Origin: Williamsia limnetica
GTDB lineage: Bacteria > Actinomycetota > Actinomycetes > Mycobacteriales > Mycobacteriaceae
Assembly (NCBI RefSeq): GCF_003217475.1
Contig: NZ_QJSP01000012.1
Span: 1 to 64,000, forward strand
Direction: 5' to 3'
DNA length: 64,000 bases
In this document: one piece after another, positions 1 through 64,000 of the stretch
Numbering within the stretch: the stretch's first letter is position 1
Layout of the letters: every line of letters begins with the position of its first letter
Notes under the pieces: generated by a model
Seen by the model: the letters and a program-made list of their open reading frames with translations, nothing else
Told to the model about the DNA's origin: nothing
The model's database searches: none
Made by a program: the position numbers and the translations under genes

Positions 1-521
1 AGGTCGGGGTCGCGGAGCATGATCATCGTGTCGACCATGTCGCGGATGCGGTTTTTCGACCATGATCCGCGGCGGCGTAGTTGTTCGGCGATGTCGCGGT
101 CGATGTCGGCCATGTGCTCGGTGCCGTCGATGAGGTCGGTGCGGGAGACGATCTCGGCGATGTGGTGGGCTGCGACCTGTCCTCCTTTGAGCAGTTGTTT
201 GACGTGGGGGAGACGGTCGCGCAGGGCGAGGGCGCGGGTGAGGTAGTTCTCGGCGCCTTGTTGGGTGATCTGTTGGGCGGCGGCCAGTTGCGCGGCGCAG
301 ACCGCGAATGGGTCGACGGCCCGCAACCCGACCGGGCTGTCTTCTAGGGGTGCGACGACGAGGCGGTGCAGCTGGGCGGCGCTGTCGTAGCGGACCCATT
401 CGAAGTAGCTTTGCGCGGCCACCGACCGTTCACAGTTGCGCAGCAACTCGTTGGGCCGCAGCCAGTTGGCGGGGCCGATACCGGCCGCCCGCTGCACTTC
501 GACATCCCCGCCCTCGAACAT
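1..521 (-). CDS. DUF222 / 13E12-repeat HNH endonuclease family protein, C-terminus outside the window
   Basis: The minus strand reads open from an ATG at 521 to the left edge (about 173 residues seen). The visible part is the helical DUF222 region of the 13E12-repeat family, which in this group normally precedes a C-terminal HNH nuclease; that nuclease part would lie beyond base 1 and cannot be seen. Many such genes occur per genome in Gordonia and mycobacteria and they are usually treated as mobile or selfish accessory genes. No good ribosome binding site precedes the ATG; an in-frame TTG at 551 is an alternative start. The family call is good; activity and completeness are unknown. Confidence 0.72.
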   Translation of the reverse strand, partial: MFEGGDVEVQRAAGIGPANWLRPNELLRNCERSVAAQSYFEWVRYDSAAQLHRLVVAPLEDSPVGLRAVDPFAVCAAQLAAAQQITQQGAENYLTRALALRDRLPHVKQLLKGGQVAAHHIAEIVSRTDLIDGTEHMADIDRDIAEQLRRRGSWSKNRIRDMVDTMIMLRDPD

Positions 522-621
522 ATGAGCGACTATGCCAGAAGGGTCGGACAATTTAATCGACGCTGGTCAGGGCATATTTGTCACAGTCACCAGAAGCGAA
601 GGGTGACGGAATGGGAGGGTC

Positions 622-831
622 CTACTGGTCCAGGACGCGTTGGACTGCCTGCGCGCTGATGTCACCGTCGACCACATGGATGCGCTCGCCCTGATGAGAA
701 CCATTGACCCAATCGCCAGAGGTCTTCCAGTCGATGATCTTGCCGTCGTTGTCGAAGGCGATGGCGGTGTAGTCGGAGTGTTGTTCGGCGAACTCGGCTA
801 TCTGGGTGGCGGTGGAGCTGAGATCAGTCAT
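622..831 (-). CDS. small hypothetical protein, 69 aa
   Basis: A 69-residue reading frame starting at ATG 831 and ending at 622. The frame is open further upstream to 927, but the sequence there is low in GC and reads like non-coding, so the inner ATG beginning MTDLSS is preferred. The product is acidic, lacks a signal peptide or membrane segment, and carries a compact stretch AFDNDGKIIDWK that could be a beta-hairpin. I do not recognise the family. It sits alone between the DUF222 gene and an AT-rich interval, with no neighbour that suggests a role. Confidence 0.5.
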   Translation of the reverse strand: MTDLSSTATQIAEFAEQHSDYTAIAFDNDGKIIDWKTSGDWVNGSHQGERIHVVDGDISAQAVQRVLDQ

Positions 832-1523
832 GAGATGGAACCTACCCATACATTGGGTGCTCGACACATGTCGGCGCATCGAATTCGATTCTGACCTCGA
901 TAAATCGCGCACTCGCCAATCTGTCATATCGAAAATGGAACACCTTATCGCTTGAGCAATGAGGGCAGAGATTCCAATGGACGGTCGTTCAGGGAATTAT
1001 CTTTAATAAGCCTAACAAATAAACTATTCACGAGTCCTTGACCGTTAAAGTGTGCGCTTATGTGCTCCCTGAGGGCACGTTCAGCTGAATTCGGATGCAA
1101 TAGTTGCGGACGTTTTCTCGGACTCCAACGCCGACCTGCGATGAATTCATCTACGGAACAAATCTGTACAGCAATCATGACCTCGAACTGCGTCGATGCG
1201 AAAGATTGAGGCCAGATTTTCTCGGTAAAGGCGTAGTAGTAGAAGTGATGACGATTCTCCAATTGGCTCGCCATAAAGACCCATTTGGCGTAGGGTCGGC
1301 ATCGAATTGATAATTGCTGTTGAATTTGTGTAACGCCGGGCTCCCCGCGGGCGACATTCCCGGCGAGATACATGTGAACCGCTTCGGATTGAGTTCTTGC
1401 TAACCGATGTGGGGACCATCGTCTGGTGCGAATTCCGCGGCAGGGGGGTCGGATATTCACGTTGACCTCACCACCAATCCGATGCGGCTTGAAGGGCCGC
1501 CAGAGCTTTGTGAGGTTGAAGAC
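832..1523. other. AT-rich intergenic interval before the SipW operon
   Basis: About 690 bases without a convincing gene. The part from about 945 to 1330 is markedly AT-richer than the rest of the window. The right end (about 1460-1523) should hold the promoter of the SipW-type operon; a TTGACC hexamer lies near 1462 but no convincing -10 follows, so no promoter is called. Confidence 0.5.
945..1373 (-). CDS. possible ORFan in AT-rich stretch (weak)
   Basis: An open minus-strand frame of about 142 residues from ATG 1373. The product has an aromatic-rich middle (HHFYYYAF) and a basic patch RRWSPRKRPQ, and matches nothing I recognise. The DNA is clearly poorer in GC than its surroundings, and a second long frame overlaps it, so coding is uncertain. 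No clear ribosome binding site is visible. It may be a decayed or transferred gene, or not a gene at all. Confidence 0.25.
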   Translation of the reverse strand: MYLAGNVARGEPGVTQIQQQLSIRCRPYAKWVFMASQLENRHHFYYYAFTEKIWPQSFASTQFEVMIAVQICSVDEFIAGRRWSPRKRPQLLHPNSAERALREHISAHFNGQGLVNSLFVRLIKDNSLNDRPLESLPSLLKR

Positions 1524-2060
1524 ATGAATCGAAACGCCAAAGGCGCTCTCGCTGCCGGAGCTGCTGTCGTCGTCCTGCTCGGCGGTGCGGGTTCGTACGC
1601 ACTATGGAGTGACTCGGGCACCAACACCCCGGGGAACGTGAGCACCGGTGAGCTCGACCTGACGGCCCAGGGGACGCCATCGTGGACCGATGTGTCGACG
1701 ACGGGGATCGTCGGCGGTACTGCGGTCGATCCGACGACTGACCTGCTGGTGCCGCTGGACACCTGGGAGTACACCTCGACATACACAGCTATTGCGACCG
1801 GCAAGAACATGGAGGCAGAGGTCACTGTCGATCCTGGCACCGCGGGGACACCGCCAACGGGCGTGACGGTGACCCCGGTCGCCACTGTCGACGGCACCCC
1901 GGCACCCGGCGGTAGCACCGTCACCATCACCCCCGGCGCACCCCACACCGTCGTCGTGAAGGTCACGGTCGCGTTCGCCGATGTTGGCGGCCAAACCAGC
2001 CAGAACGAGGCCGTCGACGTATCCGGGATGTCGGTGAACCTGAATCAGGTTCGTTCCTGA
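1524..2060 (+). CDS. exported protein with SipW-type alternate signal peptide (TasA/RER_14450-like)
   Basis: A 178-residue exported protein that opens an operon of substrates and signal peptidases. The N-terminus has a charged MNRNAKG start, a hydrophobic core at about residues 8-26 and then the hallmark ALWSDSG, the motif of SipW-dependent (alternate) signal peptides, followed by a spacer ending in GELDL. The rest is Thr/Val/Pro-rich and beta-structured with no cysteines, fitting a surface or matrix protein. ATG 1524 was chosen because the hydrophobic segment should be N-terminal and a GAGG lies about 9 bases upstream; the frame is open further left. The next gene begins 2 bases after the stop, implying co-transcription. 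Family resemblance is clear; a fibre-forming role like Bacillus TasA is inference. Confidence 0.78.
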   Translation: MNRNAKGALAAGAAVVVLLGGAGSYALWSDSGTNTPGNVSTGELDLTAQGTPSWTDVSTTGIVGGTAVDPTTDLLVPLDTWEYTSTYTAIATGKNMEAEVTVDPGTAGTPPTGVTVTPVATVDGTPAPGGSTVTITPGAPHTVVVKVTVAFADVGGQTSQNEAVDVSGMSVNLNQVRS

Positions 2061-2062
2061 CG

Positions 2063-2641
2063 ATGTCCTGGTCGGGTACGACCCGGCTCGTGGTCGTAAC
2101 AGTATTGAGTGCGGTCGCCGCCCTGTCCCTGGCGGCAGTGCGGTCGACCGACGCTCTGTGGACCGACAACGCCTCCACCGACAGCGCGACGGTGACAACC
2201 GGCCAGCTCAAGCTGTTGGCAGGCAGTGGGTCCGGGTCGATCTACCAGTTCGCGGGACTCAATGGGGCGGGAATACTCCCCGGCGACCAACGCCAGGCCC
2301 CGTTGGCGATCACCAATGGTGGTAGCACCCCCCTGCGGTATCGCCTCAATGCTGCCGGCCCACAAGTCAGTACGCCCGGCTCGGGCGTCACGTTGTCACT
2401 GTCCGGGACCGTCATGGCCGTCGGCAGCACGTGCGGCATCGGGACACTGCCCGGTGCCGCGGCGTTCACGACGTTCACCACAAGCGCTTCCGGTACGGCC
2501 GCCAGCAGTCCCTGGCGTTCGCTGGCAGAGGGGGCGACAGAGACCTGGTGCATGAGGAGCACGCTGCAATCGGTCACCGGAACCGGGTCAGCGACCTACA
2601 CAGTACTTTTCGCCTTCGGGTCAGAGCAGAGGCGAACATGA
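2063..2641 (+). CDS. second exported SipW-type signal peptide protein
   Basis: A 192-residue exported protein. It has an N-terminal hydrophobic segment at about residues 8-26, then DALWTDNAS, the same ALW-T/S-D signature as its neighbours, then a beta-rich body. The stretch GILPGDQRQAPLAITNGG resembles the camelysin/TasA-type beginning of the mature domain. Two cysteines in the second half (STCGIG and TWCMRS) may form a disulphide outside the cell. Its stop overlaps the start of the downstream signal peptidase (ATGA), so the two are probably translationally coupled. Function as a surface or matrix component is inferred from family and context. Confidence 0.77.
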   Translation: MSWSGTTRLVVVTVLSAVAALSLAAVRSTDALWTDNASTDSATVTTGQLKLLAGSGSGSIYQFAGLNGAGILPGDQRQAPLAITNGGSTPLRYRLNAAGPQVSTPGSGVTLSLSGTVMAVGSTCGIGTLPGAAAFTTFTTSASGTAASSPWRSLAEGATETWCMRSTLQSVTGTGSATYTVLFAFGSEQRRT

Positions 2642-3222
2642 CCTCGAAACAGTCGGATTCGCACACCGCCACCCAAGACACCCCGCACAGAACCGGACCG
2701 CTGTGGTGGGCGTTCCAGGTCATCACGTGGGTACTCCTGCTGGCCCTGGTGGGGATCCTTCTCGTGACAATCGTCGTACCGAAGATCGCGGGGGCGCAGC
2801 CGTATACGGTTCTCACCTCGTCGATGAAGCCGGAATATCCGCCGGGGACACTCATCGTGGTCCGCAAGGTCGATGTGTCGACCCTCGAGATTGGTGATGT
2901 GGTGACCTACCAGATTCGTTCGGGTGAACCCGCAGTCGTCACCCATCGCATCGTCGGATTCAATTTCGACCAGCAAGGCAACAGGCTCCTCACGACGCAG
3001 GGCGATGCAGTCGCGGTCCCGGATGCACAGCCGGTGCGGCCGGCGCAGATACGAGGGGAGTTGTGGTACTCGATCCCGTACCTCGGTCACGTGAACAATT
3101 GGATCAGCGGCTCGACGCGACTGGTCGTTGTTTACGCAGTCGCTGCAACCCTCTTCCTTTACGCAATCGTTCAGTTCGCGGGCTCGGTCCGCGAACGCCG
3201 CGCTTCGCCGAGCGCGCCGTGA
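2638..3222 (+). CDS. sipW: signal peptidase I, SipW/ER type
   Basis: A 194-residue membrane-anchored serine protease of family S26B. A transmembrane segment at about residues 28-48 precedes the catalytic Ser62 in TSSMKPEYPPG. The general base is His103 in THRIVG, as in SipW and the eukaryotic/archaeal SPC enzymes, where ordinary bacterial enzymes have lysine. A second hydrophobic segment lies near residues 165-185, again typical of SipW. The start ATG 2638 overlaps the upstream stop. Its obvious substrates are the alternate-signal proteins on both sides in the same operon, whose signals differ from standard Sec signals. Confidence 0.88.
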   Translation: MTSKQSDSHTATQDTPHRTGPLWWAFQVITWVLLLALVGILLVTIVVPKIAGAQPYTVLTSSMKPEYPPGTLIVVRKVDVSTLEIGDVVTYQIRSGEPAVVTHRIVGFNFDQQGNRLLTTQGDAVAVPDAQPVRPAQIRGELWYSIPYLGHVNNWISGSTRLVVVYAVAATLFLYAIVQFAGSVRERRASPSAP

Positions 3223-3794
3223 GTGCGTGGTTGCGTGCCGCGGGGTTGGTGCTGATCGGCCGCCGACTCCGCGCGGTGCTGTCGATCGGGATGGTCATCG
3301 GCATCGGCGTGGTGGGAACGCTGGCGCTGTGGTCATCGACCGTGAACACCCGGTCAGGGGAGTTCACCACCGCCACCGTCAATATCCTCGCCGACGGTGT
3401 GAAGGGCGGGTCCTTCAGCTTTGCCCCCAGTGGGATTCTCCCGGGGCAGTCGGCTGCGAAAACTGTCACGGTCACCAATCACGGGACTGCGCCGTTCAGT
3501 TACACAGCGTCGGTATCAAGTGACGACGCTCTCGGTCAGGGCGTGACGCTCACGGTGAGGTCCGAGGCGACCGCGACATCCGGCGGAATGTGCAACGGGG
3601 GAAACGTAATCACGACCAACAAACCCATCAAGAGTACGAAAGAGCCTTTTACGACTGGTCCCAGACCACTCGCGGGTGCCTCGGGCACTGAAATCCTGTG
3701 TCTTCAGTTGAACCTTCCGGACACTGCTTCGGCGGACCTTGCGGGCGTTTCGGGAAAGGTGATGTTCACCTTCGATGCCAGTGCGGGTACCTGA
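3219..3794 (+). CDS. third exported SipW-type signal peptide protein
   Basis: A 191-residue protein starting at GTG 3219, which overlaps the stop of the upstream peptidase (GTGA). The N-terminal hydrophobic segment (about residues 23-42) is followed by LALWSSTVN, a variant of the ALW-S/T-D motif lacking the acidic residue. The body carries SGILPGQSAAKTVTVTNHG, matching GILPGDQRQAPLAITNGG in the 2063 gene, so the two are paralogues. Two cysteines in the second half suggest a disulphide. An ATG lies far upstream in the same frame but inside the peptidase gene, so the overlapping GTG is preferred. Confidence 0.76.
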   Translation: MSAWLRAAGLVLIGRRLRAVLSIGMVIGIGVVGTLALWSSTVNTRSGEFTTATVNILADGVKGGSFSFAPSGILPGQSAAKTVTVTNHGTAPFSYTASVSSDDALGQGVTLTVRSEATATSGGMCNGGNVITTNKPIKSTKEPFTTGPRPLAGASGTEILCLQLNLPDTASADLAGVSGKVMFTFDASAGT

Positions 3795-3795
3795 G

Positions 3796-5241
3796 ATGTC
3801 CGACCGGGTGAAGAAAGTTGCGGTCGAGATCGCGTTGACCGTCGGCGCGCTCGCCGGACTGCTCTGCGTGATCATCGCGATCGTAGGTGTCTCATTCGGC
3901 CTGTCGCCGTTGATCTTCCGTTCGGATTCCATGTCACCGGCGATCGACGTCGGCGACGTGGCGATCTCCCGTTCCATACCCGCCGCCGACGTTGCGGCCG
4001 GGGACATCGTGAGTGTCTCGCGTCCGGACGGCACCCGCATCACCCATCGGGTGGTGTCGATCGATGCGCACGTCGGTAATTCCACCACCATGACCCTGCG
4101 GGGTGATTCGAACAACGTCGACGACCCGCAGCCGTACACCGTCACCACCGTCGACGAGATCCTCTTCCACATCCCCAACCTGGGCTACGTCCTGAGCTGG
4201 TTCGCCAATCCGTACTCGTGGGCTCTTGCAACGTTGTCCACTCTTGGACTGTTGTGGCTGGCGTTCCGACCAGACAAGCTGTTTCGTAAGACAAGCTCTG
4301 GTAGGCATGCAGTCTCGTCGCCGGTGCGCTCGCGCGGCACCGCGGTGGCCGCGCAGGCAGTGATTGCCGCGATCGTGGTTGCGGCAGCTGTCGTGGGCTT
4401 CGAGCGAACCCATGGCACTCTCGCTGCGTTGACCGACTCCGCGACAGCCTCTGGTTCGGTGTCAGCAGGTCGGCCGATCGTACCGACGGGCTTGACATGT
4501 AGGACGCAGGGCTCCAGCGCGGTGCTGTCATGGCAAAACCCGGCCGCGCAGCAGACCTATAGTTATCAGCTCATCTTCGCACCTGCGGTGCTTGGCCAGT
4601 CAAAAACCGTGGTCGTGGCGCCTTCATCAAGCAATCCGGCCACATTCGCGGTAACCACCAGCTTTGCTACAGGCTTGTTGGGTCTGCTCGGCTTCTACGA
4701 TGTCGAGTTGCGAAGTAAGGTCGGCAACTTTCTGTCTGCAGGTGCGGTCACCATCCGAGTGAACGTCTTGTTGCTAAGTGTCCTATGTGGGCCGGGCACC
4801 AGTTCTCCCATAGCTCCGAGGGCCGCACCGGACGCAAAAATTTTTTCGTCTACGACACCCGCCGCCTCAACCGCATCCGACCCGGCTGGGTCGTCGACCT
4901 CCGCGGCCCCGAGCCCGAGCGCACCCGAGAAAACCACGACAAGTGTGTCTGAGCCGGCGCCGACCACATCCGTCGAGGAGACGCCCACCAGCGCGCCAAA
5001 GGTATCGACGGCCCAACCGGTCCCAGTGGCCGATGCGCCGTCGCCCGAAGGAACCTACATTGCCTCCGCCAGCGATGGCACCCTGGTCATCGAGGACAAG
5101 GAAGGTACCGAGGTGTTCCGCGCTGACGTGAATGCGGCCGGTCTGATTTGGGTGGACGACACGACGCTGAAGGTGACCGGCGACGACGGCACGGTGACCA
5201 CGGTGACCCGGGGGGAAGGCACCTGGTCCGCATCTCCCTGA
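3796..5241 (+). CDS. signal peptidase I fused to a SipW-substrate-like segment and extracellular tail
   Basis: A 481-residue protein, much longer than a normal SipW. Residues 1-165 form an ER-type signal peptidase: membrane segment at about 9-33, catalytic Ser45 in SDSMSP, His84 in THRVV, the GDSNNVDD box at 103-110 and a second membrane segment near 141-157. A further hydrophobic helix at about 183-201 is followed by LAALTDSATASG, which mimics the ALW-T/S-D motif of the three substrates in this operon. Then comes a fibronectin-III-like stretch (PTGLTCRTQGSSAVLSWQNP), a Ser/Thr/Pro-rich linker and a small C-terminal beta domain. So the enzyme appears to carry its own substrate. ATG 3796, one base past the previous stop, was chosen; ATG 3775 is possible. 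Confidence 0.82.
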   Translation: MSDRVKKVAVEIALTVGALAGLLCVIIAIVGVSFGLSPLIFRSDSMSPAIDVGDVAISRSIPAADVAAGDIVSVSRPDGTRITHRVVSIDAHVGNSTTMTLRGDSNNVDDPQPYTVTTVDEILFHIPNLGYVLSWFANPYSWALATLSTLGLLWLAFRPDKLFRKTSSGRHAVSSPVRSRGTAVAAQAVIAAIVVAAAVVGFERTHGTLAALTDSATASGSVSAGRPIVPTGLTCRTQGSSAVLSWQNPAAQQTYSYQLIFAPAVLGQSKTVVVAPSSSNPATFAVTTSFATGLLGLLGFYDVELRSKVGNFLSAGAVTIRVNVLLLSVLCGPGTSSPIAPRAAPDAKIFSSTTPAASTASDPAGSSTSAAPSPSAPEKTTTSVSEPAPTTSVEETPTSAPKVSTAQPVPVADAPSPEGTYIASASDGTLVIEDKEGTEVFRADVNAAGLIWVDDTTLKVTGDDGTVTTVTRGEGTWSASP

Positions 5242-5251
5242 AACCAAAAAT

Positions 5252-5300
5252 GGTGGCTTCTGGCGAACCCGACCTGCGGGTTTGCTCGCCAAAAGCCACC
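5252..5300. repeat. 49-nt palindromic intergenic repeat, copy A
   Basis: Outer arms GGTGGCTTcTGGCGA and TCGCCAaAAGCCACC pair with a single mismatch, and an inner AACCCG/CGGGTT pair extends the hairpin. It lies between the convergent ends of the peptidase fusion gene and greA, so it probably works as a two-way terminator. Read on the minus strand it matches copy C (26793-26841) at most positions over the same 49 bases. Confidence 0.75.
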
Positions 5301-5313
5301 AAAATGGGGTCTT

Positions 5314-5808
5314 TTACGTGTGGTACGGCTCCGCGCTGACCAGCGTCACGGACACGGTGGCCCCACTGGGCACGGTGTACTTGCGGGTGTCACCGACCTT
5401 GGCGTCGATGAGCGAACCGCCGAGCGGCGACTTCGGGGAGTAGACCTCGAGCTTCTCATCTGATGAACCCTGTTCTCGGGTCGCGATCAGGAAGGTTTCG
5501 GTGTCTGACTCGTCGCCGTCGTAGTAGACCTTGACCACGGATCCGGGCAATGCAACGCCCGACTGGGTGGGGGTCTCGCCAACCTTGGCGGTGTTGAGCA
5601 GCTCCTGGAGCTGACGAATGCGGGCCTCTTGCTGACCCTGCTCGTCACGGGCGGCGTGGTAGCCGCCGTTCTCCTTGAGGTCGCCCTCTTCGCGGCGCTC
5701 GTTGATCTCGGCAGCAATCACCGGACGATTCGCGATGAGAGCGTCGAGCTCCTCTTTGAGCCGATCATGGGACTCCTGGGTAAGCCAGGTCACCTCGGTG
5801 TCGGTCAT
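5314..5808 (-). CDS. greA: transcription elongation factor GreA
   Basis: A 164-residue cytoplasmic factor that enters the RNA polymerase secondary channel and promotes cleavage of backtracked transcripts. The N-terminal coiled coil (about residues 5-75) carries the conserved [21 protein letters not shown]-type turn with its acidic tip, and the C-terminal FKBP-like half holds [18 protein letters not shown]. Length matches the family. ATG 5808 has an AGGGAG eight bases upstream; an in-frame GTG three codons earlier has poorer spacing. The equivalent gene in M. tuberculosis (Rv1080c) has the same DUF4307 and mca neighbours. Confidence 0.97.
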
Positions 5809-5904
5809 GCTCGTCACTCCCTCTCGTTAAATACAGCAACACGGCCCCTCTCGGGACCGTGTATCAGCCAAGAGTACCAGCACAGATGGACGGTTCTCGA
5901 ATTC

Positions 5905-6678
5905 TTATCTAATTGTGGCCGCAGTTTCGAGCGAGGAACCGTAGGTGGGCTCGCGTTTTTTCAGCCAACCGACGAACAGGTAGGTCAGTGGCATGATCGC
6001 CACCTCGACCAGCGTTTTCCATACGAAGCCGATGATCGTGTAGTTCACGAAATCCGACCAGGTCGAAATGCCCAGTGCGGTAGCGGCAATGGAGCAGAAG
6101 ACCAGCGTGTCGAAGAATTCGCCGACGACCGTCGAACCGAGTAGGCGGGCCCAGAGGTGCTTTTCTCCGGACCGTTCCTTCATTTTGACGAGTACCCAAG
6201 AATTGAGGAATTCGCCGACCACGTATCCGGCCAATCCTGCGGCGAGGAACTGTGGGACCACGCCTGCGACTGTCTTGAACGACTCCTGGCCGTCGTAGAA
6301 GTCGGCTGCGGGTAGGTGGATGGTGAGCCAGAAACAGAGGGAGGCGATGAGCAAGACGAAGAACCCGGCGAGGATCGTGCGGCGCATGGCTTTGAAGCCG
6401 TAGACCTCGCTGATCACGTCGCCGAGCACATAGGCGAGGGGGAAGAGGTAGAACGCGCCGTCGGTGACCAGGCCGTCCATGGACAGTGGGCCCAGATCGA
6501 TGTGGAGATCGGTGAACAGCACCACACCTTTGGTGCCGGTGATGTTGCTGATCATCATCACGCCGACGAAGAGGCCGACGAGCATCGGGTAGTAGTGACT
6601 GGTGATGGTGGCGAACGCCGGACCCGGTCCCTTGGCGGTGGACGGGTCCGGCTGCCCAGACTGTGTTGTTGGTGTCAT
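5905..6678 (-). CDS. queuosine precursor transporter, YhhQ/VUT family
   Basis: A 257-residue integral membrane protein of the YhhQ (DUF165, vitamin-uptake-transporter-like) family, which imports queuosine precursors such as preQ0/preQ1. Six hydrophobic segments are visible at roughly residues 30-48, 72-90, 100-120, 140-160, 185-205 and 215-240. Family landmarks include NITGTKGV near residue 46, PLAYVLGDVISEVYG near 92 and FFDTLVF near 190. The N-terminal 20 residues are polar and probably cytoplasmic. It stands between greA and a lipoprotein gene with no tgt or que gene in view, so the substrate is inferred from family alone. Confidence 0.88.
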   Translation of the reverse strand: MTPTTQSGQPDPSTAKGPGPAFATITSHYYPMLVGLFVGVMMISNITGTKGVVLFTDLHIDLGPLSMDGLVTDGAFYLFPLAYVLGDVISEVYGFKAMRRTILAGFFVLLIASLCFWLTIHLPAADFYDGQESFKTVAGVVPQFLAAGLAGYVVGEFLNSWVLVKMKERSGEKHLWARLLGSTVVGEFFDTLVFCSIAATALGISTWSDFVNYTIIGFVWKTLVEVAIMPLTYLFVGWLKKREPTYGSSLETAATIR

Positions 6679-6697
6679 GGGTGCCGATTATGGGTGA

Positions 6698-7312
6698 TCA
6701 GCACTCGCCGCGAGTGATCGCCTCCGGCAGTTCACCGAGCATGTCGACGCCGGAACCGTTCCAGTAGTAGCTCACATACACCTCTCCCTGCGGGTCGGCA
6801 TTCGGTTCATCGCCCGTGATGTAGCGGTACCGGACGTCGATTCGGTCGTCTGCCGTTGCGGCCACGGTCTGGTAGCTCAGGTTGCAGGCAGTTCCGGTTC
6901 CGAGGAACTCCCCGTCGTGGAAGAGCAGGAGTTGATACGGCGACGACACGGTCCCGCCCTGGGTGTCCAAGGTCACGTAGGTGAGCGACGCGCATGTGTT
7001 GACGTTGCTTTCCCCCTCGACCCATCCCGAGCCCGGCATGGGTGGCGCGATCTGGGCGATCGCAGAGTCGATCATCGCCGTGTCGACGTCGCACGTGGCT
7101 TGGCTCAGCGGACTGGTCGCGGGACTGTCCTGTGCTGGAGGCGACGTGATCGTGGTGGCCGAGACCTCGGTTTCCGTCAGGGTGGTGATCGCCGGCGATG
7201 CGTTGCCCTCGTCGGCGGTACCGCATCCTGTCGCGACCGCCGCAGCGATCGACGCGGCAATGGTAATCACGCAGATTCGTGTCGAAAAACGAGCATTCGC
7301 AGTGGTTTTCAT
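6698..7312 (-). CDS. LppP/LprE-type lipoprotein
   Basis: A 204-residue predicted lipoprotein. A basic n-region and a hydrophobic segment end in the lipobox-like VATGC, with the acylated cysteine at about residue 30, followed by a Thr/Ser/Pro-rich linker. The mature part (TCDVDTAMIDSAI... GSGW... CASLTYV... CNLSY) matches the LppP/LprE family of mycobacteria. ATG 7312 places the signal sequence at the N-terminus; the frame is open 14 codons further. It faces the envelope; the function of this family is not firmly known. Confidence 0.75.
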   Translation of the reverse strand: MKTTANARFSTRICVITIAASIAAAVATGCGTADEGNASPAITTLTETEVSATTITSPPAQDSPATSPLSQATCDVDTAMIDSAIAQIAPPMPGSGWVEGESNVNTCASLTYVTLDTQGGTVSSPYQLLLFHDGEFLGTGTACNLSYQTVAATADDRIDVRYRYITGDEPNADPQGEVYVSYYWNGSGVDMLGELPEAITRGEC

Positions 7313-7401
7313 CGAGCAGATCCCTTCGTTGCCGACCCACTCCCACCGTCGCAATCGACGGCGAAATAGTTAGTCACAGAAAGGTTTCGAACGGTCCGGC
7401 T

Positions 7402-7451
7402 CAGCGGACGTCGCAGGTCAGGGCCGTGGGAGCAGCGACATGCGTCCGCTG
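7402..7451. terminator. inverted repeat after the DUF4307 gene
   Basis: Nine-base arms CAGCGGACG and CGTCCGCTG, with further TCGC/GCGA complementarity inside. It lies just past the 3' end of the minus-strand DUF4307 gene. There is no U-tract, so a terminator role is only likely, not shown. Confidence 0.4.
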
Positions 7452-7481
7452 TTCACACGACAGTCGGTCGGGTCTACCGGA

Positions 7482-7910
7482 TCACGGGGCGACGAGGTAG
7501 TCAGGCACCGATTCGCTGCAGCCGTAGACCTCGCCGACGGCAGGAGCCGCCGACGTCCGGACCAGTGATGACAATGACAGTTGGGTCTGATCGGATGCAG
7601 GGATGTAGACCTCACGGCGGCCGGTTTCAGAGCCGTCTTTCGAGCGTGCTCGCAGGACGCAGGTCGCCGGCTTGCTCGGGTCCTTGCGATTCACCGTGAA
7701 TTTCACCTCGACGGTAGAGCTGTCGATGATCAGGTAGCCGCTGGCTTCCCCTGAGATGTCGGGGTCGGAAAAGCGCTGGTAGCCGATCCAGGCCAGTAGT
7801 ACGCCCGCTGCCACCACCAGCGTCGTGAGCACCACGAACCACCGGCGCCGAGATCGTGGTGAACGTTCGGAGGGGTAGCGCCCCTGCGGGAGGCTGCGAG
7901 CGCTGGTCAT
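7482..7910 (-). CDS. DUF4307 membrane-anchored protein
   Basis: A 142-residue protein with a short basic cytoplasmic N-terminus, one transmembrane helix at about residues 24-42 and an extracytoplasmic beta-rich domain with two cysteines (ATCVLRA and YGCSES). This is the DUF4307 family; the M. tuberculosis counterpart Rv1081c sits between greA and mca, as this one does apart from two intervening genes. It is divergent from mca, with about 80 bases between the starts. Function is unknown. Confidence 0.85.
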   Translation of the reverse strand: MTSARSLPQGRYPSERSPRSRRRWFVVLTTLVVAAGVLLAWIGYQRFSDPDISGEASGYLIIDSSTVEVKFTVNRKDPSKPATCVLRARSKDGSETGRREVYIPASDQTQLSLSSLVRTSAAPAVGEVYGCSESVPDYLVAP

Positions 7911-7989
7911 GCGTTCATACCTACCATGTAGAGAGAACCTGTAGGACCGGTGAGGGCGGGTCGCACGTTCGGTGGGAGTATTGAAGCCG

Positions 7990-8910
7990 ATGACCAGCAG
8001 TGTGAAGGTGAGGGAACGCGTGGGTGGACTACGACTCATGGCGGTGCATGCGCACCCCGACGACGAGTCCAGCAAAGGTGCGGCCACGATGGCCAAATAC
8101 GCCGCCGATGGCCATGACGTCTTGGTGGTGACTCTCACCGGCGGTGAGCGTGGCGATATCCTCAACCCGGCGATGGATCTGCCGGGGATCAAAGAACGGA
8201 TGCCCGAGGTCCGCCGCGAGGAGATGGCCAAGGCCGCGGCAGCGCTGGGTGTGCAGCAGATGTGGCTCGGATTCGTGGACTCAGGGCTTCCCGAGGGCGA
8301 CCCGCTGCCCCCGCTGCCGGAAGGCTCGTTCGCCACCGTGCCGCTCGAGGTCTCGACCGAGGCGTTGGTTCGGGTGGTCCGCGACTTCAAGCCGCACGTG
8401 ATGGTCACCTACGACGAACTCGGCGGCTACCCGCATCCCGATCACATCCGCGACCATGAGGTCTCGATGGCCGCATATGAGGCCGCCGGCGATCCGGAGC
8501 AATTCCCGGACGCGGGGGATCCGTGGACGGTGTCGAAGATCTATTACACCCATGGGTTCATACGCGATCGCATGGTGTTGTTCTCCGACGAGTACGCGAA
8601 GATCGGCAAAGAGAGTCCTTTTGCGGAGTGGCTCTCGAAGTGGGATCCCGAACGCGGGAACCTGATGGGCCGGGTGACCACGCAGGTCACCTGCGGCGAG
8701 TTCTTCCCGCAGCGAGACGAAGCACTGCGCGCCCACGCGACGCAGATCGATCCGAACGGCGTGTTCTTCGCGGTGCCCATGGAGTGGCAGCAAAGGCTTT
8801 GGCCCACAGAGGAGTTCGAACTCGCTAAAACCAGGGTGAAGACCGCGATACCGGAGACGGACCTGTTCGCCGGCATCGACGCGGCGATCGCGGCCGGAGC
8901 CTCCGAATGA
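7990..8910 (+). CDS. mca: mycothiol S-conjugate amidase Mca
   Basis: A 306-residue zinc amidase of the LmbE/PIG-L fold that splits mycothiol S-conjugates of toxins into a mercapturic acid for export and glucosaminyl-inositol. The zinc motif HAHPDDE is at residues 20-26, and the third ligand region is HPDHIRDHE near residue 145. Length and sequence fit Mca rather than its shorter paralogue MshB. ATG 7990 was taken; in-frame GTG codons at 7972 and just before [12 protein letters not shown] are alternatives. Its stop overlaps the start of the next small membrane-protein gene, as in the Rv1082-Rv1083 pair. Confidence 0.93.
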
Positions 8911-9158
8911 ACACCACTCTGGCAGCGGCCCGACTCACGGATGTCCTCGCGAAGACCGAGGGCCCGGAGTTCGGCAAAGCCTCACCCATGGGGTTGCTCG
9001 TGGTGCTGCTCCTGCTGGCGGGGACCGTCTTCTTGATCTGGTCGATGAACCGGCACCTGCGGGGACTGCCGAAAAAGTTCGATTGGGACAACCCGGAGGC
9101 CGATCAGGCCGCCGACGACGGGACCGACGGTGACCCGCGGCAGCAACAGCCTCGCTGA
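8907..9158 (+). CDS. small membrane protein linked to mca (Rv1083-like)
   Basis: An 83-residue protein whose ATG overlaps the mca stop (ATGA). One transmembrane helix (about residues 28-46) is followed by a conserved-looking cytoplasmic tail [16 protein letters not shown]. Position and pattern match the short protein after mca in mycobacteria. The next gene starts inside its 3' end, so all three are probably one transcript. Function unknown. Confidence 0.78.
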
Positions 9159-11157
9159 GGCGACCAGCCCGTATCTTCGCCAGCACGCCGACAACCCGGT
9201 GCACTGGCAACAATGGAGTCCCGACGCCTTGGCCTGGGCACGTCAACGCGACGTGCCCATTCTGCTGTCGGTCGGATACGCCGCATGTCACTGGTGCCAC
9301 GTGATGGCCCACGAATCGTTCGAGGACCCGGCCACCGCGGCGGTGATGAACCGGGACTTCGTCTGCATCAAGGTCGATCGTGAGGAACGCCCCGACATCG
9401 ATGCGATCTACATGAACGCAACGGTCGCGATGACCGGCCACGGTGGCTGGCCCATGACCTGTTTCCTGAGTCCGGGCGGCGAGCCCTTCTACTGCGGCAC
9501 CTACTTCCCGCCCGCGCCAAGGCAAGGCGTGCCGTCATTCGTGCAACTGCTGGAGGCGATCACGGCAACGTGGACGACCAATCGCGACGAGGTCGACCGG
9601 GTCGGTGCGGCCGTCAGCGAGCACCTGCAGGCCAATAACGCAGGCCTTCCTGAACCGCAACACCCGCTCGACGATGCGTTGCTGGCCAAGGCTGTCGCGG
9701 ATGTGCTGCGAGACGAGGACCGCACTCACGGTGGCTTCGGCGACGCACCCAAGTTTCCGCCGTCGGCTCTGCTGGAGGGCCTGCTCCGCGAGTACGAGAG
9801 AGCAGGTGACCCGGCCGCGCTCGGTGCAGTGACCCGGACCGCGGATGTGATGGCCCGGGGCGGGATCTACGACCAGCTCGGCGGTGGGTTCGCCAGGTAC
9901 GCGGTCGATCAGAACTGGGTGGTGCCGCACTTCGAGAAAATGCTCTACGACAATGCGCAACTGCTCCGCGTCTATGCCCATCTAGCACGAGTCACGTCAG
10001 ATCCTTTGATGCGCAGGGTGACCGAAGAGACCATCAGATTTCTCGAGCGCGACCTCACAGTGGTCGGCGGGTTCGCGTCGGCGCTGGATGCGGACACCGA
10101 CGGGCAAGAGGGACTGACGTACGTCTGGACACCGGGCGAACTGACCGAGGTCTTGGGGACAGCGGACGGGCTCTGGGCCGCAGAGCTTTTCACAGTCACG
10201 ACAGCGGGAACGTTCGAAGCGGGTGCGTCGACGTTACAGTTGCGCGCAGACCCGGGTGATGCGGTCCGCTATGAGTCGGTGCGCAGCCGCTTGTGGGCAG
10301 TGCGCACCCGGCGATCGCAACCGGCGCGCGACGGAAAGGTGGTGACCGGCTGGAACGCCATGGCCATCACCGCGCTCGCCGAAGCCGGTGCAGGACTGGG
10401 CCGGCCGGACTGGATCGACCTGGCGGCCTGGTGTGGGCGCGAGATCCTGGCCCGTCATGTGGTCGAGGGGAGGCTGCGGCGTTCGTCGCTCGATGGTGTC
10501 GTGGGGGAGCCGCTGGCAGCCTTGGAGGACTACGGGGCACTCGTGACAGCCCTGCTGACCTTGCACCAGGTGACCGGGGAAGCGTCGTGGCTCGACGCGG
10601 CGCTCGGGTTGCTGGACGAGTCGATCGACCTCTTCGCGGATCCCGGGGCGCGGGGATCGTGGTACGACTCGGGCTCTGACGCCGAGGACTTGCTTACGCG
10701 CCCACGAGATCCGATCGACGGTGCGACTCCCGCGGGCACCTCTCTGATCGCCGAGGCCCTGCTGACCGCGGCACCGCTGACGCCGGTCGAACGGACCGGC
10801 CGATCCGCTGACGACTACGCGGCGCTCGCCGAAGCGACGCTGTCCAGAGGTGGGGTGCTGCTCGACAAGCTGCCTCGTTCGGCCGGTCATTGGCTCGCGG
10901 TGATCTCTGCGCGGCTCGCCGGCCCCCTGCAGGTCGCGGTATCGCAGCCTGGACACGAGGCGACAGAGCTTTTGGTGGCCGCTCGACAGTTGGTTCCCGG
11001 TGGCACCGTGGTCGTTGCCGGACCGGTCGACTCACAACCGCTCCTGGCAGGACGCCCGATGGTCGATGGGCGGGCGGCCGCGTACATCTGCCGGGGTTCG
11101 GTCTGTGGGCTGCCGGTGACAACCGCTGACGGCCTGGCCGCTCAACTCAAGACTTGA
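9130..11157 (+). CDS. DUF255 thioredoxin-like / glycosidase-fold protein (YyaL family)
   Basis: A 675-residue protein of the spermatogenesis-associated-protein-20/YyaL family. The N-terminal 160 residues form a thioredoxin-like DUF255 domain with the CHWCHVM motif near residue 54 and the [16 protein letters not shown] loop near 98. The remaining part is an alpha/alpha-toroid like that of glycoside hydrolases and N-acylglucosamine epimerases. GTG 9130 overlaps the preceding gene by 29 bases. It ends convergently with rocD, the two stops overlapping by about 11 bases. A redox or sugar-linked role is often suggested for the family but is not established. Confidence 0.88.
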
Positions 11158-12382
11158 GCACCTTCGCGAACTGGTCCAGGGCCCAATCGATCTCGTCGAT
11201 GGTGATCACGATGGGCGGCGCGAATCGAAGGGTCGAACCGTGGGTGTCCTTGACCAGCACACCGCGCTGCGCGAGTTTCTTGCACATTTCTTTGCCCGAC
11301 CCGAGGGCGGGATCGACGTCGACTCCCGCCCAGAGACCCAGACCCCGCACCGCAGTCACCCCGGAGCCCACCATGTCCGAGAGCCTGCTGTGCAGATGCG
11401 CACCCATGACTCTCGCGCGGTCCTGCCAGTACCCCGTGCCCAGCATGCTCACGACCGTCGAGCCGACAGCGGCAGCAAGAGGATTGCCGCCGAAGGTGGA
11501 ACCGTGTTCGCCGGGTGCCAGCACACCGAGCACGTCGTTGTTGCCGACGACGGCAGACACCGGCAGCACACCGCCACCGAGCGCTTTGCCCAGGGTGTAC
11601 AGGTCCGGCACCACGCCCCAGTGATCTGAGGCGAGAGTTTCACCCGTTCGACCGAGGCCTGACTGGATCTCGTCGCAGATCATCAATACGTTGGCAGCAG
11701 TGCACAGTTCGCGGACCTTCGGGAGATAATCCGCGGGTGGCACGACCACCCCTGCCTCGCCCTGGATGGGTTCGATCAACACCGCGACAGTGGTGTCGTC
11801 GATTGCTGCAGCCATGGCGTCGGCGTCACCGAAGGGGACGATCCGGAAGCCCGGTGTGAAGGGACCGAAACCGCGCCGCGCGGACTCGTCGTCGGAGAAG
11901 CTCACGATGGTGGTGGTGCGACCGTGGAAGTTTCCCGCAGCCACCACTATCGAGGCCTGATCGGTCGGCACGCCTTTGACATCGGTACCCCACTTGCGGG
12001 CCACCTTGATCGCGGACTCGACTGCCTCGGCTCCGGTGTTCATCGGCAGCACCATGTCCTTGCCGCAGAGCGCCGCGAGATCGCGACAGAACGGTCCGAG
12101 TCGGTCGGAATGAAAAGCTCTGCTGGTCAACGTCAACCGGTTCAACTGATCGTTCACCGCGGCGATGATCTCGGTGTTGCGATGCCCGAAATTGACCGCG
12201 GAGTACCCGGCCAAGGCGTCGAGGTAGCGATTGCCTTCGACGTCGGTGATCCACACCCCGTCGGCTGTGGCCGCCACTACGGGCAGGGGCGAATAGTTGT
12301 GCGCAGCATGGTCGTCGACCATGGTGATGTGCTCGCCCGAGCTGTAGACCGGTCCGACGGCATTGGCGAGGTCGATGCTCAT
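11147..12382 (-). CDS. rocD: ornithine aminotransferase
   Basis: A 411-residue class III PLP aminotransferase that converts ornithine and 2-oxoglutarate to glutamate-5-semialdehyde and glutamate. The family landmarks are MNTGAEAVESAIKVARKWG near residue 100, the CDEIQSGLGRTG segment that holds the PLP-ring aspartate, and the Schiff-base lysine in YTLGKALGGG near 260. ATG 12382 overlaps the stop of ddaH (ATGA), so the two form an operon for arginine-type catabolism: ddaH yields citrulline, and rocD drains ornithine toward glutamate or proline. The divergent AsnC regulator probably controls both. Confidence 0.93.
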   Translation of the reverse strand: MSIDLANAVGPVYSSGEHITMVDDHAAHNYSPLPVVAATADGVWITDVEGNRYLDALAGYSAVNFGHRNTEIIAAVNDQLNRLTLTSRAFHSDRLGPFCRDLAALCGKDMVLPMNTGAEAVESAIKVARKWGTDVKGVPTDQASIVVAAGNFHGRTTTIVSFSDDESARRGFGPFTPGFRIVPFGDADAMAAAIDDTTVAVLIEPIQGEAGVVVPPADYLPKVRELCTAANVLMICDEIQSGLGRTGETLASDHWGVVPDLYTLGKALGGGVLPVSAVVGNNDVLGVLAPGEHGSTFGGNPLAAAVGSTVVSMLGTGYWQDRARVMGAHLHSRLSDMVGSGVTAVRGLGLWAGVDVDPALGSGKEMCKKLAQRGVLVKDTHGSTLRFAPPIVITIDEIDWALDQFAKVLKS

Positions 12383-13236
12383 GATGGTGTTCCTGTCCTG
12401 CGTAGTTCGAGAGTGCAACATTTGATCCCACCGCCGCCTTTGAGGAGTTCGGACAAGTCGACCTCGATGACGGAGACGCCGGCGCCGGTGATGGCAGCGG
12501 CCAACCGCGGCGCGGCGTCGGTCATCACGACATTGCGACCGTCGGACACGAGGTTGAGACCGAGCACGATGGCATCGGCGTCATCGGCGACGATGGCATC
12601 CGGATAGAGGGTCGCCAACGTGTCCTGAGCCGCCGTCGAGAACGCGGCGGGATGGTAGGCGATGGTGTGATCGTCGAGGACCGCGATGACGGTGTCGAGG
12701 TGGTAGTAGCGGGGATCGACGAGTTCGAGGCTGATGACGGGCATGCCGGTGAGTCGCCGGACCTGTTCGTGGGCAACGGGATCTGTACGGAATCCGGAGC
12801 CCGCCAGGATCCGGTCACCGACGACGAGAAAGTCACCCTCACCTTCGTTGATGCCGTCGAGGTGATGGACGGGGCCCACCGCGGCCCCGGCAAGCCAGGC
12901 GGCGTAGGCCGGGCCCTCCGCCCGGCGTTCGGCATGGCGAAACCTGGCGGCGATCGCGACGCCACCCGCGACGAGGCCACCATTGGCGGCGTAGACCATG
13001 TCGGGTAGGCCGGGCTCCGCCGGTACGAGGTCCACAGTGTGCCCGAGGTCGAGGTAGGTGCGCCGAAGACGCTCCCACTGCTCGAGGGCCAGTGAGTTGT
13101 CGACCTCGATCGAAGGGTCCATCCACGGGTTGATGGAGTAGTTCACCTCGAAGTGGGTCGGGGTGGTCATCGCGTATGTGCGTGGGCGCGAGATCCGTTC
13201 ACGCATAGGGGTGGGGGCGAAGTCGGTGATGGTCAC
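12379..13236 (-). CDS. ddaH: dimethylarginine dimethylaminohydrolase / amidinotransferase-family hydrolase
   Basis: A 285-residue enzyme of the guanidine-modifying superfamily, most like DDAH, which hydrolyses methylated arginines to citrulline. Conserved features are PDMVYAANGG near residue 60, the GEGDF segment, YYHLDT with the catalytic histidine, and the C-terminal nucleophile cysteine in GGGIKCCTLEL. GTG 13236 looks like a leaderless start: TTGATT and TACGAT with a 16-base spacer end 6 bases before it. ATG 13206 is the alternative. Substrate choice (dimethylarginine or arginine itself) cannot be told from sequence. Confidence 0.82.
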   Translation of the reverse strand: MTITDFAPTPMRERISRPRTYAMTTPTHFEVNYSINPWMDPSIEVDNSLALEQWERLRRTYLDLGHTVDLVPAEPGLPDMVYAANGGLVAGGVAIAARFRHAERRAEGPAYAAWLAGAAVGPVHHLDGINEGEGDFLVVGDRILAGSGFRTDPVAHEQVRRLTGMPVISLELVDPRYYHLDTVIAVLDDHTIAYHPAAFSTAAQDTLATLYPDAIVADDADAIVLGLNLVSDGRNVVMTDAAPRLAAAITGAGVSVIEVDLSELLKGGGGIKCCTLELRRTGTPS

Positions 13237-13270
13237 CTGTTGATCGTATGAGGACTGCAGGCGCAATCAA
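13215..13270 (-). promoter_or_regulatory. ddaH-rocD promoter, leaderless
   Basis: On the minus strand a TTGATT hexamer and a TACGAT hexamer are separated by 16 bases, and GTG 13236 follows the second by 6 bases. The region also faces the divergent AsnC-type regulator, whose operator should lie between 13237 and 13369; no clear palindrome is seen. Confidence 0.55.
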
Positions 13271-13369
13271 TCGACGGATATTGCGTCTACACCCGGTATC
13301 TGTTGTGTCTTCTGGCAGAATGGTCAGATCCGTTGCGTGTAGCGGCTAAAACCTCTGAGGAGGCTGTTC

Positions 13370-13816
13370 ATGGCGGCGCTCGACGAACTCGACGAGTCGA
13401 TCCTGGCGTGCCTCACGCGCGACGCCCGACAGACCTATGCGCAGATCGGCGAGCAGGTGCGACTGTCGGCGCCCGCGGTCAAGCGGCGGGTCGACCGTCT
13501 CGTCTCGTCCGGGGTCATCCGAGGCTTCACCGTCGTCACCGATCCGGCCGCGCTGAAGTGGACGACGGAGGCGTACGTGCAGGTTTTCTGCAGGGGCACC
13601 ATCGCGCCGGACATCCTCGCGCGTTCGTGGGAACACATCACCGAGGTGGTCAGTGCGGCCACGGTCACCGGGCAGGCGGACGCGATCCTGCGTGTGGTGG
13701 CGCGGGACGTACAGCATCTCGAGGCGGCGCTCGAGAGGATCCGCGCGGCGGAGACCGTCGACCATTCCGAGAGCATCATCGTGCTGTCCCGGGTCATCGA
13801 CCGGGGCCGGCCATGA
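13370..13816 (+). CDS. Lrp/AsnC family transcriptional regulator
   Basis: A 148-residue DNA-binding regulator. The N-terminal helix-turn-helix (residues 1-55, LDELDESILACLTRDAR then QIGEQVRLSAPAVKRRVDRL) is followed by a RAM/AsnC_trans_reg domain with GFTVVTD and VTGQADAILRVVA. Length is typical. GAGGAGG 7 bases before ATG 13370 supports the start. It is divergent from ddaH-rocD, the usual arrangement for a local regulator that senses arginine or ornithine-type ligands; the ligand is inferred. Confidence 0.9.
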   Translation: MAALDELDESILACLTRDARQTYAQIGEQVRLSAPAVKRRVDRLVSSGVIRGFTVVTDPAALKWTTEAYVQVFCRGTIAPDILARSWEHITEVVSAATVTGQADAILRVVARDVQHLEAALERIRAAETVDHSESIIVLSRVIDRGRP

Positions 13817-13860
13817 CCGGGATGTAGCCGCCCCGTCGCCCTCGTGCTAGATTGGCCGAC

Positions 13861-13935
13861 GTGAACATCCGCGTACGTGCCTATTGGCGCTTTATCGAGG
13901 CTCCGGGTGGAGCCGCCGATACAGCGCTACGCTGA
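13861..13935 (+). CDS. aroG leader peptide with Tyr-Trp-Arg-Phe run
   Basis: A 24-codon frame from GTG 13861 to TGA 13935 encoding VNIRVRAYWRFIEAPGGAAD followed by TALR. The tight Tyr-Trp-Arg-Phe cluster at codons 8-11 is what is expected of a leader whose translation senses aromatic aminoacyl-tRNAs. TAGATT at 13848-13853 lies 7 bases before the GTG, so it is probably leaderless. It is followed by inverted repeats and an intrinsic terminator before aroG, the first enzyme of aromatic amino acid synthesis. Confidence 0.75.
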   Translation: MNIRVRAYWRFIEAPGGAADTALR

Positions 13936-13993
13936 CGCGCAACAACACCCGGAGCCCCGAGCAGTGACCGATCGCGGTCGCTGCTTTTTCTTT
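13899..13993 (+). promoter_or_regulatory. aroG transcription attenuator
   Basis: GGCTCCGGGTG at 13899-13909, just after the aromatic codons, can pair perfectly with CACCCGGAGCC at 13946-13956 or, in part, with GGAGCC at 13909-13914. A terminator hairpin follows: AGCAGTGACCG (13960-13970), loop ATCG, CGGTCGCTGCT (13975-13985) and a T-rich run to 13993. A ribosome stalled at the Tyr/Trp/Phe codons would block the first arm. Which alternative pairing breaks the terminator is not resolved by eye. Confidence 0.72.
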
Positions 13994-14048
13994 GTCAGGG
14001 CACCGGACGACAGTGTTGCGGTGCCGCCGAATCAGGAAGGCACACAAC

Positions 14049-15116
14049 ATGAGTAGCGAACAGGGAATCCTGTCCGGTCCCCAGACCTCCGACCGCCGTA
14101 TCCGTTCGTTCCGCGAGATCCCGTCCCCGGACACCGTGCGCTCGGAGTTGCCGCTCACCGCCCGCCGAGCCGAGGTGGTGCAGCGCGATCGCGATGAGAT
14201 CGCCGCCATTCTCGCCGGTAGGGATGACCGGCTGCTGGTGATCGTGGGACCTTGCTCCGTCCACGATCCCGTCGCTGCCCTCGATTACGCCCGTCGCCTC
14301 GCGCCGATCGCCACCGAGCATGCCGACCGCCTGAAGATCGTGATGCGGGTGTACTTCGAGAAGCCGCGAACCACGGTCGGCTGGAAGGGGCTGATCAACG
14401 ACCCCGGTATGGACGGCAGTTTCGACGTCGAACGCGGCCTGCGCGTCGCTCGTTCGCTGTTGCTCGACATCATCGACCTCGGACTTCCCGTCGGCTGTGA
14501 GTTCCTCGAGCCGACCAGCCCGCAGTACATCGCTGACGCGGTGGCGTGGGGCGCAATCGGGGCTCGTACCACCGAATCCCAGGTGCATCGCCAGCTGGCC
14601 TCTGGTCTGTCCATGCCCATCGGGTTCAAGAACGGCACCGACGGCAACATCCAGGTCGCCACTGACGGTGTGAAAGCCGCAGCCGCAGAACACGTCTTCT
14701 TCGGCGTCGACGATTTCGGTCGCGGTGCCATCGTGGAGACCGCTGGTAACACTGATTGCCACATCATCTTGCGTGGTGGCACGGGTGGCCCGAACTTCGA
14801 TGCCGCATCGATCGAGGGCGCCCTGGCCTCCCTGGCCAAGGCCGGTCTGGCCGAACTGCTGATGATCGACTGTTCGCACGCCAACTCGGGCAAGGACCAC
14901 ATCAGGCAGGCAGGTGTCGCCACCGAGATCGCCGCGATGATCAAGGGTGGTCAGCGGGGGATCAGCGGTGTGATGCTGGAGAGCTTCCTGGTCGCCGGTG
15001 CCCAGTCGACCGAGGCCACCCCACTCACCTACGGCCAATCGGTGACGGACAAGTGCATGGATTGGGACGCCACCCTCGAGGTGATCGGGGCCCTCTCGGC
15101 AGCCAAGCGCTGCTGA
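14049..15116 (+). CDS. aroG: 3-deoxy-7-phosphoheptulonate synthase, class I (AroG/F/H type)
   Basis: A 355-residue DAHP synthase joining phosphoenolpyruvate and erythrose 4-phosphate, the entry step of the shikimate pathway. Class I landmarks: VIVGPCSVHDP (metal-binding Cys), MRVYFEKPRTTVGWKG, GARTTESQVHR, PIGFKNGTDGN, ILRGG and IDCSHANSGKD. AGGAAGG 8 bases upstream supports ATG 14049. Class I enzymes of this type are usually inhibited by an aromatic amino acid; which one cannot be read here. The upstream leader peptide and terminator suggest transcription attenuation by Tyr, Trp and/or Phe charging. Confidence 0.96.
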   Translation: MSSEQGILSGPQTSDRRIRSFREIPSPDTVRSELPLTARRAEVVQRDRDEIAAILAGRDDRLLVIVGPCSVHDPVAALDYARRLAPIATEHADRLKIVMRVYFEKPRTTVGWKGLINDPGMDGSFDVERGLRVARSLLLDIIDLGLPVGCEFLEPTSPQYIADAVAWGAIGARTTESQVHRQLASGLSMPIGFKNGTDGNIQVATDGVKAAAAEHVFFGVDDFGRGAIVETAGNTDCHIILRGGTGGPNFDAASIEGALASLAKAGLAELLMIDCSHANSGKDHIRQAGVATEIAAMIKGGQRGISGVMLESFLVAGAQSTEATPLTYGQSVTDKCMDWDATLEVIGALSAAKRC

Positions 15117-15126
15117 GCAATCCCTC

Positions 15127-15194
15127 CAAACGCTCCACAAATACAAGGACGCGCCACAAATAAGTGGCGCGTCCTAGTATTTGTGGAGCGTTTG
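15127..15194. terminator. 31-bp inverted repeat between aroG and the hemolysin III gene
   Basis: Arms of 31 bases pair with one mismatch around an AAATAA hexaloop: an outer 18-bp part and an inner 12-bp part AGGACGCGCCAC/GTGGCGCGTCCT. It lies between convergent genes, so it probably ends transcription from both sides. The length and near-perfect pairing are unusual for a plain terminator. Confidence 0.75.
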
Positions 15195-15197
15195 CGG

Positions 15198-15869
15198 CTA
15201 TTGGAACAGGACGATCCAGACCGCTATGTAGTGCACGAGCGCGGCGATGACTGTGCAGGCGTGGAAGAACTCGTGGTGGCCGAAGGTGGTGGGCCACGGG
15301 TCGGGCCAGCGGGTGGCGTAGAGGATGCCACCGATCGTGTAGAAGAGGCCACCGACCGCCAAGAGCACCACCACGGCTACCCCGACCGAGTCGATCAGCG
15401 CTGGTATCACCGCCACGATCGTCCAGCCGAGGAGGATGTAGAGGGGGACCCCGAGCCAGCGCGGTGACCCGGGCCAGAGCACTTTGAGGGTGACTCCGGC
15501 CAACGCTCCCGACCAGACGATGATCAACACGATCACCTGCTCAGGTGGTTCGAGGCCCATCACGCAAAAGGGTGTGTAGCTGCCGGCGATGAACACGAAG
15601 ATCATCGAATGGTCTGCGCGTTTCATCCAGGTCCGCGCGACGTCGGATGTCCATTCGACACGGTGATAGGTGGCGCTGACACCGAAGACGCCGCAGACGG
15701 TCAGAGCGTAGATGCCACAGGCCAGGGCAGCCATCGGTCCGACCAGCGCCCACGCGACCGTGACCAGGACCACACCCGTGAGGATGGCGACGAATCCGGC
15801 GTACAGGTGGATCCATCCGCGCATCCGCGGCTTGATCTCGGCCAGTAGTGACAGTTCGGAATCGACCAC
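15198..15869 (-). CDS. hemolysin III / YqfA family membrane protein
   Basis: A 223-residue member of the HlyIII (PAQR-related) family with seven hydrophobic helices. Metal-site residues typical of the family are visible: ATYHRVEW near residue 67, the KRADHSMIFVFIAGSYTP segment and the C-terminal FGHHEFFHACT. GTG 15869 is used. The M. tuberculosis counterpart is Rv1085c, next to the Z-prenyl synthase as here. The palindrome at 15871-15888 covers its promoter region. Despite the name, haemolysis is not an established function; members are thought to be metal-dependent membrane hydrolases or receptors. Confidence 0.88.
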   Translation of the reverse strand: MVDSELSLLAEIKPRMRGWIHLYAGFVAILTGVVLVTVAWALVGPMAALACGIYALTVCGVFGVSATYHRVEWTSDVARTWMKRADHSMIFVFIAGSYTPFCVMGLEPPEQVIVLIIVWSGALAGVTLKVLWPGSPRWLGVPLYILLGWTIVAVIPALIDSVGVAVVVLLAVGGLFYTIGGILYATRWPDPWPTTFGHHEFFHACTVIAALVHYIAVWIVLFQ

Positions 15870-15870
15870 A

Positions 15871-15888
15871 ACTTACGGTACCGTAGGT
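15871..15888. promoter_or_regulatory. palindromic operator candidate between hemolysin III and prenyl synthase genes
   Basis: ACTTACGGTACCGTAGGT is an 18-base palindrome with one mismatched pair, with the perfect core TACGGTACCGTA. It ends 1 base before the GTG of the hemolysin III gene and about 40 bases before the divergent gene. Size and position fit a TetR-type repressor site; no regulator gene is adjacent. Confidence 0.5.
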
Positions 15889-15927
15889 TTTGGTCCTGCC
15901 GCACGGTCGCCGCGTAAGGTGTAGCGG

Positions 15928-16710
15928 GTGAAGCTGATTCCCGACGCCATGCGTGGACCCATGTACCGGGTCTACGAACGTCGGCTGACGCACTACCTGG
16001 ACCCGGCGAGAAACCCGCGGCACATCGCCATCATCTGCGACGGCAACCGCCGGTGGGCCCGCGCGGCCGGGTTCGAGGACGTCAATCACGGTCATCGGGT
16101 CGGGGCGCAGAAGATCGCCGAGGTGCTGCGGTGGTGTAGCGAGCTGGGCATCGAGACGGTGACGGTGTACCTGCTCTCCACCGAGAACCTGAGCCGTGAC
16201 TCCGATGAGTTGGGTGCTCTGCTCGAAATCGTTCCGGACATCGTCGAGGAGATCTCTGCACCGGGTCAGCCCTGGCGGGTGAACATCGTCGGGGCGTTGG
16301 ACCAACTGCCGGATCACGTGTCGGCGCGGTTGAAGGCTGCCCAGCAGCAGTCCTCCGGGCGCACCGGGCCCAATGTGAACGTGGCCGTGGGATACGGCGG
16401 ACGGCAGGAGATCGTCGACTCGGTGCGTACCCTGCTCGCCGATCGGATCGCAGCCGGCGACTCGCCGGATGAGCTGGTCGATGCGGTGAGCGTGGAAGCC
16501 ATCGACCAGAACCTCTACACCAGAGGGCAGCCCGACCCCGATCTGGTCATCAGGACGTCGGGCGAGCAACGCCTTTCGGGGTTTCTGCTCTGGCAGAGTG
16601 CGTACTCGGAGATCTGGTTCACCGACGCCTACTGGCCCGCGTTCCGGCGCGTCGACTTCCTGCGCGCGCTGCGTGACTATGCCGCCCGCAGTCGACGTTT
16701 CGGTAAATAG
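15928..16710 (+). CDS. cis-prenyl diphosphate synthase (Z-FPP synthase / UppS family)
   Basis: A 260-residue cis-prenyltransferase adding isopentenyl diphosphate in Z configuration to make short or long polyprenyl carriers for cell wall synthesis. Visible motifs are IAIICDGNRRWAR near residue 32 (catalytic Asp), HRVGAQKIAEVLRWC, LLSTENLSR, and the C-terminal DPDLVIRTSGEQRLSGFLLWQ and SEIWFTD. By neighbourhood it matches Rv1086, the (2Z,6E)-farnesyl diphosphate synthase, rather than decaprenyl synthase, but chain length cannot be read from sequence alone. TAAGGT 7 bases before GTG 15928 suggests a leaderless transcript. Confidence 0.9.
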   Translation: MKLIPDAMRGPMYRVYERRLTHYLDPARNPRHIAIICDGNRRWARAAGFEDVNHGHRVGAQKIAEVLRWCSELGIETVTVYLLSTENLSRDSDELGALLEIVPDIVEEISAPGQPWRVNIVGALDQLPDHVSARLKAAQQQSSGRTGPNVNVAVGYGGRQEIVDSVRTLLADRIAAGDSPDELVDAVSVEAIDQNLYTRGQPDPDLVIRTSGEQRLSGFLLWQSAYSEIWFTDAYWPAFRRVDFLRALRDYAARSRRFGK

Positions 16711-16718
16711 CCGACGCG

Positions 16719-17651
16719 TCAGATCTTGCGCAAGCGGACCCGGTTGATCGCATGATCGGCGTCCTTGCGCAGTACGAGCGTGGCGCGTGGGCGCGTGGGC
16801 AGGATGTTCTCGACGAGGTTGGGGCGATTGATGCCGTTCCAGATGTCGCGGGCAGCCAACGTCGCCTGGTCGTCGGTCAGAGACGAGTAGTGGTGGAAAT
16901 GTGACTGCGGATTCGCGAAAGCCGTTGTGCGCATGGCGAGGAACCGGGTGATGTACCAGTCTTCGATGTCTTCGATGCGGGCGTCGACGTAGATCGAGAA
17001 ATCGAAGAGATCCGACACCATCAGCCTGGAGCCGGTCTGTAGGACGTTGAGACCTTCGACGATCAAGATGTCCGGTTGTTGCACGTGATGCTGGGTGCCG
17101 CGAACGATGTCGTAGGACACGTGGGAGTACACCGGCGCAGACACATCACGTGCTCCCGACTTCACCTCGGTCACGAAACGGAGCAACGCCCTGCGGTCGT
17201 AGGATTCGGGGAATCCCTTGCGGTGCATGATGCCCCGACGTTCGAGTTCGGCGGTCGGATAGAGGAAGCCGTCGGTGGTGACGAGGTCGACCTTGGGGTG
17301 ACTCTCCCAGCGGGCCAACAGGGCCTGCAGCACACGGGCTGTGGTCGATTTGCCGACCGCGACGCTGCCTGCCACCCCGATGATGAACGGCACCTGTCGT
17401 TCGGGCTGGCGTTCCCCGAGGAAGGTCGAGGTCGCGGCAAACAGTCGCTGCCGGGCGGCGACCTGCAGATGGATCAGACGAGACAGCGGCAGGTAGACGT
17501 CCGCGACCTCGGTGAGGTCGATCTGTTCGCCGAGCCCGCGCAATTCCCGCAGTTCGCTCTCGGTGAGCACCATGGGCATGGACTGGCGCAGGCCACGCCA
17601 CTGCCTGCGGTCGAGTTCGATGTACGGGCTCGGCTCGGTCATCCGTGACAT
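16719..17651 (-). CDS. coaA: type I pantothenate kinase
   Basis: A 310-residue kinase for the first step of coenzyme A synthesis. The P-loop [12 protein letters not shown] is near residue 92, followed by [37 protein letters not shown] and VEGLNVLQ, all standard for bacterial CoaA. Length equals the mycobacterial enzyme. ATG 17651 is chosen; ATG 17642 three codons later is possible, and an upstream extension in the same frame overlaps the divergent DUF885 gene and is unlikely. It converges with the prenyl synthase, with only 8 bases between stops. Confidence 0.95.
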
Positions 17652-17748
17652 GTCAACACTCGATCCGTGCGGCCCCTGGCATGCATTCAGTCTTACGAAC
17701 GGGTCTGGACGAGGAAACGTCGGGGTGGTTTCGGTAGCGTTTACGCAC

Positions 17749-18954
17749 ATGAACACCGCTGCGCTCGTCGAGCAGTATCTACGACTCGGATTGGCCTTCG
17801 ACCGCCTCGAACCCGGATTCGTCGATGCCTTCACCGGCGACCTGGCGCTGCGACGCGAGGTCGAGAACGCTCCGGCACCCGATCCGAGAGCACTTGCCCG
17901 GCAGGCGGCTTCGTTGCGCACCGAACTCCCGGGTGCAGGACTCGACGAGACCCGGGCGGAGTTCCTCGATTCCGCGCTGCGTGCACTCGAGTGCTCGGCC
18001 CGCAAATTTGCGGGGGACGACATCGGATTCGTCGACGAAGTCCGCAACTACTTCGACGTCGACATCGAGATGGGCGACCCGGAGCTCTACCGACAGGCCC
18101 ACTCCGACCTCGACGCCCTGCTCCCGGGCGCAGGCGACCTATCGGACCGGTACGCCGCCCACCGTCGATCCGAGGAGATCCCGCGGGACAAGGTCGCAGA
18201 GGCGGTGTCCGCGTTCAGCGGGGCGCTGCGCGAAAAGGTCCGCGGCGCGTACCCGCTGCCCGCGGCCGAGATCGTCGAGTTCGAGGTCGTCTCGGACAAG
18301 CCGTGGTCGGGTTTCAACTACTACCTCGGCGACTACCGGTCGCGGGTCGCGATCAACGGCGATCTCACGCAATACATGTCGTCGCTGCCCCATCTGATCG
18401 CGCACGAGGCGTACCCGGGCCACCACACCGAGCACTGCCGCAAAGAACAGTTCCTGGTCGGCGCGGGGCAACATGAACAGTCCATTTTTCTCGTGAACAC
18501 ACCGCAGTGCCTGATGGCAGAGGGACTCGCCGACCATGCGTTGGTCGCAGCCATCGGCCCGGACTGGGGGGCGTGGGCCCAGGACATCTACGCCGATCTG
18601 GGGTTGCGATTCGACGGCCAGCGCGCCGAAGCGATCGCCGCGGCCACCGGGGGACTGCTCGGGGTCCGGCAGGACGCCGCGCTGTTGCTGCACGATCGGG
18701 GCGGTGATCAGGACTCGGTGGCCGCGTACCTGCAGAGGTGGCTGCTCGCGACCGACGAACGTGCGCGGCAGATGCTGCGCTTCCTGTCGTCGCCCCTGTG
18801 GCGCGCGTACATCAGCACGTACGTCGAGGGGTACCGACTGCTGGGGAGCTGGCTCGACGCCGCGCCGACGCCTGAACGGCTGGCGCGTTTCGGTCGACTG
18901 CTCGATGAGCCCCTCACACCCGCTGGCCTGCGGGCCGAGCTGGCAGGGGATTAA
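17749..18954 (+). CDS. DUF885 family protein, putative metallopeptidase
   Basis: A 401-residue protein of DUF885. The signature [16 protein letters not shown] near residue 220 is the HExxH-like zinc site typical of this family, and ECRL-type helical segments surround it. No signal peptide is seen, so it is probably cytosolic; members elsewhere are often longer, and here the N-terminal part is reduced. TAGCGT ends 8 bases before ATG 17749, suggesting a leaderless start. It is divergent from coaA with about 100 bases between. Peptidase activity is inferred from the motif only. Confidence 0.8.
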
Positions 18955-19025
18955 CCCGGGCACGGGCAGGTCTCCTACACTGGCGGTTGCCGAATCTACC
19001 GCGCCGCGAGCGTCTAAGGAGACAC

Positions 19026-20324
19026 ATGACCGACGTCAACACCGCATCCCTGGCTGAGCTGGACCCGGATGTGGCGGCCGCGATGAATGGGGAGTTGACT
19101 CGGCAGCGCGACACCCTCGAGATGATCGCCTCCGAGAACTTCGTGCCGCGGGCAGTGCTGCAGGCCCAGGGCAGTGTCCTGACGAACAAGTATGCCGAGG
19201 GTTATCCCGGACGTCGCTACTACGGTGGTTGCGAATACGTCGACGTCGTCGAGGACATCGCTCGCAATCGCGCCAAGGAACTCTTCGGCGCGGAGTTCGC
19301 CAACGTGCAGCCACATTCGGGCGCACAGGCAAACGCGGCCGTGCTGGCCGCCCTCATGGAGCCGGGGGAGACCCTCCTCGGCCTGGATCTGGCACACGGC
19401 GGCCACCTGACCCACGGCATGCGGCTCAACTTCTCGGGCAAGCTCTACGAGAACGCTTTCTACGGTGTCAGCAAAGAAGACTTCCGTGTCGACATGGACG
19501 ACGTCCGCAAGATCGCCCTCGACACCAAGCCGAAGGTGATCGTCGCCGGTTGGTCGGCCTACCCGCGCACACTCGACTTCGAGGCGTTCCGCTCCATCGC
19601 GGACGAGGTCGGGGCCCACCTGTGGGTCGACATGGCGCACTTCGCCGGGTTGGTCGCCGCGGGCCTGCACCCCTCGCCGGTGCCGTACGCGGATGTGGTC
19701 TCGACAACCGTCCACAAAACCCTCGGCGGACCCCGTTCCGGACTGATCCTGGCCAAGAAAGAATGGGCCAAGAAGCTCAATTCGGCAGTCTTCCCGGGTC
19801 AACAGGGCGGTCCGCTCATGCATGTCATCGCCGCCAAGGCCGTGGCGCTCAAGATCGCAGGCTCCGAGGAGTTCAAGGAGCGCCAGCAGCGCACCCTCGA
19901 CGGTGCCCGCATCTTGGCGGAGCGCCTGAACGGCGACGACGTTTCGAAGGCTGGGGTATCGGTCCTGACCGGTGGCACCGACGTCCACCTGGTCCTGGTC
20001 GACCTGCGGAACAGCGACCTCGACGGCCAGCAGGGCGAAGACCTGCTCCACCAGGTGGGTATCACCGTCAACCGCAACGCGGTGCCCTTCGACCCGCGTC
20101 CGCCGATGGTCACCTCGGGTCTGCGTATCGGTACGCCGGCACTGGCCACCCGCGGATTCGGCGAAGAGCAGTTCCGTGAGGTCGCCGACATCATCGGCAC
20201 CGCGCTGGCCGCCGGTCAGTCCGCGGACGTCTCGGCGCTGCGGGCCCGGGTTTCGCAACTCGCGCTCGACTTCCCGCTCTATGAGGGCCTCGAGCAGTGG
20301 GGACTGCTGAGCACTACGCAGTAG
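19026..20324 (+). CDS. glyA: serine hydroxymethyltransferase
   Basis: A 432-residue PLP enzyme interconverting serine and tetrahydrofolate with glycine and methylene-tetrahydrofolate, the main one-carbon source. Visible are [46 protein letters not shown], and the Schiff-base lysine in [13 protein letters not shown] near residue 232. TAAGGAG 6 bases before ATG 19026 is a strong ribosome binding site. Same position as glyA1 (Rv1093) between coaA and desA2 in M. tuberculosis, apart from the DUF885 gene. Confidence 0.97.
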
Positions 20325-20364
20325 GCGGTTTCACATATGCGGGGTCGACCTCTACGCTGTCCGG

Positions 20365-21228
20365 GTGAATGATCTGACCCAGGACGAGTTGCTCTACGCC
20401 TTGGAAAAGGCGATCCCGGAAATCATGGAAGACCACTACGCAGCCGCGTCACCGTGGAATCCGCATGATTGGGTGCCGTGGGCCGACGGCCGCAACTTCG
20501 CATTCCTGGGCGGGGAGGACTTCGATCCCGACCAGCCCCGGCCGTTGCCCGAGGACGTCACGTCGGCGTTGCTCGCGCTGCTGCTGACCAAGGACAACAT
20601 GCCGTCCTACCACCGGCTGATGGCCCAGAAGGCCTCGATCTTCGGTGCCTGGCAGGAGGTCATCGGCTCCTGGACCGCCGAGGACAACAGGCACGCCATC
20701 GCGCTGCGCGACTACCTGGTGGTCGCACGGCTCATGGACCCGGAGGTCGCGGAGACCCTGCGTCTGCATCACATGACCAAGGGCAAGCTGCAAACCCCGC
20801 GTTCGCTCACCGACTATCAGATCCTCGACGTCCTGGCGTTGTTGGCCGTTCATGAACTGCAGTGCGTCGCCTTCGAGGAGAAGCTCATCGCCGGGTCCGA
20901 CAGCGAGGTGCTCGAGGGCATCGTCAGCAGGATCCTGCACGACGATCGAGTCCAGGCCAAGACGTTCACCGCCTTCATCAACGCCGGGATCGACGCCAAC
21001 GTCACCGAAGCCCTCAAGTCGGTCGACAAAGCGTTGGCCGAACTGGAACTGATAGGCGCGGATGTGGAGAACTTCGGTCAACTGGACGCGATCGCGGAGT
21101 TCAACGCGGACGCTGCGGGGTTTGTTGCCCGCGCACTGGTCGAGGACCTGAAGCTGCAATCCCTCGATGGTCTCGACGAGGCCAGCGAAGCCGCCAGGCA
21201 ACGAGTGCTGGCCGCCGCGGGGCTGTAG
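20365..21228 (+). CDS. desA2: acyl-ACP desaturase-like protein (DesA2 type)
   Basis: A 287-residue protein of the soluble stearoyl-ACP desaturase family, placed after glyA as desA2 (Rv1094) is. Mycobacterial DesA2 has been linked to mycolic acid synthesis. The first diiron motif is recognisable as AEDNRHAIALRDY near residue 111. The second, normally DE-x-x-H, appears degenerate: the best candidate HDDRVQAKTF has Gln where His is expected. So metal binding may be incomplete, as has been discussed for DesA2. GTG 20365 follows TACGCT by 6 bases, a probable leaderless start. Confidence 0.83.
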   Translation: MNDLTQDELLYALEKAIPEIMEDHYAAASPWNPHDWVPWADGRNFAFLGGEDFDPDQPRPLPEDVTSALLALLLTKDNMPSYHRLMAQKASIFGAWQEVIGSWTAEDNRHAIALRDYLVVARLMDPEVAETLRLHHMTKGKLQTPRSLTDYQILDVLALLAVHELQCVAFEEKLIAGSDSEVLEGIVSRILHDDRVQAKTFTAFINAGIDANVTEALKSVDKALAELELIGADVENFGQLDAIAEFNADAAGFVARALVEDLKLQSLDGLDEASEAARQRVLAAAGL

Positions 21229-21231
21229 AAC

Positions 21232-21909
21232 TCAGCTCCCGGAGGACGCCGCGACGGATGCCACCGTTGCGGCAGTGATCGCAGCTGTCGCCGCGGCGAT
21301 GGCATCGGCGACCGCCTTTGCCGCCCAGTCGCCCTCCGCGATCGCCTTCGCACGCTTCTTGAGTTCTCGCCGGGGAACCTCGTCGGTGTCGACTGCCATA
21401 TGCGCGCGGTTGATGCTCGAGAGCAGGGCGATCAGTCCACCGGTCCTGTCGTCGGGCGGGTTACCGTGCACGAGGACCGCGGTGATGTCGCGGCGTAGGT
21501 CGAGCTTGTGGCTGCGATTCACCGCAGGCCAGGTGGTATGGGGAAACGCCCCCAAGATGCGATCGGATCGGCGTTCGACGAAGCTCATCTTGGCCAGACG
21601 TGTACCGAGCTCGTCCTTGAGTCCCTTTCCGAGACGACCGAGCAGGCTCTGAGCAGGACGCTCCTTCTCCGCGACGATGCCGACGGCGCGACTCAAGACG
21701 GGGTCGGTGGCGGCCTCCGCCCGCGCGACCCTGACTTTCGCCGCGGTCCATTTGCTCGGCTTGCTTCCGATGGCGATAGCCTCGATGAGGGCGAGTTCCA
21801 TCAGGATCGCCCCGCCGAGAACCGTGGGTACCGGCACGGATGCCGGGGTCGTGCCCTTGTCGTCGTCGAGAAGCAGCAACAGCAGGTCTTCGGCGATGAG
21901 GGTGCTCAT
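21232..21909 (-). CDS. GPP34 (GOLPH3/Vps74-like) family protein
   Basis: A 225-residue protein with the start pattern of bacterial GPP34 proteins: TLIAEDLLLLLLDDDKG, then LGGAILMELALIEAI, then a helical region and DRTGGLIALLSSINRAH. Eukaryotic GOLPH3 binds phosphatidylinositol 4-phosphate; bacterial members are common in actinobacteria, where the role is unclear. The C-terminus is an Ala-rich helix. ATG 21909 follows a TATCGT by 8 bases; the upstream in-frame extension reads as non-coding. Convergent with the desaturase, 3 bases apart. Confidence 0.8.
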   Translation of the reverse strand: MSTLIAEDLLLLLLDDDKGTTPASVPVPTVLGGAILMELALIEAIAIGSKPSKWTAAKVRVARAEAATDPVLSRAVGIVAEKERPAQSLLGRLGKGLKDELGTRLAKMSFVERRSDRILGAFPHTTWPAVNRSHKLDLRRDITAVLVHGNPPDDRTGGLIALLSSINRAHMAVDTDEVPRRELKKRAKAIAEGDWAAKAVADAIAAATAAITAATVASVAASSGS

Positions 21910-22224
21910 ACCTGTCGACGATAGCAACTGCGAGCAGGGCAAAAGGCCGCAAAAATACCACCAGTCGCCACGTCGAACAGTTAACCGATTATTCACGGAC
22001 ACGCGCCACTTCCGCCCTGCCGACACGCCGCATGCGGCGTACTTTGGCGTGTGACGGGCCGCGGGGAAGTGGTTCGTCCGGGAGGTTCGATCGTTGACTT
22101 GCTCACGTGAGTGCGAGAGGGCCGGTACCGGCCCTTGTGGAGGCGGCAGCTCTGCCGACTACACCGGAACCGACCGGTCCAGCAACACCAGCCTGTGTGG
22201 TGCCACCAGGCATAGGAGCCCTTC
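21910..22224. other. divergent intergenic region before phoH2, with 18-base palindrome
   Basis: About 315 bases between the GPP34 gene and phoH2. It holds both promoters and a perfect palindrome AGGGCCGGTACCGGCCCT at about 22117-22134, which could be an RNA hairpin in the phoH2 leader or an operator. In mycobacteria an antitoxin-like gene phoAT precedes phoH2; the only frame in the right place (22107-22355) overlaps phoH2 by about 130 bases and looks like chance. Confidence 0.5.
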
Positions 22225-23535
22225 GTGACCACAAGCGATGCTCGTACCTACGTCCTCGACACGTCCGTATTGCTGTCCGACCCCTGGGCGGCAACACGTT
22301 TCGCCGAACACCATGTGATTCTCCCACTGGTGGTCATCGGCGAACTCGAGGGTAAACGTCACCATCACGAACTGGGTTGGTTCGCTCGCGAAGCCTTGCG
22401 GATGCTCGACGATCTGCGGCTGGAGCACGGTCGGCTCGACCGGGAGATCCCGATCGGGGATGTCGGTGGAACAGTTCAGGTGGAGCTCAATCACACCGAC
22501 CCCGCGGTACTGCCGGCGGGCTTCCGGACAGATACCAACGATTCCCGAATCCTCGCCTGCGCCTTAAACCTTCGCGCCGAGGGCAAAGACGTGATCTTGG
22601 TGTCGAAGGACACGCCGCTGCGTATCAAGGCGGGTGCGGTCGGCCTGGCGGCAGACGAATACCACGCTCAGGACGTGGTGACCTCGGGCTGGTCGGGAAT
22701 GGCAGAGCTCGAATGCGATTCTCGGGCGATCGACACACTCTTCGCCGAAGGCGTCGTCGACTTGGATGGGGCACGGGACATGCCCTGCCACACAGGAATC
22801 CGACTGTTGGGCGGGGGTTCCAGTGCGCTCGGCCGCGTCAATCCGCAGAAGCAGGTGCAGTTGGTGCGTGGTGACCGTGAGGTCTTCGGGCTCCGGGGTC
22901 GTAGCGCGGAGCAGCGAGTCGCACTCGACCTGCTCCTCGACGACAGTGTCGGTATCGTGTCCATGGGCGGCAAGGCCGGCACCGGCAAATCGGCACTGGC
23001 CCTGTGTGCCGGTCTCGAAGCGGTGTTGGAACGCCGCACCCAGCGCAAGGTCGTGGTGTTCAGGCCGCTGTATGCCGTTGGGGGACAAGAACTCGGCTAT
23101 CTCCCGGGCAGCGAGTCCGAGAAGATGGGGCCGTGGGCACAGGCCGTCTTCGACACTCTCGAAGGGTTGGCGTCGACCGAGGTCATCGAAGAAGTTCTCA
23201 GCCGCGGAATGCTCGAAGTGTTGCCACTGACCCACATTCGCGGGCGATCACTGCATGATTCGTTTGTGATCGTCGACGAGGCGCAGTCGCTCGAGCGCAA
23301 CGTACTGCTGACCGTCTTGTCGCGGCTCGGTTCGGGGTCACGCGTGGTGCTCACGCACGACGTCGCGCAACGCGACAACCTCCGCGTCGGGCGTCATGAC
23401 GGTGTTGCCGCGGTGATCGAAAAGCTGAAGGGGCACCCTCTTTTCGCGCATGTGACCCTCACGCGAAGCGAGCGCTCGCCGATCGCGGCGCTCGTCACCG
23501 AAATGTTGGAGGAGTTCGCACCGAGCGGGATGTAG
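22225..23535 (+). CDS. phoH2: PhoH2: PIN-domain ribonuclease fused to PhoH ATPase/RNA helicase
   Basis: A 436-residue two-domain protein. Residues 1-145 are a PIN nuclease ([14 protein letters not shown] with the first catalytic Asp, later [11 protein letters not shown]). Residues about 220-436 are a PhoH P-loop ATPase with [13 protein letters not shown] near 254, FIVVDEAQ-type Walker B ([14 protein letters not shown]) and HDVAQRDN. Mycobacterial PhoH2 is a sequence-specific RNA helicase and RNase. GTG 22225 has AGGAG 7 bases upstream. Position corresponds to Rv1095. Confidence 0.95.
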
Positions 23536-23541
23536 CGCCTC

Positions 23542-23624
23542 ACCCACCCTGAGATCGCCCGTTTCAAGGTCGTGGAGGGCAATATGCCCTTCTCGGCACC
23601 TCAGGGGACGATCTCAGGGCGGGT
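23542..23624. terminator. nested inverted repeat between phoH2 and the kinase gene
   Basis: Outer arms ACCCACCCTGAGATCG (23542-23557) and CGATCTCAGGGCGGGT (23609-23624) pair with one G-T position, and an inner GAGGGC/GCCCTTC hairpin lies between. It fills the gap between convergent genes and probably terminates both. Confidence 0.65.
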
Positions 23625-23629
23625 CGGTA

Positions 23630-25210
23630 TCAGCAATCCGCGGGCCAGATGGGAACATTCGGATCGCTGACGGTGTCGAGTACCTTGCCGTACCGGTTAG
23701 GGTAGCCGGGCAGCGCGTTGCAGACGGACGATTTTCCCTGTCCGACAACCACATAGGTCGCGTAGATGAGATTTCCTTGATTGTCGACGGGTCGCAAAGA
23801 CGGACACGAACGGTCGGTCCGCAGGTACTGTGCGCCCGGGTTCTTCTGCAGCGCAGCGGCGATCACGTCGCGATTGGTCGCCGGATCGGTCGCGTTCTCC
23901 ACGATGACGATGCCGATCCCGTCGCACGTCGGAGTGCTGATGGGCGTGGCCAATCCGAGGTCGGCGGGATTGGGTGCGGGCGCTGGCAGTGAACTGGTAG
24001 GCGGTGTGGCTGGCGCGGGCGTCTGGCTCAGTGGCAGTTCCTCGATGGCACCGGGGCCGATCGAACCCGGGGCCGGCGTCGGTTGGGTCGACCCCGACTG
24101 TGCCGCGCGCAGATCGGAGTCGTCCTCCTTCGGCCAGAACGTGACACCCGCGACGACTCCGAGCGCTGCCACTGTGATGACGGCAAGCAGCCCGAGGATC
24201 CATGGTGTACGTGAGGGGCGAGCCGGTGGTTGCGATTCGTGCTGGTAGCTCGGTGGCGCAGTGGGCGGCGGTGTGGAGGCGAACTGGGTCGGAGTGTTCT
24301 GTTGGGGGTCGGGCTGTGCGTCTGTGTTGGGTCTGGTGGTGGGAAGGCCGAGCAGGGTCGGTGCGTGTGACGCGTGGTCGTCTTTCGTCGAATCCGGGCC
24401 TGACGGCGGGGCCGGTTGTACCGGCGGGAGCTCCAAGGCAGCGCCGAGCTCGCTCGCGAATTGGGCGCACGTCTGTTGGCGCTGGGCCGGATCCGCTGCG
24501 AGGGCGCGATTGATCACCTGTGCCGCGGCGGGAGGCAGGTCGCGGCCGGCTCCGGGAGGCGCGCCCGTCAACAATGCTCCGGCGGTGGCGCCGAGCGCGT
24601 ATACGTCAGCACGCGCGTCCACCGGCTGCCCGCGAAGTTGTTCCGGAGCCGCATAGGCGAGTGTTCCTACTGCCAGGCCTGTTTGAGTGATGTCGCCGAC
24701 GTCGCCGATGGACCGGGCGATCCCGAAGTCCGTCAGCATGACCCGGTGTGGGGTGGCGTCGGTGAGCATGATGTTGCCGGGCTTCACGTCGCGATGGAGC
24801 AGGCCCTTGGCGTGCGCGTGATCGAGCGCCGCGGCGACCTCGGTGACGATTTGCAGCGCCAGATCCGGACGAACGCCCTTGGGGTATACCGCGAGTAGTT
24901 CCGCGGCATCGGTACCGGGGACGAAATCCATGCTGATCCACAGGCGGCCTTCGAACTCGCCGCGGTCGTGTACCGCCACGATGTTCGGATGCCAGAGTTT
25001 TGCCGAGAGATCGGCTTCGCGGACGAAGCGGCGGCGATAGTCGTCGTCGGAGGTGGCACTCGACCCGGGAAGGGAGGCGGGCAAGATCTTGAGGGCGTCT
25101 GACCGGGGAAGGCGTGGGTGCTGGGCCAGGTACACCTCACCCATACCGCCGGCGCCGAGTTGACGTTCGATTCGATAGCCGGCAAAGACGCTGCCCGGAG
25201 CGAGCGGCAT
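23630..25210 (-). CDS. membrane Ser/Thr protein kinase (Hanks type)
   Basis: A 526-residue receptor-type kinase. The N-terminal catalytic domain (about 1-270) shows GAGGMGEVYLA, the ATP lysine in ALKIL, HRDVKPGNIM with the catalytic Asp and DFGIAR, followed by the GTLAYAAPEQL activation-loop end. A Pro/Thr-rich linker leads to a transmembrane helix at about 343-365 and an extracellular domain of about 120 residues with four cysteines (TCDG, RSCPS, SVCNAL and the final ADC). The sensor resembles that of PknF/PknI-type kinases loosely; the ligand is unknown. It is divergent from the YkuD-like gene. Confidence 0.93.
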   Translation of the reverse strand: MPLAPGSVFAGYRIERQLGAGGMGEVYLAQHPRLPRSDALKILPASLPGSSATSDDDYRRRFVREADLSAKLWHPNIVAVHDRGEFEGRLWISMDFVPGTDAAELLAVYPKGVRPDLALQIVTEVAAALDHAHAKGLLHRDVKPGNIMLTDATPHRVMLTDFGIARSIGDVGDITQTGLAVGTLAYAAPEQLRGQPVDARADVYALGATAGALLTGAPPGAGRDLPPAAAQVINRALAADPAQRQQTCAQFASELGAALELPPVQPAPPSGPDSTKDDHASHAPTLLGLPTTRPNTDAQPDPQQNTPTQFASTPPPTAPPSYQHESQPPARPSRTPWILGLLAVITVAALGVVAGVTFWPKEDDSDLRAAQSGSTQPTPAPGSIGPGAIEELPLSQTPAPATPPTSSLPAPAPNPADLGLATPISTPTCDGIGIVIVENATDPATNRDVIAAALQKNPGAQYLRTDRSCPSLRPVDNQGNLIYATYVVVGQGKSSVCNALPGYPNRYGKVLDTVSDPNVPIWPADC

Positions 25211-25346
25211 GAAAGACCCCCGAAACTAGTGGAATATGCCAGCAGTGATGTGACGTACGTCGACGACCCCGCCGGCCTTGATCAGAATAGTGCAGCACTG
25301 TGACCGCTCCGATACGTAGTACGCCTTACGGCGCTGACATAATTTT

Positions 25347-26027
25347 GTGGTGCTGAAGTTGTCTATGAGGCGTATGTGGCTGATGTTTGCATTGGCTGCG
25401 CTCGTCTGTGCCGCGACCGTGATGGTTGCCCCTGTCCCCGCCCGAGCCGATATGACGACCCCATCGTCGTTTCCGACGTCGACGCAGATGATCACGGTGA
25501 CCGCGGAGTCGGTCTCAGACACCACCGCGACGCTGACCGCCTGGAATCGCGACTCGTCGGGAGCCTGGGTGAGTGTCATCGGGCCGACCGAGGCGTACCT
25601 CGGATCCGAAGGTCTCGGCGTCCCCCGCGACAACGTCTGGCGTACACCGATGGGTACGTTCGCGCTGGATCAGGCCTTCGGCAATCAGCCGAATCCGGGC
25701 ACCAAGATGTCGTACTTCCAGGCCGACGATCAGGACTGGTGGGACGCGCTGCCCGGATCGCCGACCTACAACAGTCATGTACGGCAAGCGGAAAATCCGG
25801 GCGGCGACAGCGAACACATTCTCTCGACCGGAGAGATCTACGACTACGTCGTCAACATCGCCCACAACCCGCAGCGCGTCCAGGGCTATGCCGCAGGCAT
25901 CTTCCTCCATGTCAGCAATGGCGAACCGACCTGGGGTTGCGTCGCCATCGACCGCGACGTCATGCGCGAGATCGTGCAGTGGCTCGACCCGGCCAAGCAA
26001 CCGGTGATCAGTATCGGCCTCGCTTGA
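25347..26027 (+). CDS. exported YkuD-like (L,D-transpeptidase-fold) protein
   Basis: A 226-residue secreted protein. A signal peptide (MRRMWLMFAL core, ending ARA near residue 35) precedes a domain ending in GIFLHVSNGEPTWGCVAID, which matches the catalytic H...S-x-G-C motif of YkuD transpeptidases, with Gly-Cys conserved. This variant (HVSN...TWGCVA) belongs to the branch annotated as L,D-peptidoglycan transpeptidase-like and may act on cell wall peptides. GTG 25347 or 25350 would be leaderless behind CATAAT (25338-25343); ATG 25365 is another choice. Confidence 0.78.
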   Translation: MVLKLSMRRMWLMFALAALVCAATVMVAPVPARADMTTPSSFPTSTQMITVTAESVSDTTATLTAWNRDSSGAWVSVIGPTEAYLGSEGLGVPRDNVWRTPMGTFALDQAFGNQPNPGTKMSYFQADDQDWWDALPGSPTYNSHVRQAENPGGDSEHILSTGEIYDYVVNIAHNPQRVQGYAAGIFLHVSNGEPTWGCVAIDRDVMREIVQWLDPAKQPVISIGLA

Positions 26028-26044
26028 CCCCAAACCCCGAAATT

Positions 26045-26093
26045 GGGTCGTTCTGGCGAACATGAGGCCAGGCCGGCGTCGCCAGAACGACCC
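26045..26093. repeat. 49-nt palindromic intergenic repeat, copy B
   Basis: Perfect arms TGGGTCGTTCTGGCGA and TCGCCAGAACGACCCA (one base beyond the 49-nt core on each side). It shares the length and the TTCTGGCGAAC core with copy A. It sits between the convergent YkuD-like and PIG-L genes, so a two-way terminator role is likely. Confidence 0.72.
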
Positions 26094-26094
26094 A

Positions 26095-26772
26095 TCATCG
26101 GGAGCGGCGCTTGAGTTCGAAACCCACCACCCGCTGGTTGTCGTAGTCCTCGCGGGCGGCTGTGGCCATCTCGACCTGGGCGCGGGCCTGGTCGTTGACC
26201 GGAGTGTCGGGGTCGAGCACACTCAGGTACTTCCGGTGGGCAGCGAGTGATTGCACCGCTGTCTCCACGTGGTCACCGACCTCTTCGACGTGCGTGGCCT
26301 CCGGACTGTTCTCGAACAGCCACCGAGGTTTGTCGTCGAGGGCGTCATAGGCCTGCAGGACGGCGGCGGCGAACTCGATGTGATCGGACTGGTTCGGCAT
26401 GTCCGGGCCCCACCCCGGGCCGCCGTACATCGAGACGATCACCTGCGGTCGCACGCGCTCGATCACCTCGGTGACCGCCGCGCGGAGTTCGACGGTGTTC
26501 ATGATCGCGGAATCGGGGAAGCCCCAGAACTCGATCGACGCGACACCGACGATCCGGGCAGATTCGCGCTGCTCGATCTCCCGTGCAGGACCTGCCTCGG
26601 CCGGGGCCATGCCCTCGATACCGGCCTCGCCGCGGGAGGCCAGCGCGTACGCCACGGATTTACCCGCGGTTGTCCACTTCGCCACCGCCGCCGCGACACC
26701 GTATTCGGGATCATCGGGATGCGGCACCAGGACCAGAGCGGTCTGCCAGTCGGTCGGGAACGGGATCAACAC
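26095..26772 (-). CDS. PIG-L / LmbE family deacetylase
   Basis: A 225-residue zinc deacetylase of the LmbE-like fold, related to MshB and Mca. The zinc motif VPHPDDPEYG is near residue 18 and the third-ligand region NQSDHIEFA near 130. The HPDD-PE variant with SMYGGPGWGPDM suggests a subfamily distinct from mycothiol enzymes. GTG 26772 is used because the upstream codons read as the flanking repeat. Substrate unknown; an N-acetyl sugar amide is the family norm. Confidence 0.83.
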   Translation of the reverse strand: MLIPFPTDWQTALVLVPHPDDPEYGVAAAVAKWTTAGKSVAYALASRGEAGIEGMAPAEAGPAREIEQRESARIVGVASIEFWGFPDSAIMNTVELRAAVTEVIERVRPQVIVSMYGGPGWGPDMPNQSDHIEFAAAVLQAYDALDDKPRWLFENSPEATHVEEVGDHVETAVQSLAAHRKYLSVLDPDTPVNDQARAQVEMATAAREDYDNQRVVGFELKRRSR

Positions 26773-26792
26773 CGCCCCACGATACCGATTTC

Positions 26793-26841
26793 GGTGGCTT
26801 CCGGCGAGCAAAAGCCCAGGTCGGGCTCACCAAAAGCCACC
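26793..26841. repeat. 49-nt palindromic intergenic repeat, copy C
   Basis: Arms extend to 25 bases (26785-26809 with 26825-26849) with four G-T type mismatches; the 49-nt core begins GGTGGCTTCCGGCGA and ends CCAAAAGCCACC. It matches the reverse complement of copy A at most positions, including the loop GCAAA and CAGGTCGGG. It lies between the PIG-L start and the fumC stop, both minus strand. Confidence 0.75.
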
Positions 26842-26860
26842 AAAATCGGGAGGCTGGCAG

Positions 26861-28261
26861 TTACCGCTCGCGGTCGAGGTTGGCCATCTTCAAGACATCG
26901 AGGCGCTTGTCGAGCTCTTCTTCGGAGAGTTTGTCGCCGATCAGGCCACGGTCGAGAACCGTCTGGCGGATGGTCTTCTTTTCTTTGAGGGCCTGCTTCG
27001 CGACGGCAGCCGCTTCTTCGTAGCCGATCGCGCTGTTGAGCGGGGTGACGATCGACGGCGACGACTCGGCGAGCTCTCGGAGATGGTCTTCGTTGGCGAC
27101 GAGTCCCGAGATGCACCGATCCGCGAACAGTCGCGAGACGTTGGCCAGCAACTTGACCGACTCGAGGACGTTGCGCGCCATCATGGGGATGTAGACGTTG
27201 AGTTCGAACGCGCCGTTGCCACCGCCCCAGGTGACCGCAGCGTCGTTACCGATGACCTGGGCGGCTACCTGGGTAACCGCTTCGGGCAGAACCGGATTGA
27301 CCTTGCCGGGCATGATCGATGATCCCGGTTGCAGGTCTGGGAGTGCGATCTCGCCGAGGCCGGTGAGCGGGCCCGACCCCATCCAGCGGACGTCGTTTGC
27401 GATCTTGGTGAGCGACACAGCGACCGTCTTGAGCGCGCCGGACAATTCGACCAATCCGTCCCGGGCGGCCTGTGCCTCGAAGTTGTCCTTGGCCAACGCG
27501 AGTTCGTCGACGCCGGTCAGCTTGATGAGTTCCGCGACGACCTTGGTGCCGAAGCCGTCCGGCGCGTTGAGGCCGGTGCCGACTGCGGTGCCGCCGATCG
27601 GCAGCTCGCCGACGCGGGGGAGGGTGGCGGTGACGCGTTCGACACCCGCTTCGATCTGGCGGGCGTAGCCGCCGAACTCTTGACCGAGGGTCACCGGTAC
27701 CGCGTCCATCAGGTGGGTGCGGCCGGACTTCACGACGGTGCGCCACGCAGTCGACTTCTCCGCCAACGCCTTGTGCAGGTGCTCGAGCGCCGGGATCAGA
27801 TCGGTGACGGCGGCCTCCGTGGCCGCCACGTGGGTGGCGGTCGGGAAGGTGTCGTTCGACGACTGCGACATGTTGACGTGATCGTTGGGATGTAGCTCTA
27901 CCCCGGCGGCCTTGGCAATCGAGGCGATGACCTCATTGGCGTTCATGTTGGAGCTGGTGCCCGAACCGGTTTGGAACACGTCGATGGGGAACTGATCGTC
28001 GTGCTTGCCGTCGGCGATCTCGGTGGCCGCGGCGATGATCGCATCGGCCTTGTCGCCGTCGAGCAGTCCGAGGTCCTTGTTCACCTGGGCGCACGCCGCC
28101 TTCAGCAGGCCCATCGCGCGGATCTGCGTCTTCTCGAGCGGGCGGTGGCTGATGGGGAAGTTCTCCACGGCACGTTGTGTCTGTGCGCGCCACAGGGCGT
28201 CGATCGGCACCCGGACCTCGCCCATGGTGTCGTGCTCGATGCGATAGGACTGCTCACTCAA
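26861..28261 (-). CDS. fumC: fumarate hydratase, class II
   Basis: A 466-residue iron-independent fumarase of the citric acid cycle, homotetrameric in known members. Landmarks are [14 protein letters not shown] near residue 98, [19 protein letters not shown]-type active-site segment near 128, [12 protein letters not shown], and the signature [12 protein letters not shown] near 317. TTG 28261 is the start, with AGGAG 9 bases upstream; it begins 3 bases after the class I fumarase ends, so both are on one transcript. M. tuberculosis has only this class (Rv1098c) in the corresponding place. Confidence 0.95.
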
Positions 28262-28264
28262 TGT

Positions 28265-29965
<1,701 letters not shown>

Positions 29966-30061
29966 GCGCAGCATCGTATCGCTGCGGTGTGCGGCGCCTC
30001 GTTCGAGGCGCCGTCCTCGCCGCGGCGTCCCGTTGACGAATCGCGGCGCGTCACCGGGTTG

Positions 30062-31069
30062 TCAGTCCTGAAAAGTGTTCTGAGCGATCTCGGCGACCTT
30101 TTGACGGGTGTGCCGGCCCTCGATGTTGCGGATGGTTCCGGACCGTGAACGCATGACCAGTGAGCGGGTCGTCGCACCGTTGGCCCGATAGCTGACACCG
30201 CGCAGCATGTCACCGTTGGTGACGCCGGTGGCGCAGAAGAACATGTTCTCGCCGCTGACGAGATCTTCGGTCTTCAGGACCCGATCCAAGTCGTGTCCGG
30301 CGTCGAGGGCCTTCTGCTTCTCGGCGGCATTGCGTGGCCAGAGCTTGCCCTGGATCTCGCCGCCCATGCACTTCATCGCCACGGCGGTGATGATGCCTTC
30401 GGGGGTGCCGCCGATGCCCATGAGCATGTCGACAGAGCTCTCCTCCTGGGCGGCCGCGATGGCGCCCGCGACGTCGCCGTCGGAGATCAGCCGCACCTTG
30501 GCGCCCGCCGCCCGGATCTCACCGATCAGGCCTTCGTGGCGTTCGCGATCGAGCACGACGACGGTCAGGTCGGCGACCTCGATGCCCTTGGCCTTCGCCA
30601 CGGCATTGACGTTGAACTCGACCGACTCGTTTATGTTGATCAGGCCGGCCGCTTCGGGTCCGACTGCGATCTTCTCCATGTAGAAGACGGCCGACGGGTC
30701 GTACATGGTGCCGCGCTCGGACACCGCGAGCACTGCGATGGAGTTCGGGCGTCCCTCGGCCATCAGGGTGGTGCCGTCGATGGGATCGACGGCCACATCG
30801 ACCTCAGGGCCCTCGCCGTTGCCGACCTCTTCGCCGTTGTACAGCATCGGCGCCTCGTCTTTTTCGCCTTCGCCGATCACGACGACGCCGCGCATCGACA
30901 CAGTGGAGAGCAGTTGCCTCATCGCGTCGACCGCGGCGCCGTCGCCGCCGTTCTTGTCGCCTTTGCCCACCCAGCGGCCCGCCGCGAGCGCGGCTGCCTC
31001 GGTCACCCGCACGAGCTCCATCGCCAGGTTGCGGTCGGGGGCCTCGAACTGGGGGGAATCGGCTGACAT
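30062..31069 (-). CDS. glpX: fructose-1,6-bisphosphatase, class II
   Basis: A 335-residue GlpX-type phosphatase for gluconeogenesis, the only type in mycobacteria (Rv1099c). Metal and substrate motifs seen: [44 protein letters not shown] and [12 protein letters not shown]. Length is typical. AGGAGG 7 bases before ATG 31069 supports the start. It lies upstream of the fumarase genes on the same strand with about 90 bases between. Confidence 0.96.
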
Positions 31070-31123
31070 GGAGGGCCTCCTGAAATCGCGGCGAAAGGGT
31101 GTGAGGCCATCCTTTCATGCCCG

Positions 31124-32935
31124 TTACTGCAGGTGGTGCACCGGTGCCTGGCCGTAGACGTTGACGTTCATCCCGGCTTCACGCGCCTTCAGTTGCAGCG
31201 ACAGGTACCGCGAGTAGTGGCGCGACTGGTGCAGGTTGCCGCCGTGGAACCACAGGTTCTGTTGTGCGGTGGGCTTCCACATGTTGCGGAGCTCGCCCTC
31301 CCAGGGGCCCGGATCCTTGGTGGTGCCCGACCCCAGACCCCAGCACTTGCCGACCTTGTCCGCGACTTCTTGTGAGATGAGCTTCGCCGCCCAGCCGTTC
31401 ATCGAGCCGTAGCCGGTGGCCAGCACGATGAGGTCGGCCTCCAGTTCGGTGCCGTCGGAGAGCACCACCGAATGCGGTTTGATCTCGGTGATGTGCGCCG
31501 GTGCCTTGAGCTTCACCTTGCCGTCGGCGATGAGCTCGGACGCTCCGACATCGATGTAGTACCCCGAGCCGCGGCGCAGGTACTTGAGGAACAGTCCGGA
31601 GTCGTCATCGCCGAAGTCCAGCATGAAGCCCGCGGCCTCGAGCTTGTCGTAAAACTCTTTGTCCTGCTCGCGAATCGTGTTCCACGCCGGGATCTGGAAG
31701 TCGGCGAGCAGGCCGTAGGGGATCGATCCGAAGATGAGGTCGGCGGTTTCGTGGTCGATCCCGTTGTCCAGGGCTTCTTCGGAGTAGAGCCCGCCGAGCA
31801 CCTCTCGCATCAACGATTCGGACTTCACGATGTGCGTGGTGGAGCGCTGGATCATCGTGACGTCGGCGCCGTTCTCGAACAGGTCGCCGCAGATGTCGTG
31901 TGCGGAATTGTTGGCCCCCAGGACAACTGCCTTCTTGCCCCTGTACGCGGCGCCGCCTGAATGCTGCGACGAATGAACGAGGTCGCCCTCGAAGGTGTCG
32001 GCACCTGGGATCTCCGGGATGTTCGGGATACCCGACATCCCGGTGGCGAGCACCAGCTGGGTGGGTGTGAGGGTCAACGATTCGCCGTTACGCTCCACCT
32101 CGACGGTCCACTGCTGCGTCGCGTCGTCAAAGGTCGCCTTGGTGCAGGTGGTGGTGCTCCAATAGTCGAGCTCCATGATCTTGACGTAGCTCTCGAGCCA
32201 GTCGCCCATCTTGTCCTTGGGGGTGAACACGGGCCAGTCGTCAGGGAACGGTAGGTACGGCATGTGGTCATACCAGACCGGATCATGAAGGGACAGAGAG
32301 TAATAGCGACCACGCCACTCGTCGCCGGGCCTAGGATGCTTGTCGATGACCAGCGTCGAGACGCCGAGGCGGCGCAGGCGGGCGGCGAGGCCGATGCCAC
32401 CCTGGCCGCCGCCGACGATGAGCGTGTACGGCTGGGTGGTGATGCCCAGGGTCTCTTTGTGCTCGGCGCGCCGATCGAGCCAGTTCTTCCGGCCTGGCAC
32501 CACGCCGTGCTCGGCGCCCTTGATGCGGCGGGTGCGTTTGTTCTCCGGGAATTCCAGCAGTTCCTGCGCCGAGGTCAGGAAAGTCCAGCACTTACCGTCG
32601 CGCAGACGCATCAGACCCTTGCCGCGCAACACGGGGGTCGTGAAGGTGTACCAGGCGGTGGTGACGCCGTCGTCTTCCGTCGCCTCACCCTCGAGCTGGA
32701 AGTTGCCCGGGGCCGAGGTCGGCAGGGTCGCGGTCAGCATCGCGGCGAGGTCGTCCTTGCCCTCGGCAGTGGTGAGATTCCAGCTCAATGCCACCAGATC
32801 GCGCCAGTAGCAGTCGTCGACGAACAAATCGGTGACGGCTCCGACATCTCCGGTGTCCTGGGCGTGGGCAATAGCCTGCTCCAGGTCGGTGAGAAACGCC
32901 TGGGCCGTCTGGGTGGGAGAGACGGTGGTGGTCAT
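31124..32935 (-). CDS. flavin-containing monooxygenase with N-terminal SnoaL-like domain
   Basis: A 603-residue protein. Residues 1-140 form an NTF2/SnoaL-like domain; residues from about 165 form an FAD/NADPH monooxygenase with GGGQGGIGLAARLR (FAD site), PGDEWRGRYYSL, LVLATGMSG and a second Rossmann motif VLGANNSAHDICGDL, then LATGYGSMNGWA. It resembles the FMO/YUCCA-like branch; a Baeyer-Villiger activity is possible but not shown. ATG 32935 follows AAGGAG by 6 bases. The upstream same-strand GAF regulator probably controls it; the substrate is unknown. Confidence 0.86.
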   Translation of the reverse strand: MTTTVSPTQTAQAFLTDLEQAIAHAQDTGDVGAVTDLFVDDCYWRDLVALSWNLTTAEGKDDLAAMLTATLPTSAPGNFQLEGEATEDDGVTTAWYTFTTPVLRGKGLMRLRDGKCWTFLTSAQELLEFPENKRTRRIKGAEHGVVPGRKNWLDRRAEHKETLGITTQPYTLIVGGGQGGIGLAARLRRLGVSTLVIDKHPRPGDEWRGRYYSLSLHDPVWYDHMPYLPFPDDWPVFTPKDKMGDWLESYVKIMELDYWSTTTCTKATFDDATQQWTVEVERNGESLTLTPTQLVLATGMSGIPNIPEIPGADTFEGDLVHSSQHSGGAAYRGKKAVVLGANNSAHDICGDLFENGADVTMIQRSTTHIVKSESLMREVLGGLYSEEALDNGIDHETADLIFGSIPYGLLADFQIPAWNTIREQDKEFYDKLEAAGFMLDFGDDDSGLFLKYLRRGSGYYIDVGASELIADGKVKLKAPAHITEIKPHSVVLSDGTELEADLIVLATGYGSMNGWAAKLISQEVADKVGKCWGLGSGTTKDPGPWEGELRNMWKPTAQQNLWFHGGNLHQSRHYSRYLSLQLKAREAGMNVNVYGQAPVHHLQ

Positions 32936-33031
32936 GAACAACTCCTTCGCGTGAGGTGGATCACACCTGACGGTAGAAGGGTTCTCCGCTCGCCGGGAGG
33001 GTTGCAGGGAGTTGCAGAGGAGAAAGTGCGA

Positions 33032-34210
33032 TCAGTGTGCCCAGGTCGCCGGAACGGTCAAGCGATAGGGGCGTGGTACCAGCAAAGGTCCGAGGGTGCG
33101 CCTGATCCGGGAGACCTCGGCCCGGATCGTCACGGTGTGGTCGCCGTCGCCGTAGAGCTCTGTCGACAATTCGCGGGCGCTGCGACCGAGGGGATGCGCG
33201 GCGAGGATGCGCAGCACGTCGTACTGACGTCGGGTCAGCGGATGAGCAACCTGTTCACCATCATCGGAAGTGATACGCGCACAGGGCGGATCGGACTGCA
33301 GGACCAGGGCGGTCGCGTGCTTGTCCGCCCGCCGCAGGTGCCACAGATCGCCCACCTGCTGCGCGTCGAAGTGGCCGAGGCTCGGAATCCACACGGTCCC
33401 GGTGTCGAGGCCGCCGGGGATGAACAGCCGGTCGCTCACCGCTATCCCGCGTGTCGCGATCACCCAGCCGTGCCGATCGATGACGAGGGCGTCGCCTGCA
33501 CCGGTGTCGAGCAGACCTGCCGCGGCTCCGGACCGACTGCGCAGATCGTCGCGGTGGAGCAATCGCAGTTCGGCATTCACTGCGTCGAGCGTGGAGCAGA
33601 CCAGCGACAGGGTGTGGGGGTGGGCGGTACGCAACCCGCCGGACAGCGTTATCGCACCGAGCACCGAGTCGTCGCGGGGATCGATGATCGGGGCGCCGGT
33701 ACACACCCAGCTGTGGTGGCTCGGATGTGAATGCTCGGACCCGAAGATCTGCACGGGGGACCGGTCTGCCATCGCGGTGCCCAGAGCATTGGTGCCGACG
33801 GCCGATTCGGTCCAGGAAGCGCCCTCCACGAATCCCAGGTGCTCGGACCGCTTACGTACGTTCGGCGGACCGGCAACCCACAGCACCACCCCGTCGCTGT
33901 CGCAGAGGACGAGTTCGGTGGCGGTGTCGGTACAGCTGGTCAGCAGACGTTCGCGCAGAGCGGCCGACGCATGGTTCAGCAGCGGATCGGCGTCGCGGCG
34001 AAGGGCGACCTCGTCGGCGGGTCGATAATCGGGCCCGCGGTACCGGGCCGGCTGGCGTTGCCACGACCGGGCGACCTCGTCGCGGACACCTGTCGGGACG
34101 GCCCCGGTCGACGCCCACTGCTCGAACAACGAGTCCAGATGACGCAGATGGACTCGCGGATCCTGGTCGATACGCAGCGCGCTCGACGGTCGCATCAGCG
34201 GTGGTGGCAC
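33032..34210 (-). CDS. GAF-domain transcriptional regulator with C-terminal winged helix
   Basis: A 392-residue regulator. The N-terminal part (about 15-180) resembles the sensory half of AcoR/ActR-like activators, with FVEGASWTESAVGTNALGTA characteristic of GAF domains of sigma-54 regulators, but the AAA+ domain is missing. The C-terminal 80 residues (HPLTRRQYDVLRILAAHPLG... TVTIRAEVSRIRRTLG) form a winged-helix like OmpR-type DNA-binding domains. GTG 34210 has GGAG 6 bases upstream; ATG 34195 is the alternative. It precedes the monooxygenase gene by 97 bases on the same strand and is its likely regulator. Confidence 0.78.
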   Translation of the reverse strand: MPPPLMRPSSALRIDQDPRVHLRHLDSLFEQWASTGAVPTGVRDEVARSWQRQPARYRGPDYRPADEVALRRDADPLLNHASAALRERLLTSCTDTATELVLCDSDGVVLWVAGPPNVRKRSEHLGFVEGASWTESAVGTNALGTAMADRSPVQIFGSEHSHPSHHSWVCTGAPIIDPRDDSVLGAITLSGGLRTAHPHTLSLVCSTLDAVNAELRLLHRDDLRSRSGAAAGLLDTGAGDALVIDRHGWVIATRGIAVSDRLFIPGGLDTGTVWIPSLGHFDAQQVGDLWHLRRADKHATALVLQSDPPCARITSDDGEQVAHPLTRRQYDVLRILAAHPLGRSARELSTELYGDGDHTVTIRAEVSRIRRTLGPLLVPRPYRLTVPATWAH

Positions 34211-34264
34211 ACGGTTCTCCGGAAGTTCGAAGGGTCGCCGCAATCCTACGTGAGACAGGTCACA

Positions 34265-34306
34265 ACGCACGAACCCCCTCGGCCGCAGCCGAGGGGGTTC
34301 GTGCGT
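34265..34306 (-). terminator. intrinsic-type hairpin after the MMPL gene
   Basis: Perfect 19-base arms ACGCACGAACCCCCTCGGC and GCCGAGGGGGTTCGTGCGT around CGCA, just past the MMPL stop at 34320 on the minus strand and before the GAF regulator start. No U-run follows, as is common in actinobacteria. Confidence 0.75.
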
Positions 34307-34319
34307 CGTACGAAGTCGG

Positions 34320-36572
34320 TCAGCTGGCGGCGCCCGCTTTGGTCGCCAGCGGCTTGCCATCGGGTGCGAGCGTGTCGTCGATCGGGATCTCGCGAATCGA
34401 CGCCCCTTCGATGTCGACGTTCGGCACGATCTTGTCGAGCCACGCCGGCATCCACCACGCTTTGTCGCCCATGAGGGCGAGAAGTGCAGGCACGACGATC
34501 ATCCGGATGATGAATGCGTCGAAGAAGACAGCCGCAGCCAGGGCGAAGCCCATCATCTTCGAGGTCGTGTCCGGCGCCAGCATGAACGCCGCGAACACCG
34601 AGATCATGATGACGGCTGCGGAGGCGACGACACGGGCACCGTGTTTGTAGCCGACCAGCACCGCCTCCTTCGCGGACAGGCCGTGGACGTATTCCTCGCG
34701 CATGCGGGTCACCAAGAACACCTGGTAGTCCATCGCCAGACCGAACACCACGCCGATCATGAAGATCGGCAGGAACGAGATGATCGGCTGGGTGTGGGTG
34801 ATCAGCCCGAAGATTCCCTGCTGGAAGATCGCGACGGTGGCGCCGAACGTCGCACAGATCGAGAAGATGAATCCGATGGTCGCCGTCAAGGGCACCAGGA
34901 TCGACCGGAACACCACCATCAGGATGATGAAGGCGAGCCCGACGACCAGGATCAGGTACGGGATCAGGGCCGAACTCAGCTTCGCCGAGATGTCCGACAT
35001 GATCGCCGTCTGACCGCCCACATTCAGGGTCGCGCCCGCGGCTTCGGTGGTCGACGAGTATTCGCGGATCTGTTCCATCAACTCGTGCGTCTGCTCACCA
35101 CTCGGTGACGTCTGCGGGGTCACCGCGATCAGCGCCGCCGTCGCCCCGGCTTGAGGGTTCGCCTGGTCGGGACCGTTTCCGATCCAGGTGAGCTGATCCG
35201 GGTTCGCCACGTTCGACAGTGTCTTGATGTGGTCGATCGTCTCGGTTGCGACCCCGGCCACATCGGCCCCATCCGTCTCGTTGAGGACCACCAGCAACTG
35301 TCCGTTGACGCCTTCACCGAATCCGCGCTTGAGCAGTTCGGTCGCCGGGACCTCGGCGTCCGAGGAGAAGGACAGACCCAATTCCAGTTTCGTCATCGGG
35401 GTGGCGATGATCGCGAGGAACGCCAGTGCGACCAAGGCGATGGGCAGTGGGTACTTGGTGAGGAACTTCGCGGTCCGTTGGCCGTTCGACACCCGGCTCT
35501 CGGGCTCGTCGCCGTGTCGCAGACCCTTGATGCGAGGCGAGAACGCAAATCTGCCGAATGCACCGAGCAGGGCCGGGATGAGCGTGATGGCCCCGAGGAC
35601 GGCGATGACGACGGCGAGTCCGGCGCCCGCACCCATCTGCGATACGAACGGGATGCCCACGACCGCCAGTGCGACCACGGCGATCACCACTGTCAGACCG
35701 GCGAAGACCACGGCTGTACCGGCTGTTCCGACGGCACGTCCGGCCGCTGCCTCACGAGTGCCACCGAGATTGAGCTCCGTGCGGTAGCGGGACACGATGA
35801 AGAGCGCATAGTCGATCGAGACGGCGATACCGAGCATCGTGATGATGCCGGTCGCGCTCTCGTTCATGTTGAAGATGCCGGCGCCCAGGGTGACGAGATT
35901 GATGCTGATCAACACGCCCAGAATGCCCGTGATGATGGGGATGAACGCGGCGACCAATGCTGCAAAGGCGACGATCATCACCACGAACGCCACGACGAAG
36001 CCGAGCATCTCGGCCGTTCCGCCCTGCTCCTGGACCTGCATGAGCGAGCCCGTGCCGCGGACGTCGAGCCCGCCGGTGCGGAACTCGGAGAGGATGTCCT
36101 CGAATTGTTCTTTGTCTTCGATCGTGAGGTCTTCGACCTTGATGTTCTGTTGGACCTGGATCAGACCGACCTGACCCTTGTCGCCGAGGACCGACGCGGC
36201 GATCGCGGGTTCGGCGTCGGCCGCGGTCACCGGGTTGACGATGGTGTCGGGTTCGAAGATGTCAGGGAGTGTCTTGAGCTTCGCGACGAGCCCGTCGATG
36301 TCGGCGGTATGTGCCGCCAGCCCGTCGTCGGCGGCGATCAGGACGCTGGTCGATGCCTCCAGCTGTCGCTCGTTGACCGCTGTGAAGTCTTTCTCCATGA
36401 TTGACATCGCCTTGTCCGAGTCGGTACCCGGTAGCTCGAAATCCTTGGAGAACTTCGGATTGAATGCCGCCACCAGAGCGATGACGAGAGCACCCAGCAG
36501 CAACCAGCTGACGATCACCCACCATTTGTGCCGAAAAGAGAACCGTCCCAGCCGATACAAGAACATTGCCAT
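34320..36572 (-). CDS. MMPL family RND-type transporter
   Basis: A 750-residue membrane transporter of the MMPL/HAE2 type, the family that exports mycolate and other envelope lipids in mycobacteria. About 11-12 transmembrane helices are seen: one near residues 17-37, blocks at about 185-310 and 365-385, and a mirrored block at about 535-680, with periplasmic domains between. Typical residues in the proton pathway include SIDYALFIVSRYR near 248 and LAMDYQVFLVTRMREEY near 590. It is short for MmpL3 and lacks the long C-terminal tail. ATG 36572 is chosen over 36566. Substrate unknown; an adjacent TetR gene is absent. Confidence 0.9.
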   Translation of the reverse strand: MAMFLYRLGRFSFRHKWWVIVSWLLLGALVIALVAAFNPKFSKDFELPGTDSDKAMSIMEKDFTAVNERQLEASTSVLIAADDGLAAHTADIDGLVAKLKTLPDIFEPDTIVNPVTAADAEPAIAASVLGDKGQVGLIQVQQNIKVEDLTIEDKEQFEDILSEFRTGGLDVRGTGSLMQVQEQGGTAEMLGFVVAFVVMIVAFAALVAAFIPIITGILGVLISINLVTLGAGIFNMNESATGIITMLGIAVSIDYALFIVSRYRTELNLGGTREAAAGRAVGTAGTAVVFAGLTVVIAVVALAVVGIPFVSQMGAGAGLAVVIAVLGAITLIPALLGAFGRFAFSPRIKGLRHGDEPESRVSNGQRTAKFLTKYPLPIALVALAFLAIIATPMTKLELGLSFSSDAEVPATELLKRGFGEGVNGQLLVVLNETDGADVAGVATETIDHIKTLSNVANPDQLTWIGNGPDQANPQAGATAALIAVTPQTSPSGEQTHELMEQIREYSSTTEAAGATLNVGGQTAIMSDISAKLSSALIPYLILVVGLAFIILMVVFRSILVPLTATIGFIFSICATFGATVAIFQQGIFGLITHTQPIISFLPIFMIGVVFGLAMDYQVFLVTRMREEYVHGLSAKEAVLVGYKHGARVVASAAVIMISVFAAFMLAPDTTSKMMGFALAAAVFFDAFIIRMIVVPALLALMGDKAWWMPAWLDKIVPNVDIEGASIREIPIDDTLAPDGKPLATKAGAAS

Positions 36573-36643
36573 GGAAAGGGAGCTTATAGGGACCGCAGGA
36601 CATCGGTCTTCACCCAATAGATGGATATCGAGCGACGAAAGTA

Positions 36644-37246
36644 CTACTTGGTGGGGAGCACCTGTGGTCCGGTGCCCGGGCCCGGCAGGGGCGAGGCCGC
36701 CAGGGTGGCGGTCGCGAGGGTCGTGAAGTCCTCTTCCTTGCCCTTGTTCGACATCAGGCCGATCCGGACGTCGCCCAGGTCGGTCACCCAGACCGTGCGC
36801 CCACCATCGGGTTTGGCGTAGACGACCCACGACGATCCACCCACCTCGCGGGTGCCGGCCCCGAGCAGTCGTTCGTCTCCGGCGAGGGAGCCGACCAGCG
36901 AGTCCTCGGTGGCGTCGGTCTGGCTTAGCTGGATGTACACACCGTTGGACGTGATGTAACCGGAATTGGACACCGATGTGTTCTCGAGAGCGGTCGTCGT
37001 TCCGCTGTTCGGTTTCCAATCGTTCGGCGTCGCGGGGAGCCTGATCGGAAAGGCGAGGCTTCTGGCGTCGGCTTTGAGTCCGCTGTCGATGTCATAGGCA
37101 GGGACCTTGTCATCACCCGAACCACCCGAGAGACCGACCGAGCAGTTGCCCGACACCATCGCCACGAACACACACAGCAACAGCAAGGGGACCAAAGACC
37201 AGATCATGTCCTTGTTGTTGTTCAGGATGCGAGGTTTAGCGGCCAC
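36644..37246 (-). CDS. DUF4245 membrane-anchored protein (Rv1100-like)
   Basis: A 200-residue protein with a membrane helix at about residues 14-34 (MIWSLVPLLLLCVFVAMVS) and an extracytoplasmic domain containing PIRLPATPNDWKPNSG near residue 75 and VWVTDLGDVRIGL near the end. This is DUF4245, the counterpart of Rv1100, which lies next to glpX in mycobacteria. GTG 37246 gives the short cytoplasmic tail expected; AATACT lies 8 bases upstream. Function unknown. Confidence 0.8.
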   Translation of the reverse strand: MAAKPRILNNNKDMIWSLVPLLLLCVFVAMVSGNCSVGLSGGSGDDKVPAYDIDSGLKADARSLAFPIRLPATPNDWKPNSGTTTALENTSVSNSGYITSNGVYIQLSQTDATEDSLVGSLAGDERLLGAGTREVGGSSWVVYAKPDGGRTVWVTDLGDVRIGLMSNKGKEEDFTTLATATLAASPLPGPGTGPQVLPTK

Positions 37247-37318
37247 GCTTTCGAGTATTGCAGCACGTGCCGTCGCCACATAAACGTCCGGACCGCGCAC
37301 AGGGCGTGTGCGCCCCGG

Positions 37319-37594
37319 TCAGTTCTCCTCGTCGAAGTCCTCGTCGTCGTCGAGGTCGCCATCTGCGTCGTCGCTGCCGAGTACCGACTCGATGCGTTTG
37401 CGGGCGCCTTCGAGATGTTCCTCACAGCGCCGAGAGAGGGCCTCGCCGCGCTCCCACATCTCCAGGGACGCGTCGAGGTCGAGGCCACCCTGCTCCAGGG
37501 TGCGCACGACGACGATCAGCTCGTCGCGGGCTTCTTCGTAGCCCAGTTCGGCAATCGGCGTGACGTCGTCGTCAGCCGGTTTCTTCGGTGGCAC
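37319..37594 (-). CDS. xseB: exodeoxyribonuclease VII small subunit
   Basis: A 91-residue helical subunit of ExoVII, which with XseA degrades single-stranded DNA to short oligonucleotides. The conserved core is [19 protein letters not shown] and [19 protein letters not shown]. The C-terminus is strongly acidic. GTG 37594 has GGAGG about 9 bases upstream. It follows xseA by about 60 bases on the same strand, the usual operon. Confidence 0.95.
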
Positions 37595-37656
37595 GTCTTC
37601 TTCCTCCAAGCATCGGCTCACATCGCGATCTCATCGGTAGACGACCGCGATGGTTC

Positions 37657-38901
37657 TCAGTTCTTCTTCTCCACGCCCATCACGGCGGCCCTGGTGGCGC
37701 CATCGGCCACCCGGACCCGCAGTTGACTGCCGATCGGCATGTCGTGCACAGAGTTCACCACATGGGGCTGCTCGTCGCTGCTGCTCGCCGCTCCCGGGAC
37801 GCGTTGCACGACGGCGTAGCCGCGGGCCAGGGTCTGCGCAGGACCCAGGGTGGCAAGCCGGGCGGCCAGATGGTCGACACGTTGCTCCTCGCTCCCGACG
37901 CAGCGAGCGACGTCGCGCCGGATGTCGCGGGTCGCCCGTTCGATCTCGTCGACCCGGTCATCGACGATCCGAAACGGATTGGCCAGCACGGGTCTGCCAC
38001 GCAGAGAGTCCAGACCGCGGACCTGCGTGGTCACCCAATTGCGAAGTGCACCAGCGCTTCTGGAACGCAGCTCTCTGATCTGGGAGAGCTCGGCGATGAC
38101 GTCCGGGACCACTCGCTTGGCCGCGTCGGTCGGCGTTGCCGCGCGCAGGTCGGCGACGAGGTCGAGCAATGGCGAGTCGGGCTCGTGACCGATGGCGCTG
38201 ACCACCGCCGTGGTCGCCTTGGCGACCGCGCGGCACAGCGCCTCATCGGAGAACGGCAGCAGGTCCTCGACGCTGCCTCCGCCGCGCGCCAGGATGATCA
38301 CGTCGACGTGCGGGTCCGCATCCAATTGGGCGAGATGCCCGAGGATCTGCGGCACCGCGGACGGTCCCTGGACCGGTGCGTTGCGGACTTCGAATCGAAC
38401 GGCGGGCCAGCGGGACCGAGCGACCGAGACGATGTCGCGTTCGGCCGCGCTGGCGCGGCCGGTGATGAGCCCGATGGTCCCGGGGAGAAACGGCAGCGGG
38501 CGCTTTCGGGCCGTGTCGAACAACCCCTCGGCGGCGAGTAGTTGACGCAGGCGCTCGATACGAGCAAGCAGCTCGCCGATGCCGACAGGGCGGATCTCTG
38601 TGACCCGTAAGGACACAGTGCCCCGTCCGGTGTAGAACACCGGCCTGCCGAGCATCACCACCCGGGCGCCCTCGGTCAGGGGAACCTGCGCGCGAGTCAG
38701 CAGGTCGGGGCTGCAGGTGACCTGGATGGAGATGTCGGCCGCCGGATCGCGCAGGGTCAGGAACGCCGTCCGGGTACCTGGGCGACGATTGATCTGGGTC
38801 AACTGGCCCTCGACCCAGACCTGCCCGAGCTTGTGGAGCCACTCGGCGATCTTCGTGTTGATGGTGCGGACGGGCCACGCTGATTCGGGCGTATTGCTCA
38901 C
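37657..38901 (-). CDS. xseA: exodeoxyribonuclease VII large subunit
   Basis: A 414-residue nuclease subunit. The N-terminal OB-fold (about 15-110, [25 protein letters not shown]) is followed by the catalytic domain with [34 protein letters not shown] and [20 protein letters not shown], then a coiled-coil region. GTG 38901 is the start. The usual partner xseB is immediately downstream. Corresponds to Rv1108c. Confidence 0.96.
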
Positions 38902-38910
38902 GCGGGCAGG

Positions 38911-39552
38911 CTACTTGCTCGCAGCCGTCACGCGGTTGTCGAGCATCGTGAGGAACGGGGCCCGCGCGCGGTTGCTCTTCTCATACTCGGCCAGCTCTTT
39001 GAGTTCGGCCAGCCCGACACCGCGCAACTTCGCGCGTAGCTGCGCGAGTGTGAGGGTGTCGTAGTCGAGCAGCACGACGATTTCCGGGGCCTTCTTCGCG
39101 GATCGGCGCGCGGTCGGCGCGTCCTTCTCGATGTCGGGTGTCGAACTGTAGAGCGCGAACCGCCCGGTACCCACGGGTCCAACGGTGTTCTCGGGGTCGT
39201 CGTCGGCGGTCCCGGGTGTGTCATCGGCGGGCGTCACGGTGGTCGTGGCCGGGGTGATCGGCGGAGCGGAATTCCCGGTCACGCTGTCGTCGGGCTCGGA
39301 GAAGTCGTCGTCTTCGTCGAAGGTCGCCCACTCGGGTTCCTCTTCGGCCTGACCGAGCAGTGCCTCGAAGACGTCGTCCCCCTTGATCGCCATCTCGGCG
39401 ATGCCCTGCTGGAAGCGCATCACGGCCTGCAGGGTCTGACTGACCGCACTCATCGGCAAAGTGATGGCGGTGGTGGGCAGTTTTCGCGTCTCTTCCAGCA
39501 CGGTTACAACTACCCCGGCGGCGACCCTGGCGGCATAAGGTGGTCGAATCAT
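38911..39552 (-). CDS. lipid-droplet-associated protein (Rv1109c-like)
   Basis: A 213-residue protein. The N-terminal part (PPYAARVAAGVVVTVLEETR) is amphipathic to hydrophobic, the middle is acidic and Pro/Thr-rich, and the C-terminal 70 residues form a conserved helical module (DYDTLTLAQLRAKLRGVGLAE... LDNRV). The family is found on lipid droplets in oil-storing actinobacteria. ATG 39552 was taken; the frame runs open over ispH but those codons lie in the opposite gene. It is divergent from ispH with 69 bases between starts. Confidence 0.8.
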   Translation of the reverse strand: MIRPPYAARVAAGVVVTVLEETRKLPTTAITLPMSAVSQTLQAVMRFQQGIAEMAIKGDDVFEALLGQAEEEPEWATFDEDDDFSEPDDSVTGNSAPPITPATTTVTPADDTPGTADDDPENTVGPVGTGRFALYSSTPDIEKDAPTARRSAKKAPEIVVLLDYDTLTLAQLRAKLRGVGLAELKELAEYEKSNRARAPFLTMLDNRVTAASK

Positions 39553-39621
39553 GCCAATACTGTGCCTCATGCCACCGGTGGTGACCACCAGTAGGGTCGC
39601 AATGCCCGTACGCTGAACACC

Positions 39622-40590
39622 ATGAGTTCGGCCGAGAACAGCCCATCGGGCAAGACAATCCTGCTCGCAGAGCCGCGTGGTTACTGCGCCGGCGTCGACC
39701 GCGCAGTCGAAACAGTGGAGAAAGCCCTGGAGAAGCATGGTGCTCCGGTGTACGTCCGTAAGGAGATCGTGCACAACCGCCATGTCGTGGAGACCCTGAC
39801 AGATCGCGGCGCGGTCTTCGTGGACGAGACCGACGAGGTGCCTGAAGGCGCGCTTGTGGTCTTCTCCGCACATGGTGTCTCCCCGGCGGTCCACGACTCT
39901 GCTGCCAGCCGCAATCTGCGCACCATCGATGCCACCTGCCCCCTGGTGACCAAGGTTCACCAGGAGGCGAAGCGGTTCGCCCGCGACGACTACGACATCC
40001 TGCTGATCGGTCACGAGGGTCACGAAGAGGTCGAGGGGACCGCGGGCGAGGCGCCTGAGCACGTGCAGCTCGTCGACGGCCCCGAGAGTGTCGACGCTGT
40101 CACCGTGCGCGACGAGTCAAAGGTGATCTGGTTGTCGCAGACGACGCTGTCCGTCGACGAGACGATGCAGACCGTATCGCGCCTTCGCGAGAAGTTCCCG
40201 CTGCTCAACGACCCGCCCAGCGACGACATCTGCTACGCCACCCAGAACCGTCAGGTCGCGGTGAAGGCGATGGCTCCCAAGTGCGACCTGGTGATCGTGG
40301 TCGGTTCGCAGAACTCGTCGAACTCGGTCCGGCTGGTGGAGGTGGCGCTGCAGGCCGGCGCCAAGGCCTCGTATCTCATCGACTATGCCCGTGAGATGGA
40401 TCTCGGATGGCTCGAGGGCGTGCAGACCGTGGGCGTCACCTCCGGTGCCTCGGTACCGGAGGTCTTGGTGCGCGGCGTGCTCGAGGTGTTGCAGGCGAAC
40501 GGCTTCGACGGAGTCGAAAAGGTGACCACAGCCGAGGAGACCTTGACGTTCGCATTGCCCCGTGAATTGCGTCCGGCGCGCGCCACGTAG
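39622..40590 (+). CDS. ispH: 4-hydroxy-3-methylbut-2-enyl diphosphate reductase
   Basis: A 322-residue iron-sulphur enzyme, last step of the MEP pathway, producing IPP and DMAPP. The three cluster cysteines are in [10 protein letters not shown] (Cys22), [11 protein letters not shown] and ICYATQNRQ, and the EEVEGTAGE and SNSVRL substrate motifs are intact. TACGCT ends 7 bases before ATG 39622, consistent with a leaderless start. Matches LytB2/IspH Rv1110 in M. tuberculosis. Confidence 0.97.
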
Positions 40591-40613
40591 GCGTTCACCT
40601 TTCATCCACCGAT

Positions 40614-40653
40614 TTCGCACCGCCCACCTGCTCTTACGGGTGGGCGGTGCGAA
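40614..40653 (+). terminator. hairpin after ispH
   Basis: Fifteen-base perfect arms TTCGCACCGCCCACC and GGTGGGCGGTGCGAA with a 10-base loop, about 24 bases after the ispH stop. No U-run follows. It marks the junction between the two syntenic blocks of the window. Confidence 0.65.
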
Positions 40654-40703
40654 TTCAGCTCGTTCAGCGGAAGAACACCGGTCGGCACGGCGTTGTGACG
40701 AAC

Positions 40704-41117
40704 ATGACAACGTCAGCTCTCGAACTCACCCCACGACAACGCGAACGGCTCGAAACCGAAGAAGTCGTCTGGCTCACCACCGTCAACGCTTCGCAGACCC
40801 CGGTCCCGACGCCGGTGTGGTTTTTGTGGTCGGATGATCACTTCCTGGTCTTCAGCGAACCCCGAACGCCCAAGCTCGCGAACATCGCCCGCGGCGGCGT
40901 GTCGGTCCACTTCAACTCCACCAGCGGGGGCGGCGACGTGGCGGTGTTCACGGCCAACGCCGCCCAGGACCCGGACGGACCGACCGAGGCCGAATGGAAC
41001 GCCTACGTGGGCAAGTACGGCCAGTCGATGGCGGGCATGGACTACACGCCCGACTCGTTCCGGTCCGAATACTCGACGTTGATCAGGGTCACGCCCCGGC
41101 GCGTTCGCGGTTGGTGA
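40704..41117 (+). CDS. pyridoxamine-5'-phosphate-oxidase-fold protein, probable F420-dependent (TIGR03667-like)
   Basis: A 137-residue split-barrel flavin/deazaflavin-binding protein. It begins LELTPRQRERLETEEVVWLTTVNASQTPVPTPVWFLW, typical of PPOX-class F420-dependent reductases of actinobacteria, followed by FLVFSEPRTPKLANI and YSTLIRVTPRRVRGW. Cofactor choice (F420 or FMN) is inferred from subfamily likeness. It occupies the place beside mycP4 where eccB4 stands in M. tuberculosis. Confidence 0.8.
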   Translation: MTTSALELTPRQRERLETEEVVWLTTVNASQTPVPTPVWFLWSDDHFLVFSEPRTPKLANIARGGVSVHFNSTSGGGDVAVFTANAAQDPDGPTEAEWNAYVGKYGQSMAGMDYTPDSFRSEYSTLIRVTPRRVRGW

Positions 41118-41127
41118 CCGATCGGCG

Positions 41128-42534
41128 TCAGTACTCGTCAGGGTTCAGGCGACGCACTCGGCGAGCCGGCATCGATACCGCCCACCCTGCCGCCAGGATC
41201 ACCGCACAGACGCCGACGCCGATCGCTGCGATCGTATGCGGTCGGTGGTCGACGGGTGGAGCCGCGGTGGGTGCCGATATGGCCTGCGGCACAGTCCAAT
41301 CCGGTTCGCGGTCGGGAATCTCGTAGGTGAGGGCGGCCACGGGGTCGATCACTCCATGGCCCACGGTGTTGTCGCGACCGGTACCCGGGGCATGAGCGGT
41401 GCGGGTGATGCGCTCGATGACCGCTCGCGCGTCGAGTTCGGGGAATTTCGCACGGACGAGCGCCACCACACCCGCGACGTACGGGGCGGCGAAGCTGGTC
41501 CCGTCGACACTCGTCAGACCACCTTCCACCTCTTGTGCGTTGGCCAACCGGTCCGAGCCGCGGGTGCTGTCGAGACTCAGGATCGACGTGCCCGGTGCGG
41601 CGATCCCGACCCAGGGGCCGGCAAGACTGAAGGCCGCAGGCGCTCCGCCTTCGGAATCGACGGCTGCCACGCTCAGCACGTAGGGCGTGTACCAGGCCGG
41701 GCTCGCGATCGTGGTGACAGTGTCCCAGCCATCCGATGCCGGATCGGCCGGGTTCGGCGGAGGATTCTGTTGTGAGCACTGCGAACCCTCGATGAGGTTG
41801 CCGGCCGCGGCGACCACCACCACGTTGCGGTCGAAGGCGTATTTCACCGCGGCGCCGAGCTGCTTGTCGTACAGGTTCGACCCCGCGGACCCGCAGGCCA
41901 CCTCGGAGATGTTGATGACGGTCGCACCCAGGCCCACCGCCCGCACGATCGCGTAAGCGAGCGTTTGCACAGTCCCGAAGCCGGCGCCCACGCTGGGGTT
42001 GTCGCCCGGGTTGCCGGCGCGTCTGCGGTCTTTCGGTTCGAAGGCCGCGCTCGACTGCCTGATCGCGATGATCGACGATTCGGGTGCGACCCCGGCGAAG
42101 GCGTCGCCCGGTGCAGGCTGGGCGCCGATGATTCCGGCCACCAGTGTGCCGTGGCCGTCGCAGTCGTCGGTTCCGTCGGAGCGCGAGACGTAGTCACCGC
42201 CGGCGGTGATGCGCGGCAATCGCGGATGTCTGGTCACGCCGGTGTCGATCACCGCGACCTTCTGCCCACCGCCGCGGCTGAAACGCCACGCTTCGGGTAG
42301 CCGCATCATCGCCTGTGCAGCTGAGGGTTTGGTGACGTCCGTTCCGGGAGCCAGAACCGGCTTGGCACACAGCATCTTCTGCTCGGTGGGCTCTGGCGGT
42401 GCGATCGGCGCATCCCGCACCAGGGCCGCGATGTCGACCGCCGGTGGTGGGATCGCGGCGGCAGGTAGCGCGGGGAGGGCCGCCGCCGCGGTGATTGCCA
42501 CGACCACCGTCACATGGCCGATACGCGAACGCAT
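41128..42534 (-). CDS. mycP4: type VII secretion mycosin protease (MycP4)
   Basis: A 468-residue membrane-anchored subtilisin-like protease of the ESX-4 system. A Sec signal peptide (residues 1-27, cut near PAAA) is followed by the catalytic triad Asp97 in VIDTGV, His128 in DGHGT and Ser near 360 in GTSFAAPYVAG; a C-terminal transmembrane helix (about 440-460) ends in a basic tail. Two cysteine pairs are plausible. ATG 42534 gives a standard signal peptide; GTG 42573, which overlaps the eccD stop, would add 13 residues. It follows eccD4 on the same strand. Confidence 0.92.
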   Translation of the reverse strand: MRSRIGHVTVVVAITAAAALPALPAAAIPPPAVDIAALVRDAPIAPPEPTEQKMLCAKPVLAPGTDVTKPSAAQAMMRLPEAWRFSRGGGQKVAVIDTGVTRHPRLPRITAGGDYVSRSDGTDDCDGHGTLVAGIIGAQPAPGDAFAGVAPESSIIAIRQSSAAFEPKDRRRAGNPGDNPSVGAGFGTVQTLAYAIVRAVGLGATVINISEVACGSAGSNLYDKQLGAAVKYAFDRNVVVVAAAGNLIEGSQCSQQNPPPNPADPASDGWDTVTTIASPAWYTPYVLSVAAVDSEGGAPAAFSLAGPWVGIAAPGTSILSLDSTRGSDRLANAQEVEGGLTSVDGTSFAAPYVAGVVALVRAKFPELDARAVIERITRTAHAPGTGRDNTVGHGVIDPVAALTYEIPDREPDWTVPQAISAPTAAPPVDHRPHTIAAIGVGVCAVILAAGWAVSMPARRVRRLNPDEY

Positions 42535-42569
42535 CGATCCTGTCCGGCCGCCGGCGCGGGGCCGGCTCG

Positions 42570-44054
42570 TCACAGGTCGCGGACCGCTGCGTAGAGGTCG
42601 AGGATCCAGAACAACAGCGGGACGATCGCCGCGATCAGCAGATACTCGAAGATCTCGACCAGGCGGCGCATCACGGGAGAGAAGTCCGATTGTGGTGCGA
42701 GGACTCCGCACAACAGCGCGAGGACCGCTGTACTACCCAAAGCGACTGCCGCCAGAACGGTGTGTTCGCCCGGTCCGAATGCCATCTCGATGCAGACCAC
42801 GGCCCACCCGACGGCGCCTGCTGCGATGAGCACGGATGCCTGGGCGAGATCGGTGTGGGACCGGCCCCGCAGGCAGAGCACGATCGCGATGATCGTCGCG
42901 AACACCGTGGCGCGCCAGCTGAAGTCCGGAGTGGGGTACGCGACCATCGCGATACCGGCCACGGCGGCCGACGAGGTCCCGATGATGAGTCCGGTGAGAT
43001 ATCTTCCGGCCGTTCGGGTGCGCTGTTCGAGTGCGGCAGCAGAGGGGAGCGCCATGGCTCCGATTGCTCCGATGCCCTCGATCGCCGGGCGGGGCGCCGA
43101 GTCCGCGGGGTCGATGGCGGCGCCTGCCGTCGGCACCGGGGGCAGAGGCAGTCGCGCCAACAGAATGGTGATTCGCGATGCGTAAGAGATCGCGAGAATC
43201 GCGATGGCGCACAACAGTGCTCCGATACGGACGGTTCCCGGCGACCACAGCATCTGCACCGCGGCTGCGCCCGTCCCGAACAGGGCGGCCGTGATCACCG
43301 CGGCATTCACCAGGGGACCGGCGGCCCCGATCCGGTAGGACATCGCGGCAACGACCACGGTGACCGCGCATCCGAGCGTGAGATGGGCCGCCCCGAACGG
43401 CCCTGGCGGCAACATCATTCCGGTCGCGAGTGCACAGGGGGCCGCACACAGCGAGCTGATCGCAGCGGTGGTGCGATCGAGGTAGTACCGACCGATCACG
43501 GCTCCGGCGACCACGTAGGCGAGGGTGACGAGCGCGGCGATCACCGGCGGCCACCAACTCTCGTGTTCGCTGCGTTCGCGTAACAGCGCCAGTACACACA
43601 GGGCCGATGCCGCGACGGCGACCACGTAGCCCATGACCCGGGCGGCCGTCGCGTTCCAACTCGCGAACTGGGCCTCGCCGAGTCGTGCGACGGCGTCGAT
43701 CACATCGTCGAAGAGCACCGCGGTCTCGCGGGCGGGTACCGAGCGCAGGATCAGCAGATCGCCGTCTCGCACCCCGGCCTCGGACAGCGTGCGACCGGGC
43801 GCGATGGGCTCGCGGCCGACCCGTGACAGCGTCCAGTGATCCCGGATGGGCGTCGGCCGGGTGTCGGCGTCCTCGACATCCGGCGTCCGGGAACTGATCA
43901 GCGCCACCAGGTCCGGGATCAGCGCGGCCACCGGCACCGCGGCCGGAAGTCCGACGTCGAACTGAGTCGTGCCACCGATGACCGATACCCGCGCCAGCGC
44001 AGGTTCGGCAGCGGCAGCGGCGTCCAACTCCGCCAAAAGGTCAGCAGCGGTCAT
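42570..44054 (-). CDS. eccD4: type VII secretion integral membrane protein EccD4
   Basis: A 494-residue core component of the ESX-4 secretion channel. An N-terminal ubiquitin-like domain (about 20-110, ending SRVGREPIAPGRTLSEAGV) is followed by eleven hydrophobic helices, matching EccD topology. GGGGGGA 5-6 bases before ATG 44054 is a strong ribosome binding site. It is divergent from eccC4, with 191 bases between starts that must carry both promoters, and is followed by mycP4. Confidence 0.92.
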   Translation of the reverse strand: MTAADLLAELDAAAAAEPALARVSVIGGTTQFDVGLPAAVPVAALIPDLVALISSRTPDVEDADTRPTPIRDHWTLSRVGREPIAPGRTLSEAGVRDGDLLILRSVPARETAVLFDDVIDAVARLGEAQFASWNATAARVMGYVVAVAASALCVLALLRERSEHESWWPPVIAALVTLAYVVAGAVIGRYYLDRTTAAISSLCAAPCALATGMMLPPGPFGAAHLTLGCAVTVVVAAMSYRIGAAGPLVNAAVITAALFGTGAAAVQMLWSPGTVRIGALLCAIAILAISYASRITILLARLPLPPVPTAGAAIDPADSAPRPAIEGIGAIGAMALPSAAALEQRTRTAGRYLTGLIIGTSSAAVAGIAMVAYPTPDFSWRATVFATIIAIVLCLRGRSHTDLAQASVLIAAGAVGWAVVCIEMAFGPGEHTVLAAVALGSTAVLALLCGVLAPQSDFSPVMRRLVEIFEYLLIAAIVPLLFWILDLYAAVRDL

Positions 44055-44245
44055 GATTCCCCCCAAGAGATCCCCACCCGATGTCGAAACAATAGCGAAT
44101 GCGTCCGACATCTGCCCCGCCGGATCGTGGCGGCCTGTGGATGAATGGCACCCTTCGGGGTGCCCCGCACGAGCTCATGGTGAATGATGTGCGGCCAGGG
44201 GATTCATTAGCTCAGGGGTGGGGTTCGTACAACCATGATGTTTCG

Positions 44246-47200
44246 GTGACGGCAGGGACGACCGAGGGATTCGTGCGGCGGGCACGAGTGCCGGTACCGC
44301 GTGCGCCCGGCGGAGAGGTCAACATCCAGGTGCCCCCGGATGTACCGCGGGTCGTGCCCGGCAGCCTGCTGATGAAAATGATGCCCGTGGTGATGGTGAT
44401 CGCCGTGGTCGGCATGATCTCGATGATGTTCGTGACCGGCGGGCGCAACATGCTGTCGAATCCGCTGTTCATGATGTTCCCGATGATGATGCTCATGTCG
44501 ATGTTCGGCATGTACGCGGGCGCCGGGAATCGCGGCGGCGGCAAGCGCGCGGCCGAGTTGAACGAAGAGCGCAAAGACTACTTCCGCTATTTGTGCCAGG
44601 TTCGTGACGAGGTGCACGAGACCGGTGCGGCCCAGCGCGACGCCCTCGAGTGGAGTCATCCCGAACCGGCAGCGCTGCTCGCGGTGGTGGGCGGACGTCG
44701 TATGTGGGAGCGGCGGCGCGGCGACAGCGACTTCGGCCATGTCCGGGTCGGGGTCGGATCGCAGCGACTCGCGACGCGTCTGATGCCACCGGAGACGGGG
44801 CCGCTCGAGGACATCGAACCGGTGTCGGCGGTGGCGCTGCGCAGATTTGTCCGAACCCACTCGGTTGTCCACGGATTGCCCACCGCGGTGTCGCTGAGGG
44901 GGTTCCCGGCGATCAACATCGAGGGAGCGCGCCAGGAGACGCGGCAGCTGGCGCGGTCGATGATGCTCGAACTCTGCGCGTTTCACGGTCCTGATCAATT
45001 GATGATCGCCGTGATCACCGCTGACCCCGGGGCCGAGGCGTGGGACTGGTGCAAGTGGCTGCCGCATCTACAGCATCCGTACGAGCGCGACGGTATGGGT
45101 TCGGCCAGGATGGTCTACCGGTCACTGGCGGACCTCGAGGACGACCTCGCCGTGGATCTGCTCGAGCGCGGCCGATTCTCGCGGTCGGCTCCGCCGAGCG
45201 CCGCGCGGGCACAGCTCGTGGTCGTCATCGATGACGGATTCGTCTCGGGCGACGAACGTATCGTCGGCGACGCGGGCATGGAGGCGGTGTGCATCCTCGA
45301 TCTGTCCGCACCCACCGATGGCCTGGCTGTCCGTCGGGGACTGCAGCTGGTGGTGCGCGAGGGAAAGATCGGGGCCCGTAGCGCTTTCGGCGTCGAAGAG
45401 TTCGCCGACATGGATTCCCTCGGTGTCGCAGAAGCCGAAGCGTTCGCCAGGGCGATGGCGCGGTACCGCCTCGCCACCGCGGCCCAGTTGGTGAACCTCG
45501 AGCAAGAGGCCACCCCGTCGGATCCGGGTTTGATGAATCTACTCGGCATCGCTGATGCGACGCGGCTCGACCCGCATACGGCGTGGGCGCCGCGCAGCGC
45601 GCGCATGCGGCTGCGAGTACCCATCGGGTACTCGGCGAGCGGTACCCCGGTCGAGATCGACATCAAGGAAGCCGCCGAAGGTGGGATGGGTCCGCACGGT
45701 CTGTGTATCGGTGCCACCGGGTCAGGTAAATCGGAGTTCCTCCGGACCCTGGTGTTGTCGATGATCGCGTCCCATTCACCGGAGGCGCTGAATCTGGTTC
45801 TCGTCGACTTCAAAGGTGGTGCAACATTTCTGGGTCTCGACTCGGCACCCCACGTGGCAGCTGTCATCACGAACCTCGAAGAAGAGCTGTCGATGGTCGA
45901 CCGCATGCGCGACGCGCTGTCCGGGGAGATGAACCGGCGCCAAGAGGTGCTGCGCGCAGCGGGGAACTTCGCGAACGTGGGGGACTACGAGCGGGCTCGC
46001 GCGTCGGGCGCGCCGCTGGAACCGCTGCCCGCCTTGTTCATCGTGGTCGACGAGTTCTCCGAACTGCTGGCGCAGAAGCCGGATTTCGCTGATCTCTTCG
46101 TCGCGATCGGCCGACTGGGGCGCAGCCTGCACATTCATCTGCTGCTCGCCTCACAACGCCTCGAAGAGGGCAAGATGCGCGGACTCGACAGCCACCTGTC
46201 CTATCGAATCGGTCTGAAGACGTTCTCCGCGAACGAGTCCCGGTCGGTACTCGGTATGCCTGACGCCTACCATCTGCCTAATGTCCCCGGCTCGGGGTAC
46301 CTCAAGTGCGACTCGGCCGAACCCATCAGATTCAACACGTGTTACGTCTCGGGTCCCTACACCCCGCCTACCGCGCTCGGACTCGAATCGCTTCCCTCGA
46401 TGGCGACGGCAGGCCGGCTGAAGATGTTCACCGCCGACCGCATACCGGTGGATCTGGTTGCCCCTCCGCAGATCTCGCTCGACCCAGTGCCCGATCTCGT
46501 CGCAGATCCGTCGGTGGCAGGTCCGGCGGTTGCACACACCCCCGGTGTAGGTGCTGCGGTGCGGACCCTGCTGGAAACCGTGCTCGACCGCATGGCCGGA
46601 CAAGGTCCTGCAGCACACGAGGTGTGGCTGCCCCCGCTCGACCAGCCTCCGACGATCGACATGCTCGTCCCACGGTGGCGCAGCCCCCAGGACGGTCGCC
46701 TCGAGTTCCCACTGGGGATCGTCGACCGGCCCTACGACCAACGTCGCGACATCCTGACCGTGGATGTGTCCGGTTCGCGAGGCAACGTCGCGATCGTCGG
46801 TGGGCCCCAATCGGGTAAGTCCAACGCCGTCCGGACCCTGATCCTCGGCGCCGCAACCACCCATACGCCCGAACAGGTCCAGTTCTACTGCCTCGATTTC
46901 GGTGGCGGCAGCCTGGCCGGGATCGCCGGGCTACCGCACGTCGGATCCGTGGCGGGCCGATCGGACATGGATGCAGTGCGACGTACGGTGGCGGAGGTCG
47001 CCACCCTGATCCGCCGGCGGGAGTTGCGTTTCGCCGATGCGGGCATCGAGTCGATGCGCGACTTCCGGTCTCGACGCCGAGCCGGCGATCCTGTGCTCGC
47101 CGACGACGTATTCGGCGACCTCTTCCTTGTCGTCGACGGGTACGCGGTCATTCGTGGCGAGTTCGAGTTCCTGGAATCTCAGATCAATACCATTGTGGCG

Positions 47201-48286
47201 CAAGGTCTGTCCTACGGTGTGCACGTCATCCTCACAGCCGCGCGCTGGGCGGAGGTCCGGCCGGCGATCAAGGATCTGATCGGCAGCAGACTGGAACTGC
47301 GGCTCGGGGATCCGCTCGATTCGGAGATGGGTCGCAAGGTCGCCGGTCTGGTGCCCGAAGGCCGCCCGGGTCGCGGTCTCACGGCGCAGCAGCTCCACAT
47401 GCTCGTCGCGCTGCCCCGCACCGATTCGGAAACAGGACTCGACACCCTGAGCTCGGCGCTCGCGAGCACCGTCGCAACCATCTCGGCCCTGTACCCCGGT
47501 CGCGCGGCGATGGCAGTCCGCAAGCTGGCCACGCACCTCGAACGGTCCGAGGTGCACACGCGCTTGCGGGACGCCGACATCACGCTGGCACCGGGAGAGG
47601 TCGCCATCGGTGTCGGGGAGGCCGAACTCGCACCGGTCATCCTCGACTTCCGGACCGGGCCGCATTTTCTGGTGTTCGCCGACGTTGAGCACGGCAAGAC
47701 GAACTTGCTCCGCAACATCGTGGCCGGATTGATCGAGAACTCGTCGTCGACGGAGACAAAAATCGTTCTCGTCGACTACCGGCGGACGATGCTCGGCGTG
47801 ATCGACACCGAGCATCTGGCCGGATATGCCACCTCCGCCCAGACCCTGACCCCGATGGTCACCGAGCTCGCCGCCTACTTCACAGCGCGTCTACCGGGGC
47901 CGGACGTCACCCAGCGACAGCTCCGTGACCGCCGGTGGTGGTCGGGACCGGACGTCTACATCGTCGTCGACGACTACGACATGGTGGCCACCGGAAGCGG
48001 GAACCCGCTGGCGCCGTTACTCGACCTCTTGGCCCAGGCCCGCGACATCGGCCTGCACCTCATCGTCGCGCGGCGTTCGGGCGGCGCAGGCCGGGCCCTG
48101 TTCGACCCGATCATCGGCCGCCTCAAGGATCTGTCGTGTGACGGGCTGTTGATGAGCGGAGACCGCGACGAGGGGTACCTGCTCGGCAGGGTCCGCCTGC
48201 AGAAGCTGGTGCCGGGTCGGGGCGAACTGGTGTCGCGTTCGCGTCCGCAGGAAATGATCCAGGTCGCCCACATGCCTCCGCTGTGA
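44246..48286 (+). CDS. eccC4: type VII secretion ATPase EccC4
   Basis: A 1346-residue FtsK/SpoIIIE-like motor of ESX-4 that recognises substrates and drives export. After the start GFVRRARVPVPRAPGGEV-type segment come two methionine-rich transmembrane helices (about 38-58 and 66-88). Three ATPase domains follow with P-loops GATGSGKSE near residue 490, GGPQSGKSN near 852 and a reduced VEHGKTN near 1147; only the first has a full set of ATPase features (VLVDFKGG, LASQRLEEG). GTG 44246 was chosen since CATGAT ends 6 bases upstream and homologues begin there; earlier ATGs extend it by up to 49 residues. Confidence 0.94.
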   Translation: MTAGTTEGFVRRARVPVPRAPGGEVNIQVPPDVPRVVPGSLLMKMMPVVMVIAVVGMISMMFVTGGRNMLSNPLFMMFPMMMLMSMFGMYAGAGNRGGGKRAAELNEERKDYFRYLCQVRDEVHETGAAQRDALEWSHPEPAALLAVVGGRRMWERRRGDSDFGHVRVGVGSQRLATRLMPPETGPLEDIEPVSAVALRRFVRTHSVVHGLPTAVSLRGFPAINIEGARQETRQLARSMMLELCAFHGPDQLMIAVITADPGAEAWDWCKWLPHLQHPYERDGMGSARMVYRSLADLEDDLAVDLLERGRFSRSAPPSAARAQLVVVIDDGFVSGDERIVGDAGMEAVCILDLSAPTDGLAVRRGLQLVVREGKIGARSAFGVEEFADMDSLGVAEAEAFARAMARYRLATAAQLVNLEQEATPSDPGLMNLLGIADATRLDPHTAWAPRSARMRLRVPIGYSASGTPVEIDIKEAAEGGMGPHGLCIGATGSGKSEFLRTLVLSMIASHSPEALNLVLVDFKGGATFLGLDSAPHVAAVITNLEEELSMVDRMRDALSGEMNRRQEVLRAAGNFANVGDYERARASGAPLEPLPALFIVVDEFSELLAQKPDFADLFVAIGRLGRSLHIHLLLASQRLEEGKMRGLDSHLSYRIGLKTFSANESRSVLGMPDAYHLPNVPGSGYLKCDSAEPIRFNTCYVSGPYTPPTALGLESLPSMATAGRLKMFTADRIPVDLVAPPQISLDPVPDLVADPSVAGPAVAHTPGVGAAVRTLLETVLDRMAGQGPAAHEVWLPPLDQPPTIDMLVPRWRSPQDGRLEFPLGIVDRPYDQRRDILTVDVSGSRGNVAIVGGPQSGKSNAVRTLILGAATTHTPEQVQFYCLDFGGGSLAGIAGLPHVGSVAGRSDMDAVRRTVAEVATLIRRRELRFADAGIESMRDFRSRRRAGDPVLADDVFGDLFLVVDGYAVIRGEFEFLESQINTIVAQGLSYGVHVILTAARWAEVRPAIKDLIGSRLELRLGDPLDSEMGRKVAGLVPEGRPGRGLTAQQLHMLVALPRTDSETGLDTLSSALASTVATISALYPGRAAMAVRKLATHLERSEVHTRLRDADITLAPGEVAIGVGEAELAPVILDFRTGPHFLVFADVEHGKTNLLRNIVAGLIENSSSTETKIVLVDYRRTMLGVIDTEHLAGYATSAQTLTPMVTELAAYFTARLPGPDVTQRQLRDRRWWSGPDVYIVVDDYDMVATGSGNPLAPLLDLLAQARDIGLHLIVARRSGGAGRALFDPIIGRLKDLSCDGLLMSGDRDEGYLLGRVRLQKLVPGRGELVSRSRPQEMIQVAHMPPL

Positions 48287-49497
48287 TGGCGTCACCGATG
48301 CGTTGGGCGGTGGCCGACGTTGCCTATGACCATCTCGAGGTGGGCGGCAGCTCGCCGGAGCGGGTGGGGGCGCTGGTGGCGGCGATCAATTCGCCGACCG
48401 TCGTCGTCGACGGTGAACGCATTCATGCGATCGAGGCCTGGTCGAGGCTGTTCGGCCGGGTGCTGACCGGTAGCGATCCCGTCACCGTGGCCCATCCCAG
48501 CACGTGGGGGACGAGACGGGCCGCGGTGCTGGGGCAGGCGGCCGCGGCGGCGGGCCGTGAGGTGGAACTCGTCCCACGTGCCGCGGTCATCGCGCGTTCG
48601 CATCTGGACGCGACTGCCCAGCGAGCGCTCGTCATCGAGGTCACCGACCGAGTCGACATCCACGAGGTCCGACGGGCCGGTGGTGATTGGCTGATCGCGT
48701 CGACGACTGTCGCGACCGAGAGGACCTACGCAGAGTTGGTGGCAGGTCTCGCCGACAACGGGGTCGAGGCGATCCTGGTCGACGGCACCGACCCCGCAGC
48801 GGTGCAATCGGTGCGTACCCGGGTCGAGGCCGTGACCGTGGTCGGCCGGGTGGCGTGCGTGCGACGCGCGCTGGTGCATCGATACGGTGGCGCACTGGCC
48901 GCCCCGGAGCCAGGCTCCGAAACCTGGCCGCCTTCTCTCGCGGTGGGGCGCACCCGTCGCGGGTCGGTGTTGGCGGCGGCAGCACTCTTGGTTGTGGTGG
49001 CCGTTGCTGCGGCGATCGCCGTCGTCGTCGTACGAGACGGCTCCCGGACGCCCGTTGCCGCGGTCGATCGACAGGCGCAGGTCGGCCGGGTGTCGTTGGT
49101 GGTGCCCGCCGATTGGCGGCAGAGTAGCGAACCGGCGGCCGAAGGGGTCGTCTCACGCGCCACCTTCGCCGCCCCGCAGGATGATCGGCGCATCATCCTG
49201 CTCCAGAATGCGGTCCGCAGTACGTCGACGCTGTCGTCCGTGGCCGGCAGTCTCCGCAACCGGATCGACCAGCGCGGCGACGACGTGGTCCAGGAGTTCT
49301 CGGCCAGCACCCGCTATGCGGGCCGGGAGGTCATCAGTTACCGCGAGGTGCCGGTGTCCGGTGGAGCCATCCGCTGGTATCTCCTCGTCGCAACCGGTCT
49401 GCAGGTCAGCGTGGGTTGTCAGGCAGGATCGGCGGGGGAGTCCATCGACGAGCAGTGCGTCGTGGCGGTGGCCTCGGTGCGCATCGCGGATCGCTGA
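48286..49497 (+). CDS. type VII secretion-associated protein (TIGR03931, Rv3446c-like)
   Basis: A 403-residue protein that follows eccC4 with a TGATG overlap. The N-terminal 210 residues have an actin/Hsp70-like fold flavour (WAVADVAYDHLEV, VTVAHPSTWG, LVIEVTDRVDIHEVRR). A transmembrane helix at about 225-250 leads to an extracytoplasmic domain of 150 residues with two cysteines near the end. This arrangement is that of the ESX-4-linked family represented by Rv3446c. Role in secretion is unknown. An in-frame GTG one codon earlier is possible. Confidence 0.88.
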   Translation: MASPMRWAVADVAYDHLEVGGSSPERVGALVAAINSPTVVVDGERIHAIEAWSRLFGRVLTGSDPVTVAHPSTWGTRRAAVLGQAAAAAGREVELVPRAAVIARSHLDATAQRALVIEVTDRVDIHEVRRAGGDWLIASTTVATERTYAELVAGLADNGVEAILVDGTDPAAVQSVRTRVEAVTVVGRVACVRRALVHRYGGALAAPEPGSETWPPSLAVGRTRRGSVLAAAALLVVVAVAAAIAVVVVRDGSRTPVAAVDRQAQVGRVSLVVPADWRQSSEPAAEGVVSRATFAAPQDDRRIILLQNAVRSTSTLSSVAGSLRNRIDQRGDDVVQEFSASTRYAGREVISYREVPVSGGAIRWYLLVATGLQVSVGCQAGSAGESIDEQCVVAVASVRIADR

Positions 49498-49531
49498 CCC
49501 TCTGCGATCGAGCCCGCAGGTCATGAGCGTT

Positions 49532-49561
49532 TTGACCCACCGTGTCCCTGGCCGGTACTGT
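49532..49561 (+). promoter_or_regulatory. rplM-rpsI promoter
   Basis: TTGACC (49532-49537) and TACTGT (49556-49561) with an 18-base spacer. Transcription would start near 49568 and give a leader of about 115 bases before rplM. This is the interval where mycobacteria carry esxU-esxT. Confidence 0.65.
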
Positions 49562-49682
49562 TGTCGGTTGGTACGCGACCGCCTCAAATCGGTGTAGTCG
49601 AGGCCTGGGTCCCCACTGGTCGCCAGGAACAACCTCTGCCGCATGCCCGACCAGCTCCATCCGATCAGACAGAGGACTATCT

Positions 49683-50126
49683 GTGCCTACTTACACCCCG
49701 AAGGCCGGTGACATCACCCGTACGTGGCATGTCATCGATGCCACCGACGTGGTGCTCGGCCGCCTCGCCGTGCAGAGTGCAACGCTCCTGCGCGGGAAGC
49801 ACAAGCCGACCTACGCACCCCACATGGATGGCGGCGACTTCGTCGTCATCATCAACGCCGAGAAGGTTGCCGTCAGCGGAAACAAGCGCGACGACAAACT
49901 GCTCTACCGTCACTCCGGTCATCCGGGCGGCCTGAAGTCCCGCACTGTCGGTGAGACCATCGCTACCCATCCGGAGCGCCTCGTCGAGAAGGCGATCATC
50001 GGGATGCTCCCGAAGACCAAGCTCGGCAACGCCATGGCCTCCAAGCTCAAGGTGTACGCCGGCCCGAATCACCCCCACGTGGCTCAGCAGCCCGTCCCCT
50101 TCGAGATCACCCAGGTTGCCCAGTGA
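49683..50126 (+). CDS. rplM: 50S ribosomal protein L13
   Basis: A 147-residue early-assembly protein of the large subunit. Recognisable segments are [50 protein letters not shown] and [12 protein letters not shown] 49683 has AGAGGA 6 bases upstream. rpsI follows directly, the usual L13-S9 operon. Confidence 0.97.
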
Positions 50127-50146
50127 CGGCGCCGGAGGAGCAGAAC

Positions 50147-50668
50147 GTGTCCGATCAGACTGATGTCGCCGCAGAAGAAGTTGTGGCCGAAGAGGTTGTT
50201 GCCGAGTTCGGTGCGGACGACTACTCGGTCGACGACAGCGTCGACGCCGAGCCTGCCGTCACCCGCGCACCGGTCGATTTCGATCGTCCGATCCAGACCG
50301 TCGGCCGTCGTAAAGAGGCCGTCGTCCGCGTCCGGATGTCGCCGGGATCCGGCGAGTTCAAGCTCAACGGTCGCACCCTGGAGGAGTACTTCCCCAACAA
50401 GGTGCACCAGCAGCTGATCAAGGCTCCGTTCGTCACGGTGGAGCGCAGCGATACATTCGACATCGCCGCAAACCTCCACGGTGGAGGCCCGTCGGGACAG
50501 GCAGGCGCTCTGCGTCTGGCCATTGCCCGTGCGCTCATCGAGGTCACCCCGGATGATCGTGGTGCCCTCAAGAAGGCCGGCTTCCTCACTCGTGACCCGC
50601 GTGCGGTGGAGCGCAAGAAGTACGGCCTGAAGAAGGCCCGTAAGGCATCGCAGTACAGCAAGCGCTGA
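50147..50668 (+). CDS. rpsI: 30S ribosomal protein S9
   Basis: A 173-residue protein of the small-subunit head. The conserved body starts at [17 protein letters not shown] and ends [17 protein letters not shown], whose basic tail reaches the P site. An acidic N-terminal extension of about 45 residues ([15 protein letters not shown]) exceeds the M. tuberculosis protein. GTG 50147 has GGAGGAG 6 bases upstream and is preferred to GTG 50123, which overlaps the rplM stop. Confidence 0.96.
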
Positions 50669-50709
50669 TTTCTTTCCAGGGCCCGCGAGCACCAAGGCGG
50701 TCTTGGGCA

Positions 50710-50755
50710 CAGGCAGGCGTTCAGGATTCACTGGACGCCTGCCTGTTGCTTTTTG
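50710..50755 (+). terminator. intrinsic terminator after rpsI
   Basis: A stem CAGGCAGGCGTTCA / TGGACGCCTGCCTG closes a short loop and is followed by TTGCTTTTT. It ends the rplM-rpsI transcript, so glmM must have its own promoter in the 65 bases that follow. Confidence 0.85.
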
Positions 50756-50822
50756 CAGGCGTACTCACCGGCCACGGGGCCACCGATCGAACGCGTGAAG
50801 ATCTCGAAGAAAGGAATGGTCG

Positions 50823-52160
50823 ATGGGGCGACTGTTTGGAACCGACGGAGTCCGCGGGCTGGCCAACGCCGACCTGACGCCGGAGTTGGCGTTGTCGCTG
50901 GCCGAGGCCGCTGCCCGGGTGCTTCCCGCCGAGGGCGCGGGGGGCGGCAAGCGCCCGGTCGCCGTGGTCGGCCGCGACACCAGGGCATCCGGTGAGATGC
51001 TGGAAGCGGCGGTGTGTGCGGGGCTGACTGCCGCGGGCGTAGACGCCGTCCGGGTCGGGGTCGTCCCGACCCCGGCTGTGGCCTACCTGACCGATTTCTA
51101 CGACGCCGCATTCGGCGTCATGATTTCCGCGTCTCATAACCCTATGCCGGACAACGGCATCAAGTTCTTCGCCGCGGGTGGACACAAACTCTCCGATGCC
51201 GCAGAGGACGCGATCGAAGCGGCCGCGGGGGCCGCGGTCGTGCGACCTACCGGTGCTGCGGTGGGGCGGGTTCGCGATGCTGCGGACGGCATCGACGCCT
51301 ATCTCGATCATCTGTCCGGCGTCGTCGACGTGAACCTCAAACCCGTGACCGTGGTCGTCGACTGTGCCCACGGTGCGGCGTACACCGCGGCGCCACGGGC
51401 GTACCGCAGTGCCGGCGCCACCGTCATCGCGCTCAGCGCCGATCCTGATGGCGAGAACATCAATCTCGACTGCGGCTCAACACATCTGGACCAAGTCCGT
51501 GCCGCAGTTCTCGACTACGGAGCCGATCTCGGTTTGGCCCACGACGGAGATGCCGACCGGTGCCTGGCCGTTGATGCCACCGGTGCCGTCGTCGATGGCG
51601 ATGCGATCATGGCCGTTCTTGCCAGCGCGATGAAGGATGCAGGCAGCCTCAAAGACAACACCCTGGTCGCGACCGTGATGAGCAACCTGGGCCTGCACCT
51701 GGCGATGACCGCTGCGGGAATCACCGTGCGCACCACCGCGGTCGGTGACCGATACGTGCTCGAGGAACTCCGATCGGGCGGGTTCTCCCTCGGCGGAGAG
51801 CAATCAGGACACGTGGTCATCCCATCCCACGGCACCACCGGTGACGGCATTCTCACGGGCCTGGCCCTGATGGGCCGCATGGCCGGCACCGGGAAGTCGT
51901 TGGCGGAGCTGGCCTCGATCATGAGCGCACTGCCGCAGGTGCTGATCAACGTCCGCGTAGCCGACAAGAATGTCGTGGCGGAAGCGGAATCCGTCCGCGC
52001 GGCCGTCATCGAGGCCGAAGCGGAGCTGGGTGCAACGGGCCGGGTCCTGCTGCGTCCTTCGGGTACCGAGCAATTGGTGCGTGTGATGGTAGAGGCGGCC
52101 ACCGCAGACCAGGCGCAGTCGGTCGCGGCGAGGATCGCAGCTGCTGTCGAGGCTGCCTGA
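50823..52160 (+). CDS. glmM: phosphoglucosamine mutase
   Basis: A 445-residue enzyme converting glucosamine-6-phosphate to glucosamine-1-phosphate for peptidoglycan precursor synthesis. It begins [13 protein letters not shown]; the phosphoserine is Ser104 in [14 protein letters not shown]; the metal loop is DGDADR; and the C-terminus has [19 protein letters not shown] 8 bases upstream supports ATG 50823. It works directly after GlmS, whose gene lies 10 kb downstream; in M. tuberculosis they flank the same small set (Rv3436c to Rv3441c). Confidence 0.97.
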
Positions 52161-52279
52161 CTCGTCCGCCGCCGCGGGCGTGTGGCGCCCTCACCGTCCA
52201 CTGACGACCTTTCCAACCGCTGCGGTCCGAACACGGAACCGTCCCGGTCCGCGATGCGTCTGATCCACGGGAGGATGAG

Positions 52280-52600
52280 ATGACTGAGCAGACCAGAGTG
52301 GACCCTGAGGCGTTGCGGAAACTGGGCAACGCCTTTGGCCAGACAGCATCGTCAGTGGACATCGCCGCGACGGAGTTCGTCGACTGCGACTTCGGAGCGC
52401 ATATGGGCAGTCGTTACGGCACCCACTCGATGGACTACGCCGCAGGCGTCCTTGCGGTCGTGAGGTCGGTGAGCGCACTTTCGCAGTCGTCGCGAACGTT
52501 CGGCGATGCCCTGACCGCAGCGGCCGACACACTGTCGGACCAGGACTCGACGAACGCGACCGGGTTCGTCGGTGGCGATCCGGGGCGCGCCGATGGGTAA
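52280..52600 (+). CDS. small EspC/WXG-like protein (Rv3440c position)
   Basis: A 106-residue helical protein with two predicted helices separated near MGSRYGTHSMDY, a layout like the EspC (DUF2580) and WXG100-related type VII targets. There is no WxG turn; a C-terminal TLSDQDSTNATGF might hold a secretion-type tail. GGGAGGA 5 bases upstream supports ATG 52280. The next gene starts inside its last codons, so the two should be made together. Position equals Rv3440c. A type VII role is inferred from fold and nearness to ESX-4. Confidence 0.68.
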   Translation: MTEQTRVDPEALRKLGNAFGQTASSVDIAATEFVDCDFGAHMGSRYGTHSMDYAAGVLAVVRSVSALSQSSRTFGDALTAAADTLSDQDSTNATGFVGGDPGRADG

Positions 52601-54119
52601 TGCGCCTGCGCCATCGGTGAGTGCTCTCGATGAGGAATTGCTGGCGGCGCGCGAGGTTGCCAGGGGAAGCGTCTGCTTCTTCGACAATGTCGCGCCGCTG
52701 GCGCGGCAGGTGGGCATCGAGGCACTCCCGGCTTTCGAGGCGTTCAGGTCGCGATTCTCCGAAACCGAGGACATCAACACACATCGACTGCGTGCTGATG
52801 GGCTGATCCTGCAGAACGTGCACACCACCGCCGCAGCGCAGATCGCCTACCAGCACGAGCAGGAGGCGGTGCTCGTCGACTGCTGGCCAGACGGATCCGG
52901 AACCGTTGCCCGCCGACAGTTGCTGGCACACCTGCCCCGGGCCGACGCAGACCTGACGTTGCTGGGGGAGCTGGCATCCGGATTGCTCGTTGCCGCGGAC
53001 TGCATCGACATCGCACGCCTCGCCAAGTTCAGCGCGATCGGCACCATCGACGCGAACATCCTGCTGGGTATGCCGATCAGCGCGTGGACCGCCATCGTCG
53101 AATCGCTCGCCGCCGCTCCGCGAGAAGAATTGCGTGCGGCGATCACCGCGGCGGTCGACCTGTTCACCTGTGCGGTGAACACCTGTGATCAGGCGGTCGA
53201 GGCGGTTCTGGTCGGAGTCTGCACGGGTCTGCAGGGGGTCGACACCGCCCCGTACCCGAGCGGTCAGCAGAGCCCGTGCGCTCCGCCTCCCTGCCCTGAG
53301 GTGGCTCCCGGTCCCGTGTGTGCCGACAGCGGCCCCGATGTGCCGGGTGCATCCGGTGGGTCTGGAGCGTCGGGCGGATCATCCTCGAGCAGCGGTGTGC
53401 CGACGGGGACGGTGAGCACTGCGTCAGCGACTCCGCTGGCGCCCGCCACTCCTCCTGCTCCGATTTTCGAATCCCGGCCAGCGTCGGTGATAGCGTCCGG
53501 ATCCGGTGCTGTCACAGGTCAATTCGCTGCTTCCTACGCTTCGTCACCCGGTGGCGCCGAGCTCACCGGCATCTTGGCCCCGCTGGCCGGAGCGATCGGC
53601 CAGGTGCTGACCGGAGCGATGATCGGGATCGTCGAAGCCGTGGCGTCCGCTCACTCCGACATCCAGGGTGAACCGCCGGCCCACGCAGACCCCGGCGCCT
53701 CACCACCCGCTGGGCCCCCGGATGAGGAATCGGGTACGCCGAAAGAGCGGGCGACACCGGGGGAGACGGCGACGCCGGGGCCGAACGGACCTGCGGACCG
53801 AGCATCCGATGACTGCCCATCGGAGTCGGAGGGGTCGGGTGATCCTGTCGCGATCGGTCCGGCCGATGCAACAGCACCCACGGGGAACCCGGCCGTGGTG
53901 CGGGATCCGCCGCCCGTTGCGCAGGCGCCGCCCGGTGCCGGGGATTGTCCGGTGCCGCTGGGTTCTCCGGGAACTGCTCCCGGCGGGCCGGCCCCGACTC
54001 CACACCCGGCGCGACTGTCGGAGCCGGAGCCGGGCACGCAGGTCGCGCCACAGGCCGCCGACCAAGGCCAGCCGGCACCGGGAGACGAAGGTGTTCTGGC
54101 CCTGGCCGGTGACCAATGA
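52593..54119 (+). CDS. large Ala/Pro-rich protein, type VII-linked (Rv3439c position)
   Basis: A 508-residue protein starting at ATG 52593, overlapping the preceding stop by 8 bases. Residues about 1-215 are helical with a cysteine set (SVCFFD, VDCWPDG, ADCIDI, FTCAVNTCDQ, GVCTG). The middle is Cys/Pro-rich, then Ser/Gly/Thr-rich; a hydrophobic stretch GILAPLAGAIGQVLTGAMIG near 330 could span or insert into a membrane; the tail is Pro/Ala/Gly-rich and low in complexity. It corresponds in place and character to the Ala/Pro-rich Rv3439c. It may be a secreted or surface partner of the 52280 protein; no enzyme motif is seen. Confidence 0.7.
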   Translation: MGNAPAPSVSALDEELLAAREVARGSVCFFDNVAPLARQVGIEALPAFEAFRSRFSETEDINTHRLRADGLILQNVHTTAAAQIAYQHEQEAVLVDCWPDGSGTVARRQLLAHLPRADADLTLLGELASGLLVAADCIDIARLAKFSAIGTIDANILLGMPISAWTAIVESLAAAPREELRAAITAAVDLFTCAVNTCDQAVEAVLVGVCTGLQGVDTAPYPSGQQSPCAPPPCPEVAPGPVCADSGPDVPGASGGSGASGGSSSSSGVPTGTVSTASATPLAPATPPAPIFESRPASVIASGSGAVTGQFAASYASSPGGAELTGILAPLAGAIGQVLTGAMIGIVEAVASAHSDIQGEPPAHADPGASPPAGPPDEESGTPKERATPGETATPGPNGPADRASDDCPSESEGSGDPVAIGPADATAPTGNPAVVRDPPPVAQAPPGAGDCPVPLGSPGTAPGGPAPTPHPARLSEPEPGTQVAPQAADQGQPAPGDEGVLALAGDQ

Positions 54120-54135
54120 ATCCGCCGGGTGATCG

Positions 54136-54507
54136 ATGAGTATCTCGGATCTCTTCGACGCGATCGCCGAACGCGCACGGACGGACACAGAGGCCGCGGT
54201 GCGCACCTATCGCAACCGACAGCGGGCTCTCGAGGAACGACTACGAATCGCAGCGGAAAACGCGGACCGTCGCCGCGGGAGTACTCGTGAAGCGATCGCG
54301 GCCCGAGGTGTAATCCTGTTGCCGGCCGACGACATCGATCTCAGTCCGCATACGCCCGCAGCGGCCGCTCCCGTTGGCGACGAATCACGGCCGGCCCTGG
54401 ACAACTACCAGGAGGACAACGACCAGGAGGGCAACGATCACGAGGACGTCGATCAGGAGGACGCAGACGACTTCTCGTTCTCGAACGGCTGGCTCACCGA
54501 CCGGTGA
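54136..54507 (+). CDS. small acidic-tailed hypothetical protein
   Basis: A 123-residue protein, third gene of the post-glmM group. The N-terminal 60 residues form a long charged helix (LFDAIAERARTDTEAAVRTY), perhaps coiled coil; a linker follows; the C-terminus holds a run of Asp/Glu/Gln/Asn repeats (EDNDQEGNDHEDVDQED) and ends SFSNGWLTDR. Only 16 bases separate it from the Ala/Pro-rich gene. I do not recognise the family; the context suggests a cytosolic partner for the two preceding products. Confidence 0.62.
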   Translation: MSISDLFDAIAERARTDTEAAVRTYRNRQRALEERLRIAAENADRRRGSTREAIAARGVILLPADDIDLSPHTPAAAAPVGDESRPALDNYQEDNDQEGNDHEDVDQEDADDFSFSNGWLTDR

Positions 54508-54520
54508 GCCACAGGCGAAA

Positions 54521-55378
54521 CTACTTCCGCAGTAGTCGGGTCAGCGGATCGATCAGATCTTCTGCGCCCGGGGGAAGTGCGTCGGGGTCCACGGTCAGGA
54601 GCTTGCCGAGTCCGGCATCGGGGTCACTGAACGGGGCGTACTTGCTGTCGTCGGTCAGCTGATGGAGCAGGAACCCGGTCAGCACACCTCGGCTGATCTT
54701 CTGGGTCTTCCTGTCGTTGCCGCCCGCGCCGAGCCTGGACCGCACACTGAAACCCTCGGCAAGACCTCGATTCTCGGTTCGCGGCGCCATCCGGAGGACG
54801 GCAGGATCGGAGCCGAGGGCGCGCCGCAATGCGAGCGCGTTGGATGTCATCGACTCCAGCTCGCCCGGCGCGACGATGATCAGAGCAGGAATCGTGACCT
54901 CACGCGCAGCGGGCAGGACCGCGCTGCTGGTCGGCGCCGGGAAGAGTGCGGCCAGTGCTTTCGCCCGACGGCTCCGCGCAGCGGCCAGAGTTGCGGCCGA
55001 CGCGCCGAAACCGTGGCCGGCCAGACCCAGTCGATCTTTGTGCACGGTGATGTTGCCGGCGCCCAGCCGGACCTCGCTGATCACGGACAACGTCGTCTCG
55101 AGGTCGGCGGCCAGCCCCTGATCCGACGCCAACAGGCCCTTCTCGGTGGTCGGAGCTGCGGCGACAATGCCCCACGACGCCAGATGCGCCAGGGTCTTGT
55201 AGTACTGCTTGGCGCCCGTGAGCCAGCCGTGGCCGAATGCGATCCCGGGGAGGTCTTTCCCTTCGGCGGGGGTGTAGAGGGTGCCGGGTAGTCCGACGAT
55301 CGCCATGTCGCCGCGCAGAACCTTGTGCGGTCCGGTCTTGGACAGCTGCGAAAGGAGCTTCTTGGGGTTGGCCACCAT
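54521..55378 (-). CDS. alpha/beta-hydrolase-fold protein with altered nucleophile motif
   Basis: A 285-residue protein with the chlorophyllase/dienelactone-hydrolase-like fold: VGLPGTLYTPAEGKDLPG, IAFGHGWLTGAKQYY and the nucleophile-elbow region RLGLAGHGFGASAATLAA near residue 127. The elbow reads G-H-G-F-G, so the usual Ser of G-x-S-x-G is replaced by Gly; a Ser follows two residues later. It may be non-catalytic or use another residue. No signal peptide is present. It is convergent with the small acidic protein (13 bases between). Confidence 0.78.
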   Translation of the reverse strand: MVANPKKLLSQLSKTGPHKVLRGDMAIVGLPGTLYTPAEGKDLPGIAFGHGWLTGAKQYYKTLAHLASWGIVAAAPTTEKGLLASDQGLAADLETTLSVISEVRLGAGNITVHKDRLGLAGHGFGASAATLAAARSRRAKALAALFPAPTSSAVLPAAREVTIPALIIVAPGELESMTSNALALRRALGSDPAVLRMAPRTENRGLAEGFSVRSRLGAGGNDRKTQKISRGVLTGFLLHQLTDDSKYAPFSDPDAGLGKLLTVDPDALPPGAEDLIDPLTRLLRK

Positions 55379-55495
55379 CTGACTCTAGGGGATCGTGCTA
55401 CCGACCGGCAGCACCCCCGGCCCCTACCCTGTGTATTTTGACGGACCACGCGATTCACCGCGCATTCGGCGCGTGAACTTGGCAGAGTAATCACC

Positions 55496-56908
55496 ATGGA
55501 TGCCAATGAGATCCGCAGTGCCTACCTCTCGCTGATGGCCGAACGCGGCCACACCGTGATTCCCCGGGCGCCGCTCGTGCCCAAAGACGACCCCACCACG
55601 CTGTTCACGGGCAGCGGGATGCAGCCGCTTCTCAAGTATCTGCTCGGTGCCGAACACCCCTCGGGAAAGAGGCTCGCCGACTCGCAAACCTGCCTGCGGT
55701 CCCAGGACATCGAAGAGGTCGGCGACAACCGGCACACCACGTTCTTCGAGATGCTCGGGAACTGGAGTCTCGGTGATTACTTCAAGAGCGAGCAGATCCC
55801 GCTGTTCTGGCATTTCCTCACCGAGGTCGTCGGCCTCGACCCCAATCGCATCTACGTCACCGTGTTCTCGGGTGATCCCGCGAACGGCATCCCGCGCGAT
55901 GACGAAAGCGCCGACATCTGGACCGAGTTGTTCACCAAGGCGGGGGTTTCCGCCGATCGCGTGGTGTTGCTGACCGAAGAGCACGGCAACGAGGTCGGCA
56001 ACCAGGGCGCCCGGATCGCGTATTACAGCGACAAGAACTGGTGGTCGCGGTCGGGCGGGCCCGACACGATGCCCGTCGGCGACCCAGGTGGGCCCGACAG
56101 CGAGGTCTTCTACTACTTCCCACAGGTCGAACACGACACCGCGTTCGGTAAGTACCCACACCAGAACTCCGACGGTGGGCAGTACATGGAAATCGGCAAC
56201 TCGGTCTTCATGCAATACGCCAAGACGGTGGAGGGCTTTGCCGAATTGCCCAAACTGAACGTCGATTACGGCGGCGGGCTCGAACGTATCGCGGCCGCAT
56301 CCATCGACAGTCCCGACGTGTACCGGATCAGCCTGCTGTGGCCGATCGTGCAGAAGATCGAGGAACTGTCGGGGGTCGGCTACGACGACAACACCGTGGC
56401 GATGCGCGTCATCGCAGACCACATCCGTGGAGCGGTCTTCCTCGCGGTGGACGGCGTGGTGCCGTCGAACAAGGAACAGGGTTACGTGATGCGCCGCCTG
56501 GTGCGCCGGGCCATCCGGTTCGCCCACCAGCTCGGGGTCCAGGACAATCTGCTGACGCAGCTCGTGCCGGTTGTCGCCGATCTCTACACCGAGGCCTATC
56601 CAGAGGTCGCCGAGCGCCGCGAGACCGTGATCGCCGTGCTGGAGAAGGAAGAACGATCCTTCCGTCGAACCCTCGGTAAGGGTTTGCGAGAACTCAAGCG
56701 CCTCGGTAAGACCGGCGAGACGGTGACCGGTAAGGATTTGTTCAAGTTGTCCGACACCTTCGGCTTCCCGGTCGAATTGTCCGCCGAAGAAGCCGTGACC
56801 CGCGGGATGCCGATGACCGTGAACTGGCGGGCGGAGTTCGACGGGGAGATCGAGGCGCAGCGTGCCCGTTCGCAGGCGTCAACCAAGCTCGGAGCCACCG
56901 TCGACTGA
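55496..56908 (+). CDS. short alanyl-tRNA synthetase homologue without editing and C-Ala domains
   Basis: A 470-residue class II synthetase homologue. The catalytic core is complete: LFTGSGMQPLLKYLLG (motif 1 area), TTFFEMLGNWSLGDYF (motif 2) and VDYGGGLERIAA (motif 3), followed by the tRNA-recognition helices MRVIADHIRGAVFLAVDGV and GYVMRRLVRRAIRFAHQLG. It then stops, just after FGFPVELSAEEAV, where ordinary AlaRS (about 880 residues) continues into editing and C-Ala domains. The usual GPCGPCTE is replaced by VGDPGGPDSEVFYYF, a variant I associate with short AlaRS of candidate-phylum bacteria. The gene seems whole, not truncated by mutation. Its 3' end overlaps the DUF2254 gene by 30 bases. 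Confidence 0.85.
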   Translation: MDANEIRSAYLSLMAERGHTVIPRAPLVPKDDPTTLFTGSGMQPLLKYLLGAEHPSGKRLADSQTCLRSQDIEEVGDNRHTTFFEMLGNWSLGDYFKSEQIPLFWHFLTEVVGLDPNRIYVTVFSGDPANGIPRDDESADIWTELFTKAGVSADRVVLLTEEHGNEVGNQGARIAYYSDKNWWSRSGGPDTMPVGDPGGPDSEVFYYFPQVEHDTAFGKYPHQNSDGGQYMEIGNSVFMQYAKTVEGFAELPKLNVDYGGGLERIAAASIDSPDVYRISLLWPIVQKIEELSGVGYDDNTVAMRVIADHIRGAVFLAVDGVVPSNKEQGYVMRRLVRRAIRFAHQLGVQDNLLTQLVPVVADLYTEAYPEVAERRETVIAVLEKEERSFRRTLGKGLRELKRLGKTGETVTGKDLFKLSDTFGFPVELSAEEAVTRGMPMTVNWRAEFDGEIEAQRARSQASTKLGATVD

Positions 56909-58306
56909 GTGAGGGCCGCCGGGAGGCTCGGGGGCGTCCGGCTGCCCCGGGGCGACCCGGGGTGACTGGCCGCCCGACTCGGAACCGAGACCCTGCGGAT
57001 CGGCGACGCTCGCGAGGCGGATGTCCAGCTCGCTCTTCCACTCCCGTCGCACCTGCTGGTCGAGTGCTTCGAGCCGCTCGACCAGCGGAGGATGTTGCGT
57101 AGGTGGCGTGCTGGCCTGCAACGTGAGCAGAAGCGACCGCAGTCTGCGCTGCACCTGTGTCGAATTGGTGCTGAAGTGGCGGATCTCGTCGGTGGCGAGC
57201 GAGACATAGTCGTTCCACGTCCGCCGGTAGCCGTGCACCCGCGACATCATCTCCAATGTCCGGTCGCTACGTACCCGCGGAGCGAGAAGAAGCAGCAGGT
57301 CTTCGAGATGGTCGATGGCCTGGACGGCGCGCCCCGGGTCGTTGATGGCGGGCGACAGGGCTTTGAGGGCGACGTCCACGATGGCCTGCAAGGCGGCCGA
57401 CGGACTGACCGCCGGGCGGTGCGCATCGCCGAAACACATGGTTGCCAGCAATTGTCTCTGCCTGAGCTCGCTCAGGTCGTCGGGGAGGCCGTACACCGCG
57501 AACAACGGGGCCTCGTAGGCCACGAAGTCTCCGATGCGGGGCAGGACGTCGAGCTGTACCCCCCACCGTGTCCCGAGCCGTTGCAACTGAGGCAGATTGA
57601 TGGCCACGAGAACCCGGCCCTTGGACGGCAGCCGGCGCAGTCGGACGAGGGTCATCGGGGCATCGGGATCGACGATGCCGTAGGAGGGGGTCGGTGCCGC
57701 GACGCTCGCAGCGCCCGGGTCCGAGGACGCGTCGATGAACGTCCGTTTGATCGTCTTGTGACCTTCGTCGGCAATCCAGCTGAGCAACCTGGTGGAGTTG
57801 AGTATCCGACCCACCTTGCTGACGAGCACCACGAACATGATCGCGCTGGCGAAGGCGAGGAAGAGCGCGAACGCACCCGACGCGATGGGCGCCCTGTTGT
57901 CTTGAGATGCCATGTCCGAGGCGACGATCAGCGAATAGACGAAGGTCGCGAGGAATAGTCCGTTCGACCACCGCATGATCGGATCCTGCTGCAGGACAGG
58001 GACCACCCGAACCGATACCTGGGTCGCACCGAATTGCATGGCCAGCGTCGTCGCCGTGAAGACCAGACCGGTCAGGGTGATCATCCCGCCGGCGATCGCG
58101 CTGAGCAGGGTGGCCATGGTTCCGGTGTCGACGGCATCGGAGGCCGTCGCCTCGTCGATGGCGCCGAAGACCCCCGTCATCGCCACAGCCAGGAAGATCA
58201 GAAGCACTGGCAGCCGCCAGATTCGCACGGAGCCCAGCCGACGTCGGGTGCGGCGCCACCGCACCCGATCGCTGATGAGCCGTCCGAGATCGGCGAGCAC
58301 GCCCAT
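56879..58306 (-). CDS. DUF2254 membrane protein
   Basis: A 475-residue protein of DUF2254 with about four N-terminal transmembrane helices (near residues 30-50, 67-90, 112-130 and 140-165) and a cytoplasmic C-terminal domain of about 290 residues containing LSPAINDPGRAVQAIDHLEDLL, a family landmark. A disordered Pro/Ser/Gly tail ends the protein. It is 9 bases from the upstream aminoacyltransferase gene on the same strand, so probably one transcript. Function unknown. Confidence 0.85.
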   Translation of the reverse strand: MGVLADLGRLISDRVRWRRTRRRLGSVRIWRLPVLLIFLAVAMTGVFGAIDEATASDAVDTGTMATLLSAIAGGMITLTGLVFTATTLAMQFGATQVSVRVVPVLQQDPIMRWSNGLFLATFVYSLIVASDMASQDNRAPIASGAFALFLAFASAIMFVVLVSKVGRILNSTRLLSWIADEGHKTIKRTFIDASSDPGAASVAAPTPSYGIVDPDAPMTLVRLRRLPSKGRVLVAINLPQLQRLGTRWGVQLDVLPRIGDFVAYEAPLFAVYGLPDDLSELRQRQLLATMCFGDAHRPAVSPSAALQAIVDVALKALSPAINDPGRAVQAIDHLEDLLLLLAPRVRSDRTLEMMSRVHGYRRTWNDYVSLATDEIRHFSTNSTQVQRRLRSLLLTLQASTPPTQHPPLVERLEALDQQVRREWKSELDIRLASVADPQGLGSESGGQSPRVAPGQPDAPEPPGGPHSVDGGSELG

Positions 58307-58315
58307 CGTTGGAGG

Positions 58316-60448
58316 CTACTCCCTGGTCGTGGCGAGTTTGATCATCTGACCGGCGGTGGCGTTGGGCAGGTAGGCGCGGGTGAGGGCGACACCGATGCGC
58401 GGTAGGTCACCTTCGTCCCGGAAGCACATGTACACAGGTTCGTACCGGGGCTGGAACTTCATCTTGAACGCGTGCAGGGACCGGAAGCCGTAGAACGGTT
58501 CCATCGCCGCACCCATCATGTCGAGCATTCGGTCCATCGCGACGACCTCGCTGGTGTCGTCCTCGGCCCGCGCGAGCGGTGCCCCGGACAGCGAGAGGAT
58601 CTCGGCACCTTCGGCTTTGAAGGCGAGGGCCGAGCTGGCGATGAGAAACTCGATACACGGTCGGAAACCGTCATCGCGACGGCGCATCACATCGAGCGTC
58701 CAGCCACGCATGGTGTCCCCGCTGCCGAAGACAGGGAGCCACGACAACACGCCGTGGACCGACCCGGTGTCGTCGATGGCCAGGGCCACCCGCACCTCGG
58801 GGTCGAGTGCCTCTTCGACACTGCCGAGTGTGAAACCCATCTCGGGGAGTCCTTTGTCCCCGACCCACTCCTCGGAGATCGCCCGAACCTGGGCCACCAC
58901 GGCGAAGGGTTCGTCCTTCAATGTCGTGAGTTTGAAGGCGATGCCCTCTTTCTTCGCCCGGTTGAGGGCCGACCGGATGTCTTGCCAGGGCTTGCCTTTG
59001 AAGGCCAGCGTCGGCAGGTCGATGATGGTGTCCTCGGCGATCTGCAGGGTTCGCCAGCCCATGCCGCGGGCGATGGAAGCAGTGGCCTCACTGACGGAGA
59101 ACCAGCACGGGATCCGAGCGCTGTTGTCGGCCATGTCGGTGAACTCGCGGATGGTCTCCTCGAGTTTCTCAGGTGCGCAGACGGGATCGGCCAACGCGAG
59201 CACAGTGCCTGCGGGACGCTGATAGCCGATGACGCCTTCGCCGTCCTTGGTGAACGCGTATTGGTTGTTCTCCCACGTGATCATCCAGCTCATGGTGCTA
59301 CCGCCGTACTTCTTCAGCAGGCTGCGGACCTGCTCGGCGGGATTGGATCCACCCATGCCCGCCATGGCTTTCCGGCTGTTCAGCGGGACCGTGAACGCAT
59401 ATCGGCCACCGAACAACAGGGTCAGCTCCACGATCCAGAGCAGTCCGGTACCGACGGTGACCGCGCCCTTGCCCTCGAAACTCGAGGTGATGACGGCGAT
59501 GAGTACGAGCACCAACAGAGCGATGTACAGCACCCCGTAGACGACGGTGACCCACCAGGCCCACTTGCGGCCTCGGCGTAGTTGATCGGCGATGAGCAGC
59601 ACGATCAGGACGCTGACTATCGAACCCCAGCTGAGGCTGTCGTTCGAGTCCGTCGGCCCGAACGGTCCGTCGCCGGGGAAGACGGCGACCGCGATGTTGA
59701 CGACTCCGATGAGCACCAGTCCGAGGAAGCTGATCATCCGGATTTCTTGGCGGGTTCGGGGCAGCACGCCCGACTCGCTCTTGCTGAAGAACCGTTCGCC
59801 GATGATCAACATGACCACGACGGCGATCAGGTGGGTCACGTCCGCGAGCTTGCCCTCGAAGAGGAACGAGATGGCCACGTAGGCAAGGAGAACGGCTCGC
59901 ACTCGTAGCCGCCATGGCGACTTGAGCGTGGCGCTTGCGGCGGCGATCGCCGCGACGATGGCAGTCGTGACGCCCACATCCCGCACTTCTGCGAGGTGAT
60001 CGACCCATGCCCAGCTGGTCGGTCGGAAGACGGCGATGAACGCAATTGCGCCGAGCACGCCGATGAGTTGTCCGGCGATCGTGACGAACGCGACCCGGAC
60101 GGTGCCCAGAAGCCATTCACTCCAGCCCACGAAGATCGCGAAGAGCAGTGTGATGAAGAGATAGCTCAGCGGGCTGGACTTGAACAGCATGCCCGACAGC
60201 GGGGTCCACCACTTGCTCTCCGCCAGCGGTGGGTAGCCGTAGGCGATGTCGTTGAACCAGCTCTTGTCGCCGACTGTCTCCCACAGCGCGCCGGTGACGA
60301 TGCCGATGACGATGATCGCCACGACGACGGTGGTCGTGAACGGCACCTTGCGGGCCGTCCAGGTGATGGCGCCGAGAACCTTGGCGAGGGGCGATGGGGC
60401 CGCCGGCTCGGACGGGGGTGCCTCGCTGGGGATGTCGGTCGTGCTCAT
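58316..60448 (-). CDS. MprF-type membrane protein with DUF2156 aminoacyl-tRNA-dependent transferase domain
   Basis: A 710-residue protein. The first 370 residues hold roughly nine to ten transmembrane helices; the C-terminal 330 residues are the DUF2156 GNAT-like domain of phosphatidylglycerol aminoacyltransferases (SMSWMITWENNQYAFT... VGYQR-like, FSVSEATASIARGMGW, LNRAKKEGI, RPCIEFLIASSALAFKAEGAEILSLSGAPLA, FYGFRSLHAFKMKFQPRYEP). No fused lysyl-tRNA synthetase, unlike mycobacterial LysX. The amino acid used cannot be read; Ala or Lys are the usual choices. It is followed by the DUF2254 gene and preceded by an esterase gene on the same strand. Confidence 0.85.
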   Translation of the reverse strand: MSTTDIPSEAPPSEPAAPSPLAKVLGAITWTARKVPFTTTVVVAIIVIGIVTGALWETVGDKSWFNDIAYGYPPLAESKWWTPLSGMLFKSSPLSYLFITLLFAIFVGWSEWLLGTVRVAFVTIAGQLIGVLGAIAFIAVFRPTSWAWVDHLAEVRDVGVTTAIVAAIAAASATLKSPWRLRVRAVLLAYVAISFLFEGKLADVTHLIAVVVMLIIGERFFSKSESGVLPRTRQEIRMISFLGLVLIGVVNIAVAVFPGDGPFGPTDSNDSLSWGSIVSVLIVLLIADQLRRGRKWAWWVTVVYGVLYIALLVLVLIAVITSSFEGKGAVTVGTGLLWIVELTLLFGGRYAFTVPLNSRKAMAGMGGSNPAEQVRSLLKKYGGSTMSWMITWENNQYAFTKDGEGVIGYQRPAGTVLALADPVCAPEKLEETIREFTDMADNSARIPCWFSVSEATASIARGMGWRTLQIAEDTIIDLPTLAFKGKPWQDIRSALNRAKKEGIAFKLTTLKDEPFAVVAQVRAISEEWVGDKGLPEMGFTLGSVEEALDPEVRVALAIDDTGSVHGVLSWLPVFGSGDTMRGWTLDVMRRRDDGFRPCIEFLIASSALAFKAEGAEILSLSGAPLARAEDDTSEVVAMDRMLDMMGAAMEPFYGFRSLHAFKMKFQPRYEPVYMCFRDEGDLPRIGVALTRAYLPNATAGQMIKLATTRE

Positions 60449-60555
60449 CGGCGCCTTTCGGTGGTTACAGACGGGCGAGCTGTGGAACTCGCTGTGCGGT
60501 GTGAGTGTGCGAGCGGTGTGCGGAATGTCGCTCTGTGTGCGAATTATTCCCTAGT

Positions 60556-61842
60556 TCACGGCAAACCCAGGCGTTTGCCGAGCCAGGGCATCTCGAGTTT
60601 GAGTCCGGCCGACCAGACAGCGAACGAATGCCCGCCCGGGACGGTGTCGAAATGGACGTCCATCCCGGCGGCCTGGGCTGCCTGGAACACCTGGGTGAGG
60701 CCGGGCCGGTACTCGGCGTCGTCCTTGCCGACGACGAACGCGCCTGCGACCCCGGGGAACTGCTTCGTCTTCATGATGTCCATCGGATTGACGGCGGTGA
60801 ACTTCGCGGAGTCGCCACCGAAGGCCTGGTCGACGGTGCGTTTGCGATCACCGAGCGTCGGCTCGAGCTGCCCGGACATGTCGAGGAACGTCGGGTAGAT
60901 CTCGGGGTAATTGGTGGTCATCTGCAGCGAACAGGTGCCGCCGTAGGAGAGGCCGCCGATGGCCCAGGCCTTGGGGTCGGAGTCGACCTGCAGGTTCTGC
61001 TTGGTCCAGTCCGGGACATCTTTGGCGAGGTAGGTGGCCACGTTGCCCAGTTTCGAGTCCATACAGAGTGGGTTGGCGAGCTCGTCGCCGGTGGCGTCGG
61101 CGACCACCACGACAGGGGACAGACCTTCGTTGGCGGCGGCGTACTGGTCCATGGTCTGGGTCAGTCGACCGCCCACGAGCCAGTCTTCGGGGGCACCGGG
61201 CTGTCCGGCCATCAGGACCAGCACCGGGAGCAGGGGACGCGGTTCGGTGAAGTATGCGGGCGGCAGGTAGATCTTCGCGGGTCTGGCGTTGAAGTTCGAG
61301 GTGGCGCCGGGGATCGGTGCGGTGATGACGGCGCCCTCACCGGGAAGGCTGCTCGGCTTCTTCCACTGGCCCAGCTCGACGGTCTTGATGTCGTTGTTGC
61401 GGGCTTCGTCGAGGGAGATCGTCTTGACGTTGTTGATCCCGACCACCGACCCGACTGTCGGATATTCGCTGAAGTGGTCGTTGATCTGCGAGAAGGCCAT
61501 GGTCACCGCGAACACGGTGGCCAGCACAGTGACGATCCGGCCGAGGACGCCGCTCCCTCGGATGAGCCTGGGAACGAGGAGCAGGACCGCGAACACCGCG
61601 AGACCGCCCCAGACGTAACAGTTCAGCGGGATCGGGTCGGCGAACAGCTTCCACACGTCTTCGATGAGCCATTTGGCCAGCACCACCAGAAGTATCGAGA
61701 CAACGGCCGCGAGAGGCACCACGTACAGCAGATAGACCTTCTGGAACAGCAGGATCAGCCATGCCAGTCCCAGGATCCCCAAGATCAAGATGGTCCACGG
61801 CAACCAGCCGTCGAGCACCGATGTTTCCCACAGCCAGTTCAT
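60556..61842 (-). CDS. membrane-anchored esterase, esterase D / mycolyltransferase-like fold
   Basis: A 428-residue protein. Four hydrophobic helices occupy residues 13-130; the rest faces outside and has an esterase-D/antigen-85-like alpha/beta hydrolase domain: LVLMAGQPGAPEDW, the nucleophile in GGLSYGGTCSLQM near 300, FLDMSGQLEPTLGDR, and VVGKDDAEYRP and PGGHSFAVW for the acid and the histidine. It precedes the MprF-type gene on the same strand with about 107 bases between. Plausible substrates are aminoacyl or mycolyl esters; unproven. Confidence 0.85.
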   Translation of the reverse strand: MNWLWETSVLDGWLPWTILILGILGLAWLILLFQKVYLLYVVPLAAVVSILLVVLAKWLIEDVWKLFADPIPLNCYVWGGLAVFAVLLLVPRLIRGSGVLGRIVTVLATVFAVTMAFSQINDHFSEYPTVGSVVGINNVKTISLDEARNNDIKTVELGQWKKPSSLPGEGAVITAPIPGATSNFNARPAKIYLPPAYFTEPRPLLPVLVLMAGQPGAPEDWLVGGRLTQTMDQYAAANEGLSPVVVVADATGDELANPLCMDSKLGNVATYLAKDVPDWTKQNLQVDSDPKAWAIGGLSYGGTCSLQMTTNYPEIYPTFLDMSGQLEPTLGDRKRTVDQAFGGDSAKFTAVNPMDIMKTKQFPGVAGAFVVGKDDAEYRPGLTQVFQAAQAAGMDVHFDTVPGGHSFAVWSAGLKLEMPWLGKRLGLP

Positions 61843-61972
61843 GCGTGTCCTTCGGTGCCCTTGATCGTCGTTGAGCCTGCAGGAAAAAGGTACCGGCTAA
61901 GTGCGCGGAATACCTGGTTACAGAAGGGAAATGGAGCAATTGCCATTCATGCCCTGATGCGGCAGACACGCC

Positions 61973-62005
61973 AAAAAAACGTCCACCGAAACTCGGTGGA
62001 CGTTT
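61973..62005 (-). terminator. intrinsic terminator of the candidate small RNA
   Basis: Perfect 13-base arms AAACGTCCACCGA and TCGGTGGACGTTT around a 3-base loop, followed on the minus strand by seven T. This is the strongest classical terminator in the window, yet no protein gene ends near it on that strand. Confidence 0.88.
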
Positions 62006-62131
62006 GACACTGACTGTGGGTGGGTGTGAGACCACCGGTGGTGGAGGACATACGGATCGAACGTATCGAAGGCGTCCCAACCGACGCATCCCCCTCGACT
62101 CCTGCGGGCTCTCACCCGCGAACTCAAGAGT
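61973..62131 (-). ncRNA. candidate small RNA divergent from glmS, about 159 nt
   Basis: On the minus strand ATGACA (62162-62167) and TACAGT (62138-62143) form a promoter with an 18-base spacer, giving a start near 62131. The transcript can fold into hairpins GCGGG/CCCGC, GCGTC/GACGC and ATACG-TTCGATC-CGTAT, the last resembling a tRNA T-arm, followed by the palindrome ACCACCGGTGGT. It ends in a 13-bp terminator and seven U. No convincing protein is encoded. It is not a full tRNA or tmRNA, and I cannot match it to a named family. Confidence 0.68.
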
Positions 62132-62137
62132 GCGCTC

Positions 62138-62167
62138 ACTGTAGCTTACATCTTCATTTCGTGTCAT
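62138..62167 (-). promoter_or_regulatory. promoter of the candidate small RNA
   Basis: ATGACA and TACAGT hexamers on the minus strand with an 18-base spacer, close to the housekeeping sigma consensus (5 of 6 in the first). It overlaps the glmS upstream region, so the two transcripts are divergent and may affect each other. Confidence 0.6.
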
Positions 62168-62238
62168 CTCGAAACGCGAAGTTCATGCCGAGCTTTCGGA
62201 TTCTGTCCTGCCCGAGGCGGCAAGTACCCTGTAGCACT

Positions 62239-64000
62239 ATGTGTGGAATCGTCGGATACGTGGGCAAACGCGATGCTCTCGAGATTGTTGTCGAGGCACT
62301 GCGACGGATGGAGTACCGCGGGTACGACTCGGCCGGCGTCGCCATCCTCGACGGGACCGGACACACCGCGGTGGAGAAGAAGGCCGGGCGGCTCGAGAAC
62401 CTGGACAAGGAACTCGCCACCCTGGGCCGCGACGCCTTCGTCGGCACCACCGGCATGGGACATACCCGTTGGGCCACCCACGGCCGTCCGACCGACCGCA
62501 ACGCCCATCCCCACACCAGCATCGACGGCAAGATCGCCGTCGTCCACAACGGGATCATCGAGAACTTCGCCGTCCTGCGCAGCGAGGTCGAGAAGGCCGG
62601 TATCGAGTTCAGCTCCGACACCGACACCGAGGTCGCGGTCCACCTGATGGCACTGCAGTACGCGTCGGGCCCGACCGCCGGTGACTTCGTCGCGAGTGCG
62701 TATGCGGTGCTGGGCCGGCTCGAAGGTGCGTTCACGCTGGTCTTCACCCATGCCGATCACGCGGACACGATCGTCGCCGCCCGTCGCTCGACACCGCTGG
62801 TCGTCGGGGTGGGGGTGAACGAGATGTTCGTCGGTTCCGATGTCGCCGCGTTCATCGAACACACCCGAGAAGCGGTCGAACTCGGGCAGGACCAGGTGGT
62901 GGTCATCACTGCCGATACGTACGAGATCACCGACTTCACCGGCAACACGGAGCCCGGCAGGCCGTTTCACATCGACTGGGATCTCGCCGCCGCGGAAAAG
63001 GGTGGTTACGACTACTTCATGCTCAAGGAGATCGCCGAGCAGCCGCAGGCGCTCGCCGACACCCTGCTCGGGCATTTCGAGAACGGTCGGATCATGCTCG
63101 ACGAGCAGCGTCTGACCGATGACGACCTGCGCGACATCGACAAGATCTTCGTCGTCGCATGTGGCACCGCCTACCATGCCGGTCTGCTGTCCAAATACGC
63201 CATCGAGCACTGGACGAGGCTTCCCGTCGAGGTCGAACTGGCCAGCGAGTTCCGGTATCGCGATCCCGTTCTGGATCGCTCGACCCTGGTCGTCGCCATC
63301 TCGCAGTCCGGTGAGACCGCGGACACCCTGGAAGCCGTGCGGCACGCGAAGGAGCAGAAAGCCCGCGTCCTGGCGATCTGCAACACCAACGGGGCGCAGA
63401 TACCGCGCGAGTCCGACGCGGTGCTCTACACCCACGCAGGGCCTGAGATCGGCGTTGCATCGACGAAGTGTTTCCTCGCGCAGATCACCGCGACCTATCT
63501 GGTCGGGCTCGCGCTCGCCCAGGCGCGCGGCACCAAGTACCCGGACGAGGTCGCCCGCGAGTTCGCGGCACTCGAGGCAATGCCTGCCGCCGTGGAGAAG
63601 GTGCTCGAGACGGTCGAACCGGTTCGGGAGCTGGCTCGCAGCCTGGCCGCCAGTCCCACCGTCCTGTTCCTCGGACGGCACGTGGGCTATCCGGTGGCGC
63701 TCGAGGGTGCACTCAAACTGAAAGAGCTGGCGTACATGCACGCCGAGGGATTCGCTGCAGGCGAGCTCAAGCACGGGCCCATCGCGCTGATCGAAGACAA
63801 CCTCCCGGTCATCATCGTCATGCCGTCACCCACCGGCCGCGCGGTGCTGCATTCGAAGATGGTCAGCAACATCCGTGAGATCCAGGCCCGTGGCGCCACC
63901 ACGATCGTCATCGCCGAGGACGGCGACGACACCGTGGTCGACGTGGCCGACCACCTGATCCGGATCCCGCAGGTGCCGACCCTGCTGCAGCCGCTGGTTT
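62239..64000 (+). CDS. glmS: glutamine-fructose-6-phosphate aminotransferase (isomerizing), 3' end outside the window
   Basis: The first 587 residues of GlmS, which makes glucosamine-6-phosphate for the cell wall; full enzymes are about 620 residues. The N-terminal glutaminase begins MCGIVGYVGKRDAL with nucleophile Cys2, then EYRGYDSAG and GHTRWATHG. The isomerase half shows FVVACGTAYHAG, ISQSGETADT, GVASTKCFLAQ and EGFAAGELKHGP. TACCCT lies 8 bases before ATG 62239, so the message may be leaderless; no glmS ribozyme is visible. Counterpart of Rv3436c. Confidence 0.97.
   Translation, partial: MCGIVGYVGKRDALEIVVEALRRMEYRGYDSAGVAILDGTGHTAVEKKAGRLENLDKELATLGRDAFVGTTGMGHTRWATHGRPTDRNAHPHTSIDGKIAVVHNGIIENFAVLRSEVEKAGIEFSSDTDTEVAVHLMALQYASGPTAGDFVASAYAVLGRLEGAFTLVFTHADHADTIVAARRSTPLVVGVGVNEMFVGSDVAAFIEHTREAVELGQDQVVVITADTYEITDFTGNTEPGRPFHIDWDLAAAEKGGYDYFMLKEIAEQPQALADTLLGHFENGRIMLDEQRLTDDDLRDIDKIFVVACGTAYHAGLLSKYAIEHWTRLPVEVELASEFRYRDPVLDRSTLVVAISQSGETADTLEAVRHAKEQKARVLAICNTNGAQIPRESDAVLYTHAGPEIGVASTKCFLAQITATYLVGLALAQARGTKYPDEVAREFAALEAMPAAVEKVLETVEPVRELARSLAASPTVLFLGRHVGYPVALEGALKLKELAYMHAEGFAAGELKHGPIALIEDNLPVIIVMPSPTGRAVLHSKMVSNIREIQARGATTIVIAEDGDDTVVDVADHLIRIPQVPTLLQPLV

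What the first reader, a model, noticed from the sequence alone, without database searches (positions are those of the whole stretch)
55496..61842. Possible aminoacyl-lipid system: short AlaRS, MprF-type transferase and esterase
A spare synthetase, a DUF2156 aminoacyl-tRNA-dependent transferase, a DUF2254 membrane protein and an outward-facing esterase lie together, separate from the surrounding conserved order around glmS. Mycobacterial LysX shows the principle: a LysRS domain feeds an MprF domain in one protein. Here a stand-alone AlaRS could feed Ala-tRNA to the transferase, and the esterase could remove or remodel the aminoacyl group, as aminoacyl-lipid hydrolases do elsewhere. This set could be a new Ala-lipid pathway. 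The synthetase is on the opposite strand, so co-expression is not shown.
Basis: inference. Interest (0 to 1): 0.74.

Follow-up and report, generated by a model that had tools for sequence, protein, structure and literature searches.

The report
Captured, editing-less AlaRS beside lipid transferase
Some soil actinobacteria carry a shortened second copy of the enzyme that loads alanine onto tRNA, apparently taken from Saccharibacteria and often kept beside an enzyme of the kind that moves amino acids from tRNA onto membrane lipids, which suggests a private alanine supply for modifying the membrane.

Summary
The genes are real. Window 55496-56908 is a 470-aa alanyl-tRNA synthetase (AlaRS) with catalytic and tRNA-recognition parts only; the genome also has a full-length AlaRS (891-aa frame). 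Beside it lie an MprF-type transferase (58316-60448) and a membrane-anchored esterase (60556-61842). DUF2254 is not core: 3 of the 8 congeneric genomes with the other genes have it.

The guessed link holds. A ninth congener has the empty site and lacks the set. Of 397 genomes of the order, 14 have the short AlaRS and all 14 have a transferase relative, against 63 of the other 383 (9 of the 14 are one genus). The AlaRS lies within about 6 kb of a transferase in 8 of 21 separate contexts, in differing orientations; chance predicts 0.1.

Clade a goes with the transferase (30 of 30 genomes). In clade b, 1 of 3 has it; the other two have the AlaRS in a metal-uptake and ribonucleotide-reductase cluster.

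Best reading: a dedicated Ala-tRNA supplier for lipid alanylation, a new variant of a known principle (LysX, VlmL/VlmA). Activity, lipid and amino acid are untested.

The parts
55496..56908 (+). Short AlaRS, 470 aa: class II catalytic domain plus tRNA-recognition domain, no editing or C-terminal domain
   Evidence: Pfam tRNA-synt_2c; aligns to the 441-aa E. coli AlaRS fragment 3hxu over residues 4-461; 64 positions conserved across short, CPR-type and canonical AlaRS; frame ends at 470 aa
58316..60448 (-). MprF-type aminoacyl-tRNA-dependent transferase, 710 aa: hydrophobic N-terminal part (residues about 32-348), LPG_synthase_C domain at 375-676
   Evidence: Pfam; PDB matches are MprF/LysPGS/AlaPGS synthase domains, best 4v36 E 3e-26; hydropathy
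60556..61842 (-). Esterase, 428 aa, with hydrophobic N-terminal segments and an alpha/beta-hydrolase domain with GLSYG; 107 bp upstream of the transferase on the same strand
   Evidence: Pfam PF00756; motif and hydropathy; at least 32 of 77 transferase-bearing genomes of the order have an esterase relative within 6 kb, 31 on the same strand
56879..58306 (-). DUF2254 membrane protein; lies between the two, but not part of the conserved set
   Evidence: Pfam; present in 3 of 8 congeneric genomes that carry the set
54521..55378 (-). Alpha/beta-hydrolase-like protein, 285 aa: left border of the inserted set, part of the older glmM-glmS neighbourhood
   Evidence: Next to glmS without the set in G004 (L202), also near glmS in G022 and G013
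62239..63999 (+). glmS (open at window end): right border of the inserted set
   Evidence: Sequence and ORF; synteny

Best explanation
The short AlaRS is a dedicated, editing-free supplier of aminoacyl-tRNA(Ala) for the MprF-type transferase, not a translation enzyme. It charges tRNA(Ala); the transferase, anchored in the membrane, takes the alanyl group from the tRNA and puts it on a membrane lipid (diacylglycerol or phosphatidylglycerol are the likeliest, by analogy with Corynebacterium AlaDAGS); the membrane-anchored esterase then removes or moves the alanyl group, probably outside the membrane. The gene was taken from a Saccharibacteria-like donor, and losing the editing region cost little because the product need not be safe for protein synthesis. 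Shown here: the gene family assignments, conserved active-site and tRNA-recognition positions, loss of the editing region, the tree, co-occurrence, and repeated neighbourhood. Inferred: charging activity, that the transferase uses that pool, the lipid, and the esterase's step.
For: Order level: short AlaRS in 14 of 397 genomes; all 14 have a transferase relative at E <= 1e-40, against 63 of 383 without it (Fisher 4e-11). Full-length ('710-type') transferase: 12 of 14 against 25 of 383. Within one genus of 17 genomes: 9 of 9 AlaRS-bearers have the 710-type, 1 of 8 others (p 4e-4). Class sample: the 6 further short-AlaRS genomes all have a full-length transferase. Neighbourhood: transferase within about 6 kb in 17 of 30 clade-a genomes, or 8 of 21 after thinning near-copies, against 0.1 expected; orders differ: tail to tail (Williamsia, Pseudonocardia), head to head (G168, G076, G710), AlaRS then transferase on one strand 60 bp apart (G154). 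G778 has AlaRS then esterase on one strand 47 bp apart. Gain or loss as a block: empty site in G004. Two captures, both without the editing region. Purifying selection. Principle in print: paralogous synthetases dedicated to MprF-like ligases, with LysRS, SerRS (VlmL) and AspRS named (passages of PMC2922099).
Against: 63 of 77 transferase-bearing genomes lack the short AlaRS, so the transferase does not need it. In 13 of 30 clade-a genomes the two are not neighbours. With the loose transferase cut-off the within-genus test is weak (9 of 9 against 5 of 8, p 0.08). The order-level p is not corrected for kinship (9 of 14 are one genus), and the 6-kb limit was set after seeing the loci. Two clade-b genomes (Brevibacterium, Brachybacterium) have no transferase at E <= 1e-10. 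In the window the AlaRS is on the opposite strand and the promoter scan found no more than chance. No activity data.
Confidence: 0.6

Rival explanations
1. Self-protection: the foreign AlaRS is a drug-tolerant spare that keeps translation going when an AlaRS inhibitor blocks the main enzyme.
For: Precedent: AcmD, an extra AlaRS in the ascamycin cluster, resists the product better than the usual AlaRS (passages of PMC12945691). The gene is foreign, patchy and mobile.
Against: A translation spare should keep editing, which both captured lineages lack; tie to the transferase is unexplained; no biosynthetic cluster seen among the neighbours scanned.
Confidence: 0.12
2. Metal-sparing spare: a synthetase without the zinc-linked parts, used under metal shortage.
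For: In Brevibacterium and Brachybacterium (clade b) it sits by nrdI, nrdE/F, an FMN reductase, a ZnuA/ABC-3 uptake system and a DtxR/MntR-type repressor. The canonical CGPC pair is GGPD in the window's protein.
Against: No Zur-like palindrome (consensus recalled) with up to 3 mismatches in the window, nor one better than shuffles upstream of any of 28 short AlaRS genes. Most clade-a proteins carry a Cys/His-rich CHQNCDCG stretch, odd for metal sparing. Does not explain the transferase.
Confidence: 0.08
3. Shared mobility only: AlaRS, transferase and esterase travel together in islands without working together.
For: The set sits as a block in one genus with an empty site in a congener.
Against: Gene order and orientation differ between contexts, both transferase types (710-type and the 842-939-aa type of G154, G085) are partners, and presence is tied even where the genes are far apart.
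Confidence: 0.12
4. The AlaRS acts on another acceptor (carrier protein, small molecule) or its transferase partner makes an alanylated natural product, not a lipid.
For: AlaRS-derived amino acid:carrier-protein ligases exist (table in PMC9437257); MprF-like VlmA uses a soluble acceptor (passage of PMC2922099).
Against: Residues matched to E. coli tRNA(Ala) G3:U70 recognition (N303, D400; numbers recalled) are kept in the window's protein and in 26 of 27 aligned at D420 and N325 or nearly so, lost only in G168; the transferase has a large hydrophobic N-terminal part.
Confidence: 0.08

Closest known systems
Corynebacterium AlaDAGS with PesT (Ala-DAG and Ala-PG synthesis)
   Same: MprF-type transferase with an esterase gene; a corynebacterial strain lacking pesT and alaDAGS makes neither lipid (passages of PMC10580965). 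The window's esterase-transferase order is common in the order.
   Different: No dedicated synthetase is named in the passages seen; the original paper (Smith 2015) was not held.
[quoted passage not shown]
   Same: A synthetase dedicated to a lipid transferase; in print for Lys-PG and Lys-DAG (passages).
   Different: LysRS, fused; here AlaRS, separate, from another phylum. The window's genome has its own LysX-like protein elsewhere (1178-aa frame, 25% to the transferase).
VlmL/VlmA (SerRS paralogue with MprF-like transferase)
   Same: Stand-alone synthetase paralogue feeding an MprF-like transferase (passage of PMC2922099).
   Different: Serine and a small molecule; not a membrane lipid.
AcmD/AcmF/AcmE of ascamycin
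   Same: Extra AlaRS, an alanyl transfer step and a secreted hydrolase (passages of PMC12945691).
   Different: There the transferase is a truncated AlaRS-like protein without key activation residues; here the truncated AlaRS keeps them and the transferase is MprF-type.
Saccharibacteria AlaRS (NF002436-like)
   Same: 57-62% identical to the window's AlaRS over the shared 464 residues.
   Different: 626-660 aa with an HxxxH-bearing tail; presumably their translation enzyme.

Membership tests
Alanyl-tRNA synthetase (catalytic core) | Class II core with conserved motif 2, alanine pocket and G3:U70-reading residues | tested here: met
   residue roles recalled
Full AlaRS of translation | Editing domain and C-terminal domain | tested here: not met
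   Frame ends at 470 aa; under NCBIfam cut-off; all 28 short AlaRSs read are 459-478 aa
MprF-type aminoacyl-lipid transferase | LPG_synthase_C domain | tested here: met
   247.6 bits against cut-off 27.5; PDB relatives
Bifunctional MprF (NF033480) | Full-length equivalog score, including flippase part | tested here: not met
   164 bits against 600, match only to the synthase part
LysX | Fused LysRS | tested here: not met
   710 aa, no tRNA-synthetase domain; 134.7 bits against 742
AlaDAGS/PesT pair | Transferase next to esterase | tested here: met
   60556-61842 and 60448-58316, same strand
AlaDAGS/PesT pair | Orthology to the C. glutamicum proteins | tested here: inconclusive
   No named C. 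glutamicum sequence was compared; G296 is unnamed
AlaDAGS/PesT pair | Makes Ala-DAG | not testable with these tools
   Needs lipid analysis
Dedicated synthetase for a GNAT/MprF ligase | Genomic tie to the ligase | tested here: met
Dedicated synthetase for a GNAT/MprF ligase | Its aminoacyl-tRNA is used by the ligase | not testable with these tools
   Needs biochemistry

The most novel reading that the evidence does not exclude
Actinobacteria have at least twice captured the translation AlaRS of Saccharibacteria (a group known, from recall, as epibionts of actinobacteria) and cut off its proofreading half, so that it became a lipid-dedicated alanine (perhaps also glycine and serine) charging enzyme whose mischarged products are harmless because they go to the membrane and not to the ribosome.
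Probability: 0.3. Interest if true: 0.78.

Novelty: new variant of a known kind. Interest (0 to 1): 0.62.

Why it matters
How MprF-type enzymes obtain aminoacyl-tRNA in competition with EF-Tu is described as open (passage of PMC9976931). A separate, editing-free AlaRS tied to such a transferase would be a natural, genetically separable answer for alanine: delete it and ask whether the lipid falls while translation stays normal. It also gives a case in which losing proofreading marks an enzyme's exit from translation, seen twice, with donors that are unusual for actinobacterial enzymes. It would extend the dedicated-synthetase list in print (LysRS, SerRS, AspRS) to AlaRS.

Tried and rejected
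DUF2254 as a fourth partner: rejected, present in 3 of 8 congeners with the set.

The hydrolase 54521-55378 as a partner: rejected, it stays next to glmS where the set is absent (G004).

A nucleic acid element or tRNA in the set: no tRNA in the window; one Rfam match, far away.

Promoter or terminator signals: no more than chance. Zur-like sites: none better than shuffles; the consensus was recalled.

Esterase as a mycolyltransferase: PDB matches were feruloyl/xylanase-type esterases; no antigen 85 chain was among the 13 rows. The transferase's N-terminal part as a rhomboid: only sub-threshold matches (21.4 bits against 27; 20.5 against 22.6 for L157).

Errors of mine found on the way: the rows of L005, L006 and L018 were read on the wrong strand, and L019 runs off its contig; these rows are not used. 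Searches failed to extract canonical AlaRSs because my motif was wrong; one search replaces them (L016 was still skipped, so 14 of 15 canonical rows are in the tree). The gene caller is home-made and gave some wrong frames; matches were read by tblastn instead.

Full report
Anatomy. The window's 55496-56908 (+) encodes a 470-aa AlaRS that covers only the class II catalytic and tRNA-recognition parts. On the other strand follow DUF2254 (56879-58306), an MprF-type transferase with the LPG_synthase_C domain (58316-60448) and an esterase (60556-61842). Esterase and transferase are on one strand, 107 bp apart. The genome also has an AlaRS in an 891-aa open frame and a LysX-like protein elsewhere. 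The nearest named relative is Williamsia soli C17, 97% identical in the AlaRS.

Is the set a unit? The genus sample holds nine genomes. Eight have the short AlaRS and the same eight have the transferase. The ninth, G004, has glmS next to the 54521-type hydrolase with nothing of the set between. In the eight, AlaRS, transferase and esterase sit between that hydrolase and glmS. DUF2254 is there in three of the eight only. In two Pseudonocardia genomes AlaRS (66-67%), transferase (51-53%) and esterase (41%) lie in the same arrangement at another site; G220 has the same three with an aminotransferase-like gene between; in G168 the AlaRS lies between esterase and transferase.

Co-occurrence. In 397 genomes drawn from the order the short-type AlaRS (E <= 1e-90) occurs in 14 and a transferase relative (E <= 1e-40) in 77, among them all 14. 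Nine of the 14 belong to one genus, so the raw Fisher value (4e-11) overstates the case. Inside that genus of 17 genomes, nine have the AlaRS and all nine have a full-length 710-type transferase, against one of the other eight (p 4e-4); at the looser cut-off it is nine of nine against five of eight (p 0.08). In 394 genomes of the class the AlaRS occurs in eight, six of them new; all six have a full-length transferase. An esterase relative (E <= 1e-30) occurs in 95 of 397 genomes and in 11 of the 14 (missing in G076, G093, G119). The transferase is much commoner than the AlaRS: 63 of 77 transferase-bearing genomes lack it.

Neighbourhood. I examined 30 clade-a genomes. A transferase lies within about 6 kb in 17: eight of the window's genus, two Pseudonocardia, G220, G168, G154, G085, G076, G710, G719. 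It does not in 13: G334, G419, G066, G093, G100 (AlaRS 0.1 kb from a contig end), G112, G119, G167, G423, G538, G616, G690, G778. In G419 the neighbour 1.1 kb off is LysX; in G778 an esterase follows the AlaRS on the same strand. Thinned to 21 contexts, 8 are near, against 0.1 expected (P about 3e-14); the 6-kb limit was set after seeing the loci. In both Rhodococcus-group genomes the AlaRS lies between cobN and cobG-like genes.

Origin. These are 626-660 aa long and carry HxxxH in the tail, while the actinobacterial ones stop at 459-478 aa. In a tree of 66 rows (28 short, 24 long, 14 canonical) the canonical actinobacterial AlaRSs are far off (100/100). The short ones fall in two clades: a, 25 rows (100/99), sister to a MAG titled only 'bacterium'; and b, Subtercola, Brevibacterium and Brachybacterium (100/96), beside other Saccharibacteria/Patescibacteria rows. 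Of the ten long rows in this part of the tree seven are titled Saccharibacteria and three only Patescibacteria or bacterium. One clade of all short forms is rejected (AU p 1e-5). So the editing region was lost at least twice, unless longer relatives were regained, which is unlikely.

Working state. Sixty-four positions are kept across short, long and canonical AlaRS, including the motif 2 stretch and the glycine-rich VDxGxGLxR stretch. The residues aligned with E. coli N303 and D400 (numbers and role recalled) are kept in the window's protein; G168 has lost both. Selection between the window and G005 is purifying.

Clade b. Subtercola has transferase relatives away from the AlaRS; Brevibacterium and Brachybacterium have none at E <= 1e-10. 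In these two the AlaRS lies by nrdI/nrdE/nrdF, an FMN reductase, a ZnuA-type uptake system and, in Brachybacterium, a DtxR-type repressor. The lipid reading is not claimed for them.

Mechanism proposed. Short AlaRS charges tRNA(Ala) without proofreading; the transferase takes the alanyl group to a membrane lipid; the esterase removes or relays it. The first two are chemistry known for their families; that they act together here is inferred. In Corynebacterium a strain without pesT and alaDAGS lacks Ala-DAG and Ala-PG (passages of PMC10580965). Both printed sources that would matter most (Smith 2015; Fields and Roy 2018) were not held.

What is known. The principle of synthetase paralogues dedicated to MprF-like ligases is in print with LysRS, SerRS and AspRS (passages of PMC2922099; PMC9437257). 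Ten text searches of the held open-access library showed me no dedicated AlaRS for lipid alanylation; 'DUF2156' with 'alanyl-tRNA synthetase' gave no paper. Most subscription papers are not in that library, so novelty is provisional. I file the case as a new variant of a known kind.

Noticed in passing
L165 9558-10463; L199 7959-8852: A PPK2-type polyphosphate kinase gene lies next to the short AlaRS in two unrelated genomes (G093, divergent; G710, overlapping downstream). It could recycle the AMP that charging releases.
   Followed up: no
L157 6171-7721; L200 10463-11848: Amino acid permease (PF00324) near the short AlaRS in two genomes.
   Followed up: no
L162 9270-10388: Alanine racemase next to the short AlaRS in G119.
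   Followed up: no
L161 7189-8589: The G168 AlaRS has lost the residues aligned with E. coli N303 and D400 though it sits in the three-gene set; its tRNA choice may be relaxed.
   Followed up: no
L047 6564-7973; L048 8418-9806: Clade-b short AlaRS sits by nrdI/nrdE/nrdF, FMN reductase and ZnuA-type uptake genes, with an integrase-core gene beside it in L048.
   Followed up: partly
A2 columns 222-230, most clade-a rows: A CHQNCDCG stretch looks like a metal site in most clade-a AlaRSs but is PHQNSDGG in Williamsia, Pseudonocardia and G220.
   Followed up: no
window 20683-20751 (-): Rfam ASdes sRNA match, 50.6 bits.
   Followed up: no
window 52280-54119: Small EspC-like ORF (below Pfam cut-off) overlapping a 515-aa Pro/Ala-rich ORF, fast-evolving between congeners (34-61% identity).
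   Followed up: no
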